Source of the DNA: Bacillus sp. AFS055030
GTDB taxonomy: Bacteria; Bacillota; Bacilli; Bacillales; Bacillaceae_G
Direction: 5' to 3'
DNA length: 64,000 nucleotides
Assembly: GCF_002574545.1 (NCBI RefSeq)
Contig: NZ_NUGT01000017.1
Span: forward strand, 69,571-133,570
Position 1 is the stretch's first letter. Every line of letters starts with the position of its first letter. Positions 1 through 64,000 of this stretch are shown here, one piece after another. Below the pieces are notes generated by a model. That model worked only from the letters and a program-made list of their open reading frames with translations. It was not told the origin of the DNA and did no database searches. The position numbers were made by a program, and so were the translations under genes.

Positions 1-1
1 T

Positions 2-97
2 TTACGATATATAAAGAAAACAAAAAAAGGTAAATGTGGTTCGTGCTCAATCGCAAAAACTTGTAGTTCAAATTGTGATACAAATTATTCAAAATAG
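2..97 (+). CDS. FeoB-associated Cys-rich membrane protein (3' end only)
   Basis: Only the last 31 codons are present; the gene begins before the window and stops with TAG at 95-97. The visible tail is basic (RYIKKTKKGK) and then carries the spacing C-G-S-C...C-S-S-N-C, four cysteines within about 14 residues. This is the signature C-terminus of the small one-helix proteins encoded beside feoB in Firmicutes, where they are thought to assist ferrous iron uptake. The membrane helix would lie upstream and cannot be seen. Identification rests on the Cys pattern and the basic stretch alone. Confidence 0.7.
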   Translation, partial: LRYIKKTKKGKCGSCSIAKTCSSNCDTNYSK

Positions 98-128
98 AAA
101 TATAGCGATAAGTCAAAAGATTAAATTT

Positions 129-211
129 AAAGTAATCAATCTAAATACTTGAATATAATAGTTGGATTCATTAAGATGATAAAGTAATCAACTTAAAATA
201 ATTGAATAGTA
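129..211 (+). repeat. imperfect direct repeat upstream of the thiamine operon
   Basis: AAAGTAATCAA followed by an A/T-rich stretch and TTGAATA occurs at 129 and again at 181, a 52-base offset. The first copy ends in TATAAT (154-159), a possible -10 element for the thiamine operon. No protein site is known to me for this sequence. Confidence 0.4.
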
Positions 212-305
212 CTAGGGGTGCCGTAAATGTTCGGCTGAGATTAAGACACTAAGTCTTTGACCCTTTAACCTGATCTGGATAATGCCAGCGTAGGAAAGTG
301 AACGG
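211..305 (+). promoter_or_regulatory. TPP riboswitch (THI element)
   Basis: The conserved blocks are in order: GGGGTGC at 215, GGCTGAGA at 232, ACCCTTTAACCTGATCTGGATAATGCCAGCGTAGG-type core split over 260-294. These are the hallmark segments of the thiamine pyrophosphate aptamer. It lies ahead of thiD-cytX-thiM-thiE and is followed by an intrinsic terminator, so TPP binding should cause early termination. Confidence 0.97.
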
Positions 306-344
306 TAGAATACATTTTTTGTATTCATAACATTGATTTGTTCG

Positions 345-377
345 AGCACAAGTCCTTATGGGATTTGTGCTTTTTTG
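345..377 (+). terminator. riboswitch expression-platform terminator
   Basis: A 10-bp stem, GCACAAGTCC (346-355) with GGATTTGTGC (361-370), loop TTATG, then six T. It sits between the TPP aptamer and thiD and explains why an in-frame start at 338 cannot be the real start of thiD. Confidence 0.9.
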
Positions 378-448
378 TATTTAAAATCAAGTTTCATCTT
401 CTATCTGTAAGATCAAAGAGTTCTATTCATGAAATAGGGGGAAGAAAA

Positions 449-1255
449 TTGAAGAAAGTATTAACGATAGCAGGCTCTGATTCAAGTGGTGGTGCAGGTA
501 TTCAAGCGGATTTAAAGACTTTTTCGGCTCATCGAGTATTTGGAATGAGTGTTATTACGGCAGTAACAGCTCAAAATACGCAAGGAGTGTTTGCAGTACA
601 AGACATGACACCAGAGATTATTGCTAGTCAGTTAGATGCAATTTTTACTGATATTGAAGTAGATGCCGTAAAAATTGGAATGGTATCACAAATAGAGACG
701 ATTAAAGTGATTACTGAGAAACTAAGACAATATAAACCAAAGCAAATCGTAGTTGATCCAGTCATGGTTTCAAAAAGTGGATTTGACTTATTAAGTTTGG
801 ATGCAAAGGAAGCTTTAATTCAAGAATTGATTCCACTAGCAACGGTTATTACGCCAAATCTACCTGAAGCAGAAGTTATTACTGGAAGAAAAGTTACAAC
901 GATTGAAGAGATGAAAGAAGCCGCTATTCAAATTCACGCATTAGGTGCTAAGAACGTCCTTGTAAAGGGTGGTCATCTAGAAGGTGAAGCTACGGATATT
1001 TGTTTTAATGGTGAGGAATTTACAAGTTTTAATAGCGTTAGAATTAATACAACTAATACCCATGGTACAGGTTGTACTTTATCTTCAGCGATTACATCTA
1101 ATCTAGCAAATGAACTTGAATTAAATGAGGCCATTAGAGCGGCAAAAAACTATATTACATTAGCAATTAAAAATTCCTTTTCAATCGGAAAAGGGGTAGG
1201 TCCTGTACATCATTTCTACTCACTGTATGAAAAGGCAGGCGTTCAACATGTCTAA
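449..1255 (+). CDS. thiD: Hydroxymethylpyrimidine/phosphomethylpyrimidine kinase
   Basis: 268 residues, cytosolic. It phosphorylates HMP and HMP-P to HMP-PP, the pyrimidine half of thiamine. The N-terminal T-I-A-G-S-D-S-S-G-G-A-G-I-Q-A-D motif and the C-terminal T-H-G-T-G-C-T anion-hole motif of the ribokinase-fold ThiD family are both present. I start at TTG 449, preceded by AGGGGGA (435-441). The reading frame stays open back to 338, but that extension is translated terminator sequence and has no family counterpart. First gene of the TPP-controlled operon; it overlaps cytX by 8 bases. Confidence 0.95.
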   Translation: MKKVLTIAGSDSSGGAGIQADLKTFSAHRVFGMSVITAVTAQNTQGVFAVQDMTPEIIASQLDAIFTDIEVDAVKIGMVSQIETIKVITEKLRQYKPKQIVVDPVMVSKSGFDLLSLDAKEALIQELIPLATVITPNLPEAEVITGRKVTTIEEMKEAAIQIHALGAKNVLVKGGHLEGEATDICFNGEEFTSFNSVRINTTNTHGTGCTLSSAITSNLANELELNEAIRAAKNYITLAIKNSFSIGKGVGPVHHFYSLYEKAGVQHV

Positions 1256-2486
1256 TCAAAATGCAAAAATGACGAAGTGGAACTATACAACACTTTGGTT
1301 TGGTGCGGCTGTTTCTGTAGCAGAAATTATGACTGGTGCGCTAGTAGCACCGCTAGGTTTTAAGAAAGGTTTAACGGCCATTTTAGTAGGTCATTTACTA
1401 GGTACATTATTGCTTATTTTAGGTGGAGTTATTGGGTCTCAGCAAAGATTGTCGGCCATGGAATCTACAAAAATTTCATTCGGTAGCTATGGTAGCTATT
1501 TGTTTTCGATTTTAAATGTTCTGCAATTACTAGGCTGGACAGCAATTATGATTTTAACAGGAGCTCGGTCAATCAATTTAGTTACAATAAAAGATTATCA
1601 ATTTGACCACCTATGGGTTTGGTGTTTAGTAATTGGAGTATTAATAGCAATTTGGTTGTACTTTGGACAAAATGCTTCAAAAAAACTAAATAGTTTAGCT
1701 GTTTGCTTATTATTTGTTTTAACAATTGTGCTTTGTTTTGTCATTTTTAAAAGTGATAAAATCTTAACTCAACCAAGTACTTCAGGATTATCTTTTGGCG
1801 AAGCAGTTGAATTATCGGTGATTATGCCATTATCTTGGATTCCATTAATCAGTGATTATACACGATTTGCGAAGACAACAAAAGATGGAGCAATTGGTAG
1901 TTTTATAGGTTATATGTTTGGTAGCTCTTGGATGTATATTATTGGACTAGGCGTAGCATTAGCTTTTAATGAAGTAGACCCAGTTGCTGTTTTAATGAGT
2001 GCAAATCTAGGATTATTTGCAGTTGGTATCGTCGTCTTAGCGACTGTTACAACAACGTTCATGGATGCTTATTCTGCAGGAATATCAGTTACAACCATTT
2101 TTTCAAAACTAAATGGAAAACAGATAGCCCTTATCGTTACTGTCATTGGAACTTTACTAGCCATTATTTTCCCTATAGAGAAGTATGAAGGATTTTTATA
2201 TACAATTGGTTCATTTTTTGCACCACTATATGCAATTTTATTGACGGACTACTTTATTCTAAAAAGAACAAATATAAATAAATCGTTGAAAATTGATTGG
2301 ATCGCGATTATCACATGGGTTTTAGGCGTTTTTATTTATCGTAAGTTTGTACAATTAGACTTCTTTCTTGGAGCTACTGTTCCAAGTATGATTTTAATTT
2401 GTGTCATCTATATAGTTGTTCAGTTTGTTATAAATAAGCTTGTTCCAAAACAAATCGGGGGAGAAAAAAATGTTAACTATAAATGA
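1248..2486 (+). CDS. cytX: CytX-type hydroxymethylpyrimidine transporter
   Basis: 412 residues with about 12 hydrophobic segments, a member of the NCS1 nucleobase/cytosine permease family. Position inside a TPP-riboswitch operon between thiD and thiM identifies the CytX subgroup, inferred to import the pyrimidine precursor HMP. N-terminal region carries the family stretch around W-F-G-A-A-V-S-V-A-E-I-x-T-G (about residues 19-32). ATG 1248 overlaps the end of thiD (ATGTCTAA); an upstream in-frame ATG at 1227 lies inside thiD and adds residues without family support. Translational coupling with thiD is likely. Confidence 0.88.
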   Translation: MSNQNAKMTKWNYTTLWFGAAVSVAEIMTGALVAPLGFKKGLTAILVGHLLGTLLLILGGVIGSQQRLSAMESTKISFGSYGSYLFSILNVLQLLGWTAIMILTGARSINLVTIKDYQFDHLWVWCLVIGVLIAIWLYFGQNASKKLNSLAVCLLFVLTIVLCFVIFKSDKILTQPSTSGLSFGEAVELSVIMPLSWIPLISDYTRFAKTTKDGAIGSFIGYMFGSSWMYIIGLGVALAFNEVDPVAVLMSANLGLFAVGIVVLATVTTTFMDAYSAGISVTTIFSKLNGKQIALIVTVIGTLLAIIFPIEKYEGFLYTIGSFFAPLYAILLTDYFILKRTNINKSLKIDWIAIITWVLGVFIYRKFVQLDFFLGATVPSMILICVIYIVVQFVINKLVPKQIGGEKNVNYK

Positions 2487-3282
2487 AATGAGTCAAATTC
2501 TTGAAAGCGTGAAAGAGAAAAAGCCACTAGTTCATCACATTACAAATTATGTAACAGTTAATGACTGTGCAAATATGGTGTTAGCTCTAGGCGGATCACC
2601 AGTTATGGCAGATGATTTAGCCGAAGTAGAAGAAATGGTATCATTTGCTTCAGCTCTTGTTATTAATATTGGAACATTAAATGAAAGAACAATTCAATCA
2701 ATGATTAAAGCTGGTAAAAAAGCTAATCAATTAGGTGTACCAGTTATATTAGATCCTGTTGGTGTAGGAGCAACAACTTTACGTACAGAAACGACTGCCA
2801 AACTATTGAAAGAAGTACGTTTTGCAGTAGTTCGTGGAAACATGTCAGAAATTAAAATGATTGCTGGCTTAAATGTTCAAATTAAAGGTGTTGATTCTGT
2901 AGCTGACGAAGAAGACGGTGTTGAAATTGCGAAATCTCTTTCAGCAAAATTAGGCTCAGTAGTAGCAATTACAGGAGCGGTAGATATAATTGCAGAACAA
3001 GATCGAGTGTGTACCGTTTCAAATGGAGATAAAATGCTAGCTGATGTTACTGGAACAGGATGCATGAGTACATCATTAATCGGTACTTATGCTGGTGCAA
3101 CGAATGATTATTTCCTAGCAGCTGTTTCCGGTATAACTACGATGGGTCTATGCGGAGAACTAGCTAAAGCTCGACTAAATGAAGGACAAGGAATTGGCAC
3201 GTTTAAAGTAAACTTATTTGATGAGGTATCGAAAGTTTCTGTACATACACTTCTAACAGGGGGAAAAATCGAATGGCTATAA
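2470..3282 (+). CDS. thiM: Hydroxyethylthiazole kinase
   Basis: 270 residues, the usual ThiM length. It phosphorylates salvaged hydroxyethylthiazole for joining to the pyrimidine. Family motifs: P-L-V-H-H-I-T-N-Y-V-T near the N-terminus, D-P-V-G-V-G-A in the middle, and T-G-T-G-C-M at the active site. Start ATG 2470 is set by GGGGGAG (2457-2463); an earlier in-frame ATG at 2440 lies within cytX. It overlaps cytX by 17 bases and thiE by 10, so the four salvage genes are translationally linked under the TPP riboswitch. Confidence 0.95.
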   Translation: MLTINEMSQILESVKEKKPLVHHITNYVTVNDCANMVLALGGSPVMADDLAEVEEMVSFASALVINIGTLNERTIQSMIKAGKKANQLGVPVILDPVGVGATTLRTETTAKLLKEVRFAVVRGNMSEIKMIAGLNVQIKGVDSVADEEDGVEIAKSLSAKLGSVVAITGAVDIIAEQDRVCTVSNGDKMLADVTGTGCMSTSLIGTYAGATNDYFLAAVSGITTMGLCGELAKARLNEGQGIGTFKVNLFDEVSKVSVHTLLTGGKIEWL

Positions 3283-3908
3283 TTAAAAAGAAGATAGATT
3301 ATAAGCTTTATTTAGTAACAGATAAAGATGTTTTGGGATCAAGGGATTTAGTTCAATCCGTTGAGGATGCAATAAAAGGTGGAACAACAATCGTACAAAT
3401 AAGAGAAAAGAATTGTAGTAGTCTAGACTTTTACAAAATTGCTATGCAAGTAAAAGAGGTAACTTCAAAATATAATGTTCCATTAATTATTAATGATCGT
3501 CTAGATATCGCTTTAGCAATTAAAGCGGATGGCTTACATATCGGACAAGATGACTTACCTTTAACTGTAGCTAGAAAGATTGTTGGAGAAGATATGATCA
3601 TTGGCGTTTCTGCAAGAACAATAGAAGAAGCAATGCTTGCCCAGGAACAAGGTGCAGATTATGTAGGTATTGGATCGGTATACCCAACAACTACAAAGCT
3701 AGATGCAAAGTATTTAACGCTAGATGAATTACGAAACATACGTGAAGAGGTAAAGATTCCTATCGTAGGGATTGGTGGTATTAATGAAGAAAATGTTTCA
3801 GAGTTAATGGAAACAAAAATCGATGGTGTAGCGGTTGTTTCTGCGATCTTAGGGAAAGAAGATATTAAATCGGCTGCTGAACAGTTGAGTATGTTAGTTA
3901 ATAAGTAA
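3273..3908 (+). CDS. thiE: Thiamine phosphate synthase
   Basis: 211 residues, a TIM-barrel enzyme that joins HMP-PP and thiazole phosphate to thiamine monophosphate. Recognisable motifs: Y-L-V-T-D near the N-terminus, Q-I-R-E-K-N, I-I-N-D-R-L-D-I-A, D-G-L-H-I-G-Q-D-D, Y-V-G-I-G-S-V-Y-P-T-x-T-K and the C-terminal G-I-G-G-I phosphate loop. SD GGGGGA precedes ATG 3273 inside the end of thiM. Last gene of the operon, followed by a terminator. De novo genes such as thiC or thiG are not in this operon, so it is a salvage/joining module. Confidence 0.96.
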   Translation: MAIIKKKIDYKLYLVTDKDVLGSRDLVQSVEDAIKGGTTIVQIREKNCSSLDFYKIAMQVKEVTSKYNVPLIINDRLDIALAIKADGLHIGQDDLPLTVARKIVGEDMIIGVSARTIEEAMLAQEQGADYVGIGSVYPTTTKLDAKYLTLDELRNIREEVKIPIVGIGGINEENVSELMETKIDGVAVVSAILGKEDIKSAAEQLSMLVNK

Positions 3909-3924
3909 ATAAAATTATGTGTAG

Positions 3925-3967
3925 GGTGCCTATTACATCGTTATTTGATGGATAGGTGCCTTTTTTT
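3925..3967 (+). terminator. terminator of the thi operon
   Basis: A 9-bp stem with two G-T pairs, GGTGCCTAT (3925-3933) with ATAGGTGCC (3952-3960), followed by seven T. Confidence 0.85.
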
Positions 3968-4081
3968 GTCTATCTAAAAGTTAAATAAATTGTAAGAAAT
4001 CATACGTAAACTCCCTCAAATTAATTTAAAGTTTACCGGAATGTCAGCCTATTTTCGAAAAAGATGTATTTTTTATTAGCA

Positions 4082-4135
4082 TACTGACGGTCGGTACATA
4101 ATATAATCTTACAGAGAAACAAACCGACAGTCGGT
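4082..4135 (+). promoter_or_regulatory. paired TetR-type operators around a -10 element
   Basis: Two copies of the palindrome format TACYGAC-N-GTCRGTA: TACTGACGGTCGGTA (4082-4096) and ACCGACAGTCGGT (4123-4135, perfect). TATAAT at 4102-4107 lies between them. They precede the operon that ends in a TetR gene (5473), the expected layout for autorepression. The rest of the 374-base gap (3968-4282) shows nothing else I can name. Confidence 0.75.
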
Positions 4136-4282
4136 ATTAACCTGATGTAGCACGTTTGTTTATGAAAAGGATCTGAAGTCTACCTATTAACTGAGCTTAA
4201 TTAAGCAAATATAAGAACTTCATTCGTAGTATAAAGGCAGAACTAACTCTCTATATAAAAAATTAGTCAAAGGGATGATCAT

Positions 4283-4897
4283 ATGTCTAAAAAAATGTAT
4301 GTTATTTTTACATTAGTAATTAACGGTATTTTACCTTGGGTTATTTATGTTGTGTTATCAGATTACATGAGCAGTATTTTAGCACTTTCAATTGCAACTC
4401 TAATTCCATTAGTTGATAATGTAGTTCATTTGTGGAAGCATAAAAGGCTTGATGCCTTTGGAGGTTTAATGCTTTTTACATTAATTCTAACCCTTTTGTT
4501 AGTCCTCCTCGGTGGCAGTGAAAAAATTTTGCTTGTAAGAGAATCATTAATTACAGCCTCTGTTGGGATAATCTTTTTAATATCGTTATTATTCAAACGC
4601 CCTATAATATTTTACTTAGGAATGCGGTTTATCCAAAATAATCGTTTTGCTGAAAACTGGAATATTAAATACTTTCGCTTTGTTATGCGATTAATGACAC
4701 TTGTCTGGGGAATTATGTTGTTATCAGAAGCAGTTGTACGAATCATTATGGTTTATGATTTATCAACGGAAAGATATTTACTTTTCTCAAATTATGTTCT
4801 TTATGGATTTATAGGTGCTGCAACTTTATGGACTGTTATTTATAGAAGAAAGTCAGCAAAAAAGCTTCAAGAAATTAAATTACAGCTAACAAAGTAA
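4283..4897 (+). CDS. VC0807-like multi-pass membrane protein
   Basis: 204 residues with about six hydrophobic segments separated by short charged loops (for example WKHKRLDAFGG at 51-61 and YRRKSAKK near the end). It resembles the family usually named VC0807, distantly related to septation protein A; its biochemical role is unknown. First gene downstream of two TetR operators and followed at close range by an acetyltransferase and a TetR gene, so it is probably the main target of that repressor. Such TetR/membrane pairs often respond to membrane-active or hydrophobic compounds, but no ligand can be read from sequence. Confidence 0.6.
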   Translation: MSKKMYVIFTLVINGILPWVIYVVLSDYMSSILALSIATLIPLVDNVVHLWKHKRLDAFGGLMLFTLILTLLLVLLGGSEKILLVRESLITASVGIIFLISLLFKRPIIFYLGMRFIQNNRFAENWNIKYFRFVMRLMTLVWGIMLLSEAVVRIIMVYDLSTERYLLFSNYVLYGFIGAATLWTVIYRRKSAKKLQEIKLQLTK

Positions 4898-4917
4898 TTT
4901 AGATAAGGAGAGTAGAG

Positions 4918-5427
4918 ATGGATATTATTCCGATTCAAAAGAAAGATAAAAAAAGCATTTTGAATCTTTATAGAACCGTGACGAAGCACTTGCGCAGCAA
5001 CCATAATGACCAATGGGATTTATTTTACCCGAATGCATTGGTTATTCGAAGTGATATAACTAACCAAAATATATATGGAATAATTGACAATCATGTCGTA
5101 ATTGGGGCTGTTGTACTAGATGAATCACAGAGTAAAAAGTATAAACAAATAAATTGGGATGACAAAAATGGGACCCCAGTTTGTATACACCGACTTGCAG
5201 TACGACCTGAATACCAAGGAAGAGGAATCGGAAAATTACTATTAGAGTATGTAGAACAATTAGCAATACAAAGGGGCTATACGAGTATTAGATTAGATGT
5301 ATATTCTTCAAATAACGAAGCAGTGGGACTATATAAAAAGTATGGCTATGTTAATAAAGGGACTATAGAGTATCCATTGCGAAAAAATCCCTACTATTGT
5401 ATGGAAAAACAACTAAATAATCATTAA
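4918..5427 (+). CDS. GNAT family N-acetyltransferase
   Basis: 169 residues. Motif A of the GNAT fold is clear: L-A-V-R-P-E-Y-Q-G-R-G-I-G-K-L-L-L-E-Y (about 98-116), the pyrophosphate-binding loop for acetyl-CoA, followed by the motif B stretch L-D-V-Y-S-S-N-N-E-A-V-G-L-Y-K-K-Y-G-Y. The substrate is not predictable. ATG 4918 follows AAGGAGAG by a normal distance. It lies 20 bases after the membrane protein gene and 45 before tetR, so the three are probably one operon. Confidence 0.85.
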   Translation: MDIIPIQKKDKKSILNLYRTVTKHLRSNHNDQWDLFYPNALVIRSDITNQNIYGIIDNHVVIGAVVLDESQSKKYKQINWDDKNGTPVCIHRLAVRPEYQGRGIGKLLLEYVEQLAIQRGYTSIRLDVYSSNNEAVGLYKKYGYVNKGTIEYPLRKNPYYCMEKQLNNH

Positions 5428-5472
5428 TTTAATAGATTAGAATTATTAAATATTTTGCCATAGGAGGTAAAC

Positions 5473-6063
5473 ATGAAAGAGAATTCGCAGCTAAATTCGA
5501 GCTTCCAACTGATATTATCAGTTACTGAACAACTCATCGAAGAAAAAGGCTGTAGAAAAACAACGATGCAAGATATTATTGATCGAACAGGACTTTCTAA
5601 AGGGGCTATTTATCACTATGTTACTGGAAAAGATGAACTGTTTGGATTGATATTAAAAGCACGTATCGGGCAAGTCGATGCAAAATTTTTTGAAGTTGTT
5701 TCGATGAAAGAAACAATAGGAATTAATGACCCACTCAAAGTAATTGCAAGTGGAGTAGCTAAACATTCTACAGAACAGGATGTAACAACTAAAATATTTA
5801 TTTATCTACTAGGTCGAATGGATAATCAGAAGGTTGAAGAAATCCTAAAGGATGTATATTTGCATAGTCTAGCAACATCAATAAAGTGGATCGAAGTAGG
5901 GCAAGAAGAAGGTGCGATTCCTTTAGTAGTTGATGCAGAAAAAATGGCAAATTTATTTCTAACGTTTATGTATGGTTTAAGGGTTCAAAATACAATGAAC
6001 AAAGACAATTCTAACATAAATATGAGCGATATATTCGAGATTATGTTCAGAACTTTACAATAA
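5473..6063 (+). CDS. TetR/AcrR family transcriptional repressor
   Basis: 196 residues. The N-terminal helix-turn-helix is typical: E-E-K-G-C-R-K-T-T-M-Q-D-I-I-D-R-T-G-L-S and then K-G-A-I-Y-H-Y (residues about 23-49). The C-terminal ligand domain is not assignable to a known ligand class. SD AGGAGG lies 7 bases before ATG 5473. It is the last gene after the two palindromes at 4082-4135, which are good candidates for its operators, so autoregulation together with the membrane protein and acetyltransferase genes is likely. Confidence 0.9.
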   Translation: MKENSQLNSSFQLILSVTEQLIEEKGCRKTTMQDIIDRTGLSKGAIYHYVTGKDELFGLILKARIGQVDAKFFEVVSMKETIGINDPLKVIASGVAKHSTEQDVTTKIFIYLLGRMDNQKVEEILKDVYLHSLATSIKWIEVGQEEGAIPLVVDAEKMANLFLTFMYGLRVQNTMNKDNSNINMSDIFEIMFRTLQ

Positions 6064-6173
6064 CAAAGTAACTAATAAGCCTGTCTTATTGAAACTCATA
6101 ATAAATTGTTATTTTCCGAGACTTCATTCTTACAGATAAAATAAAGATAATGATCGTAAGTGAGGTGGAGATT

Positions 6174-7154
6174 GTGAAGGCAGTTGTTGTGACTGAGTTT
6201 GGGAAACCAGAAGTATTAAAGATTGTTGATATGGAAGTGCCAATAATTAATTCTAAACAAGTATTAATTAAAGTAGAAAAAGCCAGTGTAAATTTTGCAG
6301 ATGTAAAAGCTAGATACGGAAAAAAAGGTAAAGGAAAAATTCCTTTTATCCCTGGTCTAGACGCAGCCGGGACTATTGAAGCGATAGGAGATGGTGTTAA
6401 GCAGTTTAAAGTTGGTCAAAGAGTTGTAGCATTTCCGGTAGGTGGTTCATATGCAGAGTACGTTGTAGCAAATGAGAATTTAACATTCAAAATACCTGAA
6501 TCAGTTGGATTTGATGTGGCAGCAGCTTGTCCAACGGTATCATTTCTTTCATATAAACTCTTAGCTGACTTAGCTAGAATTGAAAAAGGAGAAACAGTAT
6601 TAATTCATTCTGCTGCTGGTGGTGTAGGTACAACTGCTATTCAAATGGCAAGGATTTTAGGTGCTAGTAAGATTATTGGAACAGTAGGAAGTGAGCAGAA
6701 GATAGCGTATGCATTAAACGCTGGTGCAGATCATGTGATTTGCTATGAAAAAGAAAACTTTTCAGAAATAGTAAATGAGTTAACTGACGGTATTGGCGCT
6801 AATATTATTTTAGATTCAGTAGCAGGTAGAATTTCAGAACAAAGCATTAATTGTTTAGCAAAATACGGGCGACTAGTTCATTTTGGAAATTCAAGTGGTG
6901 AAGTTGGTCATTTTAAAACAGGCGAGTTACACTCAAGTTGTCGATCTGTCCTTGGTTTTAGTTTAGGTACAACAAGAAAAGAAAGACCAGAGTCATTGAA
7001 GGAAACAGCGAAACAAGTTTTTCAATATATAAATGAAGGGCTTTTAAATATTAAGATAGGGCATTATTTTTCATTAGAAGATGTAGTTAGTGCCCATAGA
7101 TTAATCGAAAGCAGGCAAAGTACTGGGAAAATAGTATTAGATATCAAGAATTAA
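6174..7154 (+). CDS. Quinone oxidoreductase-like MDR family protein
   Basis: 326 residues from GTG 6174, chosen because AGGTGG (6163-6168) precedes it and the protein then begins at the family K-A-V-V-V-T-E-F-G; an in-frame ATG at 6150 would add eight unsupported residues. N-terminal GroES-like domain, then a Rossmann domain with H-S-A-A-G-G-V-G-T-T-A-I-Q-M-A-R, the NADPH-binding loop of zeta-crystallin/quinone reductases. Zinc ligands of true alcohol dehydrogenases are absent. It probably reduces quinones or enones. It is 110 bases after tetR and may be separately transcribed. Confidence 0.85.
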   Translation: MKAVVVTEFGKPEVLKIVDMEVPIINSKQVLIKVEKASVNFADVKARYGKKGKGKIPFIPGLDAAGTIEAIGDGVKQFKVGQRVVAFPVGGSYAEYVVANENLTFKIPESVGFDVAAACPTVSFLSYKLLADLARIEKGETVLIHSAAGGVGTTAIQMARILGASKIIGTVGSEQKIAYALNAGADHVICYEKENFSEIVNELTDGIGANIILDSVAGRISEQSINCLAKYGRLVHFGNSSGEVGHFKTGELHSSCRSVLGFSLGTTRKERPESLKETAKQVFQYINEGLLNIKIGHYFSLEDVVSAHRLIESRQSTGKIVLDIKN

Positions 7155-7162
7155 TTAAGTTG

Positions 7163-7196
7163 GACGTATCCCTGTAATTAGGGGTATGTCTTTTTT
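7163..7196 (+). terminator. terminator after the MDR oxidoreductase
   Basis: An 11-bp stem with two G-T pairs, GACGTATCCCT (7163-7173) with AGGGGTATGTC (7180-7190), and then six T. Confidence 0.85.
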
Positions 7197-7342
7197 ATTT
7201 TTTGAATAGGGGGACTACTTTTCCGAACCTTTCCTCTCTTGTCTCAATTTGTCGAACATAGATTAAAGGAAAATGGTAGAAAATATCGAATATTATCAAT
7301 TGTAAGATTAAAATATTTATTTCTTATACACGAAGTATGGGA

Positions 7343-7394
7343 CTCCACTGCTATTTGATGCAGTTGGAGGCATTCTTACGTTTTTTTAAACGTA
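7343..7394 (+). promoter_or_regulatory. two hairpins in the leader of the leucine-breakdown operon
   Basis: CTCCACTGC pairs with GCAGTTGGAG (one bulged base) at about 7343-7369, and TACGTTT (7377-7383) pairs perfectly with AAACGTA (7388-7394) around a four-T loop. The second ends some 15 bases before the SD of the acyl-CoA dehydrogenase gene. It could be an mRNA structure or an operator; I do not recognise a known site. Confidence 0.4.
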
Positions 7395-7424
7395 CCTAAA
7401 TATTAAAAGGAGAGTGACTAACAC

Positions 7425-8570
7425 ATGGATTTTTTATTATCTAAAGAACAGCAAATGATTCAAGAAATGGTACGAGATTTCGCGGCGAAGGAAATTGAGC
7501 CTTTTGCAGAGGAACTTGATCGTGATAGCAAATTCCCAATTGAAACGTTCAAAAAAATGGGTGAGTTAGGTTTATTAGGAATTCCGTTCCCTGAAGAATA
7601 CGGCGGTAGCGGTGGCGATACAATTAGTTATGCTTTAGCTGTAGAGGAAATCGGGCGTGCATGTGGAGGAACAGGTTTAAGCTTTGCTGCAACTTGTTCA
7701 TTAGGCGCTTCTCCAATTTATTATTTTGGTACAGAAGAACAAAAGCAAAAATACTTAGTTCCTATGGCGCAAGGAAAAACGCTTGGAGCTTTCGGTTTAA
7801 CTGAGCCAAATGCGGGTTCTGATGCTGGTGGAACACAAACAAAAGCAGTTTTAGATGGTGATGAGTATGTGATTACTGGTGAAAAATGCTGGATTACAAA
7901 TGCTCAATATTCTAACACAATTATTGTAACTGCTTATACTTCTATTGATGAAAAAGGAAAGAAAAATATTTGTGCGTTTATCGTACCAACAGACTCAAAA
8001 GGATTAACAATCACAGATCCTTATGACAAGATGGGTGTTCGTGCATCTAATACGACTCAAATTGTATTAGATGGCGTACGTGTTCCAAAAGAAAATATTC
8101 TTGGCAATCCTGATAAAGGTTTTGGCCAATTCTTATATACATTAGATGGTGGTAGAATTTCAATTGCAGCACTTGCTGTAGGGATTGCACAAAAGGCTTT
8201 TGACAAAGCGTTAGCATATGCAAAAGAACGTAAACAATTTAAACAACCTTTATCTAGTTTCCAAGCTATTCAATTTAAATTAGCTGATATGGCTATGGGA
8301 ATTGAGTTAGCAAGAAATATGGTGCACAAAGCTGCGTGGTTAAAAGACAATGGAAAACCGTTTACGAAAGAAGCGGCATTCGCTAAGTTATACGCATCTG
8401 AAATCGCTTCCAAAATTGCGAATGAATCATTACAAATTCATGGTGGATATGGTTACATGAAAGAGTATGGCATTGAGCGTTTAGTGCGTGATGCTAAGTT
8501 ACTTGAAATTGGTGAAGGTACATCAGAAATTCAACGAATAGTAATTGCACGTCAATTAGGATGCCGATAA
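7425..8570 (+). CDS. yngJ: Acyl-CoA dehydrogenase (isovaleryl-CoA dehydrogenase role)
   Basis: 381 residues, normal for the FAD-dependent family. F-G-L-T-E-P-N-A-G-S-D-A-G-G and the flavin stretch around W-I-T-N-A are clear, and Glu347 in Y-M-K-E-Y-G-I-E-R is at the usual catalytic-base position of most family members; isovaleryl enzymes can use a different Glu, so this is not decisive. Operon context (BC, BCCP, HMG-CoA lyase, hydratase and carboxyltransferase following) matches yngJ of B. subtilis and implies oxidation of isovaleryl-CoA to 3-methylcrotonyl-CoA. ATG 7425 has AAAGGAGAG upstream. It ends 11 bases before the next start. Confidence 0.88.
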   Translation: MDFLLSKEQQMIQEMVRDFAAKEIEPFAEELDRDSKFPIETFKKMGELGLLGIPFPEEYGGSGGDTISYALAVEEIGRACGGTGLSFAATCSLGASPIYYFGTEEQKQKYLVPMAQGKTLGAFGLTEPNAGSDAGGTQTKAVLDGDEYVITGEKCWITNAQYSNTIIVTAYTSIDEKGKKNICAFIVPTDSKGLTITDPYDKMGVRASNTTQIVLDGVRVPKENILGNPDKGFGQFLYTLDGGRISIAALAVGIAQKAFDKALAYAKERKQFKQPLSSFQAIQFKLADMAMGIELARNMVHKAAWLKDNGKPFTKEAAFAKLYASEIASKIANESLQIHGGYGYMKEYGIERLVRDAKLLEIGEGTSEIQRIVIARQLGCR

Positions 8571-8581
8571 GGAGAGAGAAT

Positions 8582-9922
8582 ATGATCAAAATACTTATTG
8601 CAAACCGCGGGGAAATCGCATGTAGAATTATTGAAACATGTAAAAAGCTTCGTTATCAAACTGTAGCAGTTTATTCAGATGCTGATAAAGAAAGTTTGCA
8701 TGTTAAGTTAAGTGATGAAGCTTTTTCTTTAAAAGGGAATCATACAAAAGATACGTATTTAAACGCAGATTTAATTATAAAAATTGCAAAAGAAAATAAT
8801 GTAACAGCAATTCATCCAGGGTATGGCTTCTTATCTGAAAATAGTGATTTTGCTAGAAAATGTAAAGAAGCGGGCATTTTATTTGTAGGTCCTAAGCCAG
8901 AGCATTTAGAAATGATGGGTGAAAAAATTAGGGCTAGACAAATAATGGAACAATTAAACATTCCATTAATTAAAGGGAATTCTCACCCAATTCAATCAGT
9001 TGAAGAAGCAAGAGAAATCGCAGAACAAATAGGCTATCCTGTTATGTTAAAAGCTTCTAGTGGTGGCGGCGGTATTGGTATGAAGTTAATCGAAAACGAA
9101 GCACAGCTAGATAAAGAATTTTTAACAACGCAAACGAGAGCTCTTCAATTTTTTGCAAATGATGATGTATTCATCGAAAAAGCGATTATTAAACCGAGAC
9201 ATATTGAAGCGCAAATCGCTGCGGATTCCCATGGCAATGCTGTTTTCCTATTTGAAAGAGATTGCTCAATTCAAAGAAGAAACCAAAAAGTTGTTGAGGA
9301 AGCACCATCACCATTCCTTTCTCCACAAGGTAGAAAGAAACTTGAAGAATATGCTCTTACGATTGCTAATCAGATAAAATATGTAAACGTAGGAACAATT
9401 GAATTTTTAGTTGATGAAAAAGAAAATATTTATTTCTTAGAAATGAATACTAGATTACAAGTTGAGCACGGTGTAACAGAAGGAATTACAGGAATTGATC
9501 TTGTTGAATGGCAGTTCCGTATCACATTCGGTGAAACACTACCAATTCGTCCAACTCATGTAGAAATGAATGGTCATTCGATTGAAGTAAGGGTATATGC
9601 TGAGGATCCTAAAACTTTCTTCCCATCGCCAGGAACAGTTCAACACTGTAACTTCCCGGAGGAAATTGGTGTACGTATTGATACGCATCTTTATGATGGA
9701 TGGGTTGTATCACCGTTTTATGATCCACTATTAGCGAAAGTGATTGTTACGGCTAATACAAGAAAAGAAGCAGTAATTCAACTGCACAATTATCTTAAAA
9801 AAATAGAAATTGAAGGTATTAAAACAAATGTGCCGTTTTTGATTGATATTCTATCAACGAATGCATTCCAAGAAGGCGATTATACAACGAGCTTTATTAA
9901 TGAATATCAAAAAGTGAAATGA
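8582..9922 (+). CDS. yngHA: Biotin carboxylase subunit of methylcrotonyl-CoA carboxylase
   Basis: 446 residues, the size of stand-alone AccC-type biotin carboxylases. N-terminal K-I-L-I-A-N-R-G-E-I-A-C-R, ATP-grasp glycine loop S-S-G-G-G-G-I-G-M-K, and the catalytic region L-E-M-N-T-R-L-Q-V-E-H are all present. It carboxylates biotin on the small carrier encoded next. Start ATG 8582 follows AAGGAGAG (8570-8577); an in-frame start at 8561 overlaps the dehydrogenase and gives no family sequence. It is an accC paralogue; the context of leucine catabolism argues against a role in fatty acid synthesis. Confidence 0.9.
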   Translation: MIKILIANRGEIACRIIETCKKLRYQTVAVYSDADKESLHVKLSDEAFSLKGNHTKDTYLNADLIIKIAKENNVTAIHPGYGFLSENSDFARKCKEAGILFVGPKPEHLEMMGEKIRARQIMEQLNIPLIKGNSHPIQSVEEAREIAEQIGYPVMLKASSGGGGIGMKLIENEAQLDKEFLTTQTRALQFFANDDVFIEKAIIKPRHIEAQIAADSHGNAVFLFERDCSIQRRNQKVVEEAPSPFLSPQGRKKLEEYALTIANQIKYVNVGTIEFLVDEKENIYFLEMNTRLQVEHGVTEGITGIDLVEWQFRITFGETLPIRPTHVEMNGHSIEVRVYAEDPKTFFPSPGTVQHCNFPEEIGVRIDTHLYDGWVVSPFYDPLLAKVIVTANTRKEAVIQLHNYLKKIEIEGIKTNVPFLIDILSTNAFQEGDYTTSFINEYQKVK

Positions 9923-9933
9923 GGTAATTAGAT

Positions 9934-10155
9934 ATGGAAAACTTAACTGCAATGATGGCTGGAAGCGTATGGAAATGTCTTGTATCTGTGGGGGATGAAC
10001 TTAGTAGTGATCAAGATTATGTAATCTTAGAATCTATGAAAATGGAAATTCCTCATGCTGCTCCTTATAAATGTAAAGTCGTAAATGTGTTCGTTAACGA
10101 AGGCGATTTTATAAACGAGGGCGACACTTTAATTCAAGTTGAAAAACTAGGTTAG
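9934..10155 (+). CDS. yngHB: Biotin carboxyl carrier protein, single domain
   Basis: 73 residues: only the biotinyl/lipoyl domain. The biotin attachment site E-S-M-K-M-E is intact with Lys36. The N-terminal A-P-rich linker of fatty-acid AccB is missing, which matches YngHB rather than AccB. It carries carboxybiotin from the biotin carboxylase upstream to the carboxyltransferase at 11860. It lies 11 bases after the carboxylase gene and 11 before the lyase gene. BirA must biotinylate it, which links it to the biotin importer gene bioY at 15433. Confidence 0.92.
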   Translation: MENLTAMMAGSVWKCLVSVGDELSSDQDYVILESMKMEIPHAAPYKCKVVNVFVNEGDFINEGDTLIQVEKLG

Positions 10156-10166
10156 GAGTTATTGTG

Positions 10167-11078
10167 ATGAAGCTACCTCAATCGGCTTTTATAAGAGAAG
10201 TAGGTCCACGTGATGGCTTGCAAAATGAAAAACAGTTTGTTTCAACTGACAAGAAGCTTGAGTGGATCGATTTATTAGTAAAGAGTGGTTTGACTTATAT
10301 TGAAGTTTCTTCGTTTGTGAGACCAGACTGGATTCCTCAATTAAGTGACTCAGTAGATCTATTTACAAAGCTTAAGAAAAAAGATGGGGTTACTTATGCA
10401 GCTCTTGTGCCTAATAAAAGAGGATTAATGAGTGCATTAGAAGTAGATGCAGATGAAATTAATTTTTTTGTATCTGCTAGCGAAACACATAATTTAAAAA
10501 ACAAGAACGCGAGTATCGAGCATTCAATGAACGATATTCGCTCAATGATTTCAGAATGTAAAGATAATAAAAAGACTACTAGAGCATATATTTCAACTGT
10601 ATTTGGTTGCCCATATGAGGGGCCTGTAGACCAAATGAAGGTGATCAAACTTGCAAACCAATTACTTGATTGTGGAGTAGATGAAATTTCCTTAGGAGAC
10701 ACAATCGGAATTGCTAATCCGCTTCAAGTAAATCAATTTTTAGAAAATCTAGTTAAAGAAGTGCCAGTTAATCGAATTGCAATGCACTTCCATGATACAT
10801 ATGGTCGTGCTATTGCAAACCTATATACTTCTTTACTATTTGGAATTGAAAAATTTGATTCATCAAATGGTGGATTAGGTGGTTGTCCATATGCACCAGG
10901 AGCAAGTGGTAATGTAGCTACTGAAGATGTTGTTTCATTACTCCATAATTTAGGGATTACAACGAATGTGGATGAAAAGAAACTGCATCAAGCTACATCT
11001 TATATCTCTGAACAAATGAACTTAACACCAGTTAGTAAGCTATTTTCCGTATGGAATGGTTCAAAGGAGAGTATTTAA
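10167..11078 (+). CDS. yngG: Hydroxymethylglutaryl-CoA lyase
   Basis: 303 residues, TIM-barrel lyase that cleaves HMG-CoA into acetyl-CoA and acetoacetate, the last step of leucine breakdown. Motifs: R-E-V-G-P-R-D-G-L-Q-N-E near the N-terminus (metal site), H-F-H-D-T-Y-G, and the C-terminal loop G-G-L-G-G-C-P-Y-A-P-G-A-S-G-N with the catalytic Cys. Both GTG 10164 and ATG 10167 are possible; I prefer ATG because AGGAG (10154-10158) is then 8 bases away. The stop is directly followed by the next gene's ATG. Confidence 0.94.
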   Translation: MKLPQSAFIREVGPRDGLQNEKQFVSTDKKLEWIDLLVKSGLTYIEVSSFVRPDWIPQLSDSVDLFTKLKKKDGVTYAALVPNKRGLMSALEVDADEINFFVSASETHNLKNKNASIEHSMNDIRSMISECKDNKKTTRAYISTVFGCPYEGPVDQMKVIKLANQLLDCGVDEISLGDTIGIANPLQVNQFLENLVKEVPVNRIAMHFHDTYGRAIANLYTSLLFGIEKFDSSNGGLGGCPYAPGASGNVATEDVVSLLHNLGITTNVDEKKLHQATSYISEQMNLTPVSKLFSVWNGSKESI

Positions 11079-11855
11079 ATGGAATCAAGTTTATTAGTAA
11101 GTGATATCGGTCATATTAGAATTCTTACATTAAATCGTACAAATGCAGCTAATTCATTATCACGTGAGTTACTAGATGCTCTACATGGCCAAATGGATGA
11201 GTTAAAGAAATCATCTGTACGTGCTGTCATATTTACTGGTAGTGGATCTTCTTATTTCTGTAGTGGTGCTGATTTAAAAGAAAGAAGAGGCATGACTGAG
11301 AGTGAGGCTCGAGAAACTGTTGAAAAAATCGGGACACTTTTTGAAAAAGTTGAAAGATTACCTATGCCAACAATAGCAGCAATCAATGGAGTTGCCCTAG
11401 GTGGGGGACTTGAACTTGCTTTAGCATGTGATTTAAGAATTGCTCATAAAGAAGCAATCGTCGGTTTACCAGAAACATCTCTAGCGATTATTCCAGGTGC
11501 TGGTGGTACACAAAGACTACCACGCTTAATTGGACTTGGAAGAGCGAAAGAACTAATCTTTACCGGCAAACGTTTAAATGCACATGAGGCTGAAGGCTAT
11601 GGGATTCTAGAACATGTTGTTGAAATAGATGAATTACAAAATAAGGCGCTTGAACTATGCGAAACGATCGCAAGCAAAGGTCCTCTTGCAATCCGTGCAG
11701 CAAAAAAGGCAATTCAACGCGGTTTCGATCTTCCTTTAGATTTAGGACTAAGATTAGAAACTTATGAATATGAAACTTTACTGCACACAAATGACCGTAT
11801 GGAAGGTTTAGTAGCATTTCAAGAAAAGCGTAAGCCGCAATATAAAGGAGAGTAA
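11079..11855 (+). CDS. yngF: Enoyl-CoA hydratase (methylglutaconyl-CoA hydratase role)
   Basis: 258 residues, crotonase fold. The oxyanion-hole segments F-C-S-G-A-D-L-K-E-R and N-G-V-A-L-G-G-G-L-E-L-A-L-A-C-D are intact, as is P-E-T-S-L-A-I-I-P-G-A-G-G-T-Q-R-L-P-R with its catalytic-type Glu. By position in the operon it hydrates 3-methylglutaconyl-CoA to HMG-CoA, the substrate of the lyase just upstream. The gene starts on the base after the lyase stop codon, so the two are probably translationally coupled; AAAGGAG lies inside the end of the lyase gene. Confidence 0.9.
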   Translation: MESSLLVSDIGHIRILTLNRTNAANSLSRELLDALHGQMDELKKSSVRAVIFTGSGSSYFCSGADLKERRGMTESEARETVEKIGTLFEKVERLPMPTIAAINGVALGGGLELALACDLRIAHKEAIVGLPETSLAIIPGAGGTQRLPRLIGLGRAKELIFTGKRLNAHEAEGYGILEHVVEIDELQNKALELCETIASKGPLAIRAAKKAIQRGFDLPLDLGLRLETYEYETLLHTNDRMEGLVAFQEKRKPQYKGE

Positions 11856-11859
11856 TTGC

Positions 11860-13389
11860 ATGTCAAACGAAGCAACATATCAAGCTCGAAAAGAACAAAT
11901 ACTTTCTGGTGGGAAAGAAAAATATCATGAGAGCAATGCCAAAATTGGTAAGCTCTTTGCAAGGGAAAGAATTAATCAACTTTTAGATAAAGACAGTTTC
12001 GTGGAAGATGGTTTCTTTGCGAACTGTATGAATGACGAATTTCCAGCAGATGGCATCGTAACAGGAATCGGTAAAATTGATGGCCGTACTGTATGTGTGA
12101 TGGCAAATGATTCAACTGTAAAAGCAGGTTCATGGGGCGAAAAAACAGTAGAAAAGATCATCCGTATTCAAGAAACATGTTTAAAAATGCTTGTACCTTT
12201 AATTTATTTAGTAGACTCTGCAGGAGCACGTATTACGGATCAAGTATTTATGTTCCCAGGTAGACGTGGTGCTGGACGTATATTCCATAACCAAATTAAA
12301 CTATCAGGTCAAGTACCTCAAATCTGCTTATTATTTGGTCCTTCTGCTGCAGGTGGAGCTTATATTCCTGCATTCTGTGATTCTGTATTCATGGTTGAAG
12401 GTAATTCTTCAATGTACTTAGGTTCACCTCGTATGGCTGAAATGGTAATTGGTGAAAAAGTTACACTCGAAGAAATGGGTGGAGCTAGAATGCACTGTTC
12501 AGTTTCAGGCTGCGGAGATGTATTATGTGAGACAGAAGAAGAAGCAATTGCTAAGTTAAAAGATTATTTATCTTACTTACCAACTAATTTCAAGCAAGGA
12601 GCTCCTGTTGTTGAGGCTAAAAATCCTGTTCAAAAGGAGAAGTCTTTAGCAGAGATTATTCCAAGCAATCAAAACGTTCCATTTTCTATTTATGAATTCA
12701 TTGATCGAGTAGTTGATGAAGATTCATTCTTTGAAATTAAAAAGCTATTTGCACCTGAACTAGTGACTGGTTTTGCTAGATTAGATGGACGTAGTGTAGG
12801 AATTATCGCTAACCAACCGAGAGTTAAAGGTGGCGTATTATTCCACGATTCAGCGGATAAAGCAGCTAAATTTATTAATTTATGTGATGCTTACCATATT
12901 CCTTTATTATTCTTAATGGATGTACCTGGTTTCATGATTGGTACAAAAGTAGAGCGTGCAGGAATTATCCGCCACGGTGCGAAAATGCTATATAGCATGA
13001 GTAATGCATCTGTTCCTAAAATCTCTGTAATCGTTCGTAAAGCATACGGTGCTGGACTATACGCAATGGCAGGCCCTGCATTTGAAACAGACTGTGTAAT
13101 TGCATTCCCATCTGCACAGATCGCGGTAATGGGTCCTGAAGCAGCAGTTAACGCAGTATATGCAAAGAAAATTGCAAGCTTACCAAAAGAAGAACAAGCG
13201 GCCTTTATCCAAGAAAAACGTAAAGAGTATGCTGAAGATATCGATATTTACCGCTTAGCATCTGAGCTAGTAGTAGATGTAGTCATTCAACCAGAAGAGC
13301 TACGTACAGAGCTAATTAAGCGTTTTGCTTATTACTCAGAATCTTATGAAACTCCTGCTACGAAAAAGCATGGTGTTTATCCTGTTTAA
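11860..13389 (+). CDS. yngE: Carboxyltransferase beta subunit of methylcrotonyl-CoA carboxylase
   Basis: 509 residues, AccD/PccB-like carboxyltransferase of full length. Typical elements: F-A-R-E-R-I-N-Q-L-L-D near the N-terminus, D-S-A-G-A-R-I, G-P-S-A-A-G-G-A-Y-I-P-A (oxyanion hole), F-L-M-D-V-P-G-F and the C-terminal V-R-K-A-Y-G-A-G-L-Y-A-M. It transfers carboxyl from biotin to 3-methylcrotonyl-CoA. Together with the separate BC and BCCP genes the carboxylase is split over three genes in one operon. ATG 11860 follows AAAGGAGAG. Propionyl-CoA is a possible alternative substrate, but the neighbours favour methylcrotonyl-CoA. Confidence 0.92.
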   Translation: MSNEATYQARKEQILSGGKEKYHESNAKIGKLFARERINQLLDKDSFVEDGFFANCMNDEFPADGIVTGIGKIDGRTVCVMANDSTVKAGSWGEKTVEKIIRIQETCLKMLVPLIYLVDSAGARITDQVFMFPGRRGAGRIFHNQIKLSGQVPQICLLFGPSAAGGAYIPAFCDSVFMVEGNSSMYLGSPRMAEMVIGEKVTLEEMGGARMHCSVSGCGDVLCETEEEAIAKLKDYLSYLPTNFKQGAPVVEAKNPVQKEKSLAEIIPSNQNVPFSIYEFIDRVVDEDSFFEIKKLFAPELVTGFARLDGRSVGIIANQPRVKGGVLFHDSADKAAKFINLCDAYHIPLLFLMDVPGFMIGTKVERAGIIRHGAKMLYSMSNASVPKISVIVRKAYGAGLYAMAGPAFETDCVIAFPSAQIAVMGPEAAVNAVYAKKIASLPKEEQAAFIQEKRKEYAEDIDIYRLASELVVDVVIQPEELRTELIKRFAYYSESYETPATKKHGVYPV

Positions 13390-13426
13390 ATGATAATGAA
13401 ATGGTCCTATTGTAGGGGCTGTCAGA

Positions 13427-13458
13427 GTGTAGAGAAACTATTTCTCTACACTTTTTTA
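13427..13458 (+). terminator. terminator of the leucine-breakdown operon
   Basis: A perfect 11-bp stem GTGTAGAGAAA (13427-13437) and TTTCTCTACAC (13441-13451), loop CTA, followed by six T. Confidence 0.95.
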
Positions 13459-13490
13459 TTTAATCTGACCTTAGTGGGAAATCTTATGAT

Positions 13491-13510
13491 TTAAACAAAC
13501 GTTTGATTAA
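13491..13510 (+). promoter_or_regulatory. 20-bp near-palindrome, copy 1
   Basis: TTAAACAAACGTTTGATTAA, a near-perfect palindrome in the style of TetR-family operators. An exact copy in reverse orientation occurs at 34044-34063. Copy 1 lies between a terminator and the DUF2157 gene. Confidence 0.6.
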
Positions 13511-13617
13511 ACATATTTCCATAATATTTTAGATTTAGAGGTAATTTATGTTTTATTAAGAAATTATAATAGTAATAGGAGTAGTTTTTATAAACTGCTA
13601 CTAAAAGGGGGGATTAG

Positions 13618-14880
13618 ATGAGTAAATTAGAACAGAAGCTAAAAGAATGGCACAAACAAGACTTACTAGATGAAGCTTCATTAAATCGTATACTTGAGTA
13701 TGAAAGGCATCGGGCTAAAGCTGAGAAGCAATCATTTTTAGGAGAGATTGTACCATTTTTAATTGCTTTACTTGTTGCATTTTCAATATTAGCGCTTGTG
13801 GGCAGTAACTGGAATGAATTTAGCCAAACCATGAGATTAGTCATTATTTTTGTAACACTATTAGTTTTCCACACAGTTGCATTTATAAGTTATCAAAAGG
13901 GTAAAGAATTGTTTGGGCATTGTTTAAACTTTATAAATGTAATTGGGTACGCATGTGCATTTGTGTTAATTGTGCAAATGTATCAATTTGCTAGTGACAG
14001 TCCGGTATTTTTGATCACTTGGACAATGCTTTCGTTCCTCTACTACTATGTGTTAAAGCATAATATGTTCTATTATCTTTTCCTAGGAATCGGATTTTTT
14101 AGTTTGAGCTATAGTGCAGGAATAGAAACTGCACATGTATATCTTCTCCAAATTCCATTACTACTTTGTTCAATTTACTTCTTAAAAATAATGAAGAGTC
14201 GTTGGAATGCTAGCTTTAATTATACATTTCTAGGTTATATAATCGTTATGTTTTTCCAGACAATTTCAGATCGCCAATATATGATGCCAATTATTCTAGT
14301 AGTGTTTATTCTTTGGTATTTACATGAACGTGGGGTTATTAATTATGTTCTTTTACCTGTATTTACTGTATTTATATGGTTATTCACATTTTTCACTTCA
14401 TTATTTGGGGAATCATATGAGGCAGTTCACGAGTTACAAAAGGAATTTACACATGGATTTTTAAAACCAGTTGCGGTCCCACTGTTCGATACGATTATTT
14501 TATTAATGCTTTTACTAGCAATCTATACTGTGTACAAGAAATGGAAGGACAATAAATCATTTCATAATTATCTTTGGATCTTCTTATTTATATTCGTACT
14601 ACCTATATTAGGGGTACAAGATCAATTAGCCAATATGATCGTAGGCATCTTAATACTATTTGCTTATTCATGTATCCGTTTATTTAAAGGCGTATCGGGC
14701 CAGGAAAAAGGAAGTATTATTATTGGTTTCATCACATTTGCCTCACTCGTAATCGGAATTTATACAGGATTTGCTATTTCATTTATAAGTAAATCAATCG
14801 TGTTTATTATCCTTGCAGTCGTTTTATATTTTGTCTATACCCAATCGAAAAAAGCAAGAGGTGATGAACATGCAAAATAA
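13618..14880 (+). CDS. DUF2157 domain multi-pass membrane protein
   Basis: 420 residues. A charged, helical N-terminal segment of about 40 residues (K-L-E-Q-K-L-K-E-W-H-K-Q-D-L-L-D-E-A-S-L) is followed by roughly twelve hydrophobic segments, the layout of DUF2157 proteins. Function unknown. It overlaps by 11 bases a gene for a GDYXXLXY-type protein; this pair occurs together in many bacteria, so they probably form one membrane system. ATG 13618 follows AAGGGGGGA. The near-palindrome at 13491 lies about 110 bases upstream and could act as an operator. Confidence 0.75.
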   Translation: MSKLEQKLKEWHKQDLLDEASLNRILEYERHRAKAEKQSFLGEIVPFLIALLVAFSILALVGSNWNEFSQTMRLVIIFVTLLVFHTVAFISYQKGKELFGHCLNFINVIGYACAFVLIVQMYQFASDSPVFLITWTMLSFLYYYVLKHNMFYYLFLGIGFFSLSYSAGIETAHVYLLQIPLLLCSIYFLKIMKSRWNASFNYTFLGYIIVMFFQTISDRQYMMPIILVVFILWYLHERGVINYVLLPVFTVFIWLFTFFTSLFGESYEAVHELQKEFTHGFLKPVAVPLFDTIILLMLLLAIYTVYKKWKDNKSFHNYLWIFLFIFVLPILGVQDQLANMIVGILILFAYSCIRLFKGVSGQEKGSIIIGFITFASLVIGIYTGFAISFISKSIVFIILAVVLYFVYTQSKKARGDEHAK

Positions 14881-15379
14881 GAAGAAATTACTTTTGCTTT
14901 CAATCATTCAATTTATATTATTACTAGCTTTACTTGGAAACATTATGTACTTTAAGCAATCAGCCGATACGTTTAAAATAAAGTCACAAAGTATGGATCC
15001 AGTTGAACCTTTATTAGGTCATTATGCAGCTTTGTCCTATGATTTTGATTCAATAACGATGAAGGATTGGAAAGGTAAAGCTAAACCAAAAGAAGGGGAA
15101 AAGGTTTATATTATTTTTAAAAAGGGTCAAAATGATCTTTACCAGTTAGATTATGTAACAAACCATCGCCCAAATCATTCAAAATACATTAAAGCAACAA
15201 TTCAATACACATATTATGATGAAGCAGAAAAAGAAGAAATACGAATCAACCATAATCTAAGTCGTTTTTACATTCCTGAGGGCCAAATGGACAAATACAA
15301 TCAAGGTGGAACTAAGTATATTGTGACCATCCAACATAAAGGAGATCGATCAGTCGTTAAAGCTGTTGAAGTTCAATAA
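14870..15379 (+). CDS. GDYXXLXY domain protein, membrane anchored
   Basis: 169 residues: one N-terminal membrane helix (about 6-26), then an extracytoplasmic domain. The family motif appears as G-H-Y-A-A-L-S-Y (residues about 49-56), with His replacing the usual Asp. The partner of the DUF2157 protein encoded just upstream. Start ATG 14870 is chosen because AGAGG (14857-14861) is 8 bases away; ATG 14864 is only 2 bases from it, and a start at 14813 lies deep in the upstream gene. No enzymatic role is known for the family. Confidence 0.75.
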   Translation: MQNKKKLLLLSIIQFILLLALLGNIMYFKQSADTFKIKSQSMDPVEPLLGHYAALSYDFDSITMKDWKGKAKPKEGEKVYIIFKKGQNDLYQLDYVTNHRPNHSKYIKATIQYTYYDEAEKEEIRINHNLSRFYIPEGQMDKYNQGGTKYIVTIQHKGDRSVVKAVEVQ

Positions 15380-15393
15380 AATAATCCTTTAAC

Positions 15394-15429
15394 AAAAAAA
15401 GAGCCCATATCTAAAAATGAGCTCTTTTT
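15394..15429. terminator. bidirectional terminator between the GDYXXLXY gene and bioY
   Basis: AAAAAGAGC (15396-15404) pairs with GCTCTTTTT (15421-15429); A-run on one side and T-run on the other serve the two convergent genes. Confidence 0.8.
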
Positions 15430-15432
15430 GTA

Positions 15433-15999
15433 TTACGCTGAAATTTCATCACGTTTTAATAAATTAGCCTTTGCTAAACGTCTTCCAATCACTACACCTA
15501 ATGCAGATGCTACATATGCTTTAACGAATCCAAGTATAATGAAAGGATAAAATCCGAAAGTCATTGCATCGTGCCAGCTTAAAGTAGCTGCAATTTTTAA
15601 CCACACAGTACCAAAAATTAATGTAACAAACATTCCGATTGTATTTGCAATCATTGCATTTAAGACCGTGAACTTAGTTTTTTCAATAAAGTAAGCGATG
15701 ATGAAAACTGTTGGAATAAAACCAATTAAATAACCACCAGTCGTACCGACAAGTACACCAAACCCCGCAGCACCACCTGCAAACACCGGAATTCCGACTG
15801 CGCCAAGTGCTAAATAAAGAAGTAACGAGATTGTTCCGTACTTTTTACCTAAAATCGTAGCCGCTAAGCCAATTGCTAATGTTTGACCTGTGATGGGTAC
15901 AGGAGAAAAAGGCAAAGGAATAGATACTTGAGATAGAATACCAATAATTGCTGCAAATAAAGCTGAATTAATAAGCATTTTTAATCTTTCTTGTTGCAT
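15433..15999 (-). CDS. bioY: Biotin transporter BioY (ECF S component)
   Basis: 188 residues with about six membrane segments. The BioY signature P-L-P-F-S-P-V-P-I-T-G-Q-T (residues about 28-40) is intact, followed by the glycine-rich stretches G-G-A-A-G-F-G-V-L-V-G-T-T-G-G-Y-L-I-G-F. It binds and imports biotin, with or without the energy-coupling factor. A BirA operator lies between promoter and start codon, so transcription should stop when biotin is plentiful. It faces the leucine-breakdown operon, which encodes a biotin-dependent carboxylase. SD GGGAG is normally spaced from ATG. Confidence 0.95.
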   Translation of the reverse strand: MQQERLKMLINSALFAAIIGILSQVSIPLPFSPVPITGQTLAIGLAATILGKKYGTISLLLYLALGAVGIPVFAGGAAGFGVLVGTTGGYLIGFIPTVFIIAYFIEKTKFTVLNAMIANTIGMFVTLIFGTVWLKIAATLSWHDAMTFGFYPFIILGFVKAYVASALGVVIGRRLAKANLLKRDEISA

Positions 16000-16019
16000 T
16001 ACAATATCTCCCTCTCTTT

Positions 16020-16050
16020 ATGTTAACTTATTTTGTTTGTAAGTTAACAT
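16020..16050 (-). promoter_or_regulatory. BirA operator of bioY
   Basis: Perfect 11-bp inverted repeat ATGTTAACTTA / TAAGTTAACAT with a 9-base centre, containing the GTTAAC half-sites of Bacillus BirA boxes. It covers the expected transcription start of bioY. Confidence 0.92.
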
Positions 16051-16061
16051 ATTATAAATTA

Positions 16062-16089
16062 ATTATATTTTATATAAGAAGATTGTCAA
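16062..16089 (-). promoter_or_regulatory. sigma-A promoter of bioY
   Basis: On the minus strand TTGACA (16084-16089), 16-base spacer, TATAAT (16062-16067). The BirA operator begins about 12 bases downstream of the -10. From 16090 to 16510 I see no gene or known site, only A/T-rich sequence. Confidence 0.85.
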
Positions 16090-16513
16090 TATGTACAAAT
16101 TCTAAATAATTTAATGATGAAGATGTGAAGTGAAAATATGGCAAAAGAAAAACGTAAAATTACATAAGAATATTTAAAATTAAAAAGAATCTCGTAAGGA
16201 ATATCAAAATGAGAAAAGAAATATTTATTAGAAAAGTTTTTAAGAATGTTTATAATAAATTTTATTAATATAATTTTTAACGGGTTTAAGCTCTAGTAGA
16301 GGAACCATTAACTCTAAATATTAATTGTTAAATCATTGTTTAGAAGGTTAAGAGAGAGTGATTAAATAGATTGCTTATCTATAAATTAAGATAATTAATT
16401 CCTAAATTAGTTTTTAAGGTAATGGGGTTTTTTCAATCGAAATTATTTAAAGACAATGATTATTATTTTATTAAAATAATAAAAAGTGTAAAAAAAACAA
16501 TAGTTAAAAAGTG

Positions 16514-16542
16514 TTGACATTTACAAAAAATAGGAATAAAGT
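16514..16542 (+). promoter_or_regulatory. promoter of the tandem T-box leader
   Basis: TTGACA (16514-16519), 17-base spacer and TAAAGT (16537-16542), some 20 bases ahead of the first T-box stem I. Confidence 0.75.
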
Positions 16543-16561
16543 ATGTATTAATTGAATCGCG

Positions 16562-16811
16562 AAAAGCAATGATAGGAATTTTAGTAGTGGAGTTTTCCCT
16601 GTATCAGAGAGCTGGTGGTTGCTGCAAACCAGTACATAGAACACATGAATTACGATCCTAGAGCATCTTCCTCGAAACGAATGGTGAGGGGAAGACGGTG
16701 AAGAGCCGTTATGAAATGAAGATATTAGTATTATTTTTCATACTAATAATTTAGGGTGGTACCGCGAATAGACTATTTCGTCCCTACTGTGCAAACAGTA
16801 GGGACTTTTTT
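16562..16811 (+). promoter_or_regulatory. T-box riboswitch 1 (tyrosine type)
   Basis: Stem I begins near 16562. The specifier-loop context GAAT-TAC-GATCC puts a UAC (Tyr) codon at 16651-16653. The T-box AGGGTGGTACCGCG is at 16753-16766, and a terminator with an 11-bp stem (GTCCCTACTGT/ACAGTAGGGAC, 16780-16805) plus T-run follows. Uncharged tRNA-Tyr should favour the antiterminator. Confidence 0.93.
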
Positions 16812-16837
16812 ATTTTAAAAATAATAATTAAATAAGA

Positions 16838-17091
16838 TAAGCAATGATTGGAGCAAAAGTAGTAAAGTTTTCCCTGTAACAGAGAGCTGATGGTTGGTGC
16901 AAATCAGTACATAAAACTTTATGAATTACAATCCATGAGCATCTTCTTCGAAACGAATAGTGAGGGGAAGACGGTGAAGAGCCGTTATGAAATGAAGATA
17001 TTGGTAAGTTTTAGTAAAATTTATTAATAACTAGGGTGGTACCACGAGTTTAACGTTCGTCCCTACTGTATAAACAGTAGGGATTTTTTTT
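16838..17091 (+). promoter_or_regulatory. T-box riboswitch 2 (tyrosine type)
   Basis: A second complete T-box about 276 bases after the first and strongly similar to it from GCAATGAT through GAAGATATT. Specifier UAC at 16927-16929, T-box AGGGTGGTACCACG at 17033-17046, terminator stem TCCCTACTGT/ACAGTAGGGA at 17060-17083 with eight T. Together with T-box 1 it forms a serial regulator of phhA. Confidence 0.92.
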
Positions 17092-17437
17092 ATGTAAAAA
17101 ATCGTGGATGCATGTGTTGATGGAACGGAATAAGCTACAAGAGTGGTGAAAAAATGAAATCAGAGAAAACCCTGTATTTTATGGTGTCAACGCCTTCCAC
17201 ATTTTGGATTTGAAAGGAGTGATGTGTTTGGTTGATTACGACTATATACCGAATAAAAAAAGATTTTGTAGAAAGAAGGAGTAAATTGGAGAAAAGTAGA
17301 AATGGTTTAATGATGGAAACTTGCTTAAAAATGCTCAAAAAAAGCTTTTAGCAAGATATAGATAGAACGGGTATTTTTAAGAAAGTAGAGTAATAGATTT
17401 TTAAGTGAAATAATTTTTAAAAAGGGGAATTGATGAC
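17092..17437 (+). other. phhA leader region with three very short SD-preceded ORFs
   Basis: Between the second T-box terminator and phhA there are three short frames, each with a Shine-Dalgarno-like sequence: 17154-17213 (19 codons, ATG), 17222-17284 (20 codons; contains V-D-Y-D-Y-I-P) and 17286-17351 (21 codons, TTG after GAAGGAG). None resembles a known protein. They may be leader peptides, chance frames or a decayed gene. Confidence 0.3.
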
Positions 17438-19174
17438 ATGAAAGAAGCAGCTTTTGAAACAAAAGTAATACCACCTCATTTGAAGCAATACTTATCTGAG
17501 CAAAATTATGATCTTTACACGCCAATTGATCATGCTGTATGGCGCTATGTAATGAGACAAAATCATCATGCATTAAAAGATAGAGCACATTCTGCATTTG
17601 TCGATGGACTAAAGATGTCAGGAATTGAAACGGAAAAAATTCCAAATGTAGCTGAAATGAACGAGTGCCTTTCAAAAATTGGTTGGGGCGCAGGAATCGT
17701 TAATGGATTAATTCCAGGTGCTGCATTTTTTGAACTTTTAGCAAATGGTATTTTGCCAATCGCAACTGAAATTAGACAAATCACGAATATAGAATATACA
17801 CCTGCTCCAGATATTATTCATGAGGCTGCAGGACACGCGCCTATTCTTTTTGACCCTGTATTTAGGGAATACGTACAAAAGATTGGTTCAATTGGTGCAA
17901 AGGCATTTGCTACAAAAGAAAAACAAGAATTATTTGAAGCAGTTAGAAATTTAACGATTGTAATGGAAGATCCAAAATCAACACCAGAAGAAAAAGCTGC
18001 TGCACAAAAATTAGTTGAAGAAAGACAAAAAGCAATAGTTGGCATTTCTGAAGCTGAAAAAATTTCACGTGTATTCTGGAGAACAGTTGAGTATGGCCTA
18101 ATTGGTGAATTAGATAATCCAAAAATTTACGGTGCTGGATTATTATCATCAGTAGGTGAAAGTACACATTGCTTTACAGATGCAGTTGAAAGACTACCTT
18201 TTTCTATTGAAGCTGCTACATTACATCCGAAAAATATTACTGAAATGCAAGCGCAATTATTCGTATGCAAAGATTTCGAAGAGTTAATGCAAGGTGCAGA
18301 AGAATTAGCAAGCACGATGGCATTCCGTGTAGGCGGTACAGAAAGCTTAGATAAAGCACTTAAATCGAAAAGCGTTGCTACATTTGAATTAAATTCTGGA
18401 TTAAGTGTAACGGGTGTTGTTCATGCAATTTTAAAAGACGAAAACGGTGAAGCAATTTACGTAAACACAACTGGTGAAACAGCACTTTCAATAAACAATA
18501 AGCAATTAGAAGGTCACGGAAAAGACTATCATGCTAAAGGATTTGGTACACCAATTGGACTTCTAAAAGGAAATATTGAATTAGAAGAATGTGATGATGT
18601 TGCACTTAAAAATTTAGGTATTGTCGTAGGAAACTTTGTTGATTTAGAATTCTCAAGCAATGTAAGCGCTTCCGGGAGAGTTGTGAATATCATTAAAAAT
18701 GGAGACAAAGTAGCATTAATCTCATTTGAAGACTGCACTGTTACTTACGAAGGAAAAGAGTTATTCAAAAAAGAATGGGGAACTTTTGATATGGCAGTTG
18801 GTTCTCGAGTTGTATCAGCATACCCTGGTGCAGCTGACCCGACTTCTTACTTTAGTGATTCAATTAAAGAAGTAGAGTTCGTAATGGAAACACCAGCCCC
18901 ATTAACTGAATTAGAAAAATTATATAAAGAAGTTAGAGTAATTAGAGAAAAAAATACATTCTGTGATGACTGTATTTCTAAATTGATTGCTGTACATGAA
19001 GAGCTTAATCGTGAACACCAAAGCGATTGGTTATTACGATTAGAATTACTTGAAATTGCAACAGTTAATCCAAAATTAGAGCAACTTGTTGAGCCGTTAA
19101 AGGCTGAATTGGAAGCATTAAGAAAAGAGGATTCTTTAAAGAATCTTATTACAAATGGCTTAAAGTTAGTTTAA
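17438..19174 (+). CDS. phhA: Aromatic amino acid (phenylalanine-4-) hydroxylase, long form
   Basis: 578 residues. The N-terminal half is the pterin-dependent hydroxylase domain: iron ligands His128 and His133 in I-I-H-E-A-A-G-H-A-P and Glu218 in F-W-R-T-V-E-Y-G-L-I. It converts phenylalanine to tyrosine. About 250 further C-terminal residues, absent from the roughly 270-residue proteobacterial enzymes, include a Cys pair (T-F-C-D-D-C) near residue 510 and a helical end. ATG 17438 follows AAGGGGA. Two tyrosine T-boxes upstream mean that tyrosine shortage should turn it on. No pterin dehydratase gene is adjacent. Confidence 0.92.
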   Translation: MKEAAFETKVIPPHLKQYLSEQNYDLYTPIDHAVWRYVMRQNHHALKDRAHSAFVDGLKMSGIETEKIPNVAEMNECLSKIGWGAGIVNGLIPGAAFFELLANGILPIATEIRQITNIEYTPAPDIIHEAAGHAPILFDPVFREYVQKIGSIGAKAFATKEKQELFEAVRNLTIVMEDPKSTPEEKAAAQKLVEERQKAIVGISEAEKISRVFWRTVEYGLIGELDNPKIYGAGLLSSVGESTHCFTDAVERLPFSIEAATLHPKNITEMQAQLFVCKDFEELMQGAEELASTMAFRVGGTESLDKALKSKSVATFELNSGLSVTGVVHAILKDENGEAIYVNTTGETALSINNKQLEGHGKDYHAKGFGTPIGLLKGNIELEECDDVALKNLGIVVGNFVDLEFSSNVSASGRVVNIIKNGDKVALISFEDCTVTYEGKELFKKEWGTFDMAVGSRVVSAYPGAADPTSYFSDSIKEVEFVMETPAPLTELEKLYKEVRVIREKNTFCDDCISKLIAVHEELNREHQSDWLLRLELLEIATVNPKLEQLVEPLKAELEALRKEDSLKNLITNGLKLV

Positions 19175-19191
19175 TATGTAAGAATATTAGG

Positions 19192-19226
19192 AAAAGCGTT
19201 ACTTCTATAATGTAATGCTTTTCTTA
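19192..19226 (+). terminator. terminator of phhA
   Basis: AAAAGCGTTAC (19192-19202) pairs with GTAATGCTTTT (19212-19222), one G-T pair, ending in a T-rich tail. Confidence 0.8.
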
Positions 19227-19284
19227 TTTATTCGTTCTGGTAATCTAAAGGTATAAACTTTTCATAATGAGAGTGGTGTTAGAA

Positions 19285-19653
19285 ATGGGATTTGAAATAA
19301 AAGGAATTGATCATATTCAATTAGTTTGTCCAAAGGGTGGAGAGGACGAGGCTAGAAAATTTTATCATGAAATTTTAGGTATGAAAGAATTGCCAAAGCC
19401 TGATAATTTAAAAGGCAGAGGCGGATGTTGGTTTATTTGCGGCAATCAAGAAATTCATATTAGTATTCAAGAAGATTTTATAGCACCTAAAAAAGCTCAT
19501 CCAGGCTTAATTGTTACAAACATAGAGGTATTAAGAGAGCAACTTCTTCAACTCGATTTTGAAATCAAAGAGGAACCACCAATAGAGGGTCGAACGCGTT
19601 TTTTTGTGAATGATCCGTTTGGGAATCGAGTCGAGTTTTTAGAATTTCATTAA
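19285..19653 (+). CDS. VOC superfamily (glyoxalase-like) protein
   Basis: 122 residues, a single vicinal-oxygen-chelate domain: I-D-H-I-Q-L-V-C-P near the N-terminus with the first metal-ligand-type His, R-K-F-Y-H-E-I-L-G-M, and the C-terminal F-F-V-N-D-P-F-G-N-R-V-E-F-L-E ending in the ligand-type Glu. Such proteins dimerise; the substrate (lactoylglutathione-like thiols, antibiotics or ring compounds) cannot be read. I start at ATG 19285, preceded by AGTGGTG; ATG 19267 is possible but lacks an SD. Flanked by terminators, so monocistronic. Confidence 0.82.
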   Translation: MGFEIKGIDHIQLVCPKGGEDEARKFYHEILGMKELPKPDNLKGRGGCWFICGNQEIHISIQEDFIAPKKAHPGLIVTNIEVLREQLLQLDFEIKEEPPIEGRTRFFVNDPFGNRVEFLEFH

Positions 19654-19664
19654 GCATTATTTAC

Positions 19665-19697
19665 TAGCCACTGTTAATTGACGGTGGCTATTATTTT
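19665..19697 (+). terminator. terminator of the VOC gene
   Basis: A 10-bp stem TAGCCACTGT (19665-19674) with ACGGTGGCTA (19681-19690), then a T-rich tail. Confidence 0.85.
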
Positions 19698-19816
19698 TAA
19701 GGGATTGTTGAAAGTATTACTAGAAACATCAATATCTTCTATAAGCAGGAAGTAAAGCTCTTTTTATTGAAACTAATTAAATAAGTAATTTTTATTTAAT
19801 GGTCGGGAGGTGTACG

Positions 19817-20803
19817 ATGAAATTTGTCACATTCGGAAATAAACACTTAGATGAAGCGGCTAGTCTTTTGGCTATCCGTCATAAGTATGACCGTCGTATA
19901 AACCCTGAATTGCCATCAAAATTTGAAGAGGCTACATATACTAAAAAAGCTATTGAGGCACTTTTTAATGAAAAGAATAGTTTTGGTATTGCAGCGGTGG
20001 ATGATTCTGGTTTAGTTGGGTATATAATTGGGTCAATTCAGACAGATAAAAATCGAGAACGTCATACTTGGATTAAGTATGCAGGGATGGCTATAGTAGA
20101 TAGTAGAGATGCCGAATTATATCGTGAATTATATACAGAGTTTGCCAAGAAAATGGTAGAGCTTGGTTCGTTTTATCATTATGTAATGGTACCAAGTGGG
20201 AATAAATCAACTTTAGATGCTTGGCTTCATTTAGGATTTGCCTATGAGCAGGTTCATGGAATACGTGATTTGTCAGTTTCTTCGGATCGAATATTTAAAG
20301 ATATACAGATTCGAAAGGCTACTAGTGAAGATGAAAGAAGAATACGTGAATTGGCAACTGTGATCATGGAACACCAAGCGAAGTCACCAGTTTTTGCCCC
20401 AGGTTTCATTGAAGAAAGAGAAGATTATCAGGAAGGTTACGCAGAAATTATTAATGATGAAGCCGCGACGTTATGGTTAGCTCTTTATCAAAATGAAATT
20501 GTAGGTTTTCAAGTATTTGAATCAGCTGCAACATCCGATGAGAATTTATTAACACCTGAATCTTGCATTAGTTTAGTAGTAGGAGCAACGGTCGAGTCTT
20601 CTCGCAAAATGGGAATTAGTACGGCATTATTGCAGCATGGGCTTACTTCTGCTGATAAAGAAGGTTATAAACTTTGCGAAACAGATTGGAGAATAACGAA
20701 TTTAGAGTCCTCGAGATTCTGGCCAAAAAATGGTTTTAAACCAATCGCTTATCGACTTGTCCGTAAGATCGATCCGAGAATAATTTGGGCAACAGGCGTT
20801 TGA
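19817..20803 (+). CDS. Tandem GNAT acetyltransferase
   Basis: 328 residues in two halves. The N-terminal half (about 1-160) has a degenerate GNAT layout with G-L-V-G-Y-I-I-G but no clear acetyl-CoA loop. The C-terminal half (about 165-325) begins I-Q-I-R-K-A-T-S-E-D and has V-E-S-S-R-K-M-G-I-S-T-A-L-L in place of motif A and the motif B-like N-L-E-S-S-R-F-W-P-K-N-G-F. Substrate unknown. ATG 19817 follows GGGAGGTG; the frame is open from 19799. First of two consecutive acetyltransferase genes. Confidence 0.75.
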   Translation: MKFVTFGNKHLDEAASLLAIRHKYDRRINPELPSKFEEATYTKKAIEALFNEKNSFGIAAVDDSGLVGYIIGSIQTDKNRERHTWIKYAGMAIVDSRDAELYRELYTEFAKKMVELGSFYHYVMVPSGNKSTLDAWLHLGFAYEQVHGIRDLSVSSDRIFKDIQIRKATSEDERRIRELATVIMEHQAKSPVFAPGFIEEREDYQEGYAEIINDEAATLWLALYQNEIVGFQVFESAATSDENLLTPESCISLVVGATVESSRKMGISTALLQHGLTSADKEGYKLCETDWRITNLESSRFWPKNGFKPIAYRLVRKIDPRIIWATGV

Positions 20804-20845
20804 TGGGTCAGGGAAAGTAGGGGAATTAGGGAGTGTAGGAAAAAA

Positions 20846-21388
20846 ATGAAATTAGTTGGTAATCATATATATTTAAGACATTTAGATGTGGCAGATGCAG
20901 AGGATTTTTTATCATACGAAGTTCGAAATAGAGAGTTTTTTAAACCTTTTACATATATAAAAGACGAGAGTTTCTATACTTTGAAAGCTCAGCAGGATCG
21001 CATTAGGTCATATAAAGAGAAAAGTGACAATGATCTGTATTATGGCTTTGGTATCTTTTTAAAGGAAACAAATGCTTTTATAGGTTTTATGATGCTATCA
21101 GAAGTTTTAAGAGGAGATTTACAAAGTTGTTTTGTCGGTTATTCTTTAGATGAACAACAAAATGGTAAAGGATATACAACTGAAGCTGTAAAGTTAGTTG
21201 TGGATTATGCTTTTAACGAATTAAAATTACATCGTATTGAAGCAGGTGTAATGCCACATAACATCGGTTCAATAAGAGTATTAGAAAAGGCAGGTTTCCA
21301 TAAAGAGGGAATTGCCAAGAAAAATGTACGGATTAACGGGAAGTGGGAAGATCATCAAATGCTAGCTATTATTAATGAAAACGAATAG
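20846..21388 (+). CDS. RimJ/RimL-type GNAT N-acetyltransferase
   Basis: 180 residues, typical of the ribosomal-protein-alanine acetyltransferase branch: starts K-L-V-G-N-H-I-Y-L-R-H-L-D-V-A-D-A-E, motif A Y-S-L-D-E-Q-Q-N-G-K-G-Y-T-T-E-A-V (about 113-129), and the branch-specific H-R-I-E-A-G-V-M-P-H-N-I-G-S-I-R-V-L-E-K-A-G-F. Members acetylate N-terminal residues of proteins or small molecules; which one is unknown here. It follows the tandem GNAT gene by 42 bases and precedes an SRPBCC gene by 26. Confidence 0.88.
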   Translation: MKLVGNHIYLRHLDVADAEDFLSYEVRNREFFKPFTYIKDESFYTLKAQQDRIRSYKEKSDNDLYYGFGIFLKETNAFIGFMMLSEVLRGDLQSCFVGYSLDEQQNGKGYTTEAVKLVVDYAFNELKLHRIEAGVMPHNIGSIRVLEKAGFHKEGIAKKNVRINGKWEDHQMLAIINENE

Positions 21389-21414
21389 CTATATATTTTT
21401 TGGAGGGATTAGTA

Positions 21415-21858
21415 TTGAATATTATTAGTTATCCAGATTTATCGAGTAGACCACATAGTCTTACAGTGGAACGAGTAATGGAAAATTCGATAGATGTGTT
21501 GTATGAAGCTTGGACTAAACGGTTTGGTGATTGGTTTGCTGCACCAGATTCGGTAATTATGAAGGCAGAGGTTAATTCTGTATTTTTCTTTGAGACGCAT
21601 TTTGAAGATAAACGCCATCCTCATTATGGCCGCTTTTTAAAACTTGAGCATAATCAACTTGTTGAGATTACTTGGTTCACTGCTGGAACAAAAACGGAGA
21701 CAGTCGTCACTGTTGAGTTTTCAACGAATGAAAGTGGAGCAGCAGTTATTAGATTAACACATGCAGGGTTTCCAGATGAATTATCGAGAGACCAACATGA
21801 GCAAGCGTGGCCGATGGTGCTTGAACAGCTTGATCGCCGAATGAAGGAATTAACATAA
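21415..21858 (+). CDS. SRPBCC (AHSA1-like) domain protein
   Basis: 147 residues. The activator-of-Hsp90/START-like fold is suggested by V-M-E-N-S-I-D-V-L-Y-E-A-W-T-K-R-F-G-D-W-F-A-A-P near the N-terminus and the ending H-A-G-F-P-D-E-L-S-R-D-Q-H-E-Q-A-W-P-M-V-L-E-Q-L-D. These proteins bind hydrophobic ligands; role unknown. TTG 21415 is chosen because GGAGG (21402-21406) is 8 bases away. Its stop codon is directly followed by the ATG of the histidine kinase, so the three genes 21415-23638 are probably one unit. Confidence 0.78.
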   Translation: MNIISYPDLSSRPHSLTVERVMENSIDVLYEAWTKRFGDWFAAPDSVIMKAEVNSVFFFETHFEDKRHPHYGRFLKLEHNQLVEITWFTAGTKTETVVTVEFSTNESGAAVIRLTHAGFPDELSRDQHEQAWPMVLEQLDRRMKELT

Positions 21859-22977
21859 ATGAAAAAAGAATCTTTCCTTTTAGAGCTACAAGTATTAAAA
21901 GAAATTGCTGAAATATTGAACGAGGGTACTGATCTACACAGTACCCTCAATTGTGCCCTAGCCAAATTAGTTCAAGTTACGGGTCTAGATACAGGATGGA
22001 TTTTTTTAATTGATAAAAATGGGGAATTTGAATTAGTCGCTTCATATGAATTGCCACCGGCTCTTATGAACAAAGAAGTTAAGCCAATGTGCAATGGAGA
22101 TTGTTGGTGTGTTAATAAATATAATACAGGTAGGCTTAATAAAGCATCGAACATCATGGAGTGTAAAAGGTTAGAAGACTCAATGATTCATAATTGGGGA
22201 GAAACAAATGGTGTCACTCATCATGCGACCGTACCACTGCAAGCAGGTGAAGAATCTTTTGGTTTATTAAATGTTGCTGCTTCTAATAAATTAAAATTTG
22301 ATCAAGAAGAATTGAATTTACTAGGTGCAGTTGCGTTGCAAATCGGAACGGCAATTAAACGAATTCAATTAACTGAAAAGGTAAAAGAGTTTGAGTTGAT
22401 TCAAGAAAGAAATCGACTTGCAAAGGACCTACACGATTCTGTTAGTCAATTATTGTTTTCGATTAATGTAAATGCTAAAGCAGGTGCAAATGTATCCGAC
22501 AGCCCGAGGTTAAAGGAAACATTTAATCATATTCAACAAATTGCCCAAGAAGCACAAGCAGAAATGAAAGCCTTAATATGGCAGCTTAGACCACAAGGTA
22601 TTGAAAAAGGAATCGTTAGTGCATTAATTGACTATGGAGAAATGCTAGGATTAAAAGTAATTAGTAATGTAAAAGGAACAACGATATTACCATCTAAAAT
22701 AGAAGAAACATTATGGCGTGTTGGCCAGGAAGCGTTTAATAATTGTAGAAAACATTCAGGGCAAAATACGGTCTATTTACAGTTATCAATTAGTACAAAG
22801 AAAGCAAAAATGACGATTTCTGATCTGGGTGTAGGTTTTATATGCCCAAAGGATGTACAAATTCCTACATTAGGTTTGAAAAGTATGAAGGAAAGAGTGG
22901 AATCAATAAAAGGATCATTTTTAGTTGAAAGTGATTTAAATAAAGGAACAAAAATTACGACGAGTATCCCTTTTTAA
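21859..22977 (+). CDS. yhcY: GAF-domain sensor histidine kinase (NarL-type partner)
   Basis: 372 residues, no membrane segment, so a cytosolic sensor. GAF domain about 20-168 with a cysteine cluster (C78, C82, C84 and C102) that could bind a metal or respond to redox state. HisKA_3 dimerisation domain with E-R-N-R-L-A-K-D-L-H-D-S-V-S-Q, phospho-acceptor His192, then an HATPase with the N-box E-A-F-N-N-C-R-K-H. Layout matches YhcY of B. subtilis. Starts right after the SRPBCC stop; the response regulator follows 13 bases later. Confidence 0.87.
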   Translation: MKKESFLLELQVLKEIAEILNEGTDLHSTLNCALAKLVQVTGLDTGWIFLIDKNGEFELVASYELPPALMNKEVKPMCNGDCWCVNKYNTGRLNKASNIMECKRLEDSMIHNWGETNGVTHHATVPLQAGEESFGLLNVAASNKLKFDQEELNLLGAVALQIGTAIKRIQLTEKVKEFELIQERNRLAKDLHDSVSQLLFSINVNAKAGANVSDSPRLKETFNHIQQIAQEAQAEMKALIWQLRPQGIEKGIVSALIDYGEMLGLKVISNVKGTTILPSKIEETLWRVGQEAFNNCRKHSGQNTVYLQLSISTKKAKMTISDLGVGFICPKDVQIPTLGLKSMKERVESIKGSFLVESDLNKGTKITTSIPF

Positions 22978-22990
22978 GAAGGAGAGTTAT

Positions 22991-23638
22991 ATGTCTATTA
23001 AAATATTAATTGCTGATGATCATCATGTAGTTAGGAGGGGACTTATTTTCTTCTTAAATACACAAGATGATATCGAGGTTATTGGAGAAGCATCAAACGG
23101 AGAAGAGGCATTAAGATTAGTAAAAGAGTTAAGACCTGATATTGTCATCATGGATTTAGCAATGCCGGTTCTAGATGGGATTGAGGCAACGAAAAGAATA
23201 AAATTAGAGGGATTAGCTGTTAAAGTAATGATATTAACTAGTTTTTATGATCAAGATCATATTTTGCCTGCTATTGAAGCGGGTGCAGCCGGATATTATT
23301 TAAAGGATAGTGACCCAGATGAGCTCGTTTCCGCAATCCGGAAGATACACGATGGGGAAAAGCAGTTTCATTCGAAGGTTACGACACAATTAGTTTCAGC
23401 TTTAACTGGGAAGACCGAAACGAAGAATGATGAGTCATTTAAAGATAAATTAACGAAAAGAGAAATGGATGTATTGAAGGAAATTACGAGGGGAAAGAGT
23501 AATAAAGAAATAGCAGCATCTTTATTCATTACAGAAAAAACTGTAAAAACCCATGTTTCAAATATATTATCCAAAACCCAGCTTCAAGACCGAACTCAAC
23601 TAGCGCTATACGCAGTACGAAATGGGATTTTAAAATAA
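22991..23638 (+). CDS. yhcZ: NarL/FixJ family response regulator
   Basis: 215 residues. Receiver domain with acidic pocket D-D at 9-10 and phospho-acceptor Asp55 in I-V-I-M-D-L-A-M-P, Thr/Ser and Lys (Y-L-K-D) in place, then a C-terminal LuxR helix-turn-helix L-T-K-R-E-M-D-V-L-K-E-I-T-R-G-K-S-N-K-E-I-A (split around 154-175). Cognate partner of the GAF kinase just upstream. AAGGAGAG precedes ATG 22991. Target genes are not evident from sequence; the downstream redox genes are candidates since yhcYZ of B. subtilis precedes an azoreductase gene. Confidence 0.92.
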   Translation: MSIKILIADDHHVVRRGLIFFLNTQDDIEVIGEASNGEEALRLVKELRPDIVIMDLAMPVLDGIEATKRIKLEGLAVKVMILTSFYDQDHILPAIEAGAAGYYLKDSDPDELVSAIRKIHDGEKQFHSKVTTQLVSALTGKTETKNDESFKDKLTKREMDVLKEITRGKSNKEIAASLFITEKTVKTHVSNILSKTQLQDRTQLALYAVRNGILK

Positions 23639-23687
23639 ATCGTAGCGAGTTAAAGATTTTAAATTTTTAGTAGAAAGGAAGAATGTT

Positions 23688-24635
23688 ATGCGAATTCTAG
23701 TAGTAGGAGCTGGAGGAATCGGCGGCTATTTTGGAGGACGTTTAGTAGAAAAGGGAGAAGATGTTACCTTTTTAGTACGAGCTAATCGAAAAAAACAGCT
23801 AGAGGAAAATGGTTTAGTCATTCGGAGTGTGAATGGTGATTTTTCATTTCAACCGAAACTAATTACAGCAAAGAGTCCAGCCGAGATTTTTGACATCGTA
23901 CTTTTCTCGACTAAGTCATATCATTTAAGCAACGCTATTTTGGATGTATCACCGTTCGTAGGTGATCAAACTGTTATTATACCTCTTTTGAATGGTATTG
24001 CTCATCTAAATCCTTTAAAGCAGACATTTGGTGAAGACAAGGTTATAGGCGGTTTATGTTTTATTGAAACAACTTTGAATGAAGCTGGGGAAGTTGCTCA
24101 AACGAGTAAAGCAGCTAGACTTGTTTTTGGTGAATTCTTAAGCAAAGAAACTGACCGTATTAAAAGAATTGCTGATGCATTTAGTGGATCAAAAGCTGAC
24201 TTTGTCTATAGTAAGCAAATTGAACGTGATATGTGGCATAAATATTTATTTATTACTGTAATGTCTGGCGTAACGTCTCTTATGCGTGCTCCAATTGGCC
24301 CGATTAGAGAAAGTGAAGGTGGAAGAGCTACAATCCGTGAATTATTTGAGGAATGCGCTAATATTATGAGGTCTCATGGTGCACCAATTTCTGAAAATAT
24401 TGTAGACGAGCATATGAAATCAATCGATGCACTTGGATATGATATGAAGTCCTCTTTGCAAAGGGATATGGAAAAAGGTTCCTTAGTAGAGGGTGACCAC
24501 TTGCAAGGGTATTTACTAGAACTTGCAAAAAGAAAGGATATAACTGCTAAATTACTTGAGTTAGTGTATCAAAATATTAAAGTCTATCAAAAAATGAATC
24601 AAGATCGAAGTTACCAAGAAATCAAATCAGTCTGA
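23688..24635 (+). CDS. 2-dehydropantoate 2-reductase family protein
   Basis: 315 residues. N-terminal NADPH site G-A-G-G-I-G-G-Y-F-G-G-R (about 7-18), then the catalytic-lysine region K-Q-I-E-R-D-M-W-H-K-Y-L-F and a C-terminal helical ApbA/PanE domain. The family makes pantoate for coenzyme A, but Bacillus genomes hold several paralogues, and this copy is not beside panBCD, so the pantothenate role is unproven; other 2-ketoacid substrates are possible. SD AAAGGAAG precedes ATG 23688. Confidence 0.82.
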   Translation: MRILVVGAGGIGGYFGGRLVEKGEDVTFLVRANRKKQLEENGLVIRSVNGDFSFQPKLITAKSPAEIFDIVLFSTKSYHLSNAILDVSPFVGDQTVIIPLLNGIAHLNPLKQTFGEDKVIGGLCFIETTLNEAGEVAQTSKAARLVFGEFLSKETDRIKRIADAFSGSKADFVYSKQIERDMWHKYLFITVMSGVTSLMRAPIGPIRESEGGRATIRELFEECANIMRSHGAPISENIVDEHMKSIDALGYDMKSSLQRDMEKGSLVEGDHLQGYLLELAKRKDITAKLLELVYQNIKVYQKMNQDRSYQEIKSV

Positions 24636-24774
24636 AAATCCAGTTTTTAAATACTTTTTCTACATACTGAGGAAGTAAACCAGCGAAAATTAGAAAGTTC
24701 CTTGCTCATGACAGGTTTTAGTGGAATAAACCAAAAAATTGTCGTAGTTGACAAGCTCATTTTTAACACTCTGA

Positions 24775-24810
24775 AAATCTACAACTTTGGTTGTAGATTT
24801 TTTTATTTTT
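24775..24810 (+). terminator. terminator after the PanE-like gene
   Basis: Perfect 11-bp stem AAATCTACAAC (24775-24785) and GTTGTAGATTT (24790-24800), loop TTTG, T-rich tail. Confidence 0.93.
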
Positions 24811-24908
24811 ATGTACTCCTAAACGTGTAGAAAAGTTCTATCAAACGACTGAAGTTTGGTCTTTATTAATTGACTATACTAAAAGTACAAATTAAAGGAG
24901 TGGAAAAT

Positions 24909-25457
24909 ATGAATATTTTAATGATTAATGGTAGCCCAAGAAAAGATGGCCGTACGGGTAAATTAACGACAATCATCTCGAAAAAATACAATGTAAAAAC
25001 AATTGATTTGAGTGAACTTGTATTACCAATCTATAACGGCCAAGAGGAGCAAAATGAAATAGCAAACATTCAAAAACTAAGATCACAACTAGAAAATGCT
25101 GATGCTATGATCATTGCAACTCCAGAATATCATGGTGGAATGAGCGGAGCATTAAAAAATGCCTTTGACTTTTTAGGTAGTAAGCATTTTAAAGATAAGC
25201 CTGTCGCAATCTTGGCAGTATCTGGTGGAGGAAAGGGTGGAATTAATGCACTTAACAATATGCGAATTGTTTTAAGAGCATTATATGCAAATGTTTTATC
25301 GAAACAAGTTGTCATTGATCCATCAGACTTTCTATCCGAAGGTACTGCGTTAGAAGAAAATACATCTTATTCAGTCGATAGCTTATTTCAAGAATTGAAG
25401 CGCTATACACAACTATCAAAAATGCTAAATGATGAATGGGCAGCTTCAAATTATTAA
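24909..25457 (+). CDS. NADPH-dependent FMN reductase
   Basis: 182 residues, flavodoxin-like fold. FMN phosphate loop M-I-N-G-S-P-R-K-D-G-R-T-G (about 5-17) and the second flavin loop T-P-E-Y-H-G-G-M-S-G-A-L-K-N are intact; this is the family of YhdA/azoreductase and ChrR-type quinone reductases. Start ATG 24909 follows AAAGGAGTGG; the frame is open from 24870 without SD support. It probably works in quinone, azo or metal reduction. A VOC gene follows 17 bases later. Confidence 0.86.
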   Translation: MNILMINGSPRKDGRTGKLTTIISKKYNVKTIDLSELVLPIYNGQEEQNEIANIQKLRSQLENADAMIIATPEYHGGMSGALKNAFDFLGSKHFKDKPVAILAVSGGGKGGINALNNMRIVLRALYANVLSKQVVIDPSDFLSEGTALEENTSYSVDSLFQELKRYTQLSKMLNDEWAASNY

Positions 25458-25474
25458 AGGATAGGGTGATAACA

Positions 25475-25876
25475 ATGAAAAACTGGGTTCAGTTTAGAAT
25501 TGCAAGACCTACTAACCAATTAGCAGAAATTAGTAAGTTCTACGGAGAGGGGTTAGGACTAAAACGTGTGGGCGGATTTCAAAATCATGATGGATATGAT
25601 GGGGTCATGTTTGGACTACCAGATGTTGAGTACCATTTAGAATTTACTCAACATATTGATGGAAGCCCATGTCCTGCTCCAACAAAGGATAATCTTTTAG
25701 TATTTTATCTTCCACATAAAGCTGAAATCGATCTTGTCAAAAACCGATTAAATAATTTGGGATATATTGATGTGGAACCTGAGAATCCGTATTGGCTCGG
25801 GAAAAGTATTACATTTGAAGACCCGGATGGATGGAGGATTGTGTTAATGAATACTGAAGGATTGAGAAAAACTTAG
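25475..25876 (+). CDS. VOC family protein
   Basis: 133 residues with one vicinal-oxygen-chelate domain: W-V-Q-F-R-I-A-R-P-T at the N-terminus, I-S-K-F-Y-G-E-G-L-G-L-K-R, and the C-terminal signature I-T-F-E-D-P-D-G-W-R-I-V-L-M. The first strand lacks the usual metal-ligand His, so it may be a non-enzymatic or binding member. ATG 25475 is placed after AGGATAGGG; an in-frame start at 25436 lies in the reductase gene. Probably co-transcribed with the FMN reductase. Confidence 0.78.
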   Translation: MKNWVQFRIARPTNQLAEISKFYGEGLGLKRVGGFQNHDGYDGVMFGLPDVEYHLEFTQHIDGSPCPAPTKDNLLVFYLPHKAEIDLVKNRLNNLGYIDVEPENPYWLGKSITFEDPDGWRIVLMNTEGLRKT

Positions 25877-25888
25877 GACTACGTTATA

Positions 25889-25932
25889 AAACGATGAAGG
25901 ACTTTCCAAGGAAGGCCCTTCATCGTTTTTTA
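25889..25932 (+). terminator. terminator of the FMN reductase-VOC operon
   Basis: A 12-bp stem AAACGATGAAGG (25889-25900) with CCTTCATCGTTT (25917-25928), then T-run. Confidence 0.93.
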
Positions 25933-26058
25933 ATTACGCTTTTATGAATCGTTGATCTATCGGTGAAATTTTTTGATAAGATGTTTAAAGCTGAAAAGAG
26001 CTTTAGAAAATTATGTATATTATATTGTATGAAATATACATAAGAATCCTCGATACCT

Positions 26059-26490
26059 TTATACTAGTGGTCTATCGATCAGAGTTGCAAATTCAAGATT
26101 ATGCTCATGATCATCGTTAATTGTTGTCATTCCTTTGACAAAGTGAACATGCTTTCCGTTTCCTACCGGAATAGGGGGACCTGTTTCAATAATAACTTCG
26201 TGATGATGATCGAGAAAATCTGTATTTACTACAATTCGATGGATATGACTATGTCTTCCTACGGGAATGACTTCACTTGTAACGCCAGCAAAACGATGAT
26301 TATGTCGGTCGTCACCTTCTTCTGCCAGTTTAGTACTTGCAACAAATTCATGTACATGTGTTTGTGGTTTTTCTTCTTTGTGTTCTACTTCTTTCTCTGT
26401 TGTAGGCTCTCTTTCATTTTCTTCATTAAACTCCCTTTCTCTTTCTTTCTCCCTTAATCTTCTTCGATATTCAAATGGGTCCCTTTTCAT
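26059..26490 (-). CDS. ymaF: YmaF family protein
   Basis: 143 residues. A very basic and acidic N-terminal 60 residues (R-R-R-L-R-E-K-E-R-E-R-E...) probably forms a charged helix or disordered tail. It is followed by a His-rich C-terminal domain with H-N-H-R-F-A-G-V-T-S-E-V-I-P and H-S-H-I-H-R-I, typical of YmaF-like proteins often seen on spores; function unknown. I start at 26490, where AAGGGGG precedes ATG at 9 bases; the ATG at 26532 lacks a clear SD and adds 14 residues. It stands alone on the minus strand. Confidence 0.75.
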   Translation of the reverse strand: MKRDPFEYRRRLREKEREREFNEENEREPTTEKEVEHKEEKPQTHVHEFVASTKLAEEGDDRHNHRFAGVTSEVIPVGRHSHIHRIVVNTDFLDHHHEVIIETGPPIPVGNGKHVHFVKGMTTINDDHEHNLEFATLIDRPLV

Positions 26491-26665
26491 AAATTGACGC
26501 CCCCTTCGATAAAGATTGTCTTCCTTTTTCATCTTATTAGTACAGGTAAATAAATATGTTTATTATACGCGCATATTTAGAATGTAATTTCATTTGGGAA
26601 TATTGAAATACTTTCATAAAATAAGTAAAATGGAATAAATAATTACAAAAAGAAGGTTTGTTTAG

Positions 26666-27130
26666 ATGGATACTTTTGATTTGAAAATTATTAATCGTTT
26701 AATGGATAATTCTAGAATAAAATGGGCTGATTTAGCTAGTGGGATTGGCTTGTCAGCTCCGGCAACGGCTGACCGAGTTAACAGATTAGTCGAACAAGGT
26801 GTGATTAAAGGATTTGGTGTTTTAATTGATTCAGAAAAAGTTGGGAGTGAATTAACAGCATTTGTAGCAGTCTCACTTGAGCGACCTGAAAATAGAGCAC
26901 CATTTTTAGAACTTGTTAATCAATTAGAGGAAGTACAGGAATGTCACCATATTGCTGGTGAAGATGATTATTTACTAAAAATAAGAAGTAGGAATACAAA
27001 AGACTTGGATCGTGTAATTAGTCATGAAATAAAAGGAATAAAGGGTGTAATAAGAACAAAGACAACAATTGTAATGGATACAACGAAGGAAACATTTCGA
27101 CTTCCATTACAAAAACATAAATTTCGATAG
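26666..27130 (+). CDS. Lrp/AsnC family transcriptional regulator
   Basis: 154 residues. N-terminal winged helix (D-T-F-D-L-K-I-I-N-R-L-M-D-N-S-R ... G-L-S-A-P-A-T-A-D-R-V-N-R-L-V-E-Q-G-V-I-K-G-F-G-V) and C-terminal RAM amino-acid-binding domain with G-E-D-D-Y-L-L-K. Directly upstream, by 15 bases, of a LysE-type exporter, so it most likely senses an amino acid and switches on its export. SD AGAAGG lies before ATG 26666. Confidence 0.92.
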   Translation: MDTFDLKIINRLMDNSRIKWADLASGIGLSAPATADRVNRLVEQGVIKGFGVLIDSEKVGSELTAFVAVSLERPENRAPFLELVNQLEEVQECHHIAGEDDYLLKIRSRNTKDLDRVISHEIKGIKGVIRTKTTIVMDTTKETFRLPLQKHKFR

Positions 27131-27145
27131 GGTAGGGAGGGTAAT

Positions 27146-27760
27146 ATGAACCTTGAATTTTATTTTAAAGGATTATTAATTGGCCTATCAATTGCTGCAC
27201 CTGTTGGACCAATTGGAGTACTGTGTATCCGTAGAACGCTAGCGTATGGGCGGATGGTTGGTTTAGTTTCTGGTCTTGGGGCTGCGACTGCTGATGGTAT
27301 TTATGGGTTAATTGCAGGCTTTGGATTAACTGTCATTACGAATTTTTTAATTGGTCAACATTTTTGGATACAGTTAATCGGGGGCTTTTTTCTATGCTAT
27401 TTAGGTGTAAAAACACTTATTTCAAAAGCCAGCTTTACTCAATCTGATACGCAGAAGAAAAATATGTTTAATGCATTTTTATCCGTTTTATTTTTAACGC
27501 TAACAAACCCAATGACGATTTTATCATTTATCGCCATCTTTGCAGGATTAGGAATTTCTAGTTCAGGTAGTAATATTGTTTCTTCCGTCATTTTAGTATT
27601 AGGTGTTTTTTGTGGTTCAAGTTTATGGTGGGTCATATTAAGCACTGGTGTGGGACTATTTAGAACTCGAATTAATAATCGTTCTTTAACAGTAATTAAC
27701 CGTTTGTCAGGTATTATCATACTTATTTTTGGTGGTATAGCTTTATACGGATTAATGTAA
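27146..27760 (+). CDS. LysE family amino acid exporter
   Basis: 204 residues, about six membrane segments. The family motif G-L-S-I-A-A-P-V-G-P-I-G-V-L-C-I-R-R-T-L (split at about 13-32) is textbook, followed by G-G-F-F-L-C-Y-L-G-V-K-T-L. LysE/RhtB proteins pump out amino acids such as lysine, threonine or homoserine; the substrate cannot be read. It is paired with the Lrp-type regulator upstream and preceded by GGGAGGG. No convincing terminator follows; the next gene has its own promoter. Confidence 0.9.
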   Translation: MNLEFYFKGLLIGLSIAAPVGPIGVLCIRRTLAYGRMVGLVSGLGAATADGIYGLIAGFGLTVITNFLIGQHFWIQLIGGFFLCYLGVKTLISKASFTQSDTQKKNMFNAFLSVLFLTLTNPMTILSFIAIFAGLGISSSGSNIVSSVILVLGVFCGSSLWWVILSTGVGLFRTRINNRSLTVINRLSGIIILIFGGIALYGLM

Positions 27761-27842
27761 AGTAACTGTGAGAAGGTATAGAATCGAACGGGTAGTTTTT
27801 TATTTATTATATCGATTATCAATTTGTGTAATATAATTCTTA

Positions 27843-27879
27843 TTGACAATTAATAAAAGTTGTAACTATAATAGTTACA
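27843..27879 (+). promoter_or_regulatory. promoter and operator 1 of the Rrf2 gene
   Basis: TTGACA (27843-27848), 18 bases, TATAAT (27867-27872). The -10 lies in the centre of a perfect odd palindrome TGTAACTATAATAGTTACA (27861-27879), so a bound repressor would cover the promoter. Confidence 0.85.
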
Positions 27880-27895
27880 TCGGAGGTTGAATCAA

Positions 27896-28324
27896 ATGAA
27901 AATCAGTAGTCGTTTTACTGTTGCTGTTCATATTTTATCTTTGGTCACGATTGAGAATAGTTCACTTTGTACTTCTGAATGGATTGCAGGAAGTGTAAAT
28001 ACAAATCCGGTCGTAATTAGAAGAGTAATGGGAAAACTAAAGAATGCTGGCTTAATTCAAGTCCGTCGAGGAACCGGTGGAGCTACACTTCACAAGCCTT
28101 TAAATGAAATTACTCTTTTAGATGTTTATAGAGCGGTGGAAGTTGTAGAAGAAGGAGAACTTTTTCAATTTCATGAGAAACCGAATCCGAATTGTCCAGT
28201 CGGCGCAAATATTCAGGCAGTGCTGGAACTGATCTTAAATCGAGCACAAGAAGCTATGGAAAAAATACTGGATGAAGTCACTATGGAAGAATTAGTAACA
28301 GTATTAAGCAAAAAAATTGGATAA
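27896..28324 (+). CDS. ywnA: Rrf2 family transcriptional regulator, YwnA type
   Basis: 142 residues. Rrf2 winged helix: I-S-S-R-F-T-V-A-V-H-I-L-S-L, S-E-W-I-A-G-S-V-N-T-N-P-V-V-I-R-R-V-M (recognition region) and the wing R-R-G-T-G-G-A. Only one Cys-containing stretch follows (N-P-N-C-P-V-G), so the three-Cys Fe-S site of IscR/NsrR is missing; a single-Cys or ligand sensor is more likely. ATG 27896 is 9 bases after CGGAGG. Three matching palindromes flank it, and the adjacent gene is a YwnB-like protein, as in B. subtilis ywnA-ywnB. Confidence 0.88.
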   Translation: MKISSRFTVAVHILSLVTIENSSLCTSEWIAGSVNTNPVVIRRVMGKLKNAGLIQVRRGTGGATLHKPLNEITLLDVYRAVEVVEEGELFQFHEKPNPNCPVGANIQAVLELILNRAQEAMEKILDEVTMEELVTVLSKKIG

Positions 28325-28350
28325 TATCATTCAATTTTTTTTATCACAGA

Positions 28351-28369
28351 TGTAACTATTATTGTTACA
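28351..28369 (+). promoter_or_regulatory. YwnA-type operator 2
   Basis: TGTAACTATTATTGTTACA matches operator 1 at 27861 except in the inner bases. It lies between the Rrf2 gene and the ywnB-like gene. Confidence 0.75.
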
Positions 28370-28397
28370 TCTATATATCATATTTTTTTAAGTGTGT

Positions 28398-28416
28398 TGT
28401 GACTATTTAAGTTACA
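28398..28416 (+). promoter_or_regulatory. YwnA-type operator 3
   Basis: TGTGACTATTTAAGTTACA, a third, weaker 19-bp match whose start lies 47 bases after that of operator 2 and about 55 bases upstream of the ywnB-like start codon. Confidence 0.65.
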
Positions 28417-28471
28417 ACAAAGGGATCAAATTATCAAACAATTTATTAAACAATTTAGGAGGAAGAAAACG

Positions 28472-29113
28472 ATGAAAATTGGTATTATTGGAGCAACAGG
28501 AAAAGCAGGAAATTTAATTTTAGGGGAAGCATTGGAAAGAGGGCATGAAGTAACAGCGATCGTAAGAAATGCTTCTAAATTAACAAATAAAGAAGTAACC
28601 GTAATGGAAAAGGATTTATTCGACTTAAATTCAACTGACTTAAAACAATTTGATGTTGTTGTAAATGCATTTAAAGCAGCTGAGGGTCAAGAGCATCTTT
28701 ATATTGAAGCTGGAAATGTTTTAATCAATGCTTTAAAAGGTGTTAAAGATACTAGATTAATAGTAGTTGGTGGAGCAGGAAGCTTGTATGTTGATGAAGA
28801 AAAAACGACTCAATTAGTTGACACTCCTCAATTTCCAAAAGAATATTTTGCCACTGCATCAAATATGGCAAAAGGTCTTCAAGACTTGCAAAAAGTAACT
28901 GATGTGAAGTGGACGTTTATTAGTCCGGCTGCATTTTTTGATCCAAACGGAAAGCGAACTGGCTCATATCAAAAAGGAAAAGACAATTTTATTGTTAATA
29001 AAAAAGGGGATAGCTATGTAAGTTATGCTGACTATGCCATTGCATTGTTAGATGAGATTGAAAATCCACAACATATTAATGAACGATTTACATTGGTTTC
29101 TGAAGCTGAATAA
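28472..29113 (+). CDS. ywnB: NAD(P)H-binding SDR-like protein, YwnB type
   Basis: 213 residues. N-terminal G-A-T-G-K-A-G dinucleotide loop (M-K-I-G-I-I-G-A-T-G-K-A-G-N-L-I), then A-I-V-R-N-A-S-K-L for the 2'-phosphate of NADPH; it belongs to the atypical short-chain dehydrogenase/NmrA-like group. No catalytic Tyr-x-x-x-Lys is evident, so it may be a redox sensor or reductase. SD AGGAGG precedes ATG 28472. It lies just after two operators matching the one that overlaps the Rrf2 promoter, so it is the likely regulated target. Confidence 0.85.
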   Translation: MKIGIIGATGKAGNLILGEALERGHEVTAIVRNASKLTNKEVTVMEKDLFDLNSTDLKQFDVVVNAFKAAEGQEHLYIEAGNVLINALKGVKDTRLIVVGGAGSLYVDEEKTTQLVDTPQFPKEYFATASNMAKGLQDLQKVTDVKWTFISPAAFFDPNGKRTGSYQKGKDNFIVNKKGDSYVSYADYAIALLDEIENPQHINERFTLVSEAE

Positions 29114-29123
29114 GAAAAATGAT

Positions 29124-29148
29124 GCGATTCTTTATGAGAATCGCTTTT
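29124..29148 (+). terminator. terminator of ywnB
   Basis: GCGATTCT (29124-29131) pairs with AGAATCGC (29137-29144), followed by TTTT. Confidence 0.85.
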
Positions 29149-29202
29149 CTTATTTATAGAAATAAAAATGGACTCCATAAGTATAGGTCCAACGATTATT
29201 AC

Positions 29203-29835
29203 CTAAATTTGTTTCTTTTTATAACTATAAAAATACATACTTAGAGGCCACCAAATAACTGCAAAAATTGGATAGACAGCCCAAATTGTTTCTGGAGATG
29301 AGATGATATTTACAATAATAAAGAAAATACTGATTAATATGCTAGCTGTAAACGAAAATGATACAAACGATTGTCTTTTCGCATGATAAATAGATAATGG
29401 CCACCAAATGATTGCAAACGCTGGATAAATGACCCAAGGATAATTTGGAGATACGATAAAATTTATAAACGCATAGTATGCGATTGTAATGAAACTGCCA
29501 AGAAGAGCAATCGGTAATGTTCTAGCTTTTTTACCTAAATGTATAAGAATTGGCCAACTAATAATAGGAAAGAGTGCATAGAAAAACCAAAGATAATCAG
29601 GCATGTGAATTAAGTTTTCCGTTAACAAGAAAGCAAGAAGTACGATACTACTTAAGACTGAGAATTGCTTCATCGATCTTTTTCCAATGAAATATAAACT
29701 AATTGGCCAAAATAAAATGAGAAAACAAGGGTAAATGAACCAAATCGAGCTAGGAGTTGTAATAAAATTAACTAGCATGAAAAAGACCATCGTCATAATA
29801 CAGCCTGCAGTTGCAAAACCGATATAATTTTTCAC
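29203..29835 (-). CDS. Membrane protein of four tandem 2TM repeats
   Basis: 210 residues. Four repeats of about 50 residues each consist of a hydrophobic helix, then a short loop with P-x-x-x-W-x-x-Y-P-x-F, then a second helix ending W-W-P-L-S-x-Y and a basic tail (cores near 29-51, 79-101, 129-152 and 181-203). Repeats 3 and 4 are the closest to each other; repeat 2 is the most diverged (F-P-I-I-S-W-P). The same unit ends the protein encoded upstream. No biochemical function is known. It is the last gene of a PadR-headed operon. Confidence 0.75.
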   Translation of the reverse strand: MKNYIGFATAGCIMTMVFFMLVNFITTPSSIWFIYPCFLILFWPISLYFIGKRSMKQFSVLSSIVLLAFLLTENLIHMPDYLWFFYALFPIISWPILIHLGKKARTLPIALLGSFITIAYYAFINFIVSPNYPWVIYPAFAIIWWPLSIYHAKRQSFVSFSFTASILISIFFIIVNIISSPETIWAVYPIFAVIWWPLSMYFYSYKKKQI

Positions 29836-29846
29836 TTTTCTTCACC

Positions 29847-30251
29847 TCACTTTTTACGTTGCCAGTAGAAATACATTGAAAGAGGCCACCATAATAGGCC
29901 AAACGTAGGGTATACAAACCATATAGTCTCTGGAGTGTAGTAAAAATTAATAAATAAGAATAAAGCGATTAGTAAGCCACTTCCCCATATTGAATAGGAT
30001 AAATTTAGTTTTGCAAAATTTGCTTTTTTGCTATCTGTTTTTTTAACACCAAGTTCTCTCTTTAATTCCTCAATGTCACCAAACTCTACAATCGCTTTGT
30101 TTACAGCATCTTCTTCTTCCTTACCATTTTCCATTAAAAACATGACTTTTTCTTCTAAGTTTTGAATAATCTCTTGTTTAACGATTTCTGATTGTTCAGT
30201 TTTAGGAACATCTTTAAATAGTTCTTCAATATGATTTCTTATTTTTTTCAT
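29847..30251 (-). CDS. HAAS/permease-prefix-like protein with a C-terminal 2TM unit
   Basis: 134 residues. N-terminal helical domain, cytosolic, with E-I-V-K-Q-E-I-I-Q-N-L-E-E-K and D-A-V-N-K-A-I-V-E-F-G-D-I-E-E-L-K, the pattern of the HAAS/DUF1700-type domains that accompany PadR regulators. The C-terminus (about 88-134) is one 2TM unit with P-E-T-I-W-F-V-Y-P and W-W-P-L-S-M-Y-F, the same unit repeated four times in the neighbour. It overlaps the PadR stop by one base. Possibly an anti-regulator or a membrane anchor for PadR; this is inference. Confidence 0.78.
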   Translation of the reverse strand: MKKIRNHIEELFKDVPKTEQSEIVKQEIIQNLEEKVMFLMENGKEEEDAVNKAIVEFGDIEELKRELGVKKTDSKKANFAKLNLSYSIWGSGLLIALFLFINFYYTPETIWFVYPTFGLLWWPLSMYFYWQRKK

Positions 30252-30577
30252 TATTTCTCCTCCATGAATAGATTAATAATTTCTTTTACTTCTTGCCATT
30301 CTTTTACTAATTCACTTAAATATGCTTTACCTAATGAAGTGATTTTGTAATATTTTCTTTTTCCACCGTGTGTAATATCACCAAAATAAGCTTCCACTAA
30401 TTCCTTTTTTTCTAAGCGCTGGAATACAGCGTATAATGTTGCTTCTTTTATTTGAAACCGATTGTCTGTCCGTAATCCAATTTCTTGAGAAATTTCATAT
30501 CCATAGCGATCTTTCTCAGAAATGAGTTTTAATATAATTGAGTCAAGATGTCCACGAATGATGTCGCTTCTAACCAT
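30251..30577 (-). CDS. PadR family transcriptional regulator
   Basis: 108 residues. The PadR winged helix is clear: V-R-S-D-I-I-R-G-H-L-D-S-I-I-L-K-L-I, R-Y-G-Y-E-I-S-Q, E-A-T-L-Y-A-V-F-Q-R-L-E-K-K-E-L-V-E-A-Y-F, and G-G-K-R-K-Y-Y-K-I-T in the wing. I start at 30577; GTG 30592 would add five residues and has an SD directly against it. An 11-bp inverted repeat about 40 bases upstream is its probable autoregulatory operator. Heads an operon with the HAAS and 2TM-repeat membrane genes. Confidence 0.88.
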   Translation of the reverse strand: MVRSDIIRGHLDSIILKLISEKDRYGYEISQEIGLRTDNRFQIKEATLYAVFQRLEKKELVEAYFGDITHGGKRKYYKITSLGKAYLSELVKEWQEVKEIINLFMEEK

Positions 30578-30614
30578 AATCCACCTATTCACCTTCTATA
30601 ACATTATTCTATCT

Positions 30615-30646
30615 GATAGAGTAATGTTAACAATAATTACTCTATC
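30615..30646 (-). promoter_or_regulatory. probable PadR operator
   Basis: Perfect inverted repeat GATAGAGTAAT (30615-30625) / ATTACTCTATC (30636-30646) with a 10-base centre, upstream of padR. Confidence 0.75.
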
Positions 30647-30749
30647 TGTCAAAGTAATTTTATGTGATTTTGTTTATGACTATTCGAGTGAAGTGAATAA
30701 GCCCTTCCAAAGTTTAAAAAAATTTTTTCCTCGTCCCTGCTTTACTATA

Positions 30750-30776
30750 TGTCACATTTTTTGTATTTCATTCGTC
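30750..30776 (+). promoter_or_regulatory. ECF41 sigma promoter
   Basis: TGTCACA (30750-30756), exactly 16 bases, CGTC (30773-30776). This equals the published ECF41 consensus TGTCACA-N16-CGTC as I remember it. It precedes the oxidoreductase-sigma operon, implying autoregulation by the sigma factor at 32139. Confidence 0.9.
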
Positions 30777-30813
30777 TTAATTAGTGAAGAAAAAGAAAGG
30801 GAGAGATCAAATT

Positions 30814-32118
30814 ATGAAATTTAATCAAATAAATGGTTATCAGAAGTGGGATGTTACTGTATTAGGTGGTGGCATTGCTGGATTAACTGCATCAATTTAC
30901 TTAGCTCAAGCAGGTAAAAAAGTACTTCTAATAGATAAGGCATCTAAATTAGGCGGAAGAGGAATCTCTAATTCAATTGGCGATGCACATTTAAATCTTG
31001 GAGCCCACGCATTATATACAAACTGTATCGAAATATTAAATGAAGTAGGTGTTACTGTTTCAGGCAGTGTTCCAAAATTGAGTGGTGCATTTATTTTTGG
31101 AAATCAATCTAATCAAATGAAAATAATCGATGCATTTAATTTATTTTTAGGTAATCATTTAAAATGGAAAGAAAAAATGGAATTTATTCGATTTTACCGA
31201 CATATTCGTAAAATGGATTTAGAGGAAATCAATCATATTAGTTTAGAAGAATATTTAAATAGAAAAATAACAAGTTATCGTGTAAAGAATTTAATTTTAA
31301 CTTTTATACGTGTAGCTACTTTTACAAGTAATTCTGAATTGATCAGTGCAGGGGTGGCAATTGGTCAGCTTCGTAGTGCGAAAGTCATCTATATAAACGG
31401 AGGATGGCAATCAATTGTTAATGACCTAACTAAAAAGGCTAGTCAACTTGGTGTTACGATTCAAAATAGTACAGTAGTTTCCAAAATTACTGGCTCTTTT
31501 CCAAATATAAATCTTATTTTGAAGAATGATACTACGATTAACACTAGCTGTTTGTTATCGACAATTAATCCAATTGATTTAGTTAAGTTAATAGATGGGC
31601 CAATCGCAGATTCGTTTTCACAAAAATGTAATCAAATGATACCAGTAAAAGCTGCATGTCTTGATCTTGTAATGAATGGTTTACCAAATCCCAAACTAAA
31701 CTTTGCTTTAGGTGTTGATCAACCTTGGTATTTTTCAAATCATTCATCGGTAGCTAAATTATCGAATAAAGAAGGCGAAATTGTAGTTCATCTAATGAAA
31801 TATTTGAACTCGGTCAACGAAACAGATTCATCAAAAGACGAGGAAGAATTAGAAGGTGTACTTGATTTACTGCAACCAGGTTGGAGGGACTATGTCATTT
31901 CTCGACGCTATTTACCAAAGCTTATTGTTTCCAACGACATAAAAAAACCATTTCATAAATTAGACAACAATGTAACAAATAATGAATTTGGCTCAGAAGG
32001 CATTTATGTTGCAGGTGACTGGGTAGGGGAGAAAGAGCTTCTATTAAATGCATCACTAACGAGTGTTAAAAATGCTACTAAACTAATAAATGAGAAGCTA
32101 GAACTTCAACTAATCTAA
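30814..32118 (+). CDS. FAD-dependent oxidoreductase (phytoene desaturase-like)
   Basis: 434 residues. N-terminal FAD site V-T-V-L-G-G-G-I-A-G-L-T-A-S-I-Y-L-A-Q-A-G-K-K-V and then K-L-G-G-R-G, plus the C-terminal G-I-Y-V-A-G-D-W-V flavin motif of the amine oxidase/phytoene desaturase superfamily. The substrate is not predictable. ATG 30814 follows AAGGGAGAG at 8 bases; an earlier in-frame ATG at 30784 lacks an SD. It is the first gene after an ECF41 promoter and is followed 20 bases later by the ECF41 sigma gene. ECF41 sigmas usually neighbour a small oxidoreductase or carboxymuconolactone decarboxylase, so this FAD enzyme is an unusual partner. Confidence 0.85.
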   Translation: MKFNQINGYQKWDVTVLGGGIAGLTASIYLAQAGKKVLLIDKASKLGGRGISNSIGDAHLNLGAHALYTNCIEILNEVGVTVSGSVPKLSGAFIFGNQSNQMKIIDAFNLFLGNHLKWKEKMEFIRFYRHIRKMDLEEINHISLEEYLNRKITSYRVKNLILTFIRVATFTSNSELISAGVAIGQLRSAKVIYINGGWQSIVNDLTKKASQLGVTIQNSTVVSKITGSFPNINLILKNDTTINTSCLLSTINPIDLVKLIDGPIADSFSQKCNQMIPVKAACLDLVMNGLPNPKLNFALGVDQPWYFSNHSSVAKLSNKEGEIVVHLMKYLNSVNETDSSKDEEELEGVLDLLQPGWRDYVISRRYLPKLIVSNDIKKPFHKLDNNVTNNEFGSEGIYVAGDWVGEKELLLNASLTSVKNATKLINEKLELQLI

Positions 32119-32138
32119 AATAGAGGAGAAGATACTTT

Positions 32139-33023
32139 ATGGAAGTAGATGATCTATATTCTCAATATAAACCACTTTTATTTTCAATAGGGTATAGTAT
32201 GCTAGGAACGGTTGAGGATTCGGAGGATTTGGTACAGGATACTTTTCTCACAGTTCAAAAGATGAATCAGTCACTTACAAAAGAAGAGCCGAATAATATA
32301 AAAGCATTCTTATGTAAAATTATGACAAACCGTTGCTTGGATTTATTAAAATCCTCAAAATATAAACGCGAGGTATATATAGGACCGTGGCTTCCTGAAC
32401 CGATTATTCAAAACTTACCAGAAGATTTACATGATGATCCGATTGAAAAGATGATTTTAGATGAAACGATAACTTACGCATTTTTAGTTTTACTTGAACA
32501 GTTAAATCCAACCGAAAGAGCAGTATTTGTATTGCGTGAAGCTTTTTTGTTTGATTTTCGTACTATCGCAAATATTTTAAATAAATCAGAATTGAATTGC
32601 CGTAAAATATTCAGTAGACTTCAACGCAAAGTCCAAAGCAAGGGAGTAGTTGAAAAACGAAATCTAAACCAAGAGCTAGCCATTGCAAAACGATTTATTG
32701 AAGCTACCGAAACAGGTAATTTAGATATGCTAATATCACTTTTAACGGAAGATATCGTCCTAATTACAGACGCCGGTGGCAAAACGAAAGCTGCTCTTCG
32801 CCCAATCAATCAACAGAAAAATGTTATTGCATTCCTTTTTGGGGTAAGGAAGAAAATTAACTCGTCATCCCAAATCGAAATAGCCTTAATTAATAATCAA
32901 ATTGGTTTAATTGCTAAAAGTGAAGGCGAGGAGCCGACCATCATTTGTTTTGAAATAGAAGGAGAGTGTTATCGAAGTATTTATATGCTTCGAAATCCTG
33001 AAAAAATAAGATTTTTAGGTTGA
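32139..33023 (+). CDS. ECF41 family sigma factor with C-terminal SnoaL-like domain
   Basis: 294 residues. Sigma region 2 (about 5-75; S-E-D-L-V-Q-D-T-F-L), region 4 (about 113-165), then a 120-residue SnoaL-like extension. All three hallmarks of group ECF41 can be seen: W-L-P-E-P (84-88) in the linker, D-A-G-G-K (211-215, for DGGGR) and N-P-E-K-I (286-290, for NPDKL). In this group the fused domain replaces an anti-sigma factor and tunes activity. Operon partner is the FAD oxidoreductase; its target promoter lies at 30750. No anti-sigma gene is adjacent, as expected. Confidence 0.93.
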   Translation: MEVDDLYSQYKPLLFSIGYSMLGTVEDSEDLVQDTFLTVQKMNQSLTKEEPNNIKAFLCKIMTNRCLDLLKSSKYKREVYIGPWLPEPIIQNLPEDLHDDPIEKMILDETITYAFLVLLEQLNPTERAVFVLREAFLFDFRTIANILNKSELNCRKIFSRLQRKVQSKGVVEKRNLNQELAIAKRFIEATETGNLDMLISLLTEDIVLITDAGGKTKAALRPINQQKNVIAFLFGVRKKINSSSQIEIALINNQIGLIAKSEGEEPTIICFEIEGECYRSIYMLRNPEKIRFLG

Positions 33024-33036
33024 TAGGAATTATTAG

Positions 33037-33070
33037 AACAGGGTGTCCCGCTATGGGATTCCTTGTTTTT
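33037..33070 (+). terminator. terminator of the ECF41 operon
   Basis: AACAGGGTGTCCC (33037-33049) pairs, with one mismatch, to GGGATTCCTTGTT (33055-33067) followed by T-run. Confidence 0.8.
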
Positions 33071-33204
33071 ATTAAGTGTGAATAAGTGATTTAGCAACTC
33101 ATATGGTGTGCAAAGTAGGAATAAAAGAAAATTGGTTTTTTTCAAGAAAAGCTTTATAGTTTTAGTAGTTACTATGTTCAGATTAAAAATTATAGGAGTG
33201 TTTA

Positions 33205-33993
33205 ATGGAAACGAAAGAGTATCTAATCACGCAGCTTAATGAAATTGAAAAATGGGAAAAAGATCAAAAAAGCGTATTTTTTTGGGAGAAAATCGGAAGA
33301 ATTCCATTTATGATTTTGGATAAAATTACACCTAAGTTCATTCACGATAAGATTGGTGTTATTTTAGATGAACTATCTAAGTATGTGAATGCTGGTGGTC
33401 AATATTTAGTTAGTGTTCCGACCACTCTTTCTAGGATGAGTAAGGAACTTTCTATTAAAGAATTAACCGAAGTGGAAATGGTCAATCAACTTAGTCTTGA
33501 ACAAATGGATCTTGTTTCAAATAGTTTTTTTGCTAGTCGTAAACAATTTGCAAAGGTTCAAGGAGCAACGACCGGTATTGGTGGAATGTTTACGATTGCG
33601 ATAGATATTCCAATTTTATTAGGACTGACATTAAAGACACTTCAAGAAATAGCGATTTCTTTTGGCTATGATCCAAATGATAAAATGGAAAGAGTTTTTA
33701 TTATTAAATGCTTACAATTTACTTCAGCTGATATAGTTGGTAAAAAGGCGATATTAGAAGAGTTAACAAATATTGAAGGAAAAAAAGCCTTTTCGCAAAT
33801 TGAAGGTTGGAGAGAAGTATTTTATACATATCGTGACAACTTAGGATGGAAGAAATTGTTTCAAATGATTCCAATTGCAGGTCTAATATTTGGTGCATAT
33901 GTAAATAAACAAGCAATTGAGGATGTTGGCGAGGCTGGTAGAATGCTTTATAAAAAAAGACGAATCATGGAAAGATTGAATGATTTAGAATAA
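33205..33993 (+). CDS. EcsC family protein
   Basis: 262 residues. Family features: an N-terminal helical stretch with K-I-T-P-K-F-I-H-D-K-I, central Q-G-A-T-T-G-I-G-G-M-F-T-I-A-I-D-I-P-I-L-L-G-L-T-L-K-T-L-Q-E-I-A (a glycine-rich amphipathic/membrane segment), G-Y-D-P, and a second hydrophobic segment I-P-I-A-G-L-I-F-G-A-Y-V. EcsC proteins are linked by name to the Ecs ABC transporter of B. subtilis, but this gene stands alone; function unknown. SD TAGGAG precedes ATG 33205. Confidence 0.82.
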   Translation: METKEYLITQLNEIEKWEKDQKSVFFWEKIGRIPFMILDKITPKFIHDKIGVILDELSKYVNAGGQYLVSVPTTLSRMSKELSIKELTEVEMVNQLSLEQMDLVSNSFFASRKQFAKVQGATTGIGGMFTIAIDIPILLGLTLKTLQEIAISFGYDPNDKMERVFIIKCLQFTSADIVGKKAILEELTNIEGKKAFSQIEGWREVFYTYRDNLGWKKLFQMIPIAGLIFGAYVNKQAIEDVGEAGRMLYKKRRIMERLNDLE

Positions 33994-33997
33994 GCAG

Positions 33998-34038
33998 AAA
34001 AAAGATGAATTTAGTTTAGCGCTAAATTCATCTTTTTT
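33998..34038. terminator. bidirectional terminator between ecsC-like gene and secreted orphan
   Basis: Perfect 17-bp stem AAAAAAGATGAATTTAG (33998-34014) with CTAAATTCATCTTTTTT (34022-34038); serves both convergent genes. Confidence 0.95.
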
Positions 34039-34043
34039 GTTAA

Positions 34044-34063
34044 TTAATCAAACGTTTGTTTAA
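34044..34063 (-). promoter_or_regulatory. 20-bp near-palindrome, copy 2
   Basis: Read on the minus strand this is TTAAACAAACGTTTGATTAA, identical in all 20 bases to 13491-13510. It lies between convergent genes and overlaps the stop codon of the secreted orphan, far from any promoter. Confidence 0.6.
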
Positions 34064-34716
34064 GATTTAAATTTATTTGGGAATTGCTTAATAATGCCTG
34101 AAGAAATTGTATCTGCTATAGGTAGTATATGTTGAAGTCCTGCATCAAATGCTTTTACATTCCCGTCCCAGTCCTTTTTTATTCTAGTTACTACTTCATT
34201 TGTTACCATTTTTAAATGTGTATAAAGTAAGTCTTTTAATTCTTGATTTGTCCAATTTGGATTTGCTTTACTTAAGAATGCAGCAATATCATCAGCATTT
34301 TTAAACCAAGTGTCGTTCAAATTTTTTAAAGTTGCCATGTCACCTGATTTTGCAGCATCAACAATTTTACCAGCGATCACTATGTGGGTGGTTAGTAATT
34401 TAGCAAGCTGGTCTCCAACGGCAGCACCATAATAAGGTTTAATTGCATTCCCAGTATCTTGTTGATTTTTTAAGAGTCTTGCAAGTATTACATCCTTATC
34501 TGGCATTCCAGCTACGGAACTAACAATATACTTACTAGTCCATATTAAATGATCCATCCAAAGCTTTCTCATATCAGCTTTGAAATTGCATGCTGAGTTA
34601 CTAATACATCTTCCTTGAGCCCGAGTATCTACTTGCTCGGCAGTGGATTTAATAGGGGATAAAATTAGGGCAAAACATAAAAATAGGGATGTGAATTTTA
34701 GTAATTGTTTCTTCAT
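34060..34716 (-). CDS. Secreted protein of unknown function
   Basis: 218 residues with a Sec signal peptide (M-K-K-Q-L-L-K-F then a hydrophobic core to about residue 26, A-E-Q cleavage region). The mature part is mostly helical and conserved-looking: C-I-S-N-S-A-C-N-F-K-A-D-M-R-K-L-W-M-D-H, N-A-I-K-P-Y-Y-G, N-P-N-W-T, and a final I-I-K-Q-F-P-N-K-F. Two cysteines (about 37 and 43) could form a disulphide. I recognise it as a widespread Bacillus secreted family, sometimes given misleading enzyme names, and do not assign a function. His residues (D-H-L-I-W, H-I-V-I-A-G, H-L-K) might bind metal. Confidence 0.75.
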   Translation of the reverse strand: MKKQLLKFTSLFLCFALILSPIKSTAEQVDTRAQGRCISNSACNFKADMRKLWMDHLIWTSKYIVSSVAGMPDKDVILARLLKNQQDTGNAIKPYYGAAVGDQLAKLLTTHIVIAGKIVDAAKSGDMATLKNLNDTWFKNADDIAAFLSKANPNWTNQELKDLLYTHLKMVTNEVVTRIKKDWDGNVKAFDAGLQHILPIADTISSGIIKQFPNKFKS

Positions 34717-34838
34717 CTAGTTGCTCCTTTGAGATGTTTTCAAAATATACCAGTATTATTTTGGTTTTTTTTTCAAGTAATATTCGTGAAAGTGAGTATT
34801 CTAGAAAAAAAGTTTGGATTTACATGGCAACATCAAAA

Positions 34839-34878
34839 AAGATAAAAAGACAAGGAGCATAATGCTACTTGTCTTTTT
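34839..34878 (-). terminator. terminator of the deacetylase gene
   Basis: On the minus strand AAAAAGACAAG-TAGCAT pairs with ATGCT-CCTTGTCTTTTT; the first arm contains the last codons and stop of the gene. Confidence 0.8.
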
Positions 34879-35575
34879 TCAACTTCTGAAGCTCTTTTAC
34901 TGTGACAAATTTATATCCGTCTTTCGATAATAAGTCCAATATTCCTTTAATGGTTTCTAATTCTTTGCCAGTTTTATCATACATCGGATGAATTAAAATA
35001 ATTGAACCTGGTTTAATATTTTTCTTTACGTAGTTTATTTTATCTTCTGGATTTGTGTAAAAAGTATCTGGTTCCAAATTCCATGTAATCGTTTCGCGGT
35101 TATGTTTATGCATGTAATACGGTAATCCAAATAGTTTTTTACCGTATGGTGGTCGGAATTGAATCTCTCCTTTGTAACCCGCTTTTCGAATTAGTTTGTC
35201 TGTCTTTTCTATTTCATTTTTAATAAAGGAAGGAGATTTTAGCACCATTCTGTCGTGAGAATATGTATGGTTTCCGACCTGATGCCCCGCATTTACAATT
35301 TTTTTAGCTTCCTCAGGATTTTTCTTGATATCATTACCGATTAGAAAAAATGTAGCTTTTGTATTGTATTGATCTAAAAGTGGTAGAATGTCATCAACAT
35401 TTTTTGTTGGCCCGTCATCAAATGTTAAAGCAACTACTTTTTGATTAGTGTGTACTTCGTTAGTTAATCCCCCAAAAAGCTGAAAAGATCTTGCATTCAT
35501 TAGCTTGAACAAACCAAATAAGATAAGAAATAAAATTAGAATACTTGCACTTATTTTCAGTAGTCTTTTTTTCAT
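34865..35575 (-). CDS. Polysaccharide deacetylase, membrane anchored
   Basis: 236 residues. One N-terminal helix (about 6-25) anchors or exports it. The NodB domain follows: V-V-A-L-T-F-D-D-G-P with catalytic Asp and metal Asp, and H-Q-V-G-N-H-T-Y-S-H-D with the two metal His. R-F-R-P-P-Y-G (motif 3, as Q-F-R-P-P-Y-G) and I-L-I-H-P (motif 5) are also present. It should remove acetyl groups from peptidoglycan or chitin-like sugars outside the cell. The SD before ATG 35575 is weak (CAGGT). Monocistronic. Confidence 0.9.
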   Translation of the reverse strand: MKKRLLKISASILILFLILFGLFKLMNARSFQLFGGLTNEVHTNQKVVALTFDDGPTKNVDDILPLLDQYNTKATFFLIGNDIKKNPEEAKKIVNAGHQVGNHTYSHDRMVLKSPSFIKNEIEKTDKLIRKAGYKGEIQFRPPYGKKLFGLPYYMHKHNRETITWNLEPDTFYTNPEDKINYVKKNIKPGSIILIHPMYDKTGKELETIKGILDLLSKDGYKFVTVKELQKLKKDK

Positions 35576-35817
35576 TATTTTACCTGTCTTTCTAGATATT
35601 AAAGTTAAACATTATTATATCATCACTAAATAAAAAAAGTATAAAAGAAGGAAATGAAAGGGAATTTAAGAAGACGTAGTATGAAAAATGTTCCATCGTC
35701 GTAACAGGAGCCGCCAAAAAGAGAACATAATGGAGTTAAGAATCAACATATTTCTTTTTCGAGAGGCATTTTGAAAAAGGTTTTAAATTCGAAATAAAAC
35801 AATCTACTTGTAAATTC

Positions 35818-35839
35818 ATCAGTTTAGTATTAAACTGAT
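35818..35839 (+). promoter_or_regulatory. MarR operator upstream of the dioxygenase operon
   Basis: Perfect palindrome ATCAGTTTA (35818-35826) GTAT TAAACTGAT (35831-35839), 28 bases before the marR start codon. Confidence 0.78.
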
Positions 35840-35866
35840 AACAAGATCGATCAAAGAGGTGTAAAA

Positions 35867-36310
35867 ATGTTAAGTAGTCATAATGAAGCTTCCGGAAATA
35901 AATCAAAAAATTTAGCAGTATTACTTTGGTTTCGATTAGCTCGTTTTTATCTTAAAAATGTTAGAGAATCAAATAATCAATTGAAAAAATGGGGACTGAC
36001 GACTGCACAATTTGATGTAATAGTTCATGTGGGTAGAAATAAGCGTCTTACACAGCAAGAATTAGCTGATAAATTAGTTGTTACAAAAGGCAATGTGACT
36101 CATCTATTAAAGAAAATGGAAGAGCTGCATTGGATTAAAAGAGAAGTAGAATGGAAAAACAAATATCTCTCTTTAACAGAGATTGGTCAAAAAATGTATG
36201 AAGAAATCGTTCCTACTCAAGAAGAGTTTCAACAAGCTCAATTCAGCAAATTAACCGAAGAAGAGCAATTACATTTACTGACTTTATTAAGAAAATTAAA
36301 TAAAAAATAA
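35867..36310 (+). CDS. MarR family regulator (MhqR-like)
   Basis: 147 residues. Winged helix: T-T-A-Q-F-D-V-I-V-H-V-G, L-T-Q-Q-E-L-A-D-K-L-V-V-T-K-G-N-V-T-H-L-L-K-K-M-E (recognition helix) and the wing W-K-N-K-Y-L-S-L-T. It heads an operon with a ring-cleaving VOC dioxygenase, an esterase and a flavin reductase, the same functional set controlled by quinone-sensing MhqR in B. subtilis. The palindrome at 35818 is its likely operator. No cysteine is present, so a thiol switch is unlikely; direct ligand binding fits better. Confidence 0.88.
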   Translation: MLSSHNEASGNKSKNLAVLLWFRLARFYLKNVRESNNQLKKWGLTTAQFDVIVHVGRNKRLTQQELADKLVVTKGNVTHLLKKMEELHWIKREVEWKNKYLSLTEIGQKMYEEIVPTQEEFQQAQFSKLTEEEQLHLLTLLRKLNKK

Positions 36311-36330
36311 AAAAAGATGGAGGTAAGTTT

Positions 36331-37272
36331 ATGGAAAAAATGAAAGGTGTACACCATATCACTGCAATAGTTGGTGATCCTCAAGAAAATATGGATTTCT
36401 ACGCTGGGATTTTAGGCTTACGCTTTGTGAAAAAAACAATTAATTTTGATGATCCAGGTACGTATCACTTTTATTTTGGAGACGAAACTGCAAAACCAGG
36501 TACGATTATGACTTTTTTCCCTTGGCCAAATGCCTATAGAGGAAAAATAGGAAGCGGGCAAGTAGGGATCACAACATTCTTAATTCCTACTAACTCAATG
36601 GAATTTTGGGAAAACCGATTAGCATCATTTAATATTCATACAAAAAAAGTAAGTCGATTTGGAGAAACATTTCTTCAATTTGAAGACTTTCATGGCTTAC
36701 AGCTTGAATTAGTAGAAAGAGAAGCTGGCGATGAAAATAATTGGGAATTTAATGGTGTTACAAAGGATGTAGCTATTAAAGGTTTTGGTGGTGCAGTTTT
36801 ATATTCAGGAGCACCTAATAAAACAGCTGAACTGTTGGAAAACGTAATGGAATTAGATTGCATAGGTCAAGAGGGGAATTATTTACGTTTTAAAGCTGCA
36901 GGTGATATCGGAAATATTATCGATATTGAATTAGCGGCAGTAGGTAGAGGTGTTATGGGTGTAGGAACTGTCCATCATATTGCTTGGAGGGCGAGTAATG
37001 ATGAAGAACATGTAAAATGGCAAGAAAAGTTATATGACAATCACTATGGAGTTACTGAAGTAAAAGATCGAAATTATTTTAATGCAATTTATTTTCGTGA
37101 AAATGGTGGGCTTTTATTTGAAATTGCTACGGATTTACCAGGGTTTATGATTGATGAGGACATAGAACACTTGGGTGAACAGCTAATGCTACCAAAGTGG
37201 CAGGAACCAAATCGAGAAATAATAGAAAATCACTTGCAACCAATTATTGTTAGAGAAGTGAAAGGAGAATGA
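36331..37272 (+). CDS. Ring-cleaving dioxygenase, two-domain VOC
   Basis: 313 residues in two VOC halves. N-terminal domain begins V-H-H-I-T-A-I-V-G-D-P-Q-E-N with a metal-ligand His; the C-terminal domain has G-T-V-H-H-I-A-W-R-A and ends with G-L-L-F-E-I-A-T-D-L-P-G-F, supplying the second His and the Glu. It matches the MhqA/MhqO-type dioxygenases, inferred to open quinone-like rings. It follows marR by 20 bases and overlaps or abuts the esterase gene by its stop codon, so it is operonic. Confidence 0.9.
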   Translation: MEKMKGVHHITAIVGDPQENMDFYAGILGLRFVKKTINFDDPGTYHFYFGDETAKPGTIMTFFPWPNAYRGKIGSGQVGITTFLIPTNSMEFWENRLASFNIHTKKVSRFGETFLQFEDFHGLQLELVEREAGDENNWEFNGVTKDVAIKGFGGAVLYSGAPNKTAELLENVMELDCIGQEGNYLRFKAAGDIGNIIDIELAAVGRGVMGVGTVHHIAWRASNDEEHVKWQEKLYDNHYGVTEVKDRNYFNAIYFRENGGLLFEIATDLPGFMIDEDIEHLGEQLMLPKWQEPNREIIENHLQPIIVREVKGE

Positions 37273-37274
37273 CG

Positions 37275-37880
37275 ATGAAGCACGTATTTAATAAAGGGAG
37301 CAATCCATCAAAGCCAACATTCGTATTATTACATGGTACAGGTGGGAATGAACTTGATCTATTACCAATTGCAGGGATGATCGATGATGAAGCATCGGTT
37401 TTATCAGTAAGAGGGAATGTAAGTGAAAATGGAATGCCACGTTTTTTTAAGCGATTAGCTGAAGGTGTATTTGATATGGAAGATTTAGTTTTCCGTACAA
37501 AAGAATTAAAAGAGTTTATTGAGTCGGCGTCCGTAGAACATGGATTCGATCCAAACAATCTGATTGCAATTGGATATTCAAACGGTGCAAACATTGCTGG
37601 TAGTCTACTGTTCCATTATGAAAATGTATTTAAAGGTGCTATGCTATTGCACCCAATGGTACCGATTCGTGATGTAGAATTGCCAAATATGAAAGATGTG
37701 TCGGTTTTCATTGGGGCGGGCATAAATGATCCGATTTGTTTACCGCAAGAAACAGAAGAATTAGCATCAATGTTAGATGGTGCCGGTGCAAAAGTCGTTA
37801 TACATTGGGAAAACATGGGGCATAGCTTAACTAGATCGGAAATTGAAGCGGCAGCGGAATGGTACAAAAATAACTTTTAA
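37275..37880 (+). CDS. Alpha/beta hydrolase (carboxylesterase, MhqD-like)
   Basis: 201 residues. Catalytic elements: H-G-T-G-G-N-E (oxyanion loop, about 20-26), nucleophile G-Y-S-N-G-A-N near residue 106, acid in A-G-I-N-D-P, and His in W-E-N-M-G-H-S. Similar to MhqD and the phospholipase/carboxylesterase group. I start at ATG 37275, 7 bases after AAAGGAG (37261-37267); ATG 37269 is too close to the SD. Probably works on products of the ring-cleaving dioxygenase encoded just upstream. Confidence 0.88.
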   Translation: MKHVFNKGSNPSKPTFVLLHGTGGNELDLLPIAGMIDDEASVLSVRGNVSENGMPRFFKRLAEGVFDMEDLVFRTKELKEFIESASVEHGFDPNNLIAIGYSNGANIAGSLLFHYENVFKGAMLLHPMVPIRDVELPNMKDVSVFIGAGINDPICLPQETEELASMLDGAGAKVVIHWENMGHSLTRSEIEAAAEWYKNNF

Positions 37881-37893
37881 GGAGTATGCAATA

Positions 37894-38502
37894 ATGATGA
37901 AATCTTTTTCTCCAACGGATTTAAGTGATCGTGATAATTATAAGTTCTTAATTGGTGGGATTATTCCAAGACCAATTGCTTTTGTTACAACGAAATCAAA
38001 TGAGAATGTCTTAAATGGTGCACCATTTAGTTATTTCAACATCGTAACGTCTAATCCACCTATGATATCTGTATCTGTTCAGCGACAAAATGGTAAACAA
38101 AAAGATACAGCTAGAAATGCAATTGAGAAAAAAGAGTTCGTTGTCCATATTGTTGATGAATCAAATGTTGAAGCGATTAATAAAACAGCAGCTGCACTGT
38201 CACCTACAGAGAGCGAAGTTGAATTAGCAGGATTAACGCCAGTGAAAAGTGTGATGGTCTCAGTTCCAGGAGTGAAAGAGTCAAAAATTCGAATGGAATG
38301 TATTTTAGAACAGGCAATTCCATTAGGAAAAGATAATGAGGCTTGCGACTTACTAATAGGCAAAGTTGTTTATTTTCATATAGAAGATGACATTTATGAA
38401 AATGGCCGTATAGATGCTAATGGCTTGAAAGCAGTTAGTCGTTTAGCAGGGAATGACTATGCTAAAGTTGGGGAAATGTTTACGATTGATCGTCCTAAAT
38501 AA
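37894..38502 (+). CDS. Flavin reductase family protein (FMN-binding split barrel)
   Basis: 202 residues. The split-barrel flavoprotein signature is visible as I-I-P-R-P-I-A-F-V-T-T, N-G-A-P-F-S-Y-F-N-I-V-T-S-N-P-P-M and R-N-A-I-E-K-K-E-F-V-V-H. It probably binds FMN and reduces flavin or an enone/quinone. ATG 37894 is 9 bases after AAGGAG; ATG 37897 follows in frame. Last gene of the MarR operon, which thus holds regulator, dioxygenase, esterase and flavoprotein, a plausible quinone or catechol detoxification set. Confidence 0.86.
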   Translation: MMKSFSPTDLSDRDNYKFLIGGIIPRPIAFVTTKSNENVLNGAPFSYFNIVTSNPPMISVSVQRQNGKQKDTARNAIEKKEFVVHIVDESNVEAINKTAAALSPTESEVELAGLTPVKSVMVSVPGVKESKIRMECILEQAIPLGKDNEACDLLIGKVVYFHIEDDIYENGRIDANGLKAVSRLAGNDYAKVGEMFTIDRPK

Positions 38503-38512
38503 GTTTAATAAG

Positions 38513-38551
38513 AGTGAAGGGTAAAGTAAAATTTATCCTTCACTTTTTTTT
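38513..38551 (+). terminator. terminator of the MarR operon
   Basis: A 13-bp stem AGTGAAGGGTAAA (38513-38525) with TTTATCCTTCACT (38532-38544), then seven T. Confidence 0.95.
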
Positions 38552-38571
38552 GAAAAAAACTAAAAGTAAAA

Positions 38572-38597
38572 TGAACGAATTGCAGATCCTAATCGTA
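38572..38597 (+). promoter_or_regulatory. probable SigY-dependent promoter
   Basis: TGAACG (38572-38577), exactly 16 bases, CGTA (38594-38597). B. subtilis sigY transcribes itself from a TGAACG ... CGTC promoter as I recall it; the match is one base short. It lies 55 bases before the sigY start. Confidence 0.7.
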
Positions 38598-38651
38598 TAA
38601 CAAATGAAAACTAAATAAATATTGAATAAGTAAGCAAGGAAGGAGGAAGAG

Positions 38652-39191
38652 ATGGCTGATTTAGATGAGATAGAAATTATAAAGAATGCACAGCAAGGTG
38701 ACCAAGATGCATTTGCTAAACTTTTTCAAATCCATTATTCCTTTTTATATAAATACGTTTTAAAGATGACACTAAATCAACAAATTGCTGAAGACTTAGT
38801 ACAGGATACAATGTTGAAAAGTTATGACAATATTAAGAAATACAACGGTCAATCCAAATTTTCAACTTGGTTAATGACAATCGCTACTAGACTTTATTTA
38901 GATCAACAAAGAAAGAAAAAGCGCGAATGGTTTTGGCAAAAAAATGAGTCTGAAAAGTTATCGCGCTCCTTAAATTGGCAACTAGCATATAAAGGGTTTG
39001 AGTGGAGAGATATTATGGAGGGTTTTGAAAAACTTAAATCAGAAGTGCGAGCGGCCATATTGTTAAAGCATTACTACGGCTATACGAATGAAGAAATTGG
39101 AAATATGATGGGGATTCGAGAGGGAACAGTTAAATCAAGAATACACAATGGAATGAAGGAATTGAGAAAGGAGTTACTGCAAGATGGATAA
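38652..39191 (+). CDS. sigY: ECF sigma factor SigY
   Basis: 179 residues. Region 2 (F-Q-I-H-Y-S-F-L-Y-K-Y-V-L-K ... E-D-L-V-Q-D-T-M-L-K-S-Y) and region 4 (L-K-H-Y-Y-G-Y-T-N-E-E-I-G-N-M-M-G-I-R-E-G-T-V-K-S-R) are complete; no C-terminal extension. The following YxlC-like and YxlE-like genes mark it as SigY, an autoregulated sigma of unclear signal held in check by membrane anti-sigma proteins. AAGGAGGA precedes ATG 38652. It overlaps yxlC by 8 bases. Confidence 0.9.
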   Translation: MADLDEIEIIKNAQQGDQDAFAKLFQIHYSFLYKYVLKMTLNQQIAEDLVQDTMLKSYDNIKKYNGQSKFSTWLMTIATRLYLDQQRKKKREWFWQKNESEKLSRSLNWQLAYKGFEWRDIMEGFEKLKSEVRAAILLKHYYGYTNEEIGNMMGIREGTVKSRIHNGMKELRKELLQDG

Positions 39192-39480
39192 AGAAGAAAT
39201 TGTTTCAGCGTTTAAGCAGCTTGATGAATTAACGAGTGTTAATGAACCTACAATCAGTGAGATTACAGAAAAAATTAAATTTCATCAAGAAAAAAAGAAA
39301 GCCATTTTTCTTAAAGAACTAATCGTATTCATCTGTGTAGCATGCAGTCTATTCATCGGGGCACTTCTTATGGCATTGGAGGCACCAGTAAGCATTGTTA
39401 TTATTCAAGGGTTAGGCTTTATTGCATTACCAATTATACTTAAACGAGATAAAAAGAAAATTGAAGGTGAGTTGATCTAA
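39184..39480 (+). CDS. yxlC: YxlC-like membrane protein of the sigY operon
   Basis: 98 residues: soluble, acidic N-terminal 45 residues (D-K-E-E-I-V-S-A-F-K-Q-L-D-E-L ... E-I-T-E-K-I-K-F-H-Q-E-K-K-K), then two membrane helices (about 43-90). YxlC and YxlD-E products of B. subtilis keep SigY inactive; the N-terminal part would bind the sigma factor from the membrane. It starts inside sigY and is followed directly by the next gene, so expression is coupled. Confidence 0.8.
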   Translation: MDKEEIVSAFKQLDELTSVNEPTISEITEKIKFHQEKKKAIFLKELIVFICVACSLFIGALLMALEAPVSIVIIQGLGFIALPIILKRDKKKIEGELI

Positions 39481-39481
39481 A

Positions 39482-39685
39482 GTGGAGTGGACAACAGAAA
39501 ATATTATCATATTAGTTTTAGTCTTTATTATTTTAATAACTCAAAGTATTACACTGTTTATAAACGCTAAAAAGAGAAATCGTTCAGCCTGGTTATGGGG
39601 GCTGTTAGGAATGATTCAGTTCCCTTGGCCTAGTGTTTTCTTTTACTTTTTAGTCGTTCGAAAAGATCGAAAAAAACTAAATTAA
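39482..39685 (+). CDS. yxlE: YxlE-like PLDN-type membrane peptide, SigY antisigma component
   Basis: 67 residues from GTG 39482. One N-terminal helix (about 8-28), then K-K-R-N-R-S-A-W-L-W-G-L-L-G and a second helix with Q-F-P-W-P-S-V-F-F-Y-F-L-V-V-R-K-D-R, the small phospholipase-D-nuclease N-terminal family to which YxlE belongs. It completes the negative-control part of the sigY operon. The ABC genes yxlFG of B. subtilis do not follow in this operon; a terminator ends it here. Confidence 0.75.
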   Translation: MEWTTENIIILVLVFIILITQSITLFINAKKRNRSAWLWGLLGMIQFPWPSVFFYFLVVRKDRKKLN

Positions 39686-39696
39686 GAATTGTGTTG

Positions 39697-39744
39697 AAAT
39701 ACTAGACTAATTGGAACGGTTCAATTTTAGTCTAGTATTTTTTT
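39697..39744 (+). terminator. terminator of the sigY operon
   Basis: A 14-bp stem AAATACTAGACTAA (39697-39710) with TTAGTCTAGTATTT (39727-39740), extended inward by TTGG/TCAA, then T-run. Confidence 0.95.
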
Positions 39745-39756
39745 AAATATTTATGT

Positions 39757-39786
39757 TTGACATTTTTGGTGTACTACATGTATAGT
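39757..39786 (+). promoter_or_regulatory. promoter of the GntR-ABC operon
   Basis: TTGACA (39757-39762), 18-base spacer, TATAGT (39781-39786). The first GntR-type palindrome covers the spacer and -10. Confidence 0.8.
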
Positions 39787-39856
39787 ACACATATAAGGTG
39801 TATTATTTGAGTAATACACATCATTATGTGTTAAGTGTATGAACTAAGTAGTACAC
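39769..39856 (+). promoter_or_regulatory. three GntR (YtrA-type) operators
   Basis: Three 22-base palindromes of one format, GTGTAYTA-N6-TARTACAC: 39769-39790 (GTGTACTA, TAGTACAC), 39798-39819 (GTGTATTA, TAATACAC), 39835-39856 (GTGTATGA, TAGTACAC). They occupy the promoter and the untranslated leader before the gntR gene. Confidence 0.88.
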
Positions 39857-39899
39857 ACACATACTACGAAGATCGTAAAAAAGGCGAGGAGGTGGATTG

Positions 39900-40289
39900 A
39901 TGGAATTTATAGTGAATAACCGGGAACCAGTTTATCTACAAGTCGTTAGGCATTTTAAACAACAAATTGCGAAAAGACTATTAGAAGCAGGGCAAGAAAT
40001 ACCATCAAGAAGAGAATTGGCTGTTCAATTTAATATAAATCCAAATACTGTACAAAAAGCATACAAGGAAATGGAGGAACAAGGATTGATTACGACTGAA
40101 CGAAATTTCCCTAGTAAGATTACGACTGACATAAAAGTGTTAAATGGTGTACGAAATGAATTGATTATGGAAGCTGTAAACGAATTTATCGATTCAATTA
40201 AAGTGATCAATGTTCCAGTAGAAGAGTTACTTACAATGGTCAAACAAAACTATGAACAAAAGATAAAAGAAGAGAAAGGGGAGGTATAA
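39900..40289 (+). CDS. GntR family regulator, YtrA subfamily
   Basis: 129 residues: only a winged helix (residues about 10-75; E-P-V-Y-L-Q-V-V-R-H-F-K-Q-Q, G-Q-E-I-P-S-R-R-E-L-A, N-P-N-T-V-Q-K-A-Y-K-E-M-E) plus a short helical tail that dimerises, the YtrA layout without a ligand domain. ATG 39900 follows GGAGGTGG; a TTG one codon earlier is less likely. First gene of an operon with an ABC ATPase and permease, typical for YtrA regulators that answer to cell-wall or membrane stress. Three operators lie upstream. Confidence 0.93.
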   Translation: MEFIVNNREPVYLQVVRHFKQQIAKRLLEAGQEIPSRRELAVQFNINPNTVQKAYKEMEEQGLITTERNFPSKITTDIKVLNGVRNELIMEAVNEFIDSIKVINVPVEELLTMVKQNYEQKIKEEKGEV

Positions 40290-40979
40290 ATGATACAAGT
40301 AAAGAATGTTTCAAAAAAATATGGTCGGAAAAATGTTTTACGTGATATTTCTTTCACTGCAAATAAAGGAGAAATCACTTGCTTAATTGGGATTAACGGT
40401 GTCGGTAAGTCTACCACAATGAAGGCAATTATGGGGATTACGCCGATCGATCGCGGTGAAATATTAATAGATGATAAAAAAATGAATCATACAATGTACG
40501 AAAATATTACGTTTATTCCAGATACAATGACAATGCTACCTAGTTATACAGTTGGAGAAGCAATGCAGTTTATGAAGGATTTTTATGTGAAATGGAATCC
40601 AGAGCGTGCAAAAGAGTTACTTGGATTTTTCCGTTTAAAGGAAGACGAAAAATTAGGTGAACTTTCAAAAGGTAATGCTGCAAAAGCAAATTTACTGTTT
40701 GGATTAGGCCTAGATGTTGATTACGTTCTAATGGATGAACCTTTTTCTGGTATCGATATGTTTAGTAGAGAGCAAATAGCAAAAGTGTTTACGAGTCACT
40801 TAATTGAGGATCGAGGCGTGATTATCACTACGCATGAAATTAGTGATATTGAGCATTTAATCGATAAGGTTGTTTTATTAGATAATGGTGAAATTTTAAA
40901 AGAGTTTTATACAGAAGAAATACGTTTAGAAGAAGGTAAATCAGTGATGGATGTAATGAGAGAGGTGTATGAGTCTTGA
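40290..40979 (+). CDS. ABC transporter ATP-binding protein
   Basis: 229 residues. Walker A L-I-G-I-N-G-V-G-K-S-T-T (about 33-43), Walker B Y-V-L-M-D-E-P-F-S-G-I-D, and H-loop I-I-T-T-H-E-I-S. The signature is L-S-K-G-N-A-A-K instead of LSGGQ, as in YtrB-type ATPases. It should drive the permease encoded next. It starts on the base after the gntR stop and overlaps the permease by four bases. Substrate unknown; an antibiotic- or stress-linked role is inferred from the regulator type. Confidence 0.92.
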   Translation: MIQVKNVSKKYGRKNVLRDISFTANKGEITCLIGINGVGKSTTMKAIMGITPIDRGEILIDDKKMNHTMYENITFIPDTMTMLPSYTVGEAMQFMKDFYVKWNPERAKELLGFFRLKEDEKLGELSKGNAAKANLLFGLGLDVDYVLMDEPFSGIDMFSREQIAKVFTSHLIEDRGVIITTHEISDIEHLIDKVVLLDNGEILKEFYTEEIRLEEGKSVMDVMREVYES

Positions 40980-41818
40980 ATCGATATTTAAAACTAGTTA
41001 ATTTTGAGGTTAATCGACTTTTTAAATTATATATAGCGTTACTCATTTTAGTAGCTATTTCACAGTTTGTAAGTATATTTGTAGTAAAGTCCAGCTATAT
41101 GGAAATGGCTAATGAGGCAAATTATGCTAGTTCTGTAAAGGCAACCAAGGAATTTATCACTTCAAACGGTTTACTAAATTTTAACAAAGTGGCTAATCAT
41201 TCTTTATTTATTGGTCCAATTGTTATATGTATCGCTTTAATGATGTTCTATGTTTTTATCATTTGGTACAGAGATTACTTTGGAAAAAATACGTTTATTT
41301 ACCGTTTGTTTATGCTACCAACTTCGAGAATGACAATTTACTTTGCTAAAGCGACTACGATATTAATTATGGTGTTGAGTTTATTGGCTTTTCAACTAAT
41401 ACTTTTACCAATCGAAATAAACGTATTCCAAAATATTATTCCGAGTGAACTATTAGGAAAAATGAGTACAGTTGATCTTTTTATGCAACCTAATATTTTT
41501 GCGATGGTTTTACCAAGTAACTTTGTAGATTTCATTCTTAGGTATGTGATTGGAATAGGGCTAGTGTTAGTTCTGTTCACATTCATCCTATTGGAACGTA
41601 GTTATCGTTGGAAAGGCATTTTATTTGCTGTTTTATACGGAGTTGCAATTGTCATTTTACTTGCTTCACCAATGATGATTGAATCTTTCATTTTTAGAAA
41701 TGATTTCTCGTTTTATCCAAGTGAAGTCATTTATATGGAAATAGGCTTTTTTATTATCATCATTACAGTTTCAATCTTATTTAGTAGGTATTTATTAAAA
41801 AACAAAGTATCGGTGTAA
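40976..41818 (+). CDS. ABC transporter permease
   Basis: 280 residues with six hydrophobic segments (near 18-37, 78-98, 113-138, 178-202, 216-235 and 250-270), no domain beyond the membrane part. TTG 40976 overlaps the ATPase stop (TTGA), with GAGAGGTG in the end of the ATPase gene as the SD. No sequence similarity that I can name beyond the ABC-2 type layout. Confidence 0.85.
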   Translation: MNRYLKLVNFEVNRLFKLYIALLILVAISQFVSIFVVKSSYMEMANEANYASSVKATKEFITSNGLLNFNKVANHSLFIGPIVICIALMMFYVFIIWYRDYFGKNTFIYRLFMLPTSRMTIYFAKATTILIMVLSLLAFQLILLPIEINVFQNIIPSELLGKMSTVDLFMQPNIFAMVLPSNFVDFILRYVIGIGLVLVLFTFILLERSYRWKGILFAVLYGVAIVILLASPMMIESFIFRNDFSFYPSEVIYMEIGFFIIIITVSILFSRYLLKNKVSV

Positions 41819-41831
41819 GGAGGAGTTTAGT

Positions 41832-43100
41832 ATGAAGCGATATCGTAATTTGGCAGTAATAGCTGTTGTCACGATGATCAGTCTAGGTACGTTTTTTACG
41901 AAAGTAGCCATGTCGGAAAGTAAATTACCTAAATTTTACTTAAAAAGTGAAAATGGTGACTCGAAATACGTTAAAAATTTAATTATTACCGGTGGATATG
42001 GTCAAGAAGGTGGTAGAAGTTTAAGTATTACGACTGACGGTAGTGAATATAAAGATAATAATTCAATCTTTAGTGAACTTGATCGTAATTACTATGATTT
42101 AAAGAAATTAAATGAGTTGAAAAAGAATGAAAGAAATTTTATGCGCGGAAAATTTTCTTCTTCTCAATTTTATATCGATAAAGATTATGCATGGCATGCT
42201 GAGGTAAAAGGTGGAAAGATGGGAGGTACGTATGAACATCAAAATAATCATTTTAAAATGTATATAGATGGGCTAGACCTTCAAAATAAAGATCGTTATA
42301 AATTTAAAATTGATATCCCAGGTGAAGAAAATTACTCATATATAAATGTAGAGGATGTACAATTAGTCGGTAAAGAGTTAGTTGTCATCACTTATCAAAA
42401 TAAAACGATAAATAATATTACAAATTCTGATGCTAATAACGAACAAACTGAACTAGTTATGTATCGAATTAATGTAAACCAAAAGAAAATTGTTGAACGT
42501 AAAGTGATTAATAAATCATCCAACGACCAAAAAACGCACACGCGTATTGATATACAAAATTTCATATCAGAATCAGATCAAACGATTCCTTCTAAATTTA
42601 ATGTTTATCGAAAGGCAAAACTAAAAGATACAGTTCAAACAAATGGAGAAACAATAACTGAAGAAATAAGTAATGAAATAATCGTGTTTAATTTAGAAAC
42701 TGATAAAGAAGAAACTTTAAACTTATCGAATGAACAGAAAAAAGAATTAGAGGAGAGTAATATAATCTTAGATAAAGATAAATTGTATTTTATAAAGAGC
42801 GATGATAAAGATACTTCAGTATTAATCTATAATCTAAACAATAGAAAAATTGAAGGTGAGCCAGTTCATCTTTCTAAAATAAATACAAATAATGTTTCAA
42901 ATTATAAAATTATTGACGAAAAGCTATACGCAATTACGAATAACAATGAGAATTCTGGAAAGTTAAATAAAGGTTTGATTATTGCCGATTTAACAAGTGG
43001 ACAAAGTGTTTTCGAAGGTCAGATTGAAGTGAAGAATAGTAAAGGGAATGCTAGTAAAGCATTAAAAAAATTACAAATTTATGATTTTCAGGTTGAATAA
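41832..43100 (+). CDS. Exported or membrane-anchored protein of the GntR-ABC operon, unknown
   Basis: 422 residues. N-terminal membrane helix or signal (R-N-L-A-V-I-A-V-V-T-M-I-S-L-G-T-F-F, about 5-22), then a large hydrophilic, Asn/Lys/Glu-rich extracellular part with many short strands (for example V-Y-R-K-A-K-L-K-D-T-V, K-L-Y-A-I-T-N-N), which suggests a beta-propeller-like fold. I do not recognise a family. It lies 13 bases after the permease, with GGAGGAG before ATG 41832, so it belongs to the same operon and may be the extracellular sensor or effector of the ABC system. Confidence 0.7.
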   Translation: MKRYRNLAVIAVVTMISLGTFFTKVAMSESKLPKFYLKSENGDSKYVKNLIITGGYGQEGGRSLSITTDGSEYKDNNSIFSELDRNYYDLKKLNELKKNERNFMRGKFSSSQFYIDKDYAWHAEVKGGKMGGTYEHQNNHFKMYIDGLDLQNKDRYKFKIDIPGEENYSYINVEDVQLVGKELVVITYQNKTINNITNSDANNEQTELVMYRINVNQKKIVERKVINKSSNDQKTHTRIDIQNFISESDQTIPSKFNVYRKAKLKDTVQTNGETITEEISNEIIVFNLETDKEETLNLSNEQKKELEESNIILDKDKLYFIKSDDKDTSVLIYNLNNRKIEGEPVHLSKINTNNVSNYKIIDEKLYAITNNNENSGKLNKGLIIADLTSGQSVFEGQIEVKNSKGNASKALKKLQIYDFQVE

Positions 43101-43130
43101 GTAGGACAGGAAAAAGAGAAGAGATTGGTT

Positions 43131-43172
43131 ATAGGGAAAGGGTTTTATAAAACTTATAAAATCTTTACCTAT
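43131..43172 (+). terminator. terminator of the GntR-ABC operon
   Basis: ATAGGGAAAGGGTTTTATAA pairs with TTATAAAATCTTTACCTAT with two mismatches, followed by a T/C-rich run. Confidence 0.7.
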
Positions 43173-43301
43173 GACTTTTTCTTTCTTTATTCCTGTTCTT
43201 TTTTCTTTATCTCATACTTAAGTTGAGGAATGTACGTTCTAGTTTGGTAACTTGATTTCGTACTAGAACATCGATATTATGTAAAGATGATTAAATTTTA
43301 A

Positions 43302-43315
43302 AGTACATTTGTTCT
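43302..43315 (+). promoter_or_regulatory. LexA (DinR) box upstream of uvrB
   Basis: AGTACATTTGTTCT matches the Bacillus LexA box CGAAC-N4-GTTCG in 7 of 10 fixed positions and lies 30 bases before the probable -10 TAAAAT (43345-43350). UvrBA is an SOS operon in B. subtilis. Confidence 0.7.
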
Positions 43316-43388
43316 GTTTTTGATTGATTTTTGAAAATTTGTGGTAAAATAGAAGGATAGGTATGTTTTGGAAATGGAGGCGGGGAAG

Positions 43389-45374
43389 ATGGAGCGGGAA
43401 TTCGAGGTAGTTTCTAATTATTCACCTCAAGGTGACCAACCAAATGCGATTAAGCAGTTAGTTGAAGGAATTAGAAATGGTAAAAAGCATCAAGTTTTAT
43501 TAGGTGCAACAGGAACGGGAAAAACGTTTACTATTTCAAATGTAATTAAAGAAGTAGGAAAACCTACATTAGTATTTGCTCACAATAAAACATTAGCAGG
43601 GCAATTATATAGTGAATTAAAAGAGTTCTTTCCTAATAATGCAGTTGAGTATTTCGTTAGTTATTATGATTATTTTCAACCAGAAGCTTATGTACCTCAG
43701 ACGGATACTTATATTGAAAAAGATTCAAGTATTAATGATGAAATTGATAAATTACGCCACTCTGCGACTTCCTCCCTTTTTGAACGTAAGGATGTCATTA
43801 TTGTAGCGAGTGTTTCTTGTATTTACGGTTTAGGTTCTCCTGAAGAATATCGTGAATTAGTTTGTTCTCTTCGTACTGGAATGGAAATTAGTAGAGACGA
43901 CCTATTACATAAGTTAGTAGATATTCAGTATGCGCGTAATGATATTGACTTCTCACGTGGTACATTCCGAGTTCGTGGAGATGTTGTTGAAATATTCCCA
44001 GCATCACGTGATGAGCACTGTATTCGTGTGGAATTTTTTGGTGATGAAATTGAGAGAATTAGAGAAGTGGATGCATTAACAGGTGAAATTTTAGGTGACC
44101 GTGAACACGTTGCAATTTTCCCGGCTTCCCACTTCGTTACACGTGAAGAAAAAATGAAAATTGCTATTAAAAATATAGAAGTTGAGCTTGAAGAACGATT
44201 AAAGGAATTGAGGGATAACGGTAAGTTACTAGAAGCTCAAAGACTTGAGCAGCGTACTAGATATGATTTAGAAATGATGAACGAGATGGGATTTTGTTCA
44301 GGAATTGAAAACTATTCTCGTCATCTGACGCTGAGACCACCAGGTTCTACGCCTTATACATTATTAGACTATTTTCCAGAAGACTTCTTAATGGTGATTG
44401 ACGAGTCACATGTTACAGTTCCACAAATTCGAGGAATGTTTAACGGTGACCAAGCAAGAAAGCAAGTATTAGTAGATCATGGATTCCGTCTGCCTTCAGC
44501 ATTGGATAATCGACCATTGAAGTTTGTTGAATTTGAGGAAAAGGTTCAACAAACTATTTACGTAACTGCTACGCCAGGACCATATGAGTTAGAGCTGTGT
44601 CCTGAGAAGGTAGAGCAAATTATTCGTCCAACAGGTCTACTTGATCCGACGATAGATGTCCGTCCGATTGAAGGTCAAATTGACGATCTGATTGACGAAG
44701 TTCGTAATCGCATTGCCAAAAATGAGAGAGTACTAATTACTACTTTAACGAAGAAAATGTCTGAAGATTTAACGGATTATTTGAAAGAAATCGGAATTAA
44801 AGTTAATTATTTACATTCTGAAATTAAAACGCTTGAACGAATTGAAATTATTCGCGATCTTCGTTTAGGAAAATATGATGTATTAATTGGTATTAACCTT
44901 TTACGTGAAGGGATCGATATTCCTGAAGTTTCATTAGTCGTCATATTAGATGCAGATAAAGAAGGATTTTTACGATCTGAACGTTCATTAATACAAACAA
45001 TTGGTCGAGCTGCAAGGAATTCAAATGGTCATGTTATTATGTATGCTGATAAAATGACGAATTCGATGGAAATTGCTATTAATGAAACAAAACGTCGTCG
45101 CCAGATTCAGGAAGAATATAACAAAAAACATGGAATTACGCCTAAAACGATTATTAAGCAAGTACGTGACGTGATTCGAGCAACTTCTGTAGCTGAAGAA
45201 GAAGAAGTTTATGAAAACGGTATTAGTGCTAAATATAAGAAAATGAACAAAAAAGAACGTCATTTATTTATTCAATCAATTGAAATGGAAATGAAGGACG
45301 CAGCGAAGGCGCTTGATTTTGAGCGAGCAACAGAACTTCGTGACTTAATATTAGAATTGAAGTCTGAGAGGTGA
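43389..45374 (+). CDS. uvrB: Excinuclease ABC subunit B
   Basis: 661 residues, the B. subtilis length. It is the helicase-like damage verification subunit of nucleotide excision repair. Walker [12 protein letters not shown], beta-hairpin [12 protein letters not shown], helicase motif [11 protein letters not shown], and the C-terminal UVR motif [18 protein letters not shown]. Start ATG 43389 is 8 bases after GGAGG; the open frame from TTG 43368 contains that SD and is rejected. It overlaps the open frame of uvrA and is under a LexA box. Confidence 0.98.
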
Positions 45375-45379
45375 AGAAC

Positions 45380-48247
45380 TTGAAAAGTATGAATGAAATA
45401 ATTATAAAAGGGGCCAGAGCGCATAACTTAAAAAATATCGATGTTACGATCCCGCGTAATCAATTAGTAGTAGTGACTGGTTTATCGGGTTCAGGTAAGT
45501 CGTCTCTAGCTTTTGATACGATTTATGCAGAAGGTCAACGCAGATATGTAGAATCATTATCTGCGTATGCTCGTCAATTTTTAGGTCAAATGGATAAACC
45601 GGATGTTGATTCGATTGAAGGACTTTCACCTGCAATTTCAATTGATCAAAAAACGACTAGCCGAAATCCTCGTTCGACAGTTGGTACTGTAACAGAGATT
45701 TACGACTATCTACGACTTCTTTATGCTCGTATTGGAACGCCAATTTGTCCAAATCATGGTATCGAAATTTCTTCTCAAACAGTTGAACAAATGGTCGATC
45801 GTGTAATGGAGTATCCTGAACGAACAAAAATTCAAGTGCTTGCTCCAGTAGTATCTGGTCGTAAAGGGACACATGTAAAAGTATTTGAAGAAATTAAAAA
45901 ACAAGGGTTCGTTCGCGTTCGTGTTGATGGTGAGTTATTTGATGTTTCTGATGAAATTGAATTAGAGAAAAATAAGAAGCATTCAATTGAAGTTGTAATT
46001 GACCGTATTGTTGTAAAAGATGGTGTAGCATCTCGACTAGCTGATTCTCTTGAAACAGCATTAAAATTAGGAGAAGGTCGAGTGATCATTGATGTAATAG
46101 GTGAAGAAGAATTACTTTTTAGTGAGCATCATGCATGTCCTCTGTGTGGTTTCTCAATTGGGGAATTAGAACCACGCATGTTTTCGTTTAACAGCCCTTT
46201 TGGAGCTTGTCATTCATGTGATGGTTTAGGAACGAAATTAGAAGTAGACTTAAACTTAGTCATCCCAAATGATGAATTGACACTTAAAGAAAATGCTATA
46301 GCACCTTGGGAATCAATTAGCTCAATGTATTATCCTCAATTACTAGAAAGTGTATGTAATCATTATGGAATTGATATGAATATTCCATTTAAGGACATAC
46401 CAAAAGATCTCCAAGACAAAATTCTTTATGGTAGTAATGGTGAACAAATTTATTTTAAATATGATAACGAGCAAGGGCATGTTCGTGAAGCAATGATTGA
46501 ATTTGAGGGTGTTATTTCGAATGTAGAAAGACGTTTTAAAGAAACATCTTCCGATTTTATTCGTGAACAAATGGAAAAATACATGGCTCAACAACATTGT
46601 CCAACTTGTAAAGGGCATCGTCTAAGAAAAGAGGCTCTTGCAGTATTTATTGGTGGATTGCACGTCGGTGAAGTAACAAAAATGTCAGTTAAAGAAGCAT
46701 TTGAGTTCTTTGGTACACTTGAATTAACGCCAAAACAAGAAAAAATAGCAAATCTAATCCTTCGAGAAATTAGAGAGCGTTTAGGCTTTTTAGTAAATGT
46801 AGGTTTAGATTATTTAACATTGAACCGAGCTGCTGGTACATTATCTGGTGGAGAAGCTCAAAGGATTCGTTTGGCAACGCAAATTGGTTCGAGATTAACC
46901 GGGGTTTTATATATTTTGGATGAGCCATCAATTGGATTACACCAACGTGATAATGATCGTTTAATCTCAACTTTGTTAAATATGAGAGACATTGGAAATA
47001 CATTAATTGTTGTCGAACATGATGAAGATACAATGTTAGCTGCAGATTATTTAATTGATATCGGACCGGGTGCTGGAATTCACGGTGGACAGGTCATTTC
47101 ACAAGGAACGCCAAATGAAGTGATGAATGATCAAAATTCATTAACAGGGAAGTACTTATCGGGTGAGAAGTTTATTCCTGTACCGCTTGAGCGTAGAAAA
47201 GGCGATGGACGTGAAATTAAAATTGTTGGAGCAAAAGAAAACAATTTAAAAAATGTATCAGCCTCATTCCCGTTAGGTACATTTGTTGCAGTAACAGGTG
47301 TATCAGGATCAGGGAAAAGTACATTAATTAATGAGATTTTATATAAATCATTAGCTCAAAAATTAAATGGCTCGAAAGTTCGTCCTGGAGAGCATAAAGA
47401 AATTAAAGGGATTGATCAATTGGAGAAGGTTATTGATATTGATCAATCACCAATTGGTCGTACCCCTCGTTCAAATCCAGCTACTTATACTGGTGTATTT
47501 GATGATATTCGAGATGTATACGCCGCTACAAATGAGTCAAAAGTGCGCGGTTATAAGAAAGGTCGTTTTAGCTTCAACGTTAAAGGTGGTAGATGTGAAG
47601 CGTGCCGAGGCGATGGAATTATTAAAATCGAAATGCATTTCTTACCAGATGTTTACGTACCATGTGAGGTTTGTCATGGTAAACGATATAATCGAGAAAC
47701 TTTAGAAGTTAAGTATAAAGATAAATCGATTTCTGAAGTTTTAAATATGACAGTAGAGGATGCAGTATCATTCTTTGAAAATATCCCTAAGATTAAACGT
47801 AAACTCCAAACGTTATTTGATGTAGGTTTAGGTTATATTACATTAGGTCAACCTGCTACGACTTTATCTGGTGGAGAAGCACAGCGTGTTAAACTAGCTT
47901 CTGAGCTTCATAAACGTACGAATGGAAGAACTTTATATATATTAGATGAACCTACTACAGGACTTCATGTTGATGATATTGCACGATTATTAGTTGTTTT
48001 ACAAAGACTAGTAGATAATGGAGATACTGTGCTTGTAATTGAACATAACTTAGATGTTATTAAAGCAGCCGACTATCTCATCGATCTAGGACCAGAAGGT
48101 GGAGACAAAGGTGGTACCATCGTAGCAACCGGTACACCAGAGAAACTATGTAAAGTTGAAGCGTCTCATACAGGTAAGTATTTAAAAGCTGTATTAGAAC
48201 GTGACAAAGCTAGAATGGAAAAAAGATTAGCTTTGATGGAATCTTAA
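45380..48247 (+). CDS. uvrA: Excinuclease ABC subunit A
   Basis: 955 residues. Damage-recognition ATPase with two ABC modules: Walker A at [16 protein letters not shown] and [12 protein letters not shown], two LSGGEAQR signatures, and zinc fingers C-P-L-C...C-H-S-C and C-E-A-C...C-E-V-C. Start is uncertain: TTG 45380 is 7 bases after AGAGGTG; ATG 45389 ([12 protein letters not shown]) has poorer spacing; GTG 45371 overlaps the SD. Forms the SOS operon uvrBA with the gene upstream. Confidence 0.98.
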
Positions 48248-48284
48248 TCTTAAAATAGATAGACTAAGAAATAGTAAAAGAGAG

Positions 48285-48330
48285 ATACAAAGAATAGGAC
48301 CTAAACTCCTTTTCTTTGTATTTGTTTTTA
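48285..48330 (+). terminator. terminator of uvrBA
   Basis: ATACAAAGAA (48285-48294) pairs with TTCTTTGTAT (48312-48321), with an inner AGGA/TCCT; a T-rich tail follows. Confidence 0.85.
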
Positions 48331-48476
48331 TTTGGAGTTACGTTTACGTATTCATAATTGCTTTTGCTTGAAAAGTAGTCCACATTTCTTTAATGTTTTA
48401 ACATAGAATAAATAATAAAATAGAAAATAAGTAATGTTAAAAAAATGATGGCGTATCGATAGAGAGGAGATTTTTT

Positions 48477-48671
48477 TTGAAAAAATTATATCGATCTTCT
48501 AAAGATTCTATGCTTGCAGGTGTATGTGGTGGATTGGGTAAGTATTTTAAGATGGACAGTACATTAATCCGTTTACTGTTTGTTATATTATTCTTCGTAG
48601 GATTTGGATCGCTACTATTTGTGTATTTAATTTGGATATTTGTTGTTCCAGAAGAAGGTGAAGTCAATTAA
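48477..48671 (+). CDS. yvlC: PspC domain protein, YvlC-like
   Basis: 64 residues. [21 protein letters not shown] at the N-terminus and one membrane segment [22 protein letters not shown] form a minimal PspC domain. In B. subtilis the yvlABCD operon is tied to envelope stress; here only the C and D parts are present. TTG 48477 follows GAGAGGAG. The stop is immediately followed by the ATG of yvlD. Confidence 0.88.
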
Positions 48672-49046
48672 ATGAGATGGTTATTTTCATTAGCTATTAA
48701 TAGCTTAGTTTTTATTGTAGTAGCAGGATTTCTGCAACCAGATTTTTATGTAAAAAATATTCCAACGGCTATCATTGCTGCGTTGGTGTTATCGATTTTA
48801 AATACAATTATTCGCCCGATCTTAATTTTAATAACGTTACCTGTAACCGTTTTTACAATGGGATTATTCCTGTTTATTATTAATGCATTTACGCTAGAAA
48901 TGACGGATTATTTATTAGGGGATGCCTTACGAGTAAATGGATTCGGAACTGCTATTATCGCATCGATTCTAATTAGTACATTCAGTATGTTAATTCAATA
49001 TTTCGTGTTCGGTTCAAAGGACAAAAAAAAGCATAGTAATCGGTAA
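48672..49046 (+). CDS. yvlD: YvlD-like (phage holin family IV) membrane protein
   Basis: 124 residues, four hydrophobic segments. Typical stretch: I-P-T-A-I-I-A-A-L-V-L-S-I-L-N-T-I-I-R-P-I-L-I-L-I-T-L-P and G-L-F-L-F-I-I-N-A-F-T-L. Named after phage holins by similarity only; a lysis role in Bacillus is not established. It is translationally coupled to yvlC and precedes hprK, as in B. subtilis. Confidence 0.88.
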   Translation: MRWLFSLAINSLVFIVVAGFLQPDFYVKNIPTAIIAALVLSILNTIIRPILILITLPVTVFTMGLFLFIINAFTLEMTDYLLGDALRVNGFGTAIIASILISTFSMLIQYFVFGSKDKKKHSNR

Positions 49047-49056
49047 AAAAGAGGCA

Positions 49057-49092
49057 TCTCTTAAGTAAAATACTTTTGAGAGTCTTTTTTTA
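49057..49092 (+). terminator. terminator of yvlCD
   Basis: TCTCTTAAGTA pairs with TACTTTTGAGA (two mismatches) around AAA, then GTC and seven T. The rest of the 272-base gap to hprK holds no gene. Confidence 0.7.
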
Positions 49093-49318
49093 TTTAATGG
49101 ATATTCGATATTCGAACATTATGTGAACACCTTTGTTAATGACTGCTCATCATTGCTATCATGCCAAAACTGATTGTATAGTCTCTAAATCCCGTTGATC
49201 CATTAATGATTTTTAATCGTTTTATTGCAGTTAGTGGCTTGGCGACATTTTCCCACAAAGTTTAAAAATGGTACAATATGAAAGATAATACATAATTATT
49301 AATCCTTAGGAGGCTTGT

Positions 49319-50260
49319 ATGGCTAAATTACGTACAAAGAATCTAGTAGAGTATTTTAAATTAGAGGTCATTAGTGGAAGTGCGGGTTTGAATCGTTCGA
49401 TTAACACGACTGACTTATCTCGTCCAGGTATAGAGGTTGCAGGTTTTTTTACATACTATCCATCTGATCGAGTACAAATATTAGGGAAAACAGAATTAAC
49501 TTTTTATCATAGTTTAACTGACGAAGAAAAACATAATCGATTAAGAAAGCTTTGTGCAGATGATACGCCTTGTATTATCGTGACGCGTGGTTTAGAAATT
49601 CCGCCCGAATTAATTGAAGCGGGTGACGAAACTGGAGTACCTATTTTACTCTCAAACAGTAAAACAACTACAATGTACAGCAGACTTACTAGTTATCTAG
49701 AGGCTAAACTTGCTCCAACTACAGCATTACACGGTGTACTAGTTGATATTTATGGTGTAGGTGTATTAATTACTGGAAAAAGTGGAGTAGGTAAAAGTGA
49801 AACGGCCTTAGAGTTAGTAAAACGTGGTCATCGTTTAGTAGCAGATGATTCAGTAGAGATTCGTCAAACTGATGAAGATACGCTGATTGGTTCATCTCCT
49901 GAATTAATTGAGCATTTATTGGAAATTCGTGGATTAGGAATTATTAATGTTATGACTCTTTTCGGAGCGGGATCTGTCCGTAACTACAAGCGTATTACGT
50001 TGAATATCGATTTAGAGACGTGGGACTCTCAAAAGGTTTACGATCGGGTAGGCTTAGACGATGAAAAACTTAAAATATTAGATACAGATATTTCGAAAAT
50101 TACTTTGCCTGTTCGACCAGGTCGAAATTTAGCTGTTATTATTGAGGTAGCAGCGATGAACTTCCGTTTGAAAAATATGGGGGTAAATGCTGCACAGCAA
50201 TTTGCAGATCGTCTAGAGAAAGTAATTCAAGGCGGTAATAGCGTTAGTGATTTAATTTAA
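49319..50260 (+). CDS. hprK: HPr kinase/phosphorylase
   Basis: 313 residues. The enzyme phosphorylates Ser46 of HPr and Crh in response to fructose-1,6-bisphosphate and reverses it with phosphate, the core of carbon catabolite control. P-loop [12 protein letters not shown] (about 151-162) and the HPrK signature [11 protein letters not shown] at about 200. SD AGGAGG precedes ATG 49319. Its substrate Crh is encoded at 59950 in the same window, and a cre-like CcpA site occurs at 63328. Heads hprK-lgt-yvoD-ppaX-yvoF. Confidence 0.98.
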
Positions 50261-50281
50261 TGAAAAAGTGGGGAAATTTAA

Positions 50282-51094
50282 ATGGAGTCAAATATTCAGC
50301 CATTAGATAAAGTATTTTTACACTTAGGTCCTCTTTCGATAAAGTGGTATGGGGTATTGATCGGTTTAGGTGTTATATTAGGTTTATGGTTGGCAATTCG
50401 CGAAAGTAAACGACGTGGAATACCTGATGATACATTTTTGGATCTTATTTTAGTAGCTTTACCATCCGCTATTATAGGGGCTAGAATTTATTATGTACTC
50501 TTTGAGTGGAGCTATTACTCTACGCATGTTAGTGAAATACCGGCCATTTGGCATGGTGGATTAGCTATTCACGGTGGATTAATTGGAGCTTTTATTGCTA
50601 GTTACTTCTTTACGAAGAAACGAGGCATTTCATTTTGGAAGCTTGCAGATATCGCAGCACCAAGTATTTTAGTAGGCCAAATGCTTGGGCGTTGGGGGAA
50701 CTTCATGAACCAAGAGGCACATGGTGGTCCAGTAACTAGATCATTTTTAGAAAGTCTCCATCTACCTACTTGGATTATTAATCAAATGTATATCGATGGA
50801 ACGTATTATCATCCAACGTTTTTATATGAATCATTATGGAGTTTACTAGGGATTATCTTCCTACTAATTTTAAGAAGAGTGAATCTTAGACGTGGTGAAA
50901 TGTTTTTAACGTATTTAATTTGGTATTCAGTTGGTCGTTTCTTTATTGAAGGCTTAAGAACAGATAGTTTGATGTTAACAAATACAATTAGAATGGCTCA
51001 ATTTATTTCAGTCGTAATTATTGTTCTATCAATTATCATTCTTGTTTATCGAAGAGTTAAAGGGTTATCGAATGAACGTTATTTAGACGCATAA
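50282..51094 (+). CDS. lgt: Prolipoprotein diacylglyceryl transferase
   Basis: 270 residues, about seven membrane helices. It transfers diacylglycerol to the lipobox Cys of prolipoproteins at the outer face of the membrane. Catalytic motif [10 protein letters not shown] (about 95-104) and the signature [15 protein letters not shown]. It follows hprK by 21 bases, the conserved order of Bacillaceae. Confidence 0.98.
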
Positions 51095-51118
51095 GTTTGT
51101 TAAACAGGAGTGGGAAGC

Positions 51119-52063
51119 ATGTTTGAGACTTTAAAGAGAGGGTTACTAGTTGGTTTACAAACTTCTTGGAAAATAGGGAAAATCATTTTCCCTATTTCTT
51201 TCATTTTAACGATTATTAAAGAAACTGCACTTATGGACTGGTTTGTTACTCTTCTTGAACCACTAATGAGTTTTATCGGTTTAAAGGGAGATGCAGCATT
51301 AGTATTAGTGCTAGGAAATGTTTTAAATCTATATGCAGCCCTTGGGGCAATGCTACCGATGGATTTAACTGTTAAGGAAGCATTGATCCTTGCAGTTATG
51401 TTAAGTTTTTCTCATAATCTATTTGTTGAAACGACAGTAGCAACTGCTGTAGGGGTTCGAGCATCTTTTGTTGTTTTAGTTAGGATAGGATTTGCAATTA
51501 TATCTGCTATTTGTATTCATTTCTTTTGGTCTGGTGGGACTGAAATCGTTCATAAAGGCATTGCAGTTGCAGAAAGTGTTAACCAGTCAGGATGGGAGAT
51601 CGTATATACTGCAATCATTTCGTCATTAATGGGTATTTTAAACCTTGTTAAAATTGTTTTTCCATTAATGTTAGTAATTCAAATTGCAAAAGATTATGGC
51701 TGGATGAATTATATAACAAAAGCATTATCTCCGTTTACCAAATTAATCGGTGTTGAAGCAAAGGCTGGGGTTACATTAGCTGCGGGATTGTTTTTTGGGT
51801 TAGCTTTTGGAGCAGGCGTTATGATTCAAGCGGTTAAAGAAGATGGGGTTTCGAAACGTGATTTATATCTTGTTTTTTTATTTTTAGTAGCTTGTCATGC
51901 TGTAGTAGAAGATACACTTCTCTTTATTCCTTTAGGGATTCCAGTTTTATACTTATTTTTAATTCGTTTCTTTGTCGCGTTAGTTGTTACTTGTATAGTT
52001 GCAAGAATCGTCGGAAGAGTAGGTAGAAACGCTGAATCAAGTTTAAAAGCTGAAGTGAAATAG
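51119..52063 (+). CDS. yvoD: Nucleoside recognition domain membrane protein, YvoD-like
   Basis: 314 residues, two copies of a gate-like membrane domain (about 10-145 and 155-300); segments such as [20 protein letters not shown] and [14 protein letters not shown] carry the glycine/asparagine pattern of the nucleoside recognition (Gate) family. Transport role not proven. ATG 51119 is 8 bases after AGGAG; GTG 51110 overlaps the SD. Its position between lgt and ppaX is conserved in Bacillus. Confidence 0.85.
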
Positions 52064-52076
52064 AAAGGAAATTCTT

Positions 52077-52724
52077 ATGAAAATAAATACGATATTATTT
52101 GATTTAGATGGTACTTTAATCAATACAAATGAATTAATCATTGCTTCATTCTTGCATACATTGAATAAATATTATCCTGAACAATACAAACGTGAACATG
52201 TTATTCCTTTTATGGGTCCAACTTTAACTGAATCATTCTCTTCAATAGATCCAGAAAGAGTGGACGAGTTCATCACGGAATATCGCCGTTTTAATATGGA
52301 GATGCATGATGAGTTTGTTGAGGAGTATGAAACAGTTTATGAGACGATTGAAACTTTACACAAATTAGGCTATAAAATTGGGATTGTAACAACGAAAGCA
52401 CGAAATGTTGTTGAAATGGGCTTAAGTTTTAGTCGGTTAAAGCAATTCTTTGATACGGTTATCACAATTGATGACGTTCAAAATGCAAAGCCACATCCAG
52501 AACCAATCCAATTAGCTCTTAAAAAATTAAATTCGATTCCTGAAGAGTGTTTAATGGTGGGCGATAATTACCATGATATTGAAGGTGGTCAAAACGCTGG
52601 AACGAAAACAGCAGGTGTTGCTTGGTCGCTAAAAGGAAAAGAATTTTTAGCTACTTTTAAACCTGATTATATGCTTGAAAAGATGAGCGATATCTTACCA
52701 ATCTTAGGAATTGATGAAAAGTGA
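52077..52724 (+). CDS. ppaX: Pyrophosphatase PpaX
   Basis: 215 residues, HAD superfamily. Motif [11 protein letters not shown] (about 9-18), motif II T-T at about 110, K in N-A-K-P-H-P-E-P, and motif III G-D-N-Y-H-D. PpaX hydrolyses the pyrophosphate made when HPrK/P dephosphorylates HPr-Ser-P, which fits its position in the hprK operon. It overlaps yvoF by four bases. Confidence 0.95.
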
Positions 52725-53221
52725 GGAAAACCAAGCGATACCTAATTGAAGGTGAAAATTCACTATGGCAAGTGTACAAGACGGTTTCATTTTGGAAAAC
52801 ATTTCGGAATGTCATTGTCATTGAAATAGCTCGATATATCCCCTTCTTTAAACTGAAAAACTGGATGTATAGGACTCTTATCGGAATGAAAGTAGGAGAG
52901 TATACATCTTTTGCGTTTAAAGTAACGCCTGATTTAATGTTTCCAGAATTAATTTCAGTTGGTAGGAATTCGATTATTGGCTATAATACAACAATCTTGG
53001 CGCATGAATATTTAATTAATGAATACCGATTAGGAGAAGTCATTATTGGTAATAATGTGTTAGTTGGTGCAAATACGACAATCCTGCCGGGTGTGACAAT
53101 TGGTGATGGTGCAAAAGTTTCGGCTGCAACACTCGTCAACAAGGATGTTCCAGCTGGTGCATTCGTTGGAGGTAATCCTATGGTTATTATATCATTACCT
53201 CAAAACGAAACGACTATTTAA
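52721..53221 (+). CDS. yvoF: Hexapeptide-repeat acyltransferase, YvoF-like
   Basis: 166 residues from GTG 52721, overlapping the ppaX stop (GTGA). The C-terminal half shows the left-handed beta-helix hexapeptides ([35 protein letters not shown]) and A-G-A-F-V-G-G-N-P of acetyl/acyltransferases. Substrate unknown; its fixed location at the end of the hprK-lgt operon suggests an envelope-related role. Confidence 0.88.
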
Positions 53222-53397
53222 AGATTGAAAAAAGTAGTTTTCAATAGGTTTTGTTTCGGTTAGAATAATACTTTGACAACTTATTTAGATAATGTGGAAA
53301 TTGTACGTTCGTTTAAAATTTCTTATAATTTGGACGGCGACTATTTCCTCTTTTTATGTGATATACTGTGATAAGCTTTTAAAAACTGGAGGATCGA

Positions 53398-54897
53398 ATG
53401 TCAGAAAATTTGGGGAATCAAACAAATCAATTTCATAATGTCGTTTCGTTCTCGTTACCGAAAGATTATTTCTATGAAAAAGGGATGAAAGCTTATAATA
53501 GTAACGATTCTGAGCAAGCGATTTATTATTTAAAAAAAGCTGCTGAAAATGAAGAAAATCAAACAGTTCTTATTGATATTTCTAGAAAGCTTTTATCATT
53601 ACATCAATATCAAACTACAATTACAATTTTAGAATATATTTTAGATAAATATCCAACAAATGAGGATGTATACTATTTATTAGCATTTGCATTTTTTGAA
53701 TTAGGATTGTTCCAAAAAGCGAATTTGTATGCTCAAAAGTATTTAGAAATTGGTACGGATGAAGAGCAAATAGAAGAACTAGAAGACTATTTAGATATTA
53801 TCCATAGTGAAGAAGATGATGATTTAAGTATTAATGATGATTTATTAGTGCTTCAAGAGCGTGTTACAAGCTATTTGGCAAATCATGATTGGAAATCAGC
53901 TAAAACAACTTTACTTACTATTGTTGATAAGTATCAAGAATTTTGGCCAGCTTATAATAACCTAGCTTTAGTAGAGCTTCATTTAGGTAATCCTGAAGAA
54001 GCTGAGAGAATATTACAATATGTTTTAGAGGAAAACCCAGGTAATTTATCGGCTCTCATTCATTTAACAATGTTAAAAAGAATATTAAATGAACAAGAAG
54101 TTGCTCTACAATATCTAGAGGGCTTATCAAATATTATTCCAATCTCTGAAGAACACCGCCACAAGCTTGGTGTACTTTTCTACCAATTTAAAAAGTATGA
54201 TGAAGCTTATAAGTTATTTAATTTACTTTACATGGAACGACCAGACCGTGAAATACAGTTTTATTATATGTTCTGTGATGCAGCTTATCAATCTGGAAGA
54301 ATTGAAACGGCAGAGCGTATTTGGAATTTTGAAATGACTAGTGAATTTGATGATCATGAAGAATTGGCTCCTTGGGCTGAAAAAAAACATTCATCAAATG
54401 AAATCGAACAATTAATGGCTGAAACAGAGTACCAAGCGAAATACTCCAATTCGAATAGTGAGAGATGGGGATTAATCTTTTTCATGAAGGAATATTATTA
54501 TGAACAAAAGTTTAGTTCAATCCTTCAAGATTTAAATCCGCTAGAAAATATTGGTCTCGATGAACAATTAGAACAAGTTCTTCTAAATAATATGTGTTAT
54601 CTAGAGCCTCATCCATCATTAAATATTGCGATTAACGGGGCAAAGAAAGTACAGACAACTTGGGAAGAAGATTATATTATACTACGAAATCATCTTCAAT
54701 TATGGTTCTTCGCTGTTTGTGAACTAACATTAAAATATAAAGAATTACCTGTAGACGAAGATGTTTTATTAGCTGCTACACATTATCTTGTTGAAAATGA
54801 AGCAAAACGTGTATCACAAAAGAAAATTGCAGCAAACTATAATATCTCTACCTATTTATTAAATAAAGGCATTAACGCCATTCGAAGCTTGTTTTAA
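53398..54897 (+). CDS. yvcD: Tetratricopeptide repeat protein, YvcD-like
   Basis: 499 residues, no signal or membrane segment. Several TPR helices are visible: E-Q-A-I-Y-Y-L-K-K-A-A, Y-Y-L-L-A-F-A-F-F-E-L-G-L-F-Q-K-A, P-A-Y-N-N-L-A-L-V-E-L-H-L-G-N-P-E-E-A-E, and K-Y-D-E-A-Y-K-L-F. The C-terminal part has a helix-turn-helix-like end, S-Q-K-K-I-A-A-N-Y-N-I-S-T-Y-L-L-N-K. It is probably a scaffold for protein contacts; partner unknown. GGAGG precedes ATG 53398. Located just before trxB as in B. subtilis. Confidence 0.87.
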   Translation: MSENLGNQTNQFHNVVSFSLPKDYFYEKGMKAYNSNDSEQAIYYLKKAAENEENQTVLIDISRKLLSLHQYQTTITILEYILDKYPTNEDVYYLLAFAFFELGLFQKANLYAQKYLEIGTDEEQIEELEDYLDIIHSEEDDDLSINDDLLVLQERVTSYLANHDWKSAKTTLLTIVDKYQEFWPAYNNLALVELHLGNPEEAERILQYVLEENPGNLSALIHLTMLKRILNEQEVALQYLEGLSNIIPISEEHRHKLGVLFYQFKKYDEAYKLFNLLYMERPDREIQFYYMFCDAAYQSGRIETAERIWNFEMTSEFDDHEELAPWAEKKHSSNEIEQLMAETEYQAKYSNSNSERWGLIFFMKEYYYEQKFSSILQDLNPLENIGLDEQLEQVLLNNMCYLEPHPSLNIAINGAKKVQTTWEEDYIILRNHLQLWFFAVCELTLKYKELPVDEDVLLAATHYLVENEAKRVSQKKIAANYNISTYLLNKGINAIRSLF

Positions 54898-54930
54898 TAC
54901 CAGATGGTGTTAATGCAAGCTTTCTTTATT
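54869..54930 (+). terminator. terminator overlapping the end of the TPR gene
   Basis: GCATTAACGCCAT (54869-54881, coding) pairs over 13 bp with ATGGTGTTAATGC (54904-54916), then a T-rich tail. Confidence 0.8.
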
Positions 54931-55033
54931 TTACATTAAGGTGAGTACAGATCGGCAGCAAGGATTCGTAATCGACGTGGGGTATTATAGGAATTAAGTA
55001 AAGAGAAACTATACCTCTGACTTTTCCTAAAAG

Positions 55034-55061
55034 GCTCGTTTTGTCGACGAGTTTTCTTTAT
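55034..55061 (+). terminator. terminator-like hairpin upstream of trxB
   Basis: CTCGT...ACGAG followed by TTTTCTTTAT. A similar element lies downstream of trxB at about 56379. Confidence 0.5.
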
Positions 55062-55160
55062 CATGAGCATATGATTTGTTGTTTTATGTCGTCACGTATT
55101 AGGATAGTGATAGATAATGAAGTTGGGCAAATTAGCCATTTAAGTACAAGGAGTGATTAA

Positions 55161-56111
<951 letters not shown>

Positions 56112-56262
56112 TCTATATAAAAGTAAACTGACAGATCACAGTAAGTTTTAGAATTGTGAACGAAATTGTAATATTCTGAAACTTATATGTAATTAGGATG
56201 TAACTCTCCTGAAATATAGTTGCTGTAATATAGACAATAACCAGAGAGCCCCCTAATATATA

Positions 56263-56301
56263 GGAACATGGATATGCGCTTGTCCATGTTCCCTTTTTTT
56301 G
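56263..56301 (+). terminator. terminator of trxB
   Basis: Perfect 10-bp stem GGAACATGGA (56263-56272) with TCCATGTTCC (56283-56292), seven T. The 484-base gap to the nudix gene otherwise holds a hairpin at about 56375-56405 and the promoter below. Confidence 0.93.
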
Positions 56302-56510
56302 TGCATTGAATGATTGAAGTGCATCGACGAAGAATTAATAAAATGTACACTACGCCTTAAGTCTTCGCTAAAAAAGCTCGTCAATCATCGGTGAGTTTTC
56401 TTTATTTATCTTCGAATGTAATCGATTTTCTTCTTAAAACCATAGTTGCAATCCACAAAATCTTTTCCTATTGCCTAGACCTTTCTAACCTAATTCCTAC
56501 TCTTAACAAG

Positions 56511-56539
56511 TTGTTGTCTGACTAGTTTAACGGTATAAT
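56511..56539 (+). promoter_or_regulatory. promoter of the nudix-rapZ-yvcK-whiA-crh operon
   Basis: TTGTTG (56511-56516), 17-base spacer and TATAAT (56534-56539), about 55 bases before the nudix start codon. Confidence 0.75.
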
Positions 56540-56595
56540 ATAGATTGGGCAGTTTCAACCAACTGCAAGTCCAAATTGTAAGTGAGGTATAAGAA

Positions 56596-57054
56596 ATGCA
56601 AAGAGTTACACATTGTGTTTTGGCAAATGAAAATAATATCCTCCTGCTACAAAAACCTAGAAGAAACTGGTGGGTTGCACCCGGCGGTAAGATGGAGCCA
56701 GGTGAAAACATTAGGGAAGCAGTTGTTCGTGAATATCGTGAAGAAACAGGTGTTTACTTAAAAAACCCAAAATTAAAAGGTGTTTTTACGATTATTATAG
56801 AAGAAGATGCTAAGGTAGTGAATGAATGGATGATGTTTTCATTTTTGGCTACCGAGTTTGACGGAGAAAATCAAGATGAGTGTGAAGAAGGAATTCTTCG
56901 CTGGCATGCAATAGATGATGTGAAAAATCTTCCTATGGCAGCAGGTGACTATCATATTATCGATTATTTATTAAAAGGTACAGAAATTTTACATGGTACC
57001 TTTGTCTATACTCCAGATTTTGAATTATTAAGATATCGGTTGAATCCATCCTAA
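56596..57054 (+). CDS. yvcI: Nudix hydrolase, YvcI-like
   Basis: 152 residues. The Nudix box is complete: G-G-K-M-E-P-G-E-N-I-R-E-A-V-V-R-E-Y-R-E-E-T-G, with the metal-binding R-E-x-x-E-E-x-G core. It hydrolyses a nucleoside diphosphate derivative; the true substrate is unknown (an 8-oxo-dGTP activity is a common guess). First gene of the conserved yvcI-rapZ-yvcK-whiA-crh group. SD AGTGAGG precedes ATG 56596. Confidence 0.92.
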   Translation: MQRVTHCVLANENNILLLQKPRRNWWVAPGGKMEPGENIREAVVREYREETGVYLKNPKLKGVFTIIIEEDAKVVNEWMMFSFLATEFDGENQDECEEGILRWHAIDDVKNLPMAAGDYHIIDYLLKGTEILHGTFVYTPDFELLRYRLNPS

Positions 57055-57085
57055 TTAACCTAATTTATAGAAAGGGTTGAATTAA

Positions 57086-57970
57086 ATGCCTACAAGATCA
57101 CATGTAAAAATGGTTATTATAACTGGAATGTCAGGTGCTGGAAAGACTGTTGTTGTTCAAGCATTAGAGGATATCGGTTATTTCTGTGTTGACAATCTTC
57201 CTCCTGCTCTACTTCCAAAATTTGTAGAGCTATTAAAGGACCCGGATCACAATACAACAGATAAAGTTGCTCTAGTTATGGATTTACGAGGAAGAGAATT
57301 TTTTGATCAGTTAGGAAGTTCGTTAGATCAATTAATGTCTACTCCTTCAATCATCCCTCAAATTTTATTTTTAGATGCAACGAATGCCGCACTTGTCACT
57401 CGCTACAAAGAAACTCGTCGTTCACATCCACTTTCTCCAACGGGATCGCCATTAAAAGGAATTGAGATCGAACGTGCACTTTTAGCTGATGTAAAAGGTC
57501 GTGCGCAATTAATTTATGATACTTCAGATTTAAAGCCTAAAATTTTACGAGAAAAAATAATTGAACAATTTAGAGATAATGAACAAGAAGGTTTTTCAGT
57601 AAATATTATGTCATTCGGTTTTAAGTACGGAATACCAATTGATGCTGATTTAGTATTTGACGTACGATTTTTACCAAACCCATTTTATATAGAATCAATG
57701 CGTCCTTTAACTGGCTTAGATGAAGAAGTTTCTACTTATGTTCTTAAATTTAATGAGACAACCGAATTTATGTTGAAATTAATTGATTTAATTAGTTTTA
57801 TGTTACCTCAATATAAAAGAGAGGGTAAAAGACAACTAATCATAGCGATTGGATGTACGGGTGGACAGCATCGTTCTGTTACCTTAGCAGAGTATTTAGC
57901 TAATTACTATAAGGATCAATATGATACGAATATTAGCCATAGGGACGTTGAAAAAAGGAGTCATAAGTAA
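57086..57970 (+). CDS. rapZ: RNase adapter RapZ (YvcJ) nucleotide-binding protein
   Basis: 294 residues. Walker [10 protein letters not shown] (about 12-20), D-L-R-G-R-E-F Walker-B-like region, and the C-terminal [10 protein letters not shown] RapZ domain signature. The E. coli homologue guides RNase E on GlmZ RNA; in Bacillus, YvcJ hydrolyses GTP and affects competence. Stop and next start share bases (57970), so translation with yvcK is coupled. Confidence 0.96.
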
Positions 57971-58938
57971 TGGTCAGTCAGCGTTCGAAAATCGTAATAA
58001 TTGGAGGCGGAACGGGACTATCTGTTTTAGTCCGTGGGTTGAAAAAACATCCCGTTGATATAACCGCTATCGTTACAGTCGCAGATGATGGTGGTAGCTC
58101 TGGACGATTACGTGATGAGTTGAAAATTCCACCGCCTGGTGATGTACGAAATGTACTGGCCGCGTTATCAGATGTAGAACCGATGTTGGAAGAATTATTC
58201 CAGCATCGATTCGCAACAACTGGGGACCTTTCTGGACATTCTCTAGGTAATTTAATGCTAAGTGCAATGACTGCGATTACAGGTGATTTTTATCGTGCAA
58301 TCATTGAAATGAGAAGAGTATTAAATGTTAGAGGGAAAGTTATACCAGCGGCTAATCAAAGTGTCGTCTTAAAAGCTGAATTAGAAGACGGTACAATTGT
58401 TTCAGGGGAATCGAAAATTCCTTATTCTGGTAAGAAGATTAAAAGAGTATTTTTAGCACCAGGAAATGTGGAACCTTTAAAAGAGGCGCTTGATGAAATT
58501 AAACGAGCTGACTTAATTGTAATTGGACCGGGTAGCCTATATACGAGTATCCTTCCTAATCTATTAGTAACTAAAATTGGGAATGCTGTTGTCGATTCAA
58601 AAGCTAAAAAAGTATATGTATGTAATGTAATGACCCAAGCTGGAGAAACTTTACATTATACAGCTAGTGATCATGTAAAAGCTCTATACAAACATTTAGA
58701 CTCAAGTTTTATCGATACAATTATTGTTAATGAAGGCACAATGCCTAAAAATATTTTAGAACTTTATAAGGAAGAACATGCTCAACAAGTAATACTAGAT
58801 CTAGATGAGCTTGAATCTTTAAATCTAGAAATTGTTCATAAATCGATCGTTAAATATGATGATAATGTGATTAGGCATGATACAGTAAAATTAGCTGAAA
58901 TCTTGTGTGATCTAATCCCGACAAAAATAAAAGAATAG
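57970..58938 (+). CDS. yvcK: Gluconeogenesis/morphogenesis factor YvcK (MgfK)
   Basis: 322 residues. N-terminal glycine loop I-I-G-G-G-T-G-L-S-V-L-V-R-G-L-K, T-V-A-D-D-G-G-S-S-G-R-L-R, and G-H-S-L-G-N-L of the CofD/YvcK family; the UDP-sugar-binding fold. Needed for growth on gluconeogenic carbon and correct peptidoglycan synthesis in B. subtilis. Shares one base with the rapZ stop codon. Followed by whiA after 39 bases. Confidence 0.96.
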   Translation: MVSQRSKIVIIGGGTGLSVLVRGLKKHPVDITAIVTVADDGGSSGRLRDELKIPPPGDVRNVLAALSDVEPMLEELFQHRFATTGDLSGHSLGNLMLSAMTAITGDFYRAIIEMRRVLNVRGKVIPAANQSVVLKAELEDGTIVSGESKIPYSGKKIKRVFLAPGNVEPLKEALDEIKRADLIVIGPGSLYTSILPNLLVTKIGNAVVDSKAKKVYVCNVMTQAGETLHYTASDHVKALYKHLDSSFIDTIIVNEGTMPKNILELYKEEHAQQVILDLDELESLNLEIVHKSIVKYDDNVIRHDTVKLAEILCDLIPTKIKE

Positions 58939-58977
58939 TGAAAAAATCTATAGAGCTAGAAGGAGGGGGTGATTCAA

Positions 58978-59928
58978 ATGTCCTTTGCATCAGAAACGAA
59001 AAAAGAATTAACAACGATTGAGATCAAAGATTGTTGTTCAAAATCTGAGCTATCCTCTTTAATTCGAATGAATGGTTCATTATCAATTGCGAATCGCCAA
59101 ATTATTGTAGATATAGTAACTGAAAATGCAGCTATTGCTAGAAGAATATATGTATTAATTAAACGTGTTTATGATGTGGACGTTGAATTGCTCGTTCGTA
59201 AAAAAATGCGTCTTAAAAAGAACAATGTATATATTGTTCGAATAAAAGAAGAAGCAAAACATATTTTAAATGATCTTTATATAACTGGTGAAGGATTTAC
59301 CTTCACGAATGAAATAGCGAAAGAGCTAATTGCTAAGAAATGTTGTAAACGCTCCTATTTAAGAGGTGCTTTTCTAGCTGGTGGTTCGGTAAATAATCCA
59401 GAGACATCTTCATATCATTTAGAAATTTTTTCACTATATAAAGAGCATACAGAAGAGATTTGTCGATTAATGAATGAATTCGGTTTAAATGCTAAAACAC
59501 TTGAGAGACGTAAGGGCTATATTACGTACTTAAAAGAAGCAGAAAAAATTACAGAGTTTTTAAACGTTGTTGGTGCACACTCAGCCCTTTTAAGGTTTGA
59601 AGATATCCGCATTGTAAGAGATATGAGAAACAGTGTTAATCGTCTAGTAAATTGTGAAACTGCGAACTTAAATAAAACAATCAGTGCAGCCTTCAGACAA
59701 ATTGAAAATATACGTTATATTCAAAACTCAGTTGGTTTAGATATATTACCGCCAAAGCTACGTGAAATTGCAGAACTTCGAGTAGCGTACGAGGATGTAA
59801 CATTAAAAGAGTTAGGTGAAATGGTATCTAGCGGTGCAATTAGTAAATCAGGAATCAATCATCGATTACGTAAAATTGATGAAATAGCTGATAAACTTAG
59901 AGCAGGAGAACCAATTAAAATAAAATAA
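58978..59928 (+). CDS. whiA: DNA-binding protein WhiA
   Basis: 316 residues. N-terminal LAGLIDADG-like fold ([24 protein letters not shown]) and C-terminal helix-turn-helix with [28 protein letters not shown]. In Bacillus it affects chromosome segregation and division. ATG 58978 sits 8 bases after GGAGGGGG; an ORF start at 58969 lies within the SD spacer and is rejected. Confidence 0.96.
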
Positions 59929-59949
59929 AAGTTAAGAGGGAAGAAAAAA

Positions 59950-60210
59950 ATGATTGAGAAAAAAGGGAGAGTACTATTAGAAACTGGAATACAGGCTCGT
60001 CCAGCAGCACAATTTGTTCAAGTTGCTACGAGGTTTCGTTCAGAAGTATTATTAGCTTACAAAGGTAAACAAGTAAACGTTAAGAGTATTATGGGTGTTA
60101 TGAGTCTTGCAGTACCACACGGGGAAGAGGTTGTAATTACTGTAACTGGCGACGATGAGGTTGAAGCAATGGAAGCAGTAATGGCCTTTATTGGAGAAGA
60201 AATAATATAA
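59950..60210 (+). CDS. crh: HPr-like protein Crh
   Basis: 86 residues. HPr fold, but the catalytic His15 of HPr is Gln15 (T-G-I-Q-A-R-P-A-A), while Ser46 (N-V-K-S-I-M-G-V-M-S-L) is kept. So it cannot serve the PTS but can be phosphorylated by HPrK and act as CcpA corepressor; it also binds methylglyoxal synthase in B. subtilis. SD AGAGGGAAG precedes ATG 59950. Last gene of its operon. HprK is encoded 10 kb upstream. Confidence 0.98.
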   Translation: MIEKKGRVLLETGIQARPAAQFVQVATRFRSEVLLAYKGKQVNVKSIMGVMSLAVPHGEEVVITVTGDDEVEAMEAVMAFIGEEII

Positions 60211-60228
60211 TTCCAATTTTTTTCTAAA

Positions 60229-60263
60229 AAAAAACTAGCCGAAAAATTACGGCTAGTTTTTTA
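60229..60263. terminator. bidirectional terminator between crh and clpP
   Basis: Perfect 11-bp stem AAAACTAGCCG (60231-60241) with CGGCTAGTTTT (60250-60260), A-run and T-run on the two sides. Confidence 0.95.
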
Positions 60264-60266
60264 TTA

Positions 60267-60860
60267 TTATTTAATAGCTGCAGTATTAGAAATTACTTTA
60301 TCAATTAATCCGTATTCTAATGCACGGTCTGCAGTCATAAAGTTATCACGCTCTGTATCACGCTCGATCGTATCTAATGGTTGACCAGTACGTTCTGCAA
60401 GAATTTTGTTTAATTTATCGCGTAAGAACAAGATTCGCTTAGCTGCAATTTCAATTTCGGTAGCTTGACCTTGAGCACCACCTAATGGTTGGTGAATCAT
60501 AACTTCTGCATTTGGAAGAGCATATCTCTTACCTTTTTCCCCAGCAGCTAATAAGAAAGCACCCATTGAAGCCGCCATACCAATACAAATTGTAGATACT
60601 TGAGGCTTAATAAAGTTCATCGTATCATAAATAGCCATACCAGCAGTAATACTTCCTCCTGGACTATTAATGTATAATGAAATATCCTTATCTGGATCTT
60701 CTGCTGCTAAAAATAAAAGTTGTGAAACAATTGAGTTAGCTACATTATCATCGATTGCGCTACCTAACATGATGATGCGGTCTTTTAATAGACGCGAATA
60801 GATATCATACGCACGCTCACCACGACTTGTTTGTTCAATAACTGTAGGAATTAAATTCAT
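60267..60860 (-). CDS. clpP: ATP-dependent Clp protease proteolytic subunit
   Basis: 197 residues. Catalytic triad in standard numbering: Ser98 (G-M-A-A-S-M-G-A), His123 (M-I-H-Q-P-L-G-G) and Asp172 (E-R-D-T-E-R-D). Forms the 14-mer that works with ClpX, ClpC and ClpE. AAGGAGGAG precedes the start. A CtsR operator overlaps the promoter -35, giving heat-shock control. It faces crh across a shared terminator. Confidence 0.99.
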
Positions 60861-60901
60861 TTTTTCTCCTCCTTGTTTAAAACAAATGAATGATTAATAC
60901 A

Positions 60902-60931
60902 ATAATACCTTTAAGGTCAGAAAAGGTCAAA
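60902..60931 (-). promoter_or_regulatory. clpP promoter with CtsR operator
   Basis: Minus-strand promoter TTGACC (60925-60930), 17 bases, TATTAT (60902-60907). On the plus strand GGTCAGA-AAA-GGTCAAA (60915-60931) is the CtsR heptad direct repeat and covers the -35 region. A lone heptad-like GGTCAAT (minus strand) occurs at 60973-60979. From 60980 to about 61170 I see nothing further. Confidence 0.9.
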
Positions 60932-61173
60932 TAAAAGAGATGCTATTTTAATGTTTATTTTAACGAATAAATATTGACCTTTAATAACATATTTATTTAT
61001 CTAATACTTCAACATCATTAACGACTTTTCCTATTATTAAACGTAACTTTATGTAGTTTTTCTTTTGATCAGATAAAAAGCTAAGAACTAAATGATTGCA
61101 GCTTATTTTATATGGTCAGAAAGTAGAGCTTACTTATAAGATGAGAACGATAGAAAGATAGAAGTAATCAATA

Positions 61174-61197
61174 AAAAAGTCCTCATAAAAAGAGGAC
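61174..61197 (-). terminator. terminator of the small membrane protein gene
   Basis: On the minus strand GTCCTC pairs with GAGGAC around a seven-base loop, and six T follow, just after the small gene at 61207. Confidence 0.75.
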
Positions 61198-61206
61198 GTC
61201 ATGAAT

Positions 61207-61329
61207 TTATATTTTCTTGTTTAGATTAAGTTTTTGCTTAATTTTTCTTATTAATAACACACAAAAATAAACTATACCACTTAAAATACCAAGTATTATT
61301 AGTAAATTTAATAAATTTATAGATCCCAA
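61207..61329 (-). CDS. 40-residue single-helix membrane protein
   Basis: TTG at 61329 follows AAAGGAG by 7 bases; the frame encodes M-G-S-I-N-L-L-N-L-L-I-I-L-G-I-L-S-G-I-V and continues Y-F-C-V-L-L-I-R-K-I-K-Q-K-L-N-L-N-K-K-I. One hydrophobic helix (about 4-27) followed by a basic tail, the common layout of small Firmicutes membrane peptides (type I toxin-like, or regulators of membrane complexes). A minus-strand terminator follows at once. No homologue comes to mind; function unknown. Confidence 0.6.
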   Translation of the reverse strand: MGSINLLNLLIILGILSGIVYFCVLLIRKIKQKLNLNKKI

Positions 61330-61434
61330 TTTTTTTCTCCTTTAGTTTTTTCAGAAAATTTCCTATTCAATTATTTTGGAAAAGCTCCCTAATATAACTT
61401 TAGCAAAATTTAATAAATAAAATGGAGATCATTG

Positions 61435-61658
61435 TGACAATAAATCAAATACTAAACTATTCGTTATTAATGAATAAGCTAGTGGTAATGAAAAAGTGAT
61501 TCTAAAATATTTACTAGACAACGATAACGAAGGAAAAGGCAGACTAAAAAGCCTCAAGAAAAAAGCTTTTACTGGTACCAACAAGTCACTCAAAAAAGGA
61601 AAAAAACTATAAAATCATGATCATAAAAGAATATTTTCCTACTCAAAAAGAAACCTAA
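61435..61658 (+). pseudogene. possible decayed small gene
   Basis: GTG 61435, preceded by TGGAG, opens a 21-codon frame (T-I-N-Q-I-L-N-Y-S-L-L-M-N-K) that ends at 61500. The next frame then continues S-G-N-E-K-V-I-L-K-Y-L-L-D-N-D-N-E-G-K-G to 61658, and a third reads F-Y-W-Y-Q-Q-V-T-Q-K. Protein-like stretches in successive frames suggest frameshifts in a former gene. No family recognised; chance cannot be ruled out. Confidence 0.25.
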
Positions 61659-61709
61659 ATCATTGCGGTCAGAACATTCTAACGATATAATAAAACATAA
61701 GACCTATAT

Positions 61710-61858
61710 GCATTCGTAGCCCAGGGGATAAAGCACGAATGAATAAGCACCCATGCAACAACATCGAGCGCACTTGCCGAGCCACACCTTGCATAAGCTT
61801 ACTGAGATTGGGGCGACAGAAAGAAAATCCTTATTTTAAACCACATATTAAAAAATAT
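61710..61858 (+). repeat. half-tRNA tandem repeat, unit A
   Basis: Begins with the 5' half of the tRNA-Arg (GCATTCGTAGCCCAGGGGAT..., 61710-61735: acceptor 5' strand and D arm, three differences), then about 120 bases of sequence shared with unit B, ending CCACATATTAAAAAAT. No anticodon arm or 3' half follows, so it is not a tRNA gene. Confidence 0.8.
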
Positions 61859-62003
61859 GCGTTCGTAGCTCAGGGGATAGAGCACGACCGAATAAGCATC
61901 GTAGCGAAACATCAGCACACCAATCGAGCTGCTCCTTGAGGTTAACATGCTGAGATTGGGGTGACAAAAAGAAGATCCTTATTTATCCCACATATTAAAA
62001 AAT
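61859..62003 (+). repeat. half-tRNA tandem repeat, unit B
   Basis: The first 26 bases equal the 5' half of the intact tRNA-Arg exactly; the remaining 120 are similar to unit A (shared GAATAAGCA, CTGAGATTGGGG, GAC.GAAAGAA-type and ATCCTTATTT blocks) and end in CCACATATTAAAAAAT directly before the real tRNA. In unit B, CACACCAATC and GATTGGGGTG can pair over 9 of 10 positions. Confidence 0.82.
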
Positions 62004-62076
62004 GCGTTCGTAGCTCAGGGGATAGAGCAACGGTTTCCGGTACCGTGTGTCGCAGGTTCGAATCCTGTCGAGCGCG
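62004..62076 (+). tRNA. tRNA-Arg (anticodon CCG)
   Basis: 73 nucleotides with a full cloverleaf: acceptor GCGTTCG/CGAGCGC, D arm with AGCTCAGGGGATAGAGC, anticodon stem ACGGT/ACCGT with loop TTCCGGT (anticodon CCG, reads CGG), T arm GCAGG-TTCGAAT-CCTGT, discriminator G. CCA is not encoded. It matches the position of the tRNA-Arg near clpP in B. subtilis. Two 5' half copies precede it in tandem. Confidence 0.96.
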
Positions 62077-62086
62077 CTAAAAGAAT

Positions 62087-62135
62087 AAACCGAGTGATTA
62101 GATCTGTAAAATAACAGACCGATCACTCGGTTTTT
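62087..62135 (+). terminator. terminator of the tRNA-Arg gene
   Basis: A 12-bp stem AAACCGAGTGAT (62087-62098) with ATCACTCGGTTT (62122-62133), then TT; an inner AGATCTG/CAGACC adds pairs. Confidence 0.9.
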
Positions 62136-62274
62136 ACTTTCTTAAAATTAGAATCTCAGTCTTAAACCCTACCAATGCTCTACAACTAAAGATGTAATAA
62201 AACTCCATCCAATGAAGAATGGGTTCCTTTAACTTAAAGTCATATATTTAAAGTAAATAAGGGAGGGCATTTAA

Positions 62275-62430
62275 ATGGATATGAATTCTTGGTTTCTTGA
62301 AGAAATGGCACAAATCAATAAGGATGAAATAGGAAGAGAATTAAAATTTATAGAGACTTATAAACTGTACGCAACATCTAAAAAGAAGAAACACTGCATC
62401 GACTTAATAATCATTAAATTCTGTTTCTAA
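62275..62430 (+). CDS. Small hypothetical protein, 51 residues
   Basis: ATG 62275 follows GGGAGGG (62261-62267) at 7 bases. The product starts M-D-M-N-S-W-F-L-E-E-M-A-Q-I-N-K-D-E-I-G, continues with a charged helix, K-K-K-K-H-C, and ends in a hydrophobic L-I-I-I-K-F-C-F. It is unrecognised. A long hairpin follows directly (62466), as would be expected of a monocistronic gene. It may be a real small protein or a remnant. Confidence 0.45.
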   Translation: MDMNSWFLEEMAQINKDEIGRELKFIETYKLYATSKKKKHCIDLIIIKFCF

Positions 62431-62465
62431 AGTCATGTTTAAAATCATTTTAAATTTATTAAAAA

Positions 62466-62512
62466 AAGAGCCGAGTAATTTTATATTTATAAAAATTATT
62501 CGGTTCTTTTCG
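62466..62512. terminator. long hairpin, possible bidirectional terminator
   Basis: A 17-bp stem with two G-T pairs, AAGAGCCGAGTAATTTT (62466-62482) and AAAATTATTCGGTTCTT (62492-62508). The T-run is longer (seven) when read on the minus strand than on the plus strand (four). Confidence 0.75.
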
Positions 62513-62574
62513 TACCTTCTATTTTTTACCTCTATCCTTTTCCCTAACTATATGTTATATTATTCTTTGCGATG

Positions 62575-62690
62575 AGCTTATTTGAGTAAGACGAGAGATA
62601 TGCGCAAGCTAAACGCGCGGATGTGGCCGCCCGGTTTCTCGCCTCAAACGCATCAAGACGTCTGCTGCGGCAGGCGTCTTTCTTTTTGTC
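62575..62690 (+). ncRNA. G+C-rich probable structured small RNA
   Basis: Within A/T-rich surroundings, 62592-62680 is strikingly G+C-rich (GCGCAAGC, ACGCGCGG, GTGGCCGCCCGG). It ends in an intrinsic terminator: AAGACGTCTGC and GCAGGCGTCTT pair over 11 bp, followed by TCTTTTT. A TATATT (62556-62561) upstream could be a -10. No open frame with an SD is present. In AT-rich bacteria such an island usually marks a structured RNA; I cannot match it to a known class. Confidence 0.45.
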
Positions 62691-62739
62691 CATTCATTTG
62701 TGTATAATAGTACATATTAATATTGAAGGGAATGTTTTT

Positions 62740-63033
62740 GTGTTAACGATTGCAGAATACACTGTAGAAGAAATAAAGGATCCTTTTGGTATCATTGAAG
62801 GTGATCGATATGAGTTCATTCTTTATATTGATGTACCAGAGGATGATGAATTATTTAATGAAAAAGGTATATACATAAAAGTGTTGTTTGGAGTAAATGG
62901 TGATGAGTCAAAATTAATTAAATATGACTTGTATGAAGCTGAGTCGAATCAATATTTAGACTTTGATTTAGAAGAGGATGAAGAAAAAGAAGTATTCGAA
63001 TTTTGTAAAACTCATTTAACAGTTGAAGATTAA
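62740..63033 (+). CDS. DUF6509-like small acidic protein
   Basis: 97 residues from GTG 62740, placed 9 bases after GAAGGGA; the open frame to 62623 runs through the G+C-rich element and its terminator and is not coding. The product begins L-T-I-A-E-Y-T-V-E-E-I-K-D-P-F-G-I-I-E-G and has R-Y-E-F-I-L-Y-I-D-V-P-E-D-D-E-L, then an acidic tail (D-L-E-E-D-E-E-K-E). It matches the family usually labelled DUF6509 in Bacillus; no function known. Confidence 0.78.
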   Translation: MLTIAEYTVEEIKDPFGIIEGDRYEFILYIDVPEDDELFNEKGIYIKVLFGVNGDESKLIKYDLYEAESNQYLDFDLEEDEEKEVFEFCKTHLTVED

Positions 63034-63039
63034 TTTTAA

Positions 63040-63124
63040 TGTGTTATCGAATGACACACTTCAGCTTAGAGAATCGTTTAGATTGTGTAATTTGATAACA
63101 CACTATTGTGTCGTTGTAAACACA
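63040..63124 (+). promoter_or_regulatory. three palindromes, probable upstream activator sites
   Basis: TGTGT-N9-ACACA at 63040-63058 and 63084-63102, each also matching TGTGTNAT...ATNACACA, with starts 44 bases apart, and a third TGTGT-N8-ACACA at 63107-63124. They lie about 120-220 bases before a sigma-54 promoter, the usual enhancer distance. Confidence 0.75.
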
Positions 63125-63186
63125 GTACTAATTGTACCTACACACTTATAAAACACTAATATTTTAACTAAATATTACGTTTTGAA

Positions 63187-63211
63187 AACCTTGAATTATC
63201 AAGGTTTTTTT
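63187..63211 (+). terminator. terminator of the DUF6509 gene
   Basis: AACCTTGA (63187-63194) pairs with TCAAGGTT (63199-63206), loop ATTA, five T. It separates the upstream palindromes from the sigma-54 promoter. Confidence 0.9.
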
Positions 63212-63246
63212 GTTGTTATTGCAAATAGATAGATTTTTTAGAAAAT

Positions 63247-63262
63247 TGGCACAGAATTTGCA
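63247..63262 (+). promoter_or_regulatory. sigma-54 (SigL) promoter
   Basis: TGGCAC-AGAAT-TTGCA: the -24 GG and -12 GC elements at the required spacing, an exact match to the consensus TGGCAC-N5-TTGCA. It lies 108 bases before the PTS EIIB start codon. Confidence 0.93.
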
Positions 63263-63290
63263 ATAGTTAAATTGATTAACTAACTTGTCT

Positions 63291-63341
63291 TTGAAACGCG
63301 TAATTCTTTTGTCATTATTTGTAAAAATGTAAGCGTTTCAA
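63291..63341 (+). promoter_or_regulatory. inverted repeat with cre-like site in the PTS leader
   Basis: TTGAAACGC (63291-63299) and GCGTTTCAA (63333-63341) form 9-bp arms 33 bases apart. The second arm lies in TGTAAGCGTTTCAA (63328-63341), a CcpA cre match with one mismatch to TGWAARCGYTWNCW. It lies downstream of the sigma-54 start, so roadblock repression is possible. Confidence 0.7.
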
Positions 63342-63369
63342 CGACAGGGAAAAATTGAGGAGGTGTAGG

Positions 63370-63672
63370 ATGAATATCTTATTGGTATGTTCTGCGGGAA
63401 TGTCGACTAGTCTACTAGTTACAAAGATGGAACAAGCAGCTAAGGAAAAAGGAATTCAGGCAAGAATATGGGCTGTTGCTGGTGATGAGGCAAAAGAAAA
63501 TCTAGACAAAGCGGATGTATTACTACTTGGTCCGCAAGTTCGTTATCTAGTTTCAGAAATGAAGAAGCTAGCTGAGCCTAAAGGGATACCAGTAGATACG
63601 ATTAATCCAGTGCATTATGGATTGATGAATGGTGAGGCTGTATTAGAAATGGCTTTAAAGTTAAAAAAATAA
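63370..63672 (+). CDS. PTS lactose/cellobiose-type EIIB component
   Basis: 100 residues. Active-site Cys7 in [16 protein letters not shown], the phosphocysteine loop of the cellobiose/chitobiose family, and L-L-G-P-Q-V-R-Y downstream. It passes phosphate from EIIA to the incoming sugar. ATG 63370 follows GGAGGTG; the frame is open from 63355 but that start overlaps the SD. First gene of a sigma-54 operon whose EIIC gene follows after 43 bases. Confidence 0.94.
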
Positions 63673-63715
63673 AACGGGGAATTAAAAATCTAGAGAGAAA
63701 AGAAGGTGTATTAGA

Positions 63716-64000
63716 ATGATGCGTTTTGCTGAGAAGTATATAATGCCTGCCGCAGCGAAGTTTGGGAATCAACGTCATTTGTTAGCGATCCGTGATGCGC
63801 TAATTGGAATGATTGCCATTACGATGATTGGAGCTTTTGCTGTCCTTATTAATAACTTAGGTGGCGCAATCCATGGCTACGATAAAATGATGGAAACAGT
63901 CTTTGGTGCAAACTGGAAAACACTAGGTGGAGATATTTGGTGGGGAACATTTGCATTTATGACAGTATTTGCCGTAGTAGGAATCGCGCATAGATTAGCA
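63716..64000 (+). CDS. PTS cellobiose-type EIIC component (5' end only)
   Basis: 95 codons are visible before the window ends. ATG 63716 is 8 bases after AAGGTG, with a second ATG directly after it. The product starts M-M-R-F-A-E-K-Y-I-M-P-A-A-A-K-F-G-N-Q-R, then H-L-L-A-I-R-D-A-L-I-G-M-I-A-I-T-M-I-G-A, the N-terminal pattern of CelB-type sugar channels, with a second membrane segment starting in W-W-G-T-F-A-F-M-T-V. The specific sugar (cellobiose, chitobiose or another beta-glucoside) cannot be decided. Confidence 0.93.
   Translation, partial: MMRFAEKYIMPAAAKFGNQRHLLAIRDALIGMIAITMIGAFAVLINNLGGAIHGYDKMMETVFGANWKTLGGDIWWGTFAFMTVFAVVGIAHRLA

Follow-up and report, generated by a model that had tools for sequence, protein, structure and literature searches.

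Integrative elements at tRNA genes leave, as a rule, 3' copies of the tRNA at their far end, are kilobases in size and carry an integrase. tRNA fragments resulting from integration are described in passages of one published account (PMC9897764). The units reported here are like tRNA-targeting integrative elements and phages in that tRNA genes are targeted, partial tRNA copies are found and the target tRNA stays intact. They differ in that the copies are of the 5' part, each unit, at about 150 bp, is too short to encode an integrase, and a core is conserved in both sequence and fold.

T-box leaders bind tRNA and regulate genes for mRNAs. T-box and other leader riboswitches (RF00230) resemble the units as structured RNAs that lie ahead of a transcribed gene and occur in tandem copies, whereas the units are the leader of a tRNA and contain a copy of its 5' part. 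REP and MITE-like repeats are likewise short, dispersed hairpin repeats without a protein gene; the units differ from them in standing in one orientation before tRNAs and in showing no trace of recent spread from one tRNA type to another. Group I introns also occupy a fixed place inside tRNA genes, but the tRNA downstream of the units is uninterrupted.

Within the window, by which we mean the whole 64-kb stretch of DNA analysed, Rfam 15 at gathering score matches only T-box, BsrF, TPP and tRNA families and nothing on the units. When the units were searched at E values up to 10, only matches far below gathering score were obtained, two snoRNA models on the other strand among them, and the T-box covariance model matches at 16560-17067 only, with none at 61400-62600. 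The preliminary description knew of no family with this format, and the units indeed match none in Rfam; an open-access literature search returned no account of such units, which may be described elsewhere. The T-box matches at 16560-17067 are tandem leaders (137.7 and 150.6 bits), the BsrF small RNA lies at 62569-62678 (104.1 bits), shortly behind the tRNA, and the TPP riboswitch at 204-313 (69.7 bits).

The sole tRNA that ARAGORN finds in the window is an intact tRNA-Arg(CCG) at 62004..62077 (Rfam 59.8 bits), on the + strand like all features given below. Ahead of it stand two units, A and B, and the successive tRNA-Arg 5' copies are spaced 149 and 145 bases apart. Unit A begins with a copy of tRNA-Arg bases 1-26 (61710..61735, 23/26 identical) ending in an altered heptamer, TAAAGCA, followed by a core at 61736..61815 (76.9 bits with the covariance model R1 introduced below) whose hairpin arms no longer match, and by the dinucleotide AC, which is also the tRNA's, and a spacer (61816..61858). 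Unit B copies bases 1-26 exactly (61859..61884, 26/26) and ends in TAGAGCA; its core at 61885..61963 (R1 match 88.5 bits), which is part of the 30-copy alignment, contains the covarying hairpin at 61916..61963 (arms 61916-61925 and 61954-61963, A-G mismatch at 61919/61960). The dinucleotide AC, as found after GAGCA in the tRNA, and a spacer complete unit B (61964..62003). The site TAGAGCA^AC of the tRNA itself lies at 62023-62031. The sequence CCACATATTAAAAAAT stands upstream of both the real tRNA and unit B, there with two additional bases, AT, and a terminator-like hairpin detected as an inverted repeat and by a scan lies 3' of the tRNA (62080..62140).

The repetition of 5' tRNA-Arg parts ahead of an intact tRNA, as first described, therefore stands for both units. 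The term 'half-tRNA' used for them is inexact, since the cut is set by the heptamer TRGAGCA, mostly near base 26 and at base 14 in initiator tRNA-Met. The 120-base body of each unit consists of two parts, a conserved core of about 80 nt and an AT-rich spacer.

In sister species, Arg(CCG) units carry two hairpins in tandem (L040, L041, L042 and L043). The 5' arm of unit A resembles hairpin 1 of these two-hairpin units and its 3' arm resembles hairpin 2; because the arms resemble different hairpins, unit A looks, in a by-eye comparison, like the product of an internal deletion that fused the two. Folded as single sequences, neither unit B (z -0.99) nor unit A (z -0.27) does better than shuffled sequence, so the claim of structure rests on comparison.

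A likely promoter of array and tRNA (TTGCGG, 17 nt, TATAAT) lies at 61663..61691, as judged by comparison of congeneric loci. This promoter-like sequence is identical in 8 of the 12 congeneric loci tried and present as a variant in a unit-free congener (G009), where the Arg(CCG) tRNA directly follows it; in 3/12 it was not found or not located, and a simple consensus promoter scan does not have 61663..61691 among its predictions. The unit-free site of this congener may be either a loss or the original state. Because the array sits between the promoter-like sequence and the tRNA, co-transcription is likely. Three promoter-proximal Arg(CCG) cores in congeners (L039, L041, L042) are without GAGCA or any tRNA part. 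Elsewhere in the source genome, R1 matches two further units, before tRNA-Lys and tRNA-Thr, and BLAST finds no other good match to the units.

A family of units ahead of tRNA genes

In a first search of 60 relatives, the 5' part together with the body matched at many other loci, and the remaining matches were plain tRNAs. From 20 fetched loci, 41 copies were extracted, of which 30 were aligned and used to build covariance model R1. Within the order to which the window belongs, R1 (E up to 0.001) has matches in 107 of the 299 genomes searched and in 54 of 116 genera, leaving 192/299 genomes without a match. When 299 genomes were drawn from the whole class, this order included, nine of them matched (E up to 1e-4), every one a member of the order. 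Judged by the named members, we infer the order of the family to be Bacillales; NCBI taxonomy places Gottfriedia in Bacillaceae, order Caryophanales. A strict sequence pattern was found in at least 120 named stretches, and the matches listed include Metabacillus, Rossellomorea, Cytobacillus, Neobacillus, Peribacillus and Sutcliffiella, as well as Anoxybacillus, Mesobacillus, Caldibacillus, Gottfriedia and Bacillus glycinifermentans. Although few loci have been studied as closely as tRNA genes, 54 of 116 sampled genera carry in tRNA leaders a conserved RNA that Rfam does not match.

Because units recur in other genomes, the repeat is not due to chance. The preliminary description would have settled for a simple local tandem duplication if the body occurred only here and neither covaried nor was transcribed nor was linked to integrases. 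Searches of Bacillales genomes and the fetched loci place the body beside other tRNA genes, and the stem noted in unit B corresponds to the family hairpin, whose covariation exceeds shuffles; a simple local duplication is thereby ruled out.

Further loci were taken at 59 places from the R1 matches, hand-picked for spread over genera. The profile gave 347 hits (157 + 190); 52 partial ones, including second hairpins, divergent cores and three cores without tRNA part, were left out, and removal of exact duplicates from the other 295 yielded 256 distinct full-length units. Limits on the distance to the tRNA set the number of units in single tests at 190-235. A same-strand tRNA lies at most 120 nt downstream of 203 of the 256 units. 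Another unit and then a tRNA follow in 41 cases and another unit with no tRNA found in 4, while 2 units stand at a locus end and 6 were classed as orphans. The tRNAs behind the 203 units are Lys (45), Phe (42), Met (41), Thr (41), Arg(UCU) (11), Asn (10), Arg(CCG) (7), Arg(CCU) (5) and Asp (1, behind an orphan Met unit). One unit is present at 190 loci, two at 13, three at 8 and six at 1, and units within tRNA clusters lie between co-directional tRNAs.

A full unit consists of the downstream tRNA from base 1 to TRGAGCA, a core of about 80 nt and a spacer. A 5' fragment copied from the tRNA is thus fused to a structured RNA at a point that seven bases define. The core, with consensus CG NNY GARTAWGC ... 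AGC RY ACC NNNC GAGC ... CTTG ... CTGAG NNN GG G RY G, is mostly followed by the two bases that come after the heptamer in the same tRNA and usually by 40-55 nt more up to the intact tRNA. Conservation is highest in GAGCA and in parts of the core.

In the alignment, 98.9% of 270 cells of the hairpin are paired. Double-change cells number 63, compared to 16.8 (sd 5.4) after shuffling, a value reached in none of 500 shuffles, and slid-helix controls give 0-7. Two of the five covariation measures are not above shuffles, namely pairs changed on both sides (6 vs 4.9) and further pair types (11 vs 13.6). Covariation beyond both shuffles and slid controls, which we take as the mark of a structured RNA, is thus present. 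Among 187 non-redundant cores, the helix accounts for seven of the eight top covariation places; the eighth goes to pair 22-26, where the fraction of standard pairs is only 0.49. A second covarying helix was not detected. Over 1683 cells of the hairpin, G-U occurs 45 times and A-C 4 times. Because G-U is tolerated and A-C rare, pairing occurs in the strand that reads as the tRNA, so this strand would act as RNA, single-stranded DNA being less likely.

Kink-turns consist of tandem G-A pairs, a 3-nt bulge and flanking stems. GA and CUGA flank the helix, and the 187 cores show no second covarying stem. Three candidate features were rejected: a hairpin starting at the two bases after the core is only slightly above shuffled sequence (190 spacers), no clear pairing of the post-core dinucleotide or of the 5' part with core columns emerged, and the triplet after CACG, considered as a codon-like specifier, varies independently of the tRNA.

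Site rule, upkeep and age

At the loci fetched, TRGAGCA with A, G or T as the next base (TRGAGCA^D) occurs in 436 tRNA genes, and 214 of these carry a unit within 100 nt, compared to none of 67 in which TAGAGCA is followed by C (Pro, some Asn, Thr-GGU). Units are also absent at GAGAGCA (Val, 0/74) and AGGAGCA (0/16), and occur at CAGAGCA in 1/3 cases and at tRNA genes without GAGCA in 1/1055. Because only loci chosen for holding units were counted, these numbers are contrasts and not genome-wide rates. The rule looks necessary but not sufficient: the other CAU tRNAs (elongator Met, Ile2) have a unit in 3/85 cases though the motif is present in about 35. Most of the tRNAs concerned have the end of the heptamer at base 26, whereas in initiator tRNA-Met it is at base 14; the site is therefore determined by sequence and not by position within the fold.

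The dinucleotide behind the core agrees, base by base, with the one behind GAGCA in the tRNA at frequencies of 0.95 and 0.95 in 151 non-Met units (control 0.31, 0.32) and of 0.97 and 0.78 in 40 Met units (control 0.03, 0.19). In non-Met units the match falls to 0.47 at the third base. Longer matches of up to 15 bases are found mainly at Phe, Asn and Lys, and none of 231 units compared matches its tRNA beyond base 15. In some lineages the dinucleotide match fails, for example at tRNA-Arg(UCU) with TACGCC.

The 5' part of a unit is on average 0.96 identical to its own tRNA (191 units). In units with a diverged leader (87), the mean match is 0.92-0.93, with the highest agreement beside the core and the lowest at the acceptor end; identity of the acceptor part falls in old units to 0.82 (0.62 in eight Met units), with GAGCA remaining near 1.0. 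Decay of the acceptor part with GAGCA kept argues against pairing with the tRNA 3' end as the kept function. Where tRNA 5' parts differ between two genomes, the unit tracks its own tRNA in both at 355 of 413 position pairs, which overlap, are not all orthologous and include D-loop positions; this suggests that sequence is copied between the two. Across 22 arrays, identity to the tRNA in the part compared averages 1.000 for the nearest unit and 0.908 for the farthest. Leader likeness exceeds the 99% null in 40 of 157 first units, some of which may have lost an upstream unit at contig ends, and extends over up to about 45 nt.

The suggestion of repeated integration by a small element finds no backing in the cores as far as recent moves between tRNAs are concerned: of 22,837 core pairs at different tRNAs none is at least 90% identical (best true pair 0.897), compared to 81 of 4,629 pairs at the same tRNA, close relatives included. 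On a core tree, tRNA labels change 69 times versus 148.4 after shuffling, and 53 times versus 67.4 (sd 2.6) when each combination of genus and tRNA contributes a single row. Genus labels cluster too (108 vs 176.4 changes), and a nearest-neighbour test of vertical descent gives a weak signal (29/114 vs 16.3 expected).

Origin and role of the units

The reading we tentatively favour is that of an old, co-transcribed, structured leader RNA with a sequence-defined entry site, kept for a presumed cis role in tRNA precursors. The upstream part of a tRNA gene would have been duplicated and a core inserted into the duplicate at TRGAGCA^D, leaving the tRNA downstream intact, and further copies would have arisen by tandem duplication. 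Selection would keep the core as RNA, with inheritance mainly at one tRNA type, and the tRNA-derived part would be homogenised with the adjacent tRNA through local gene conversion. The core, with GAGCAC at its start, would be transcribed immediately before the tRNA and would most likely act in cis on the maturation of that tRNA, for example by binding a putative protein. Co-transcription, strand-specific covariation and old residence together favour the view that the RNA is retained because it serves the host, action in cis being the simplest form; if so, the units would represent a new way to control tRNA biogenesis. Against this counts that no unit was seen at 222 of the 436 tRNA genes eligible on the fetched loci or in 192 of the 299 genomes, which makes the unit dispensable. 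The two covariation measures that stay within shuffles, the three congener cores devoid of a tRNA part and the match of the dinucleotide behind the core likewise count against it. One form of cis action, a decoy switch, was rejected. The 3' strand of the tRNA is predicted to pair with the unit at 178/194 loci, and in a subsample of one locus in three or four (47 for each of three parameter sets) shuffled core and spacer capture it equally, so no evolved switch is shown.

That C is excluded behind GAGCA and that the dinucleotides agree speaks for an activity inserting at a specific site, at any rate when the units arose, and the exclusion rule suits an inserting enzyme better than a regulator. 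The main rival to a host leader RNA, possible in our view but doubtful, is a site-specific mobile element that is now nearly immobile: an enzyme acting in trans would insert at TRGAGCA^D, using as its substrate or guide either the core RNA or the corresponding single-stranded DNA, and leader and 5' part would be duplicated on insertion, so that the host tRNA survives. Because the core starts with C, insertion would turn the site into TRGAGCA^C, and it would not be used again. This accounts for the site rule (214/436 vs 0/67), for one heptamer serving at two different tRNA places, for the post-core dinucleotide that equals the tRNA's with a sharp drop at the third base (non-Met), and for leader likeness beyond the null (40/157). 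The patchy spread, the tandem arrays and the unit-free site in the congener also fit, whereas the absence of any recent move between tRNA types, with 0.897 as the best cross-tRNA core pair, does not. Nor was a source copy clear of tRNA sequence present among the 256 units examined, or a 3' tRNA copy beyond base 15 after the core (231 units), and the strict pattern has no match in viral contigs. Phage and plasmid records gave short matches only, covering at most 16% of the query among the matches listed, many of them under tRNA-Arg.

The search for an enzyme by co-occurrence yielded no firm lead, with no association for reverse transcriptase or RtcB and a weak one for Y1 transposase. Reverse transcriptase occurs in 54/107 genomes with units and 99/192 without (p 0.90), and the lack of an RVT_1 match (E 1e-5) in 53 of the 107 unit-bearing genomes argues against insertion that depends on retroelements. 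RtcB occurs in 12/107 and 15/192 genomes, respectively (p 0.40). Y1 transposase is commoner with units (88/107 vs 125/192, p 0.002, uncorrected for kinship) yet was not found (E 1e-8) in 19 of the 107 unit-bearing genomes, which argues against dependence on IS200/IS605. A more specific proposal, which we consider rather unlikely, is an enzyme that would recognise TRGAGCA^D in tRNAs or their genes, anywhere in the fold, with the core RNA as its guide or partner; the unit would be an RNA element without a protein gene that came into tRNA genes at this single heptamer, rebuilds the host tRNA through a copy of its 5' part and shields its own junction with the C behind it. Should the units be elements, they would constitute a new kind of tRNA-targeting element with a novel enzyme.

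Two further explanations draw on the same data. The units (TRGAGCA^C plus core) may be decoy or antidote RNAs that titrate or inhibit a factor cutting or binding TRGAGCA^D tRNAs; units stand almost only before motif tRNAs and not before those with C after the motif, GAGCA and parts of the core are best kept, and the motif is not bound to one place in the tRNA fold. We think this improbable, since no analysis points to such a factor and the agreement of unit and tRNA at D-loop positions is not needed for it. Still less probable is that the units have no function and are tandemly duplicated tRNA genes in decay, whose likeness is maintained by slippage and gene conversion. Leader likeness, the lower tRNA likeness of the farthest array units (0.908 vs 1.000) and the concerted evolution of tRNA-derived parts would follow from decay, but a conserved core with strand-specific covariation across dozens of genera would not, and in 231/231 units the post-core match to the tRNA is over by base 15. 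The family model can serve as an annotation aid for stretches that resemble tRNA debris.

Orphan units, variant cores and interrupted tRNAs

The six orphans were inspected by eye. Three lie ahead of a divergent unit or hairpin module, and one ahead of a tRNA-Arg(UCU) missed by ARAGORN because of a group I intron. Another (L048) has a decayed tRNA-Arg downstream, with a tRNA-Arg 3' half about 60 nt on. The sixth (L190, core at 2644), beside reversed 5' pieces of tRNA-Lys, is the only one without a co-directional tRNA or remnant after it.

A second core type starts with GAGCA-ACGAGC (L099, L100, L131, L138, L174, L107, L049), and at several of these seven loci the module CTRCGAGTTGTACC stands upstream of the same kind of hairpin. 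Because this type is found alone or behind a type I core, units are modular.

At L091 (1860-2242), a tRNA-Arg(UCU) behind three units has its anticodon loop interrupted by a group I intron, matched in a scan of that locus by RF00028 at 30.2 bits (E 8.2e-6), below the gathering score of 50. The tRNA-Arg(UCU) behind three units at L211 (Pallidibacillus pasinlerensis) is probably interrupted by such an intron as well.
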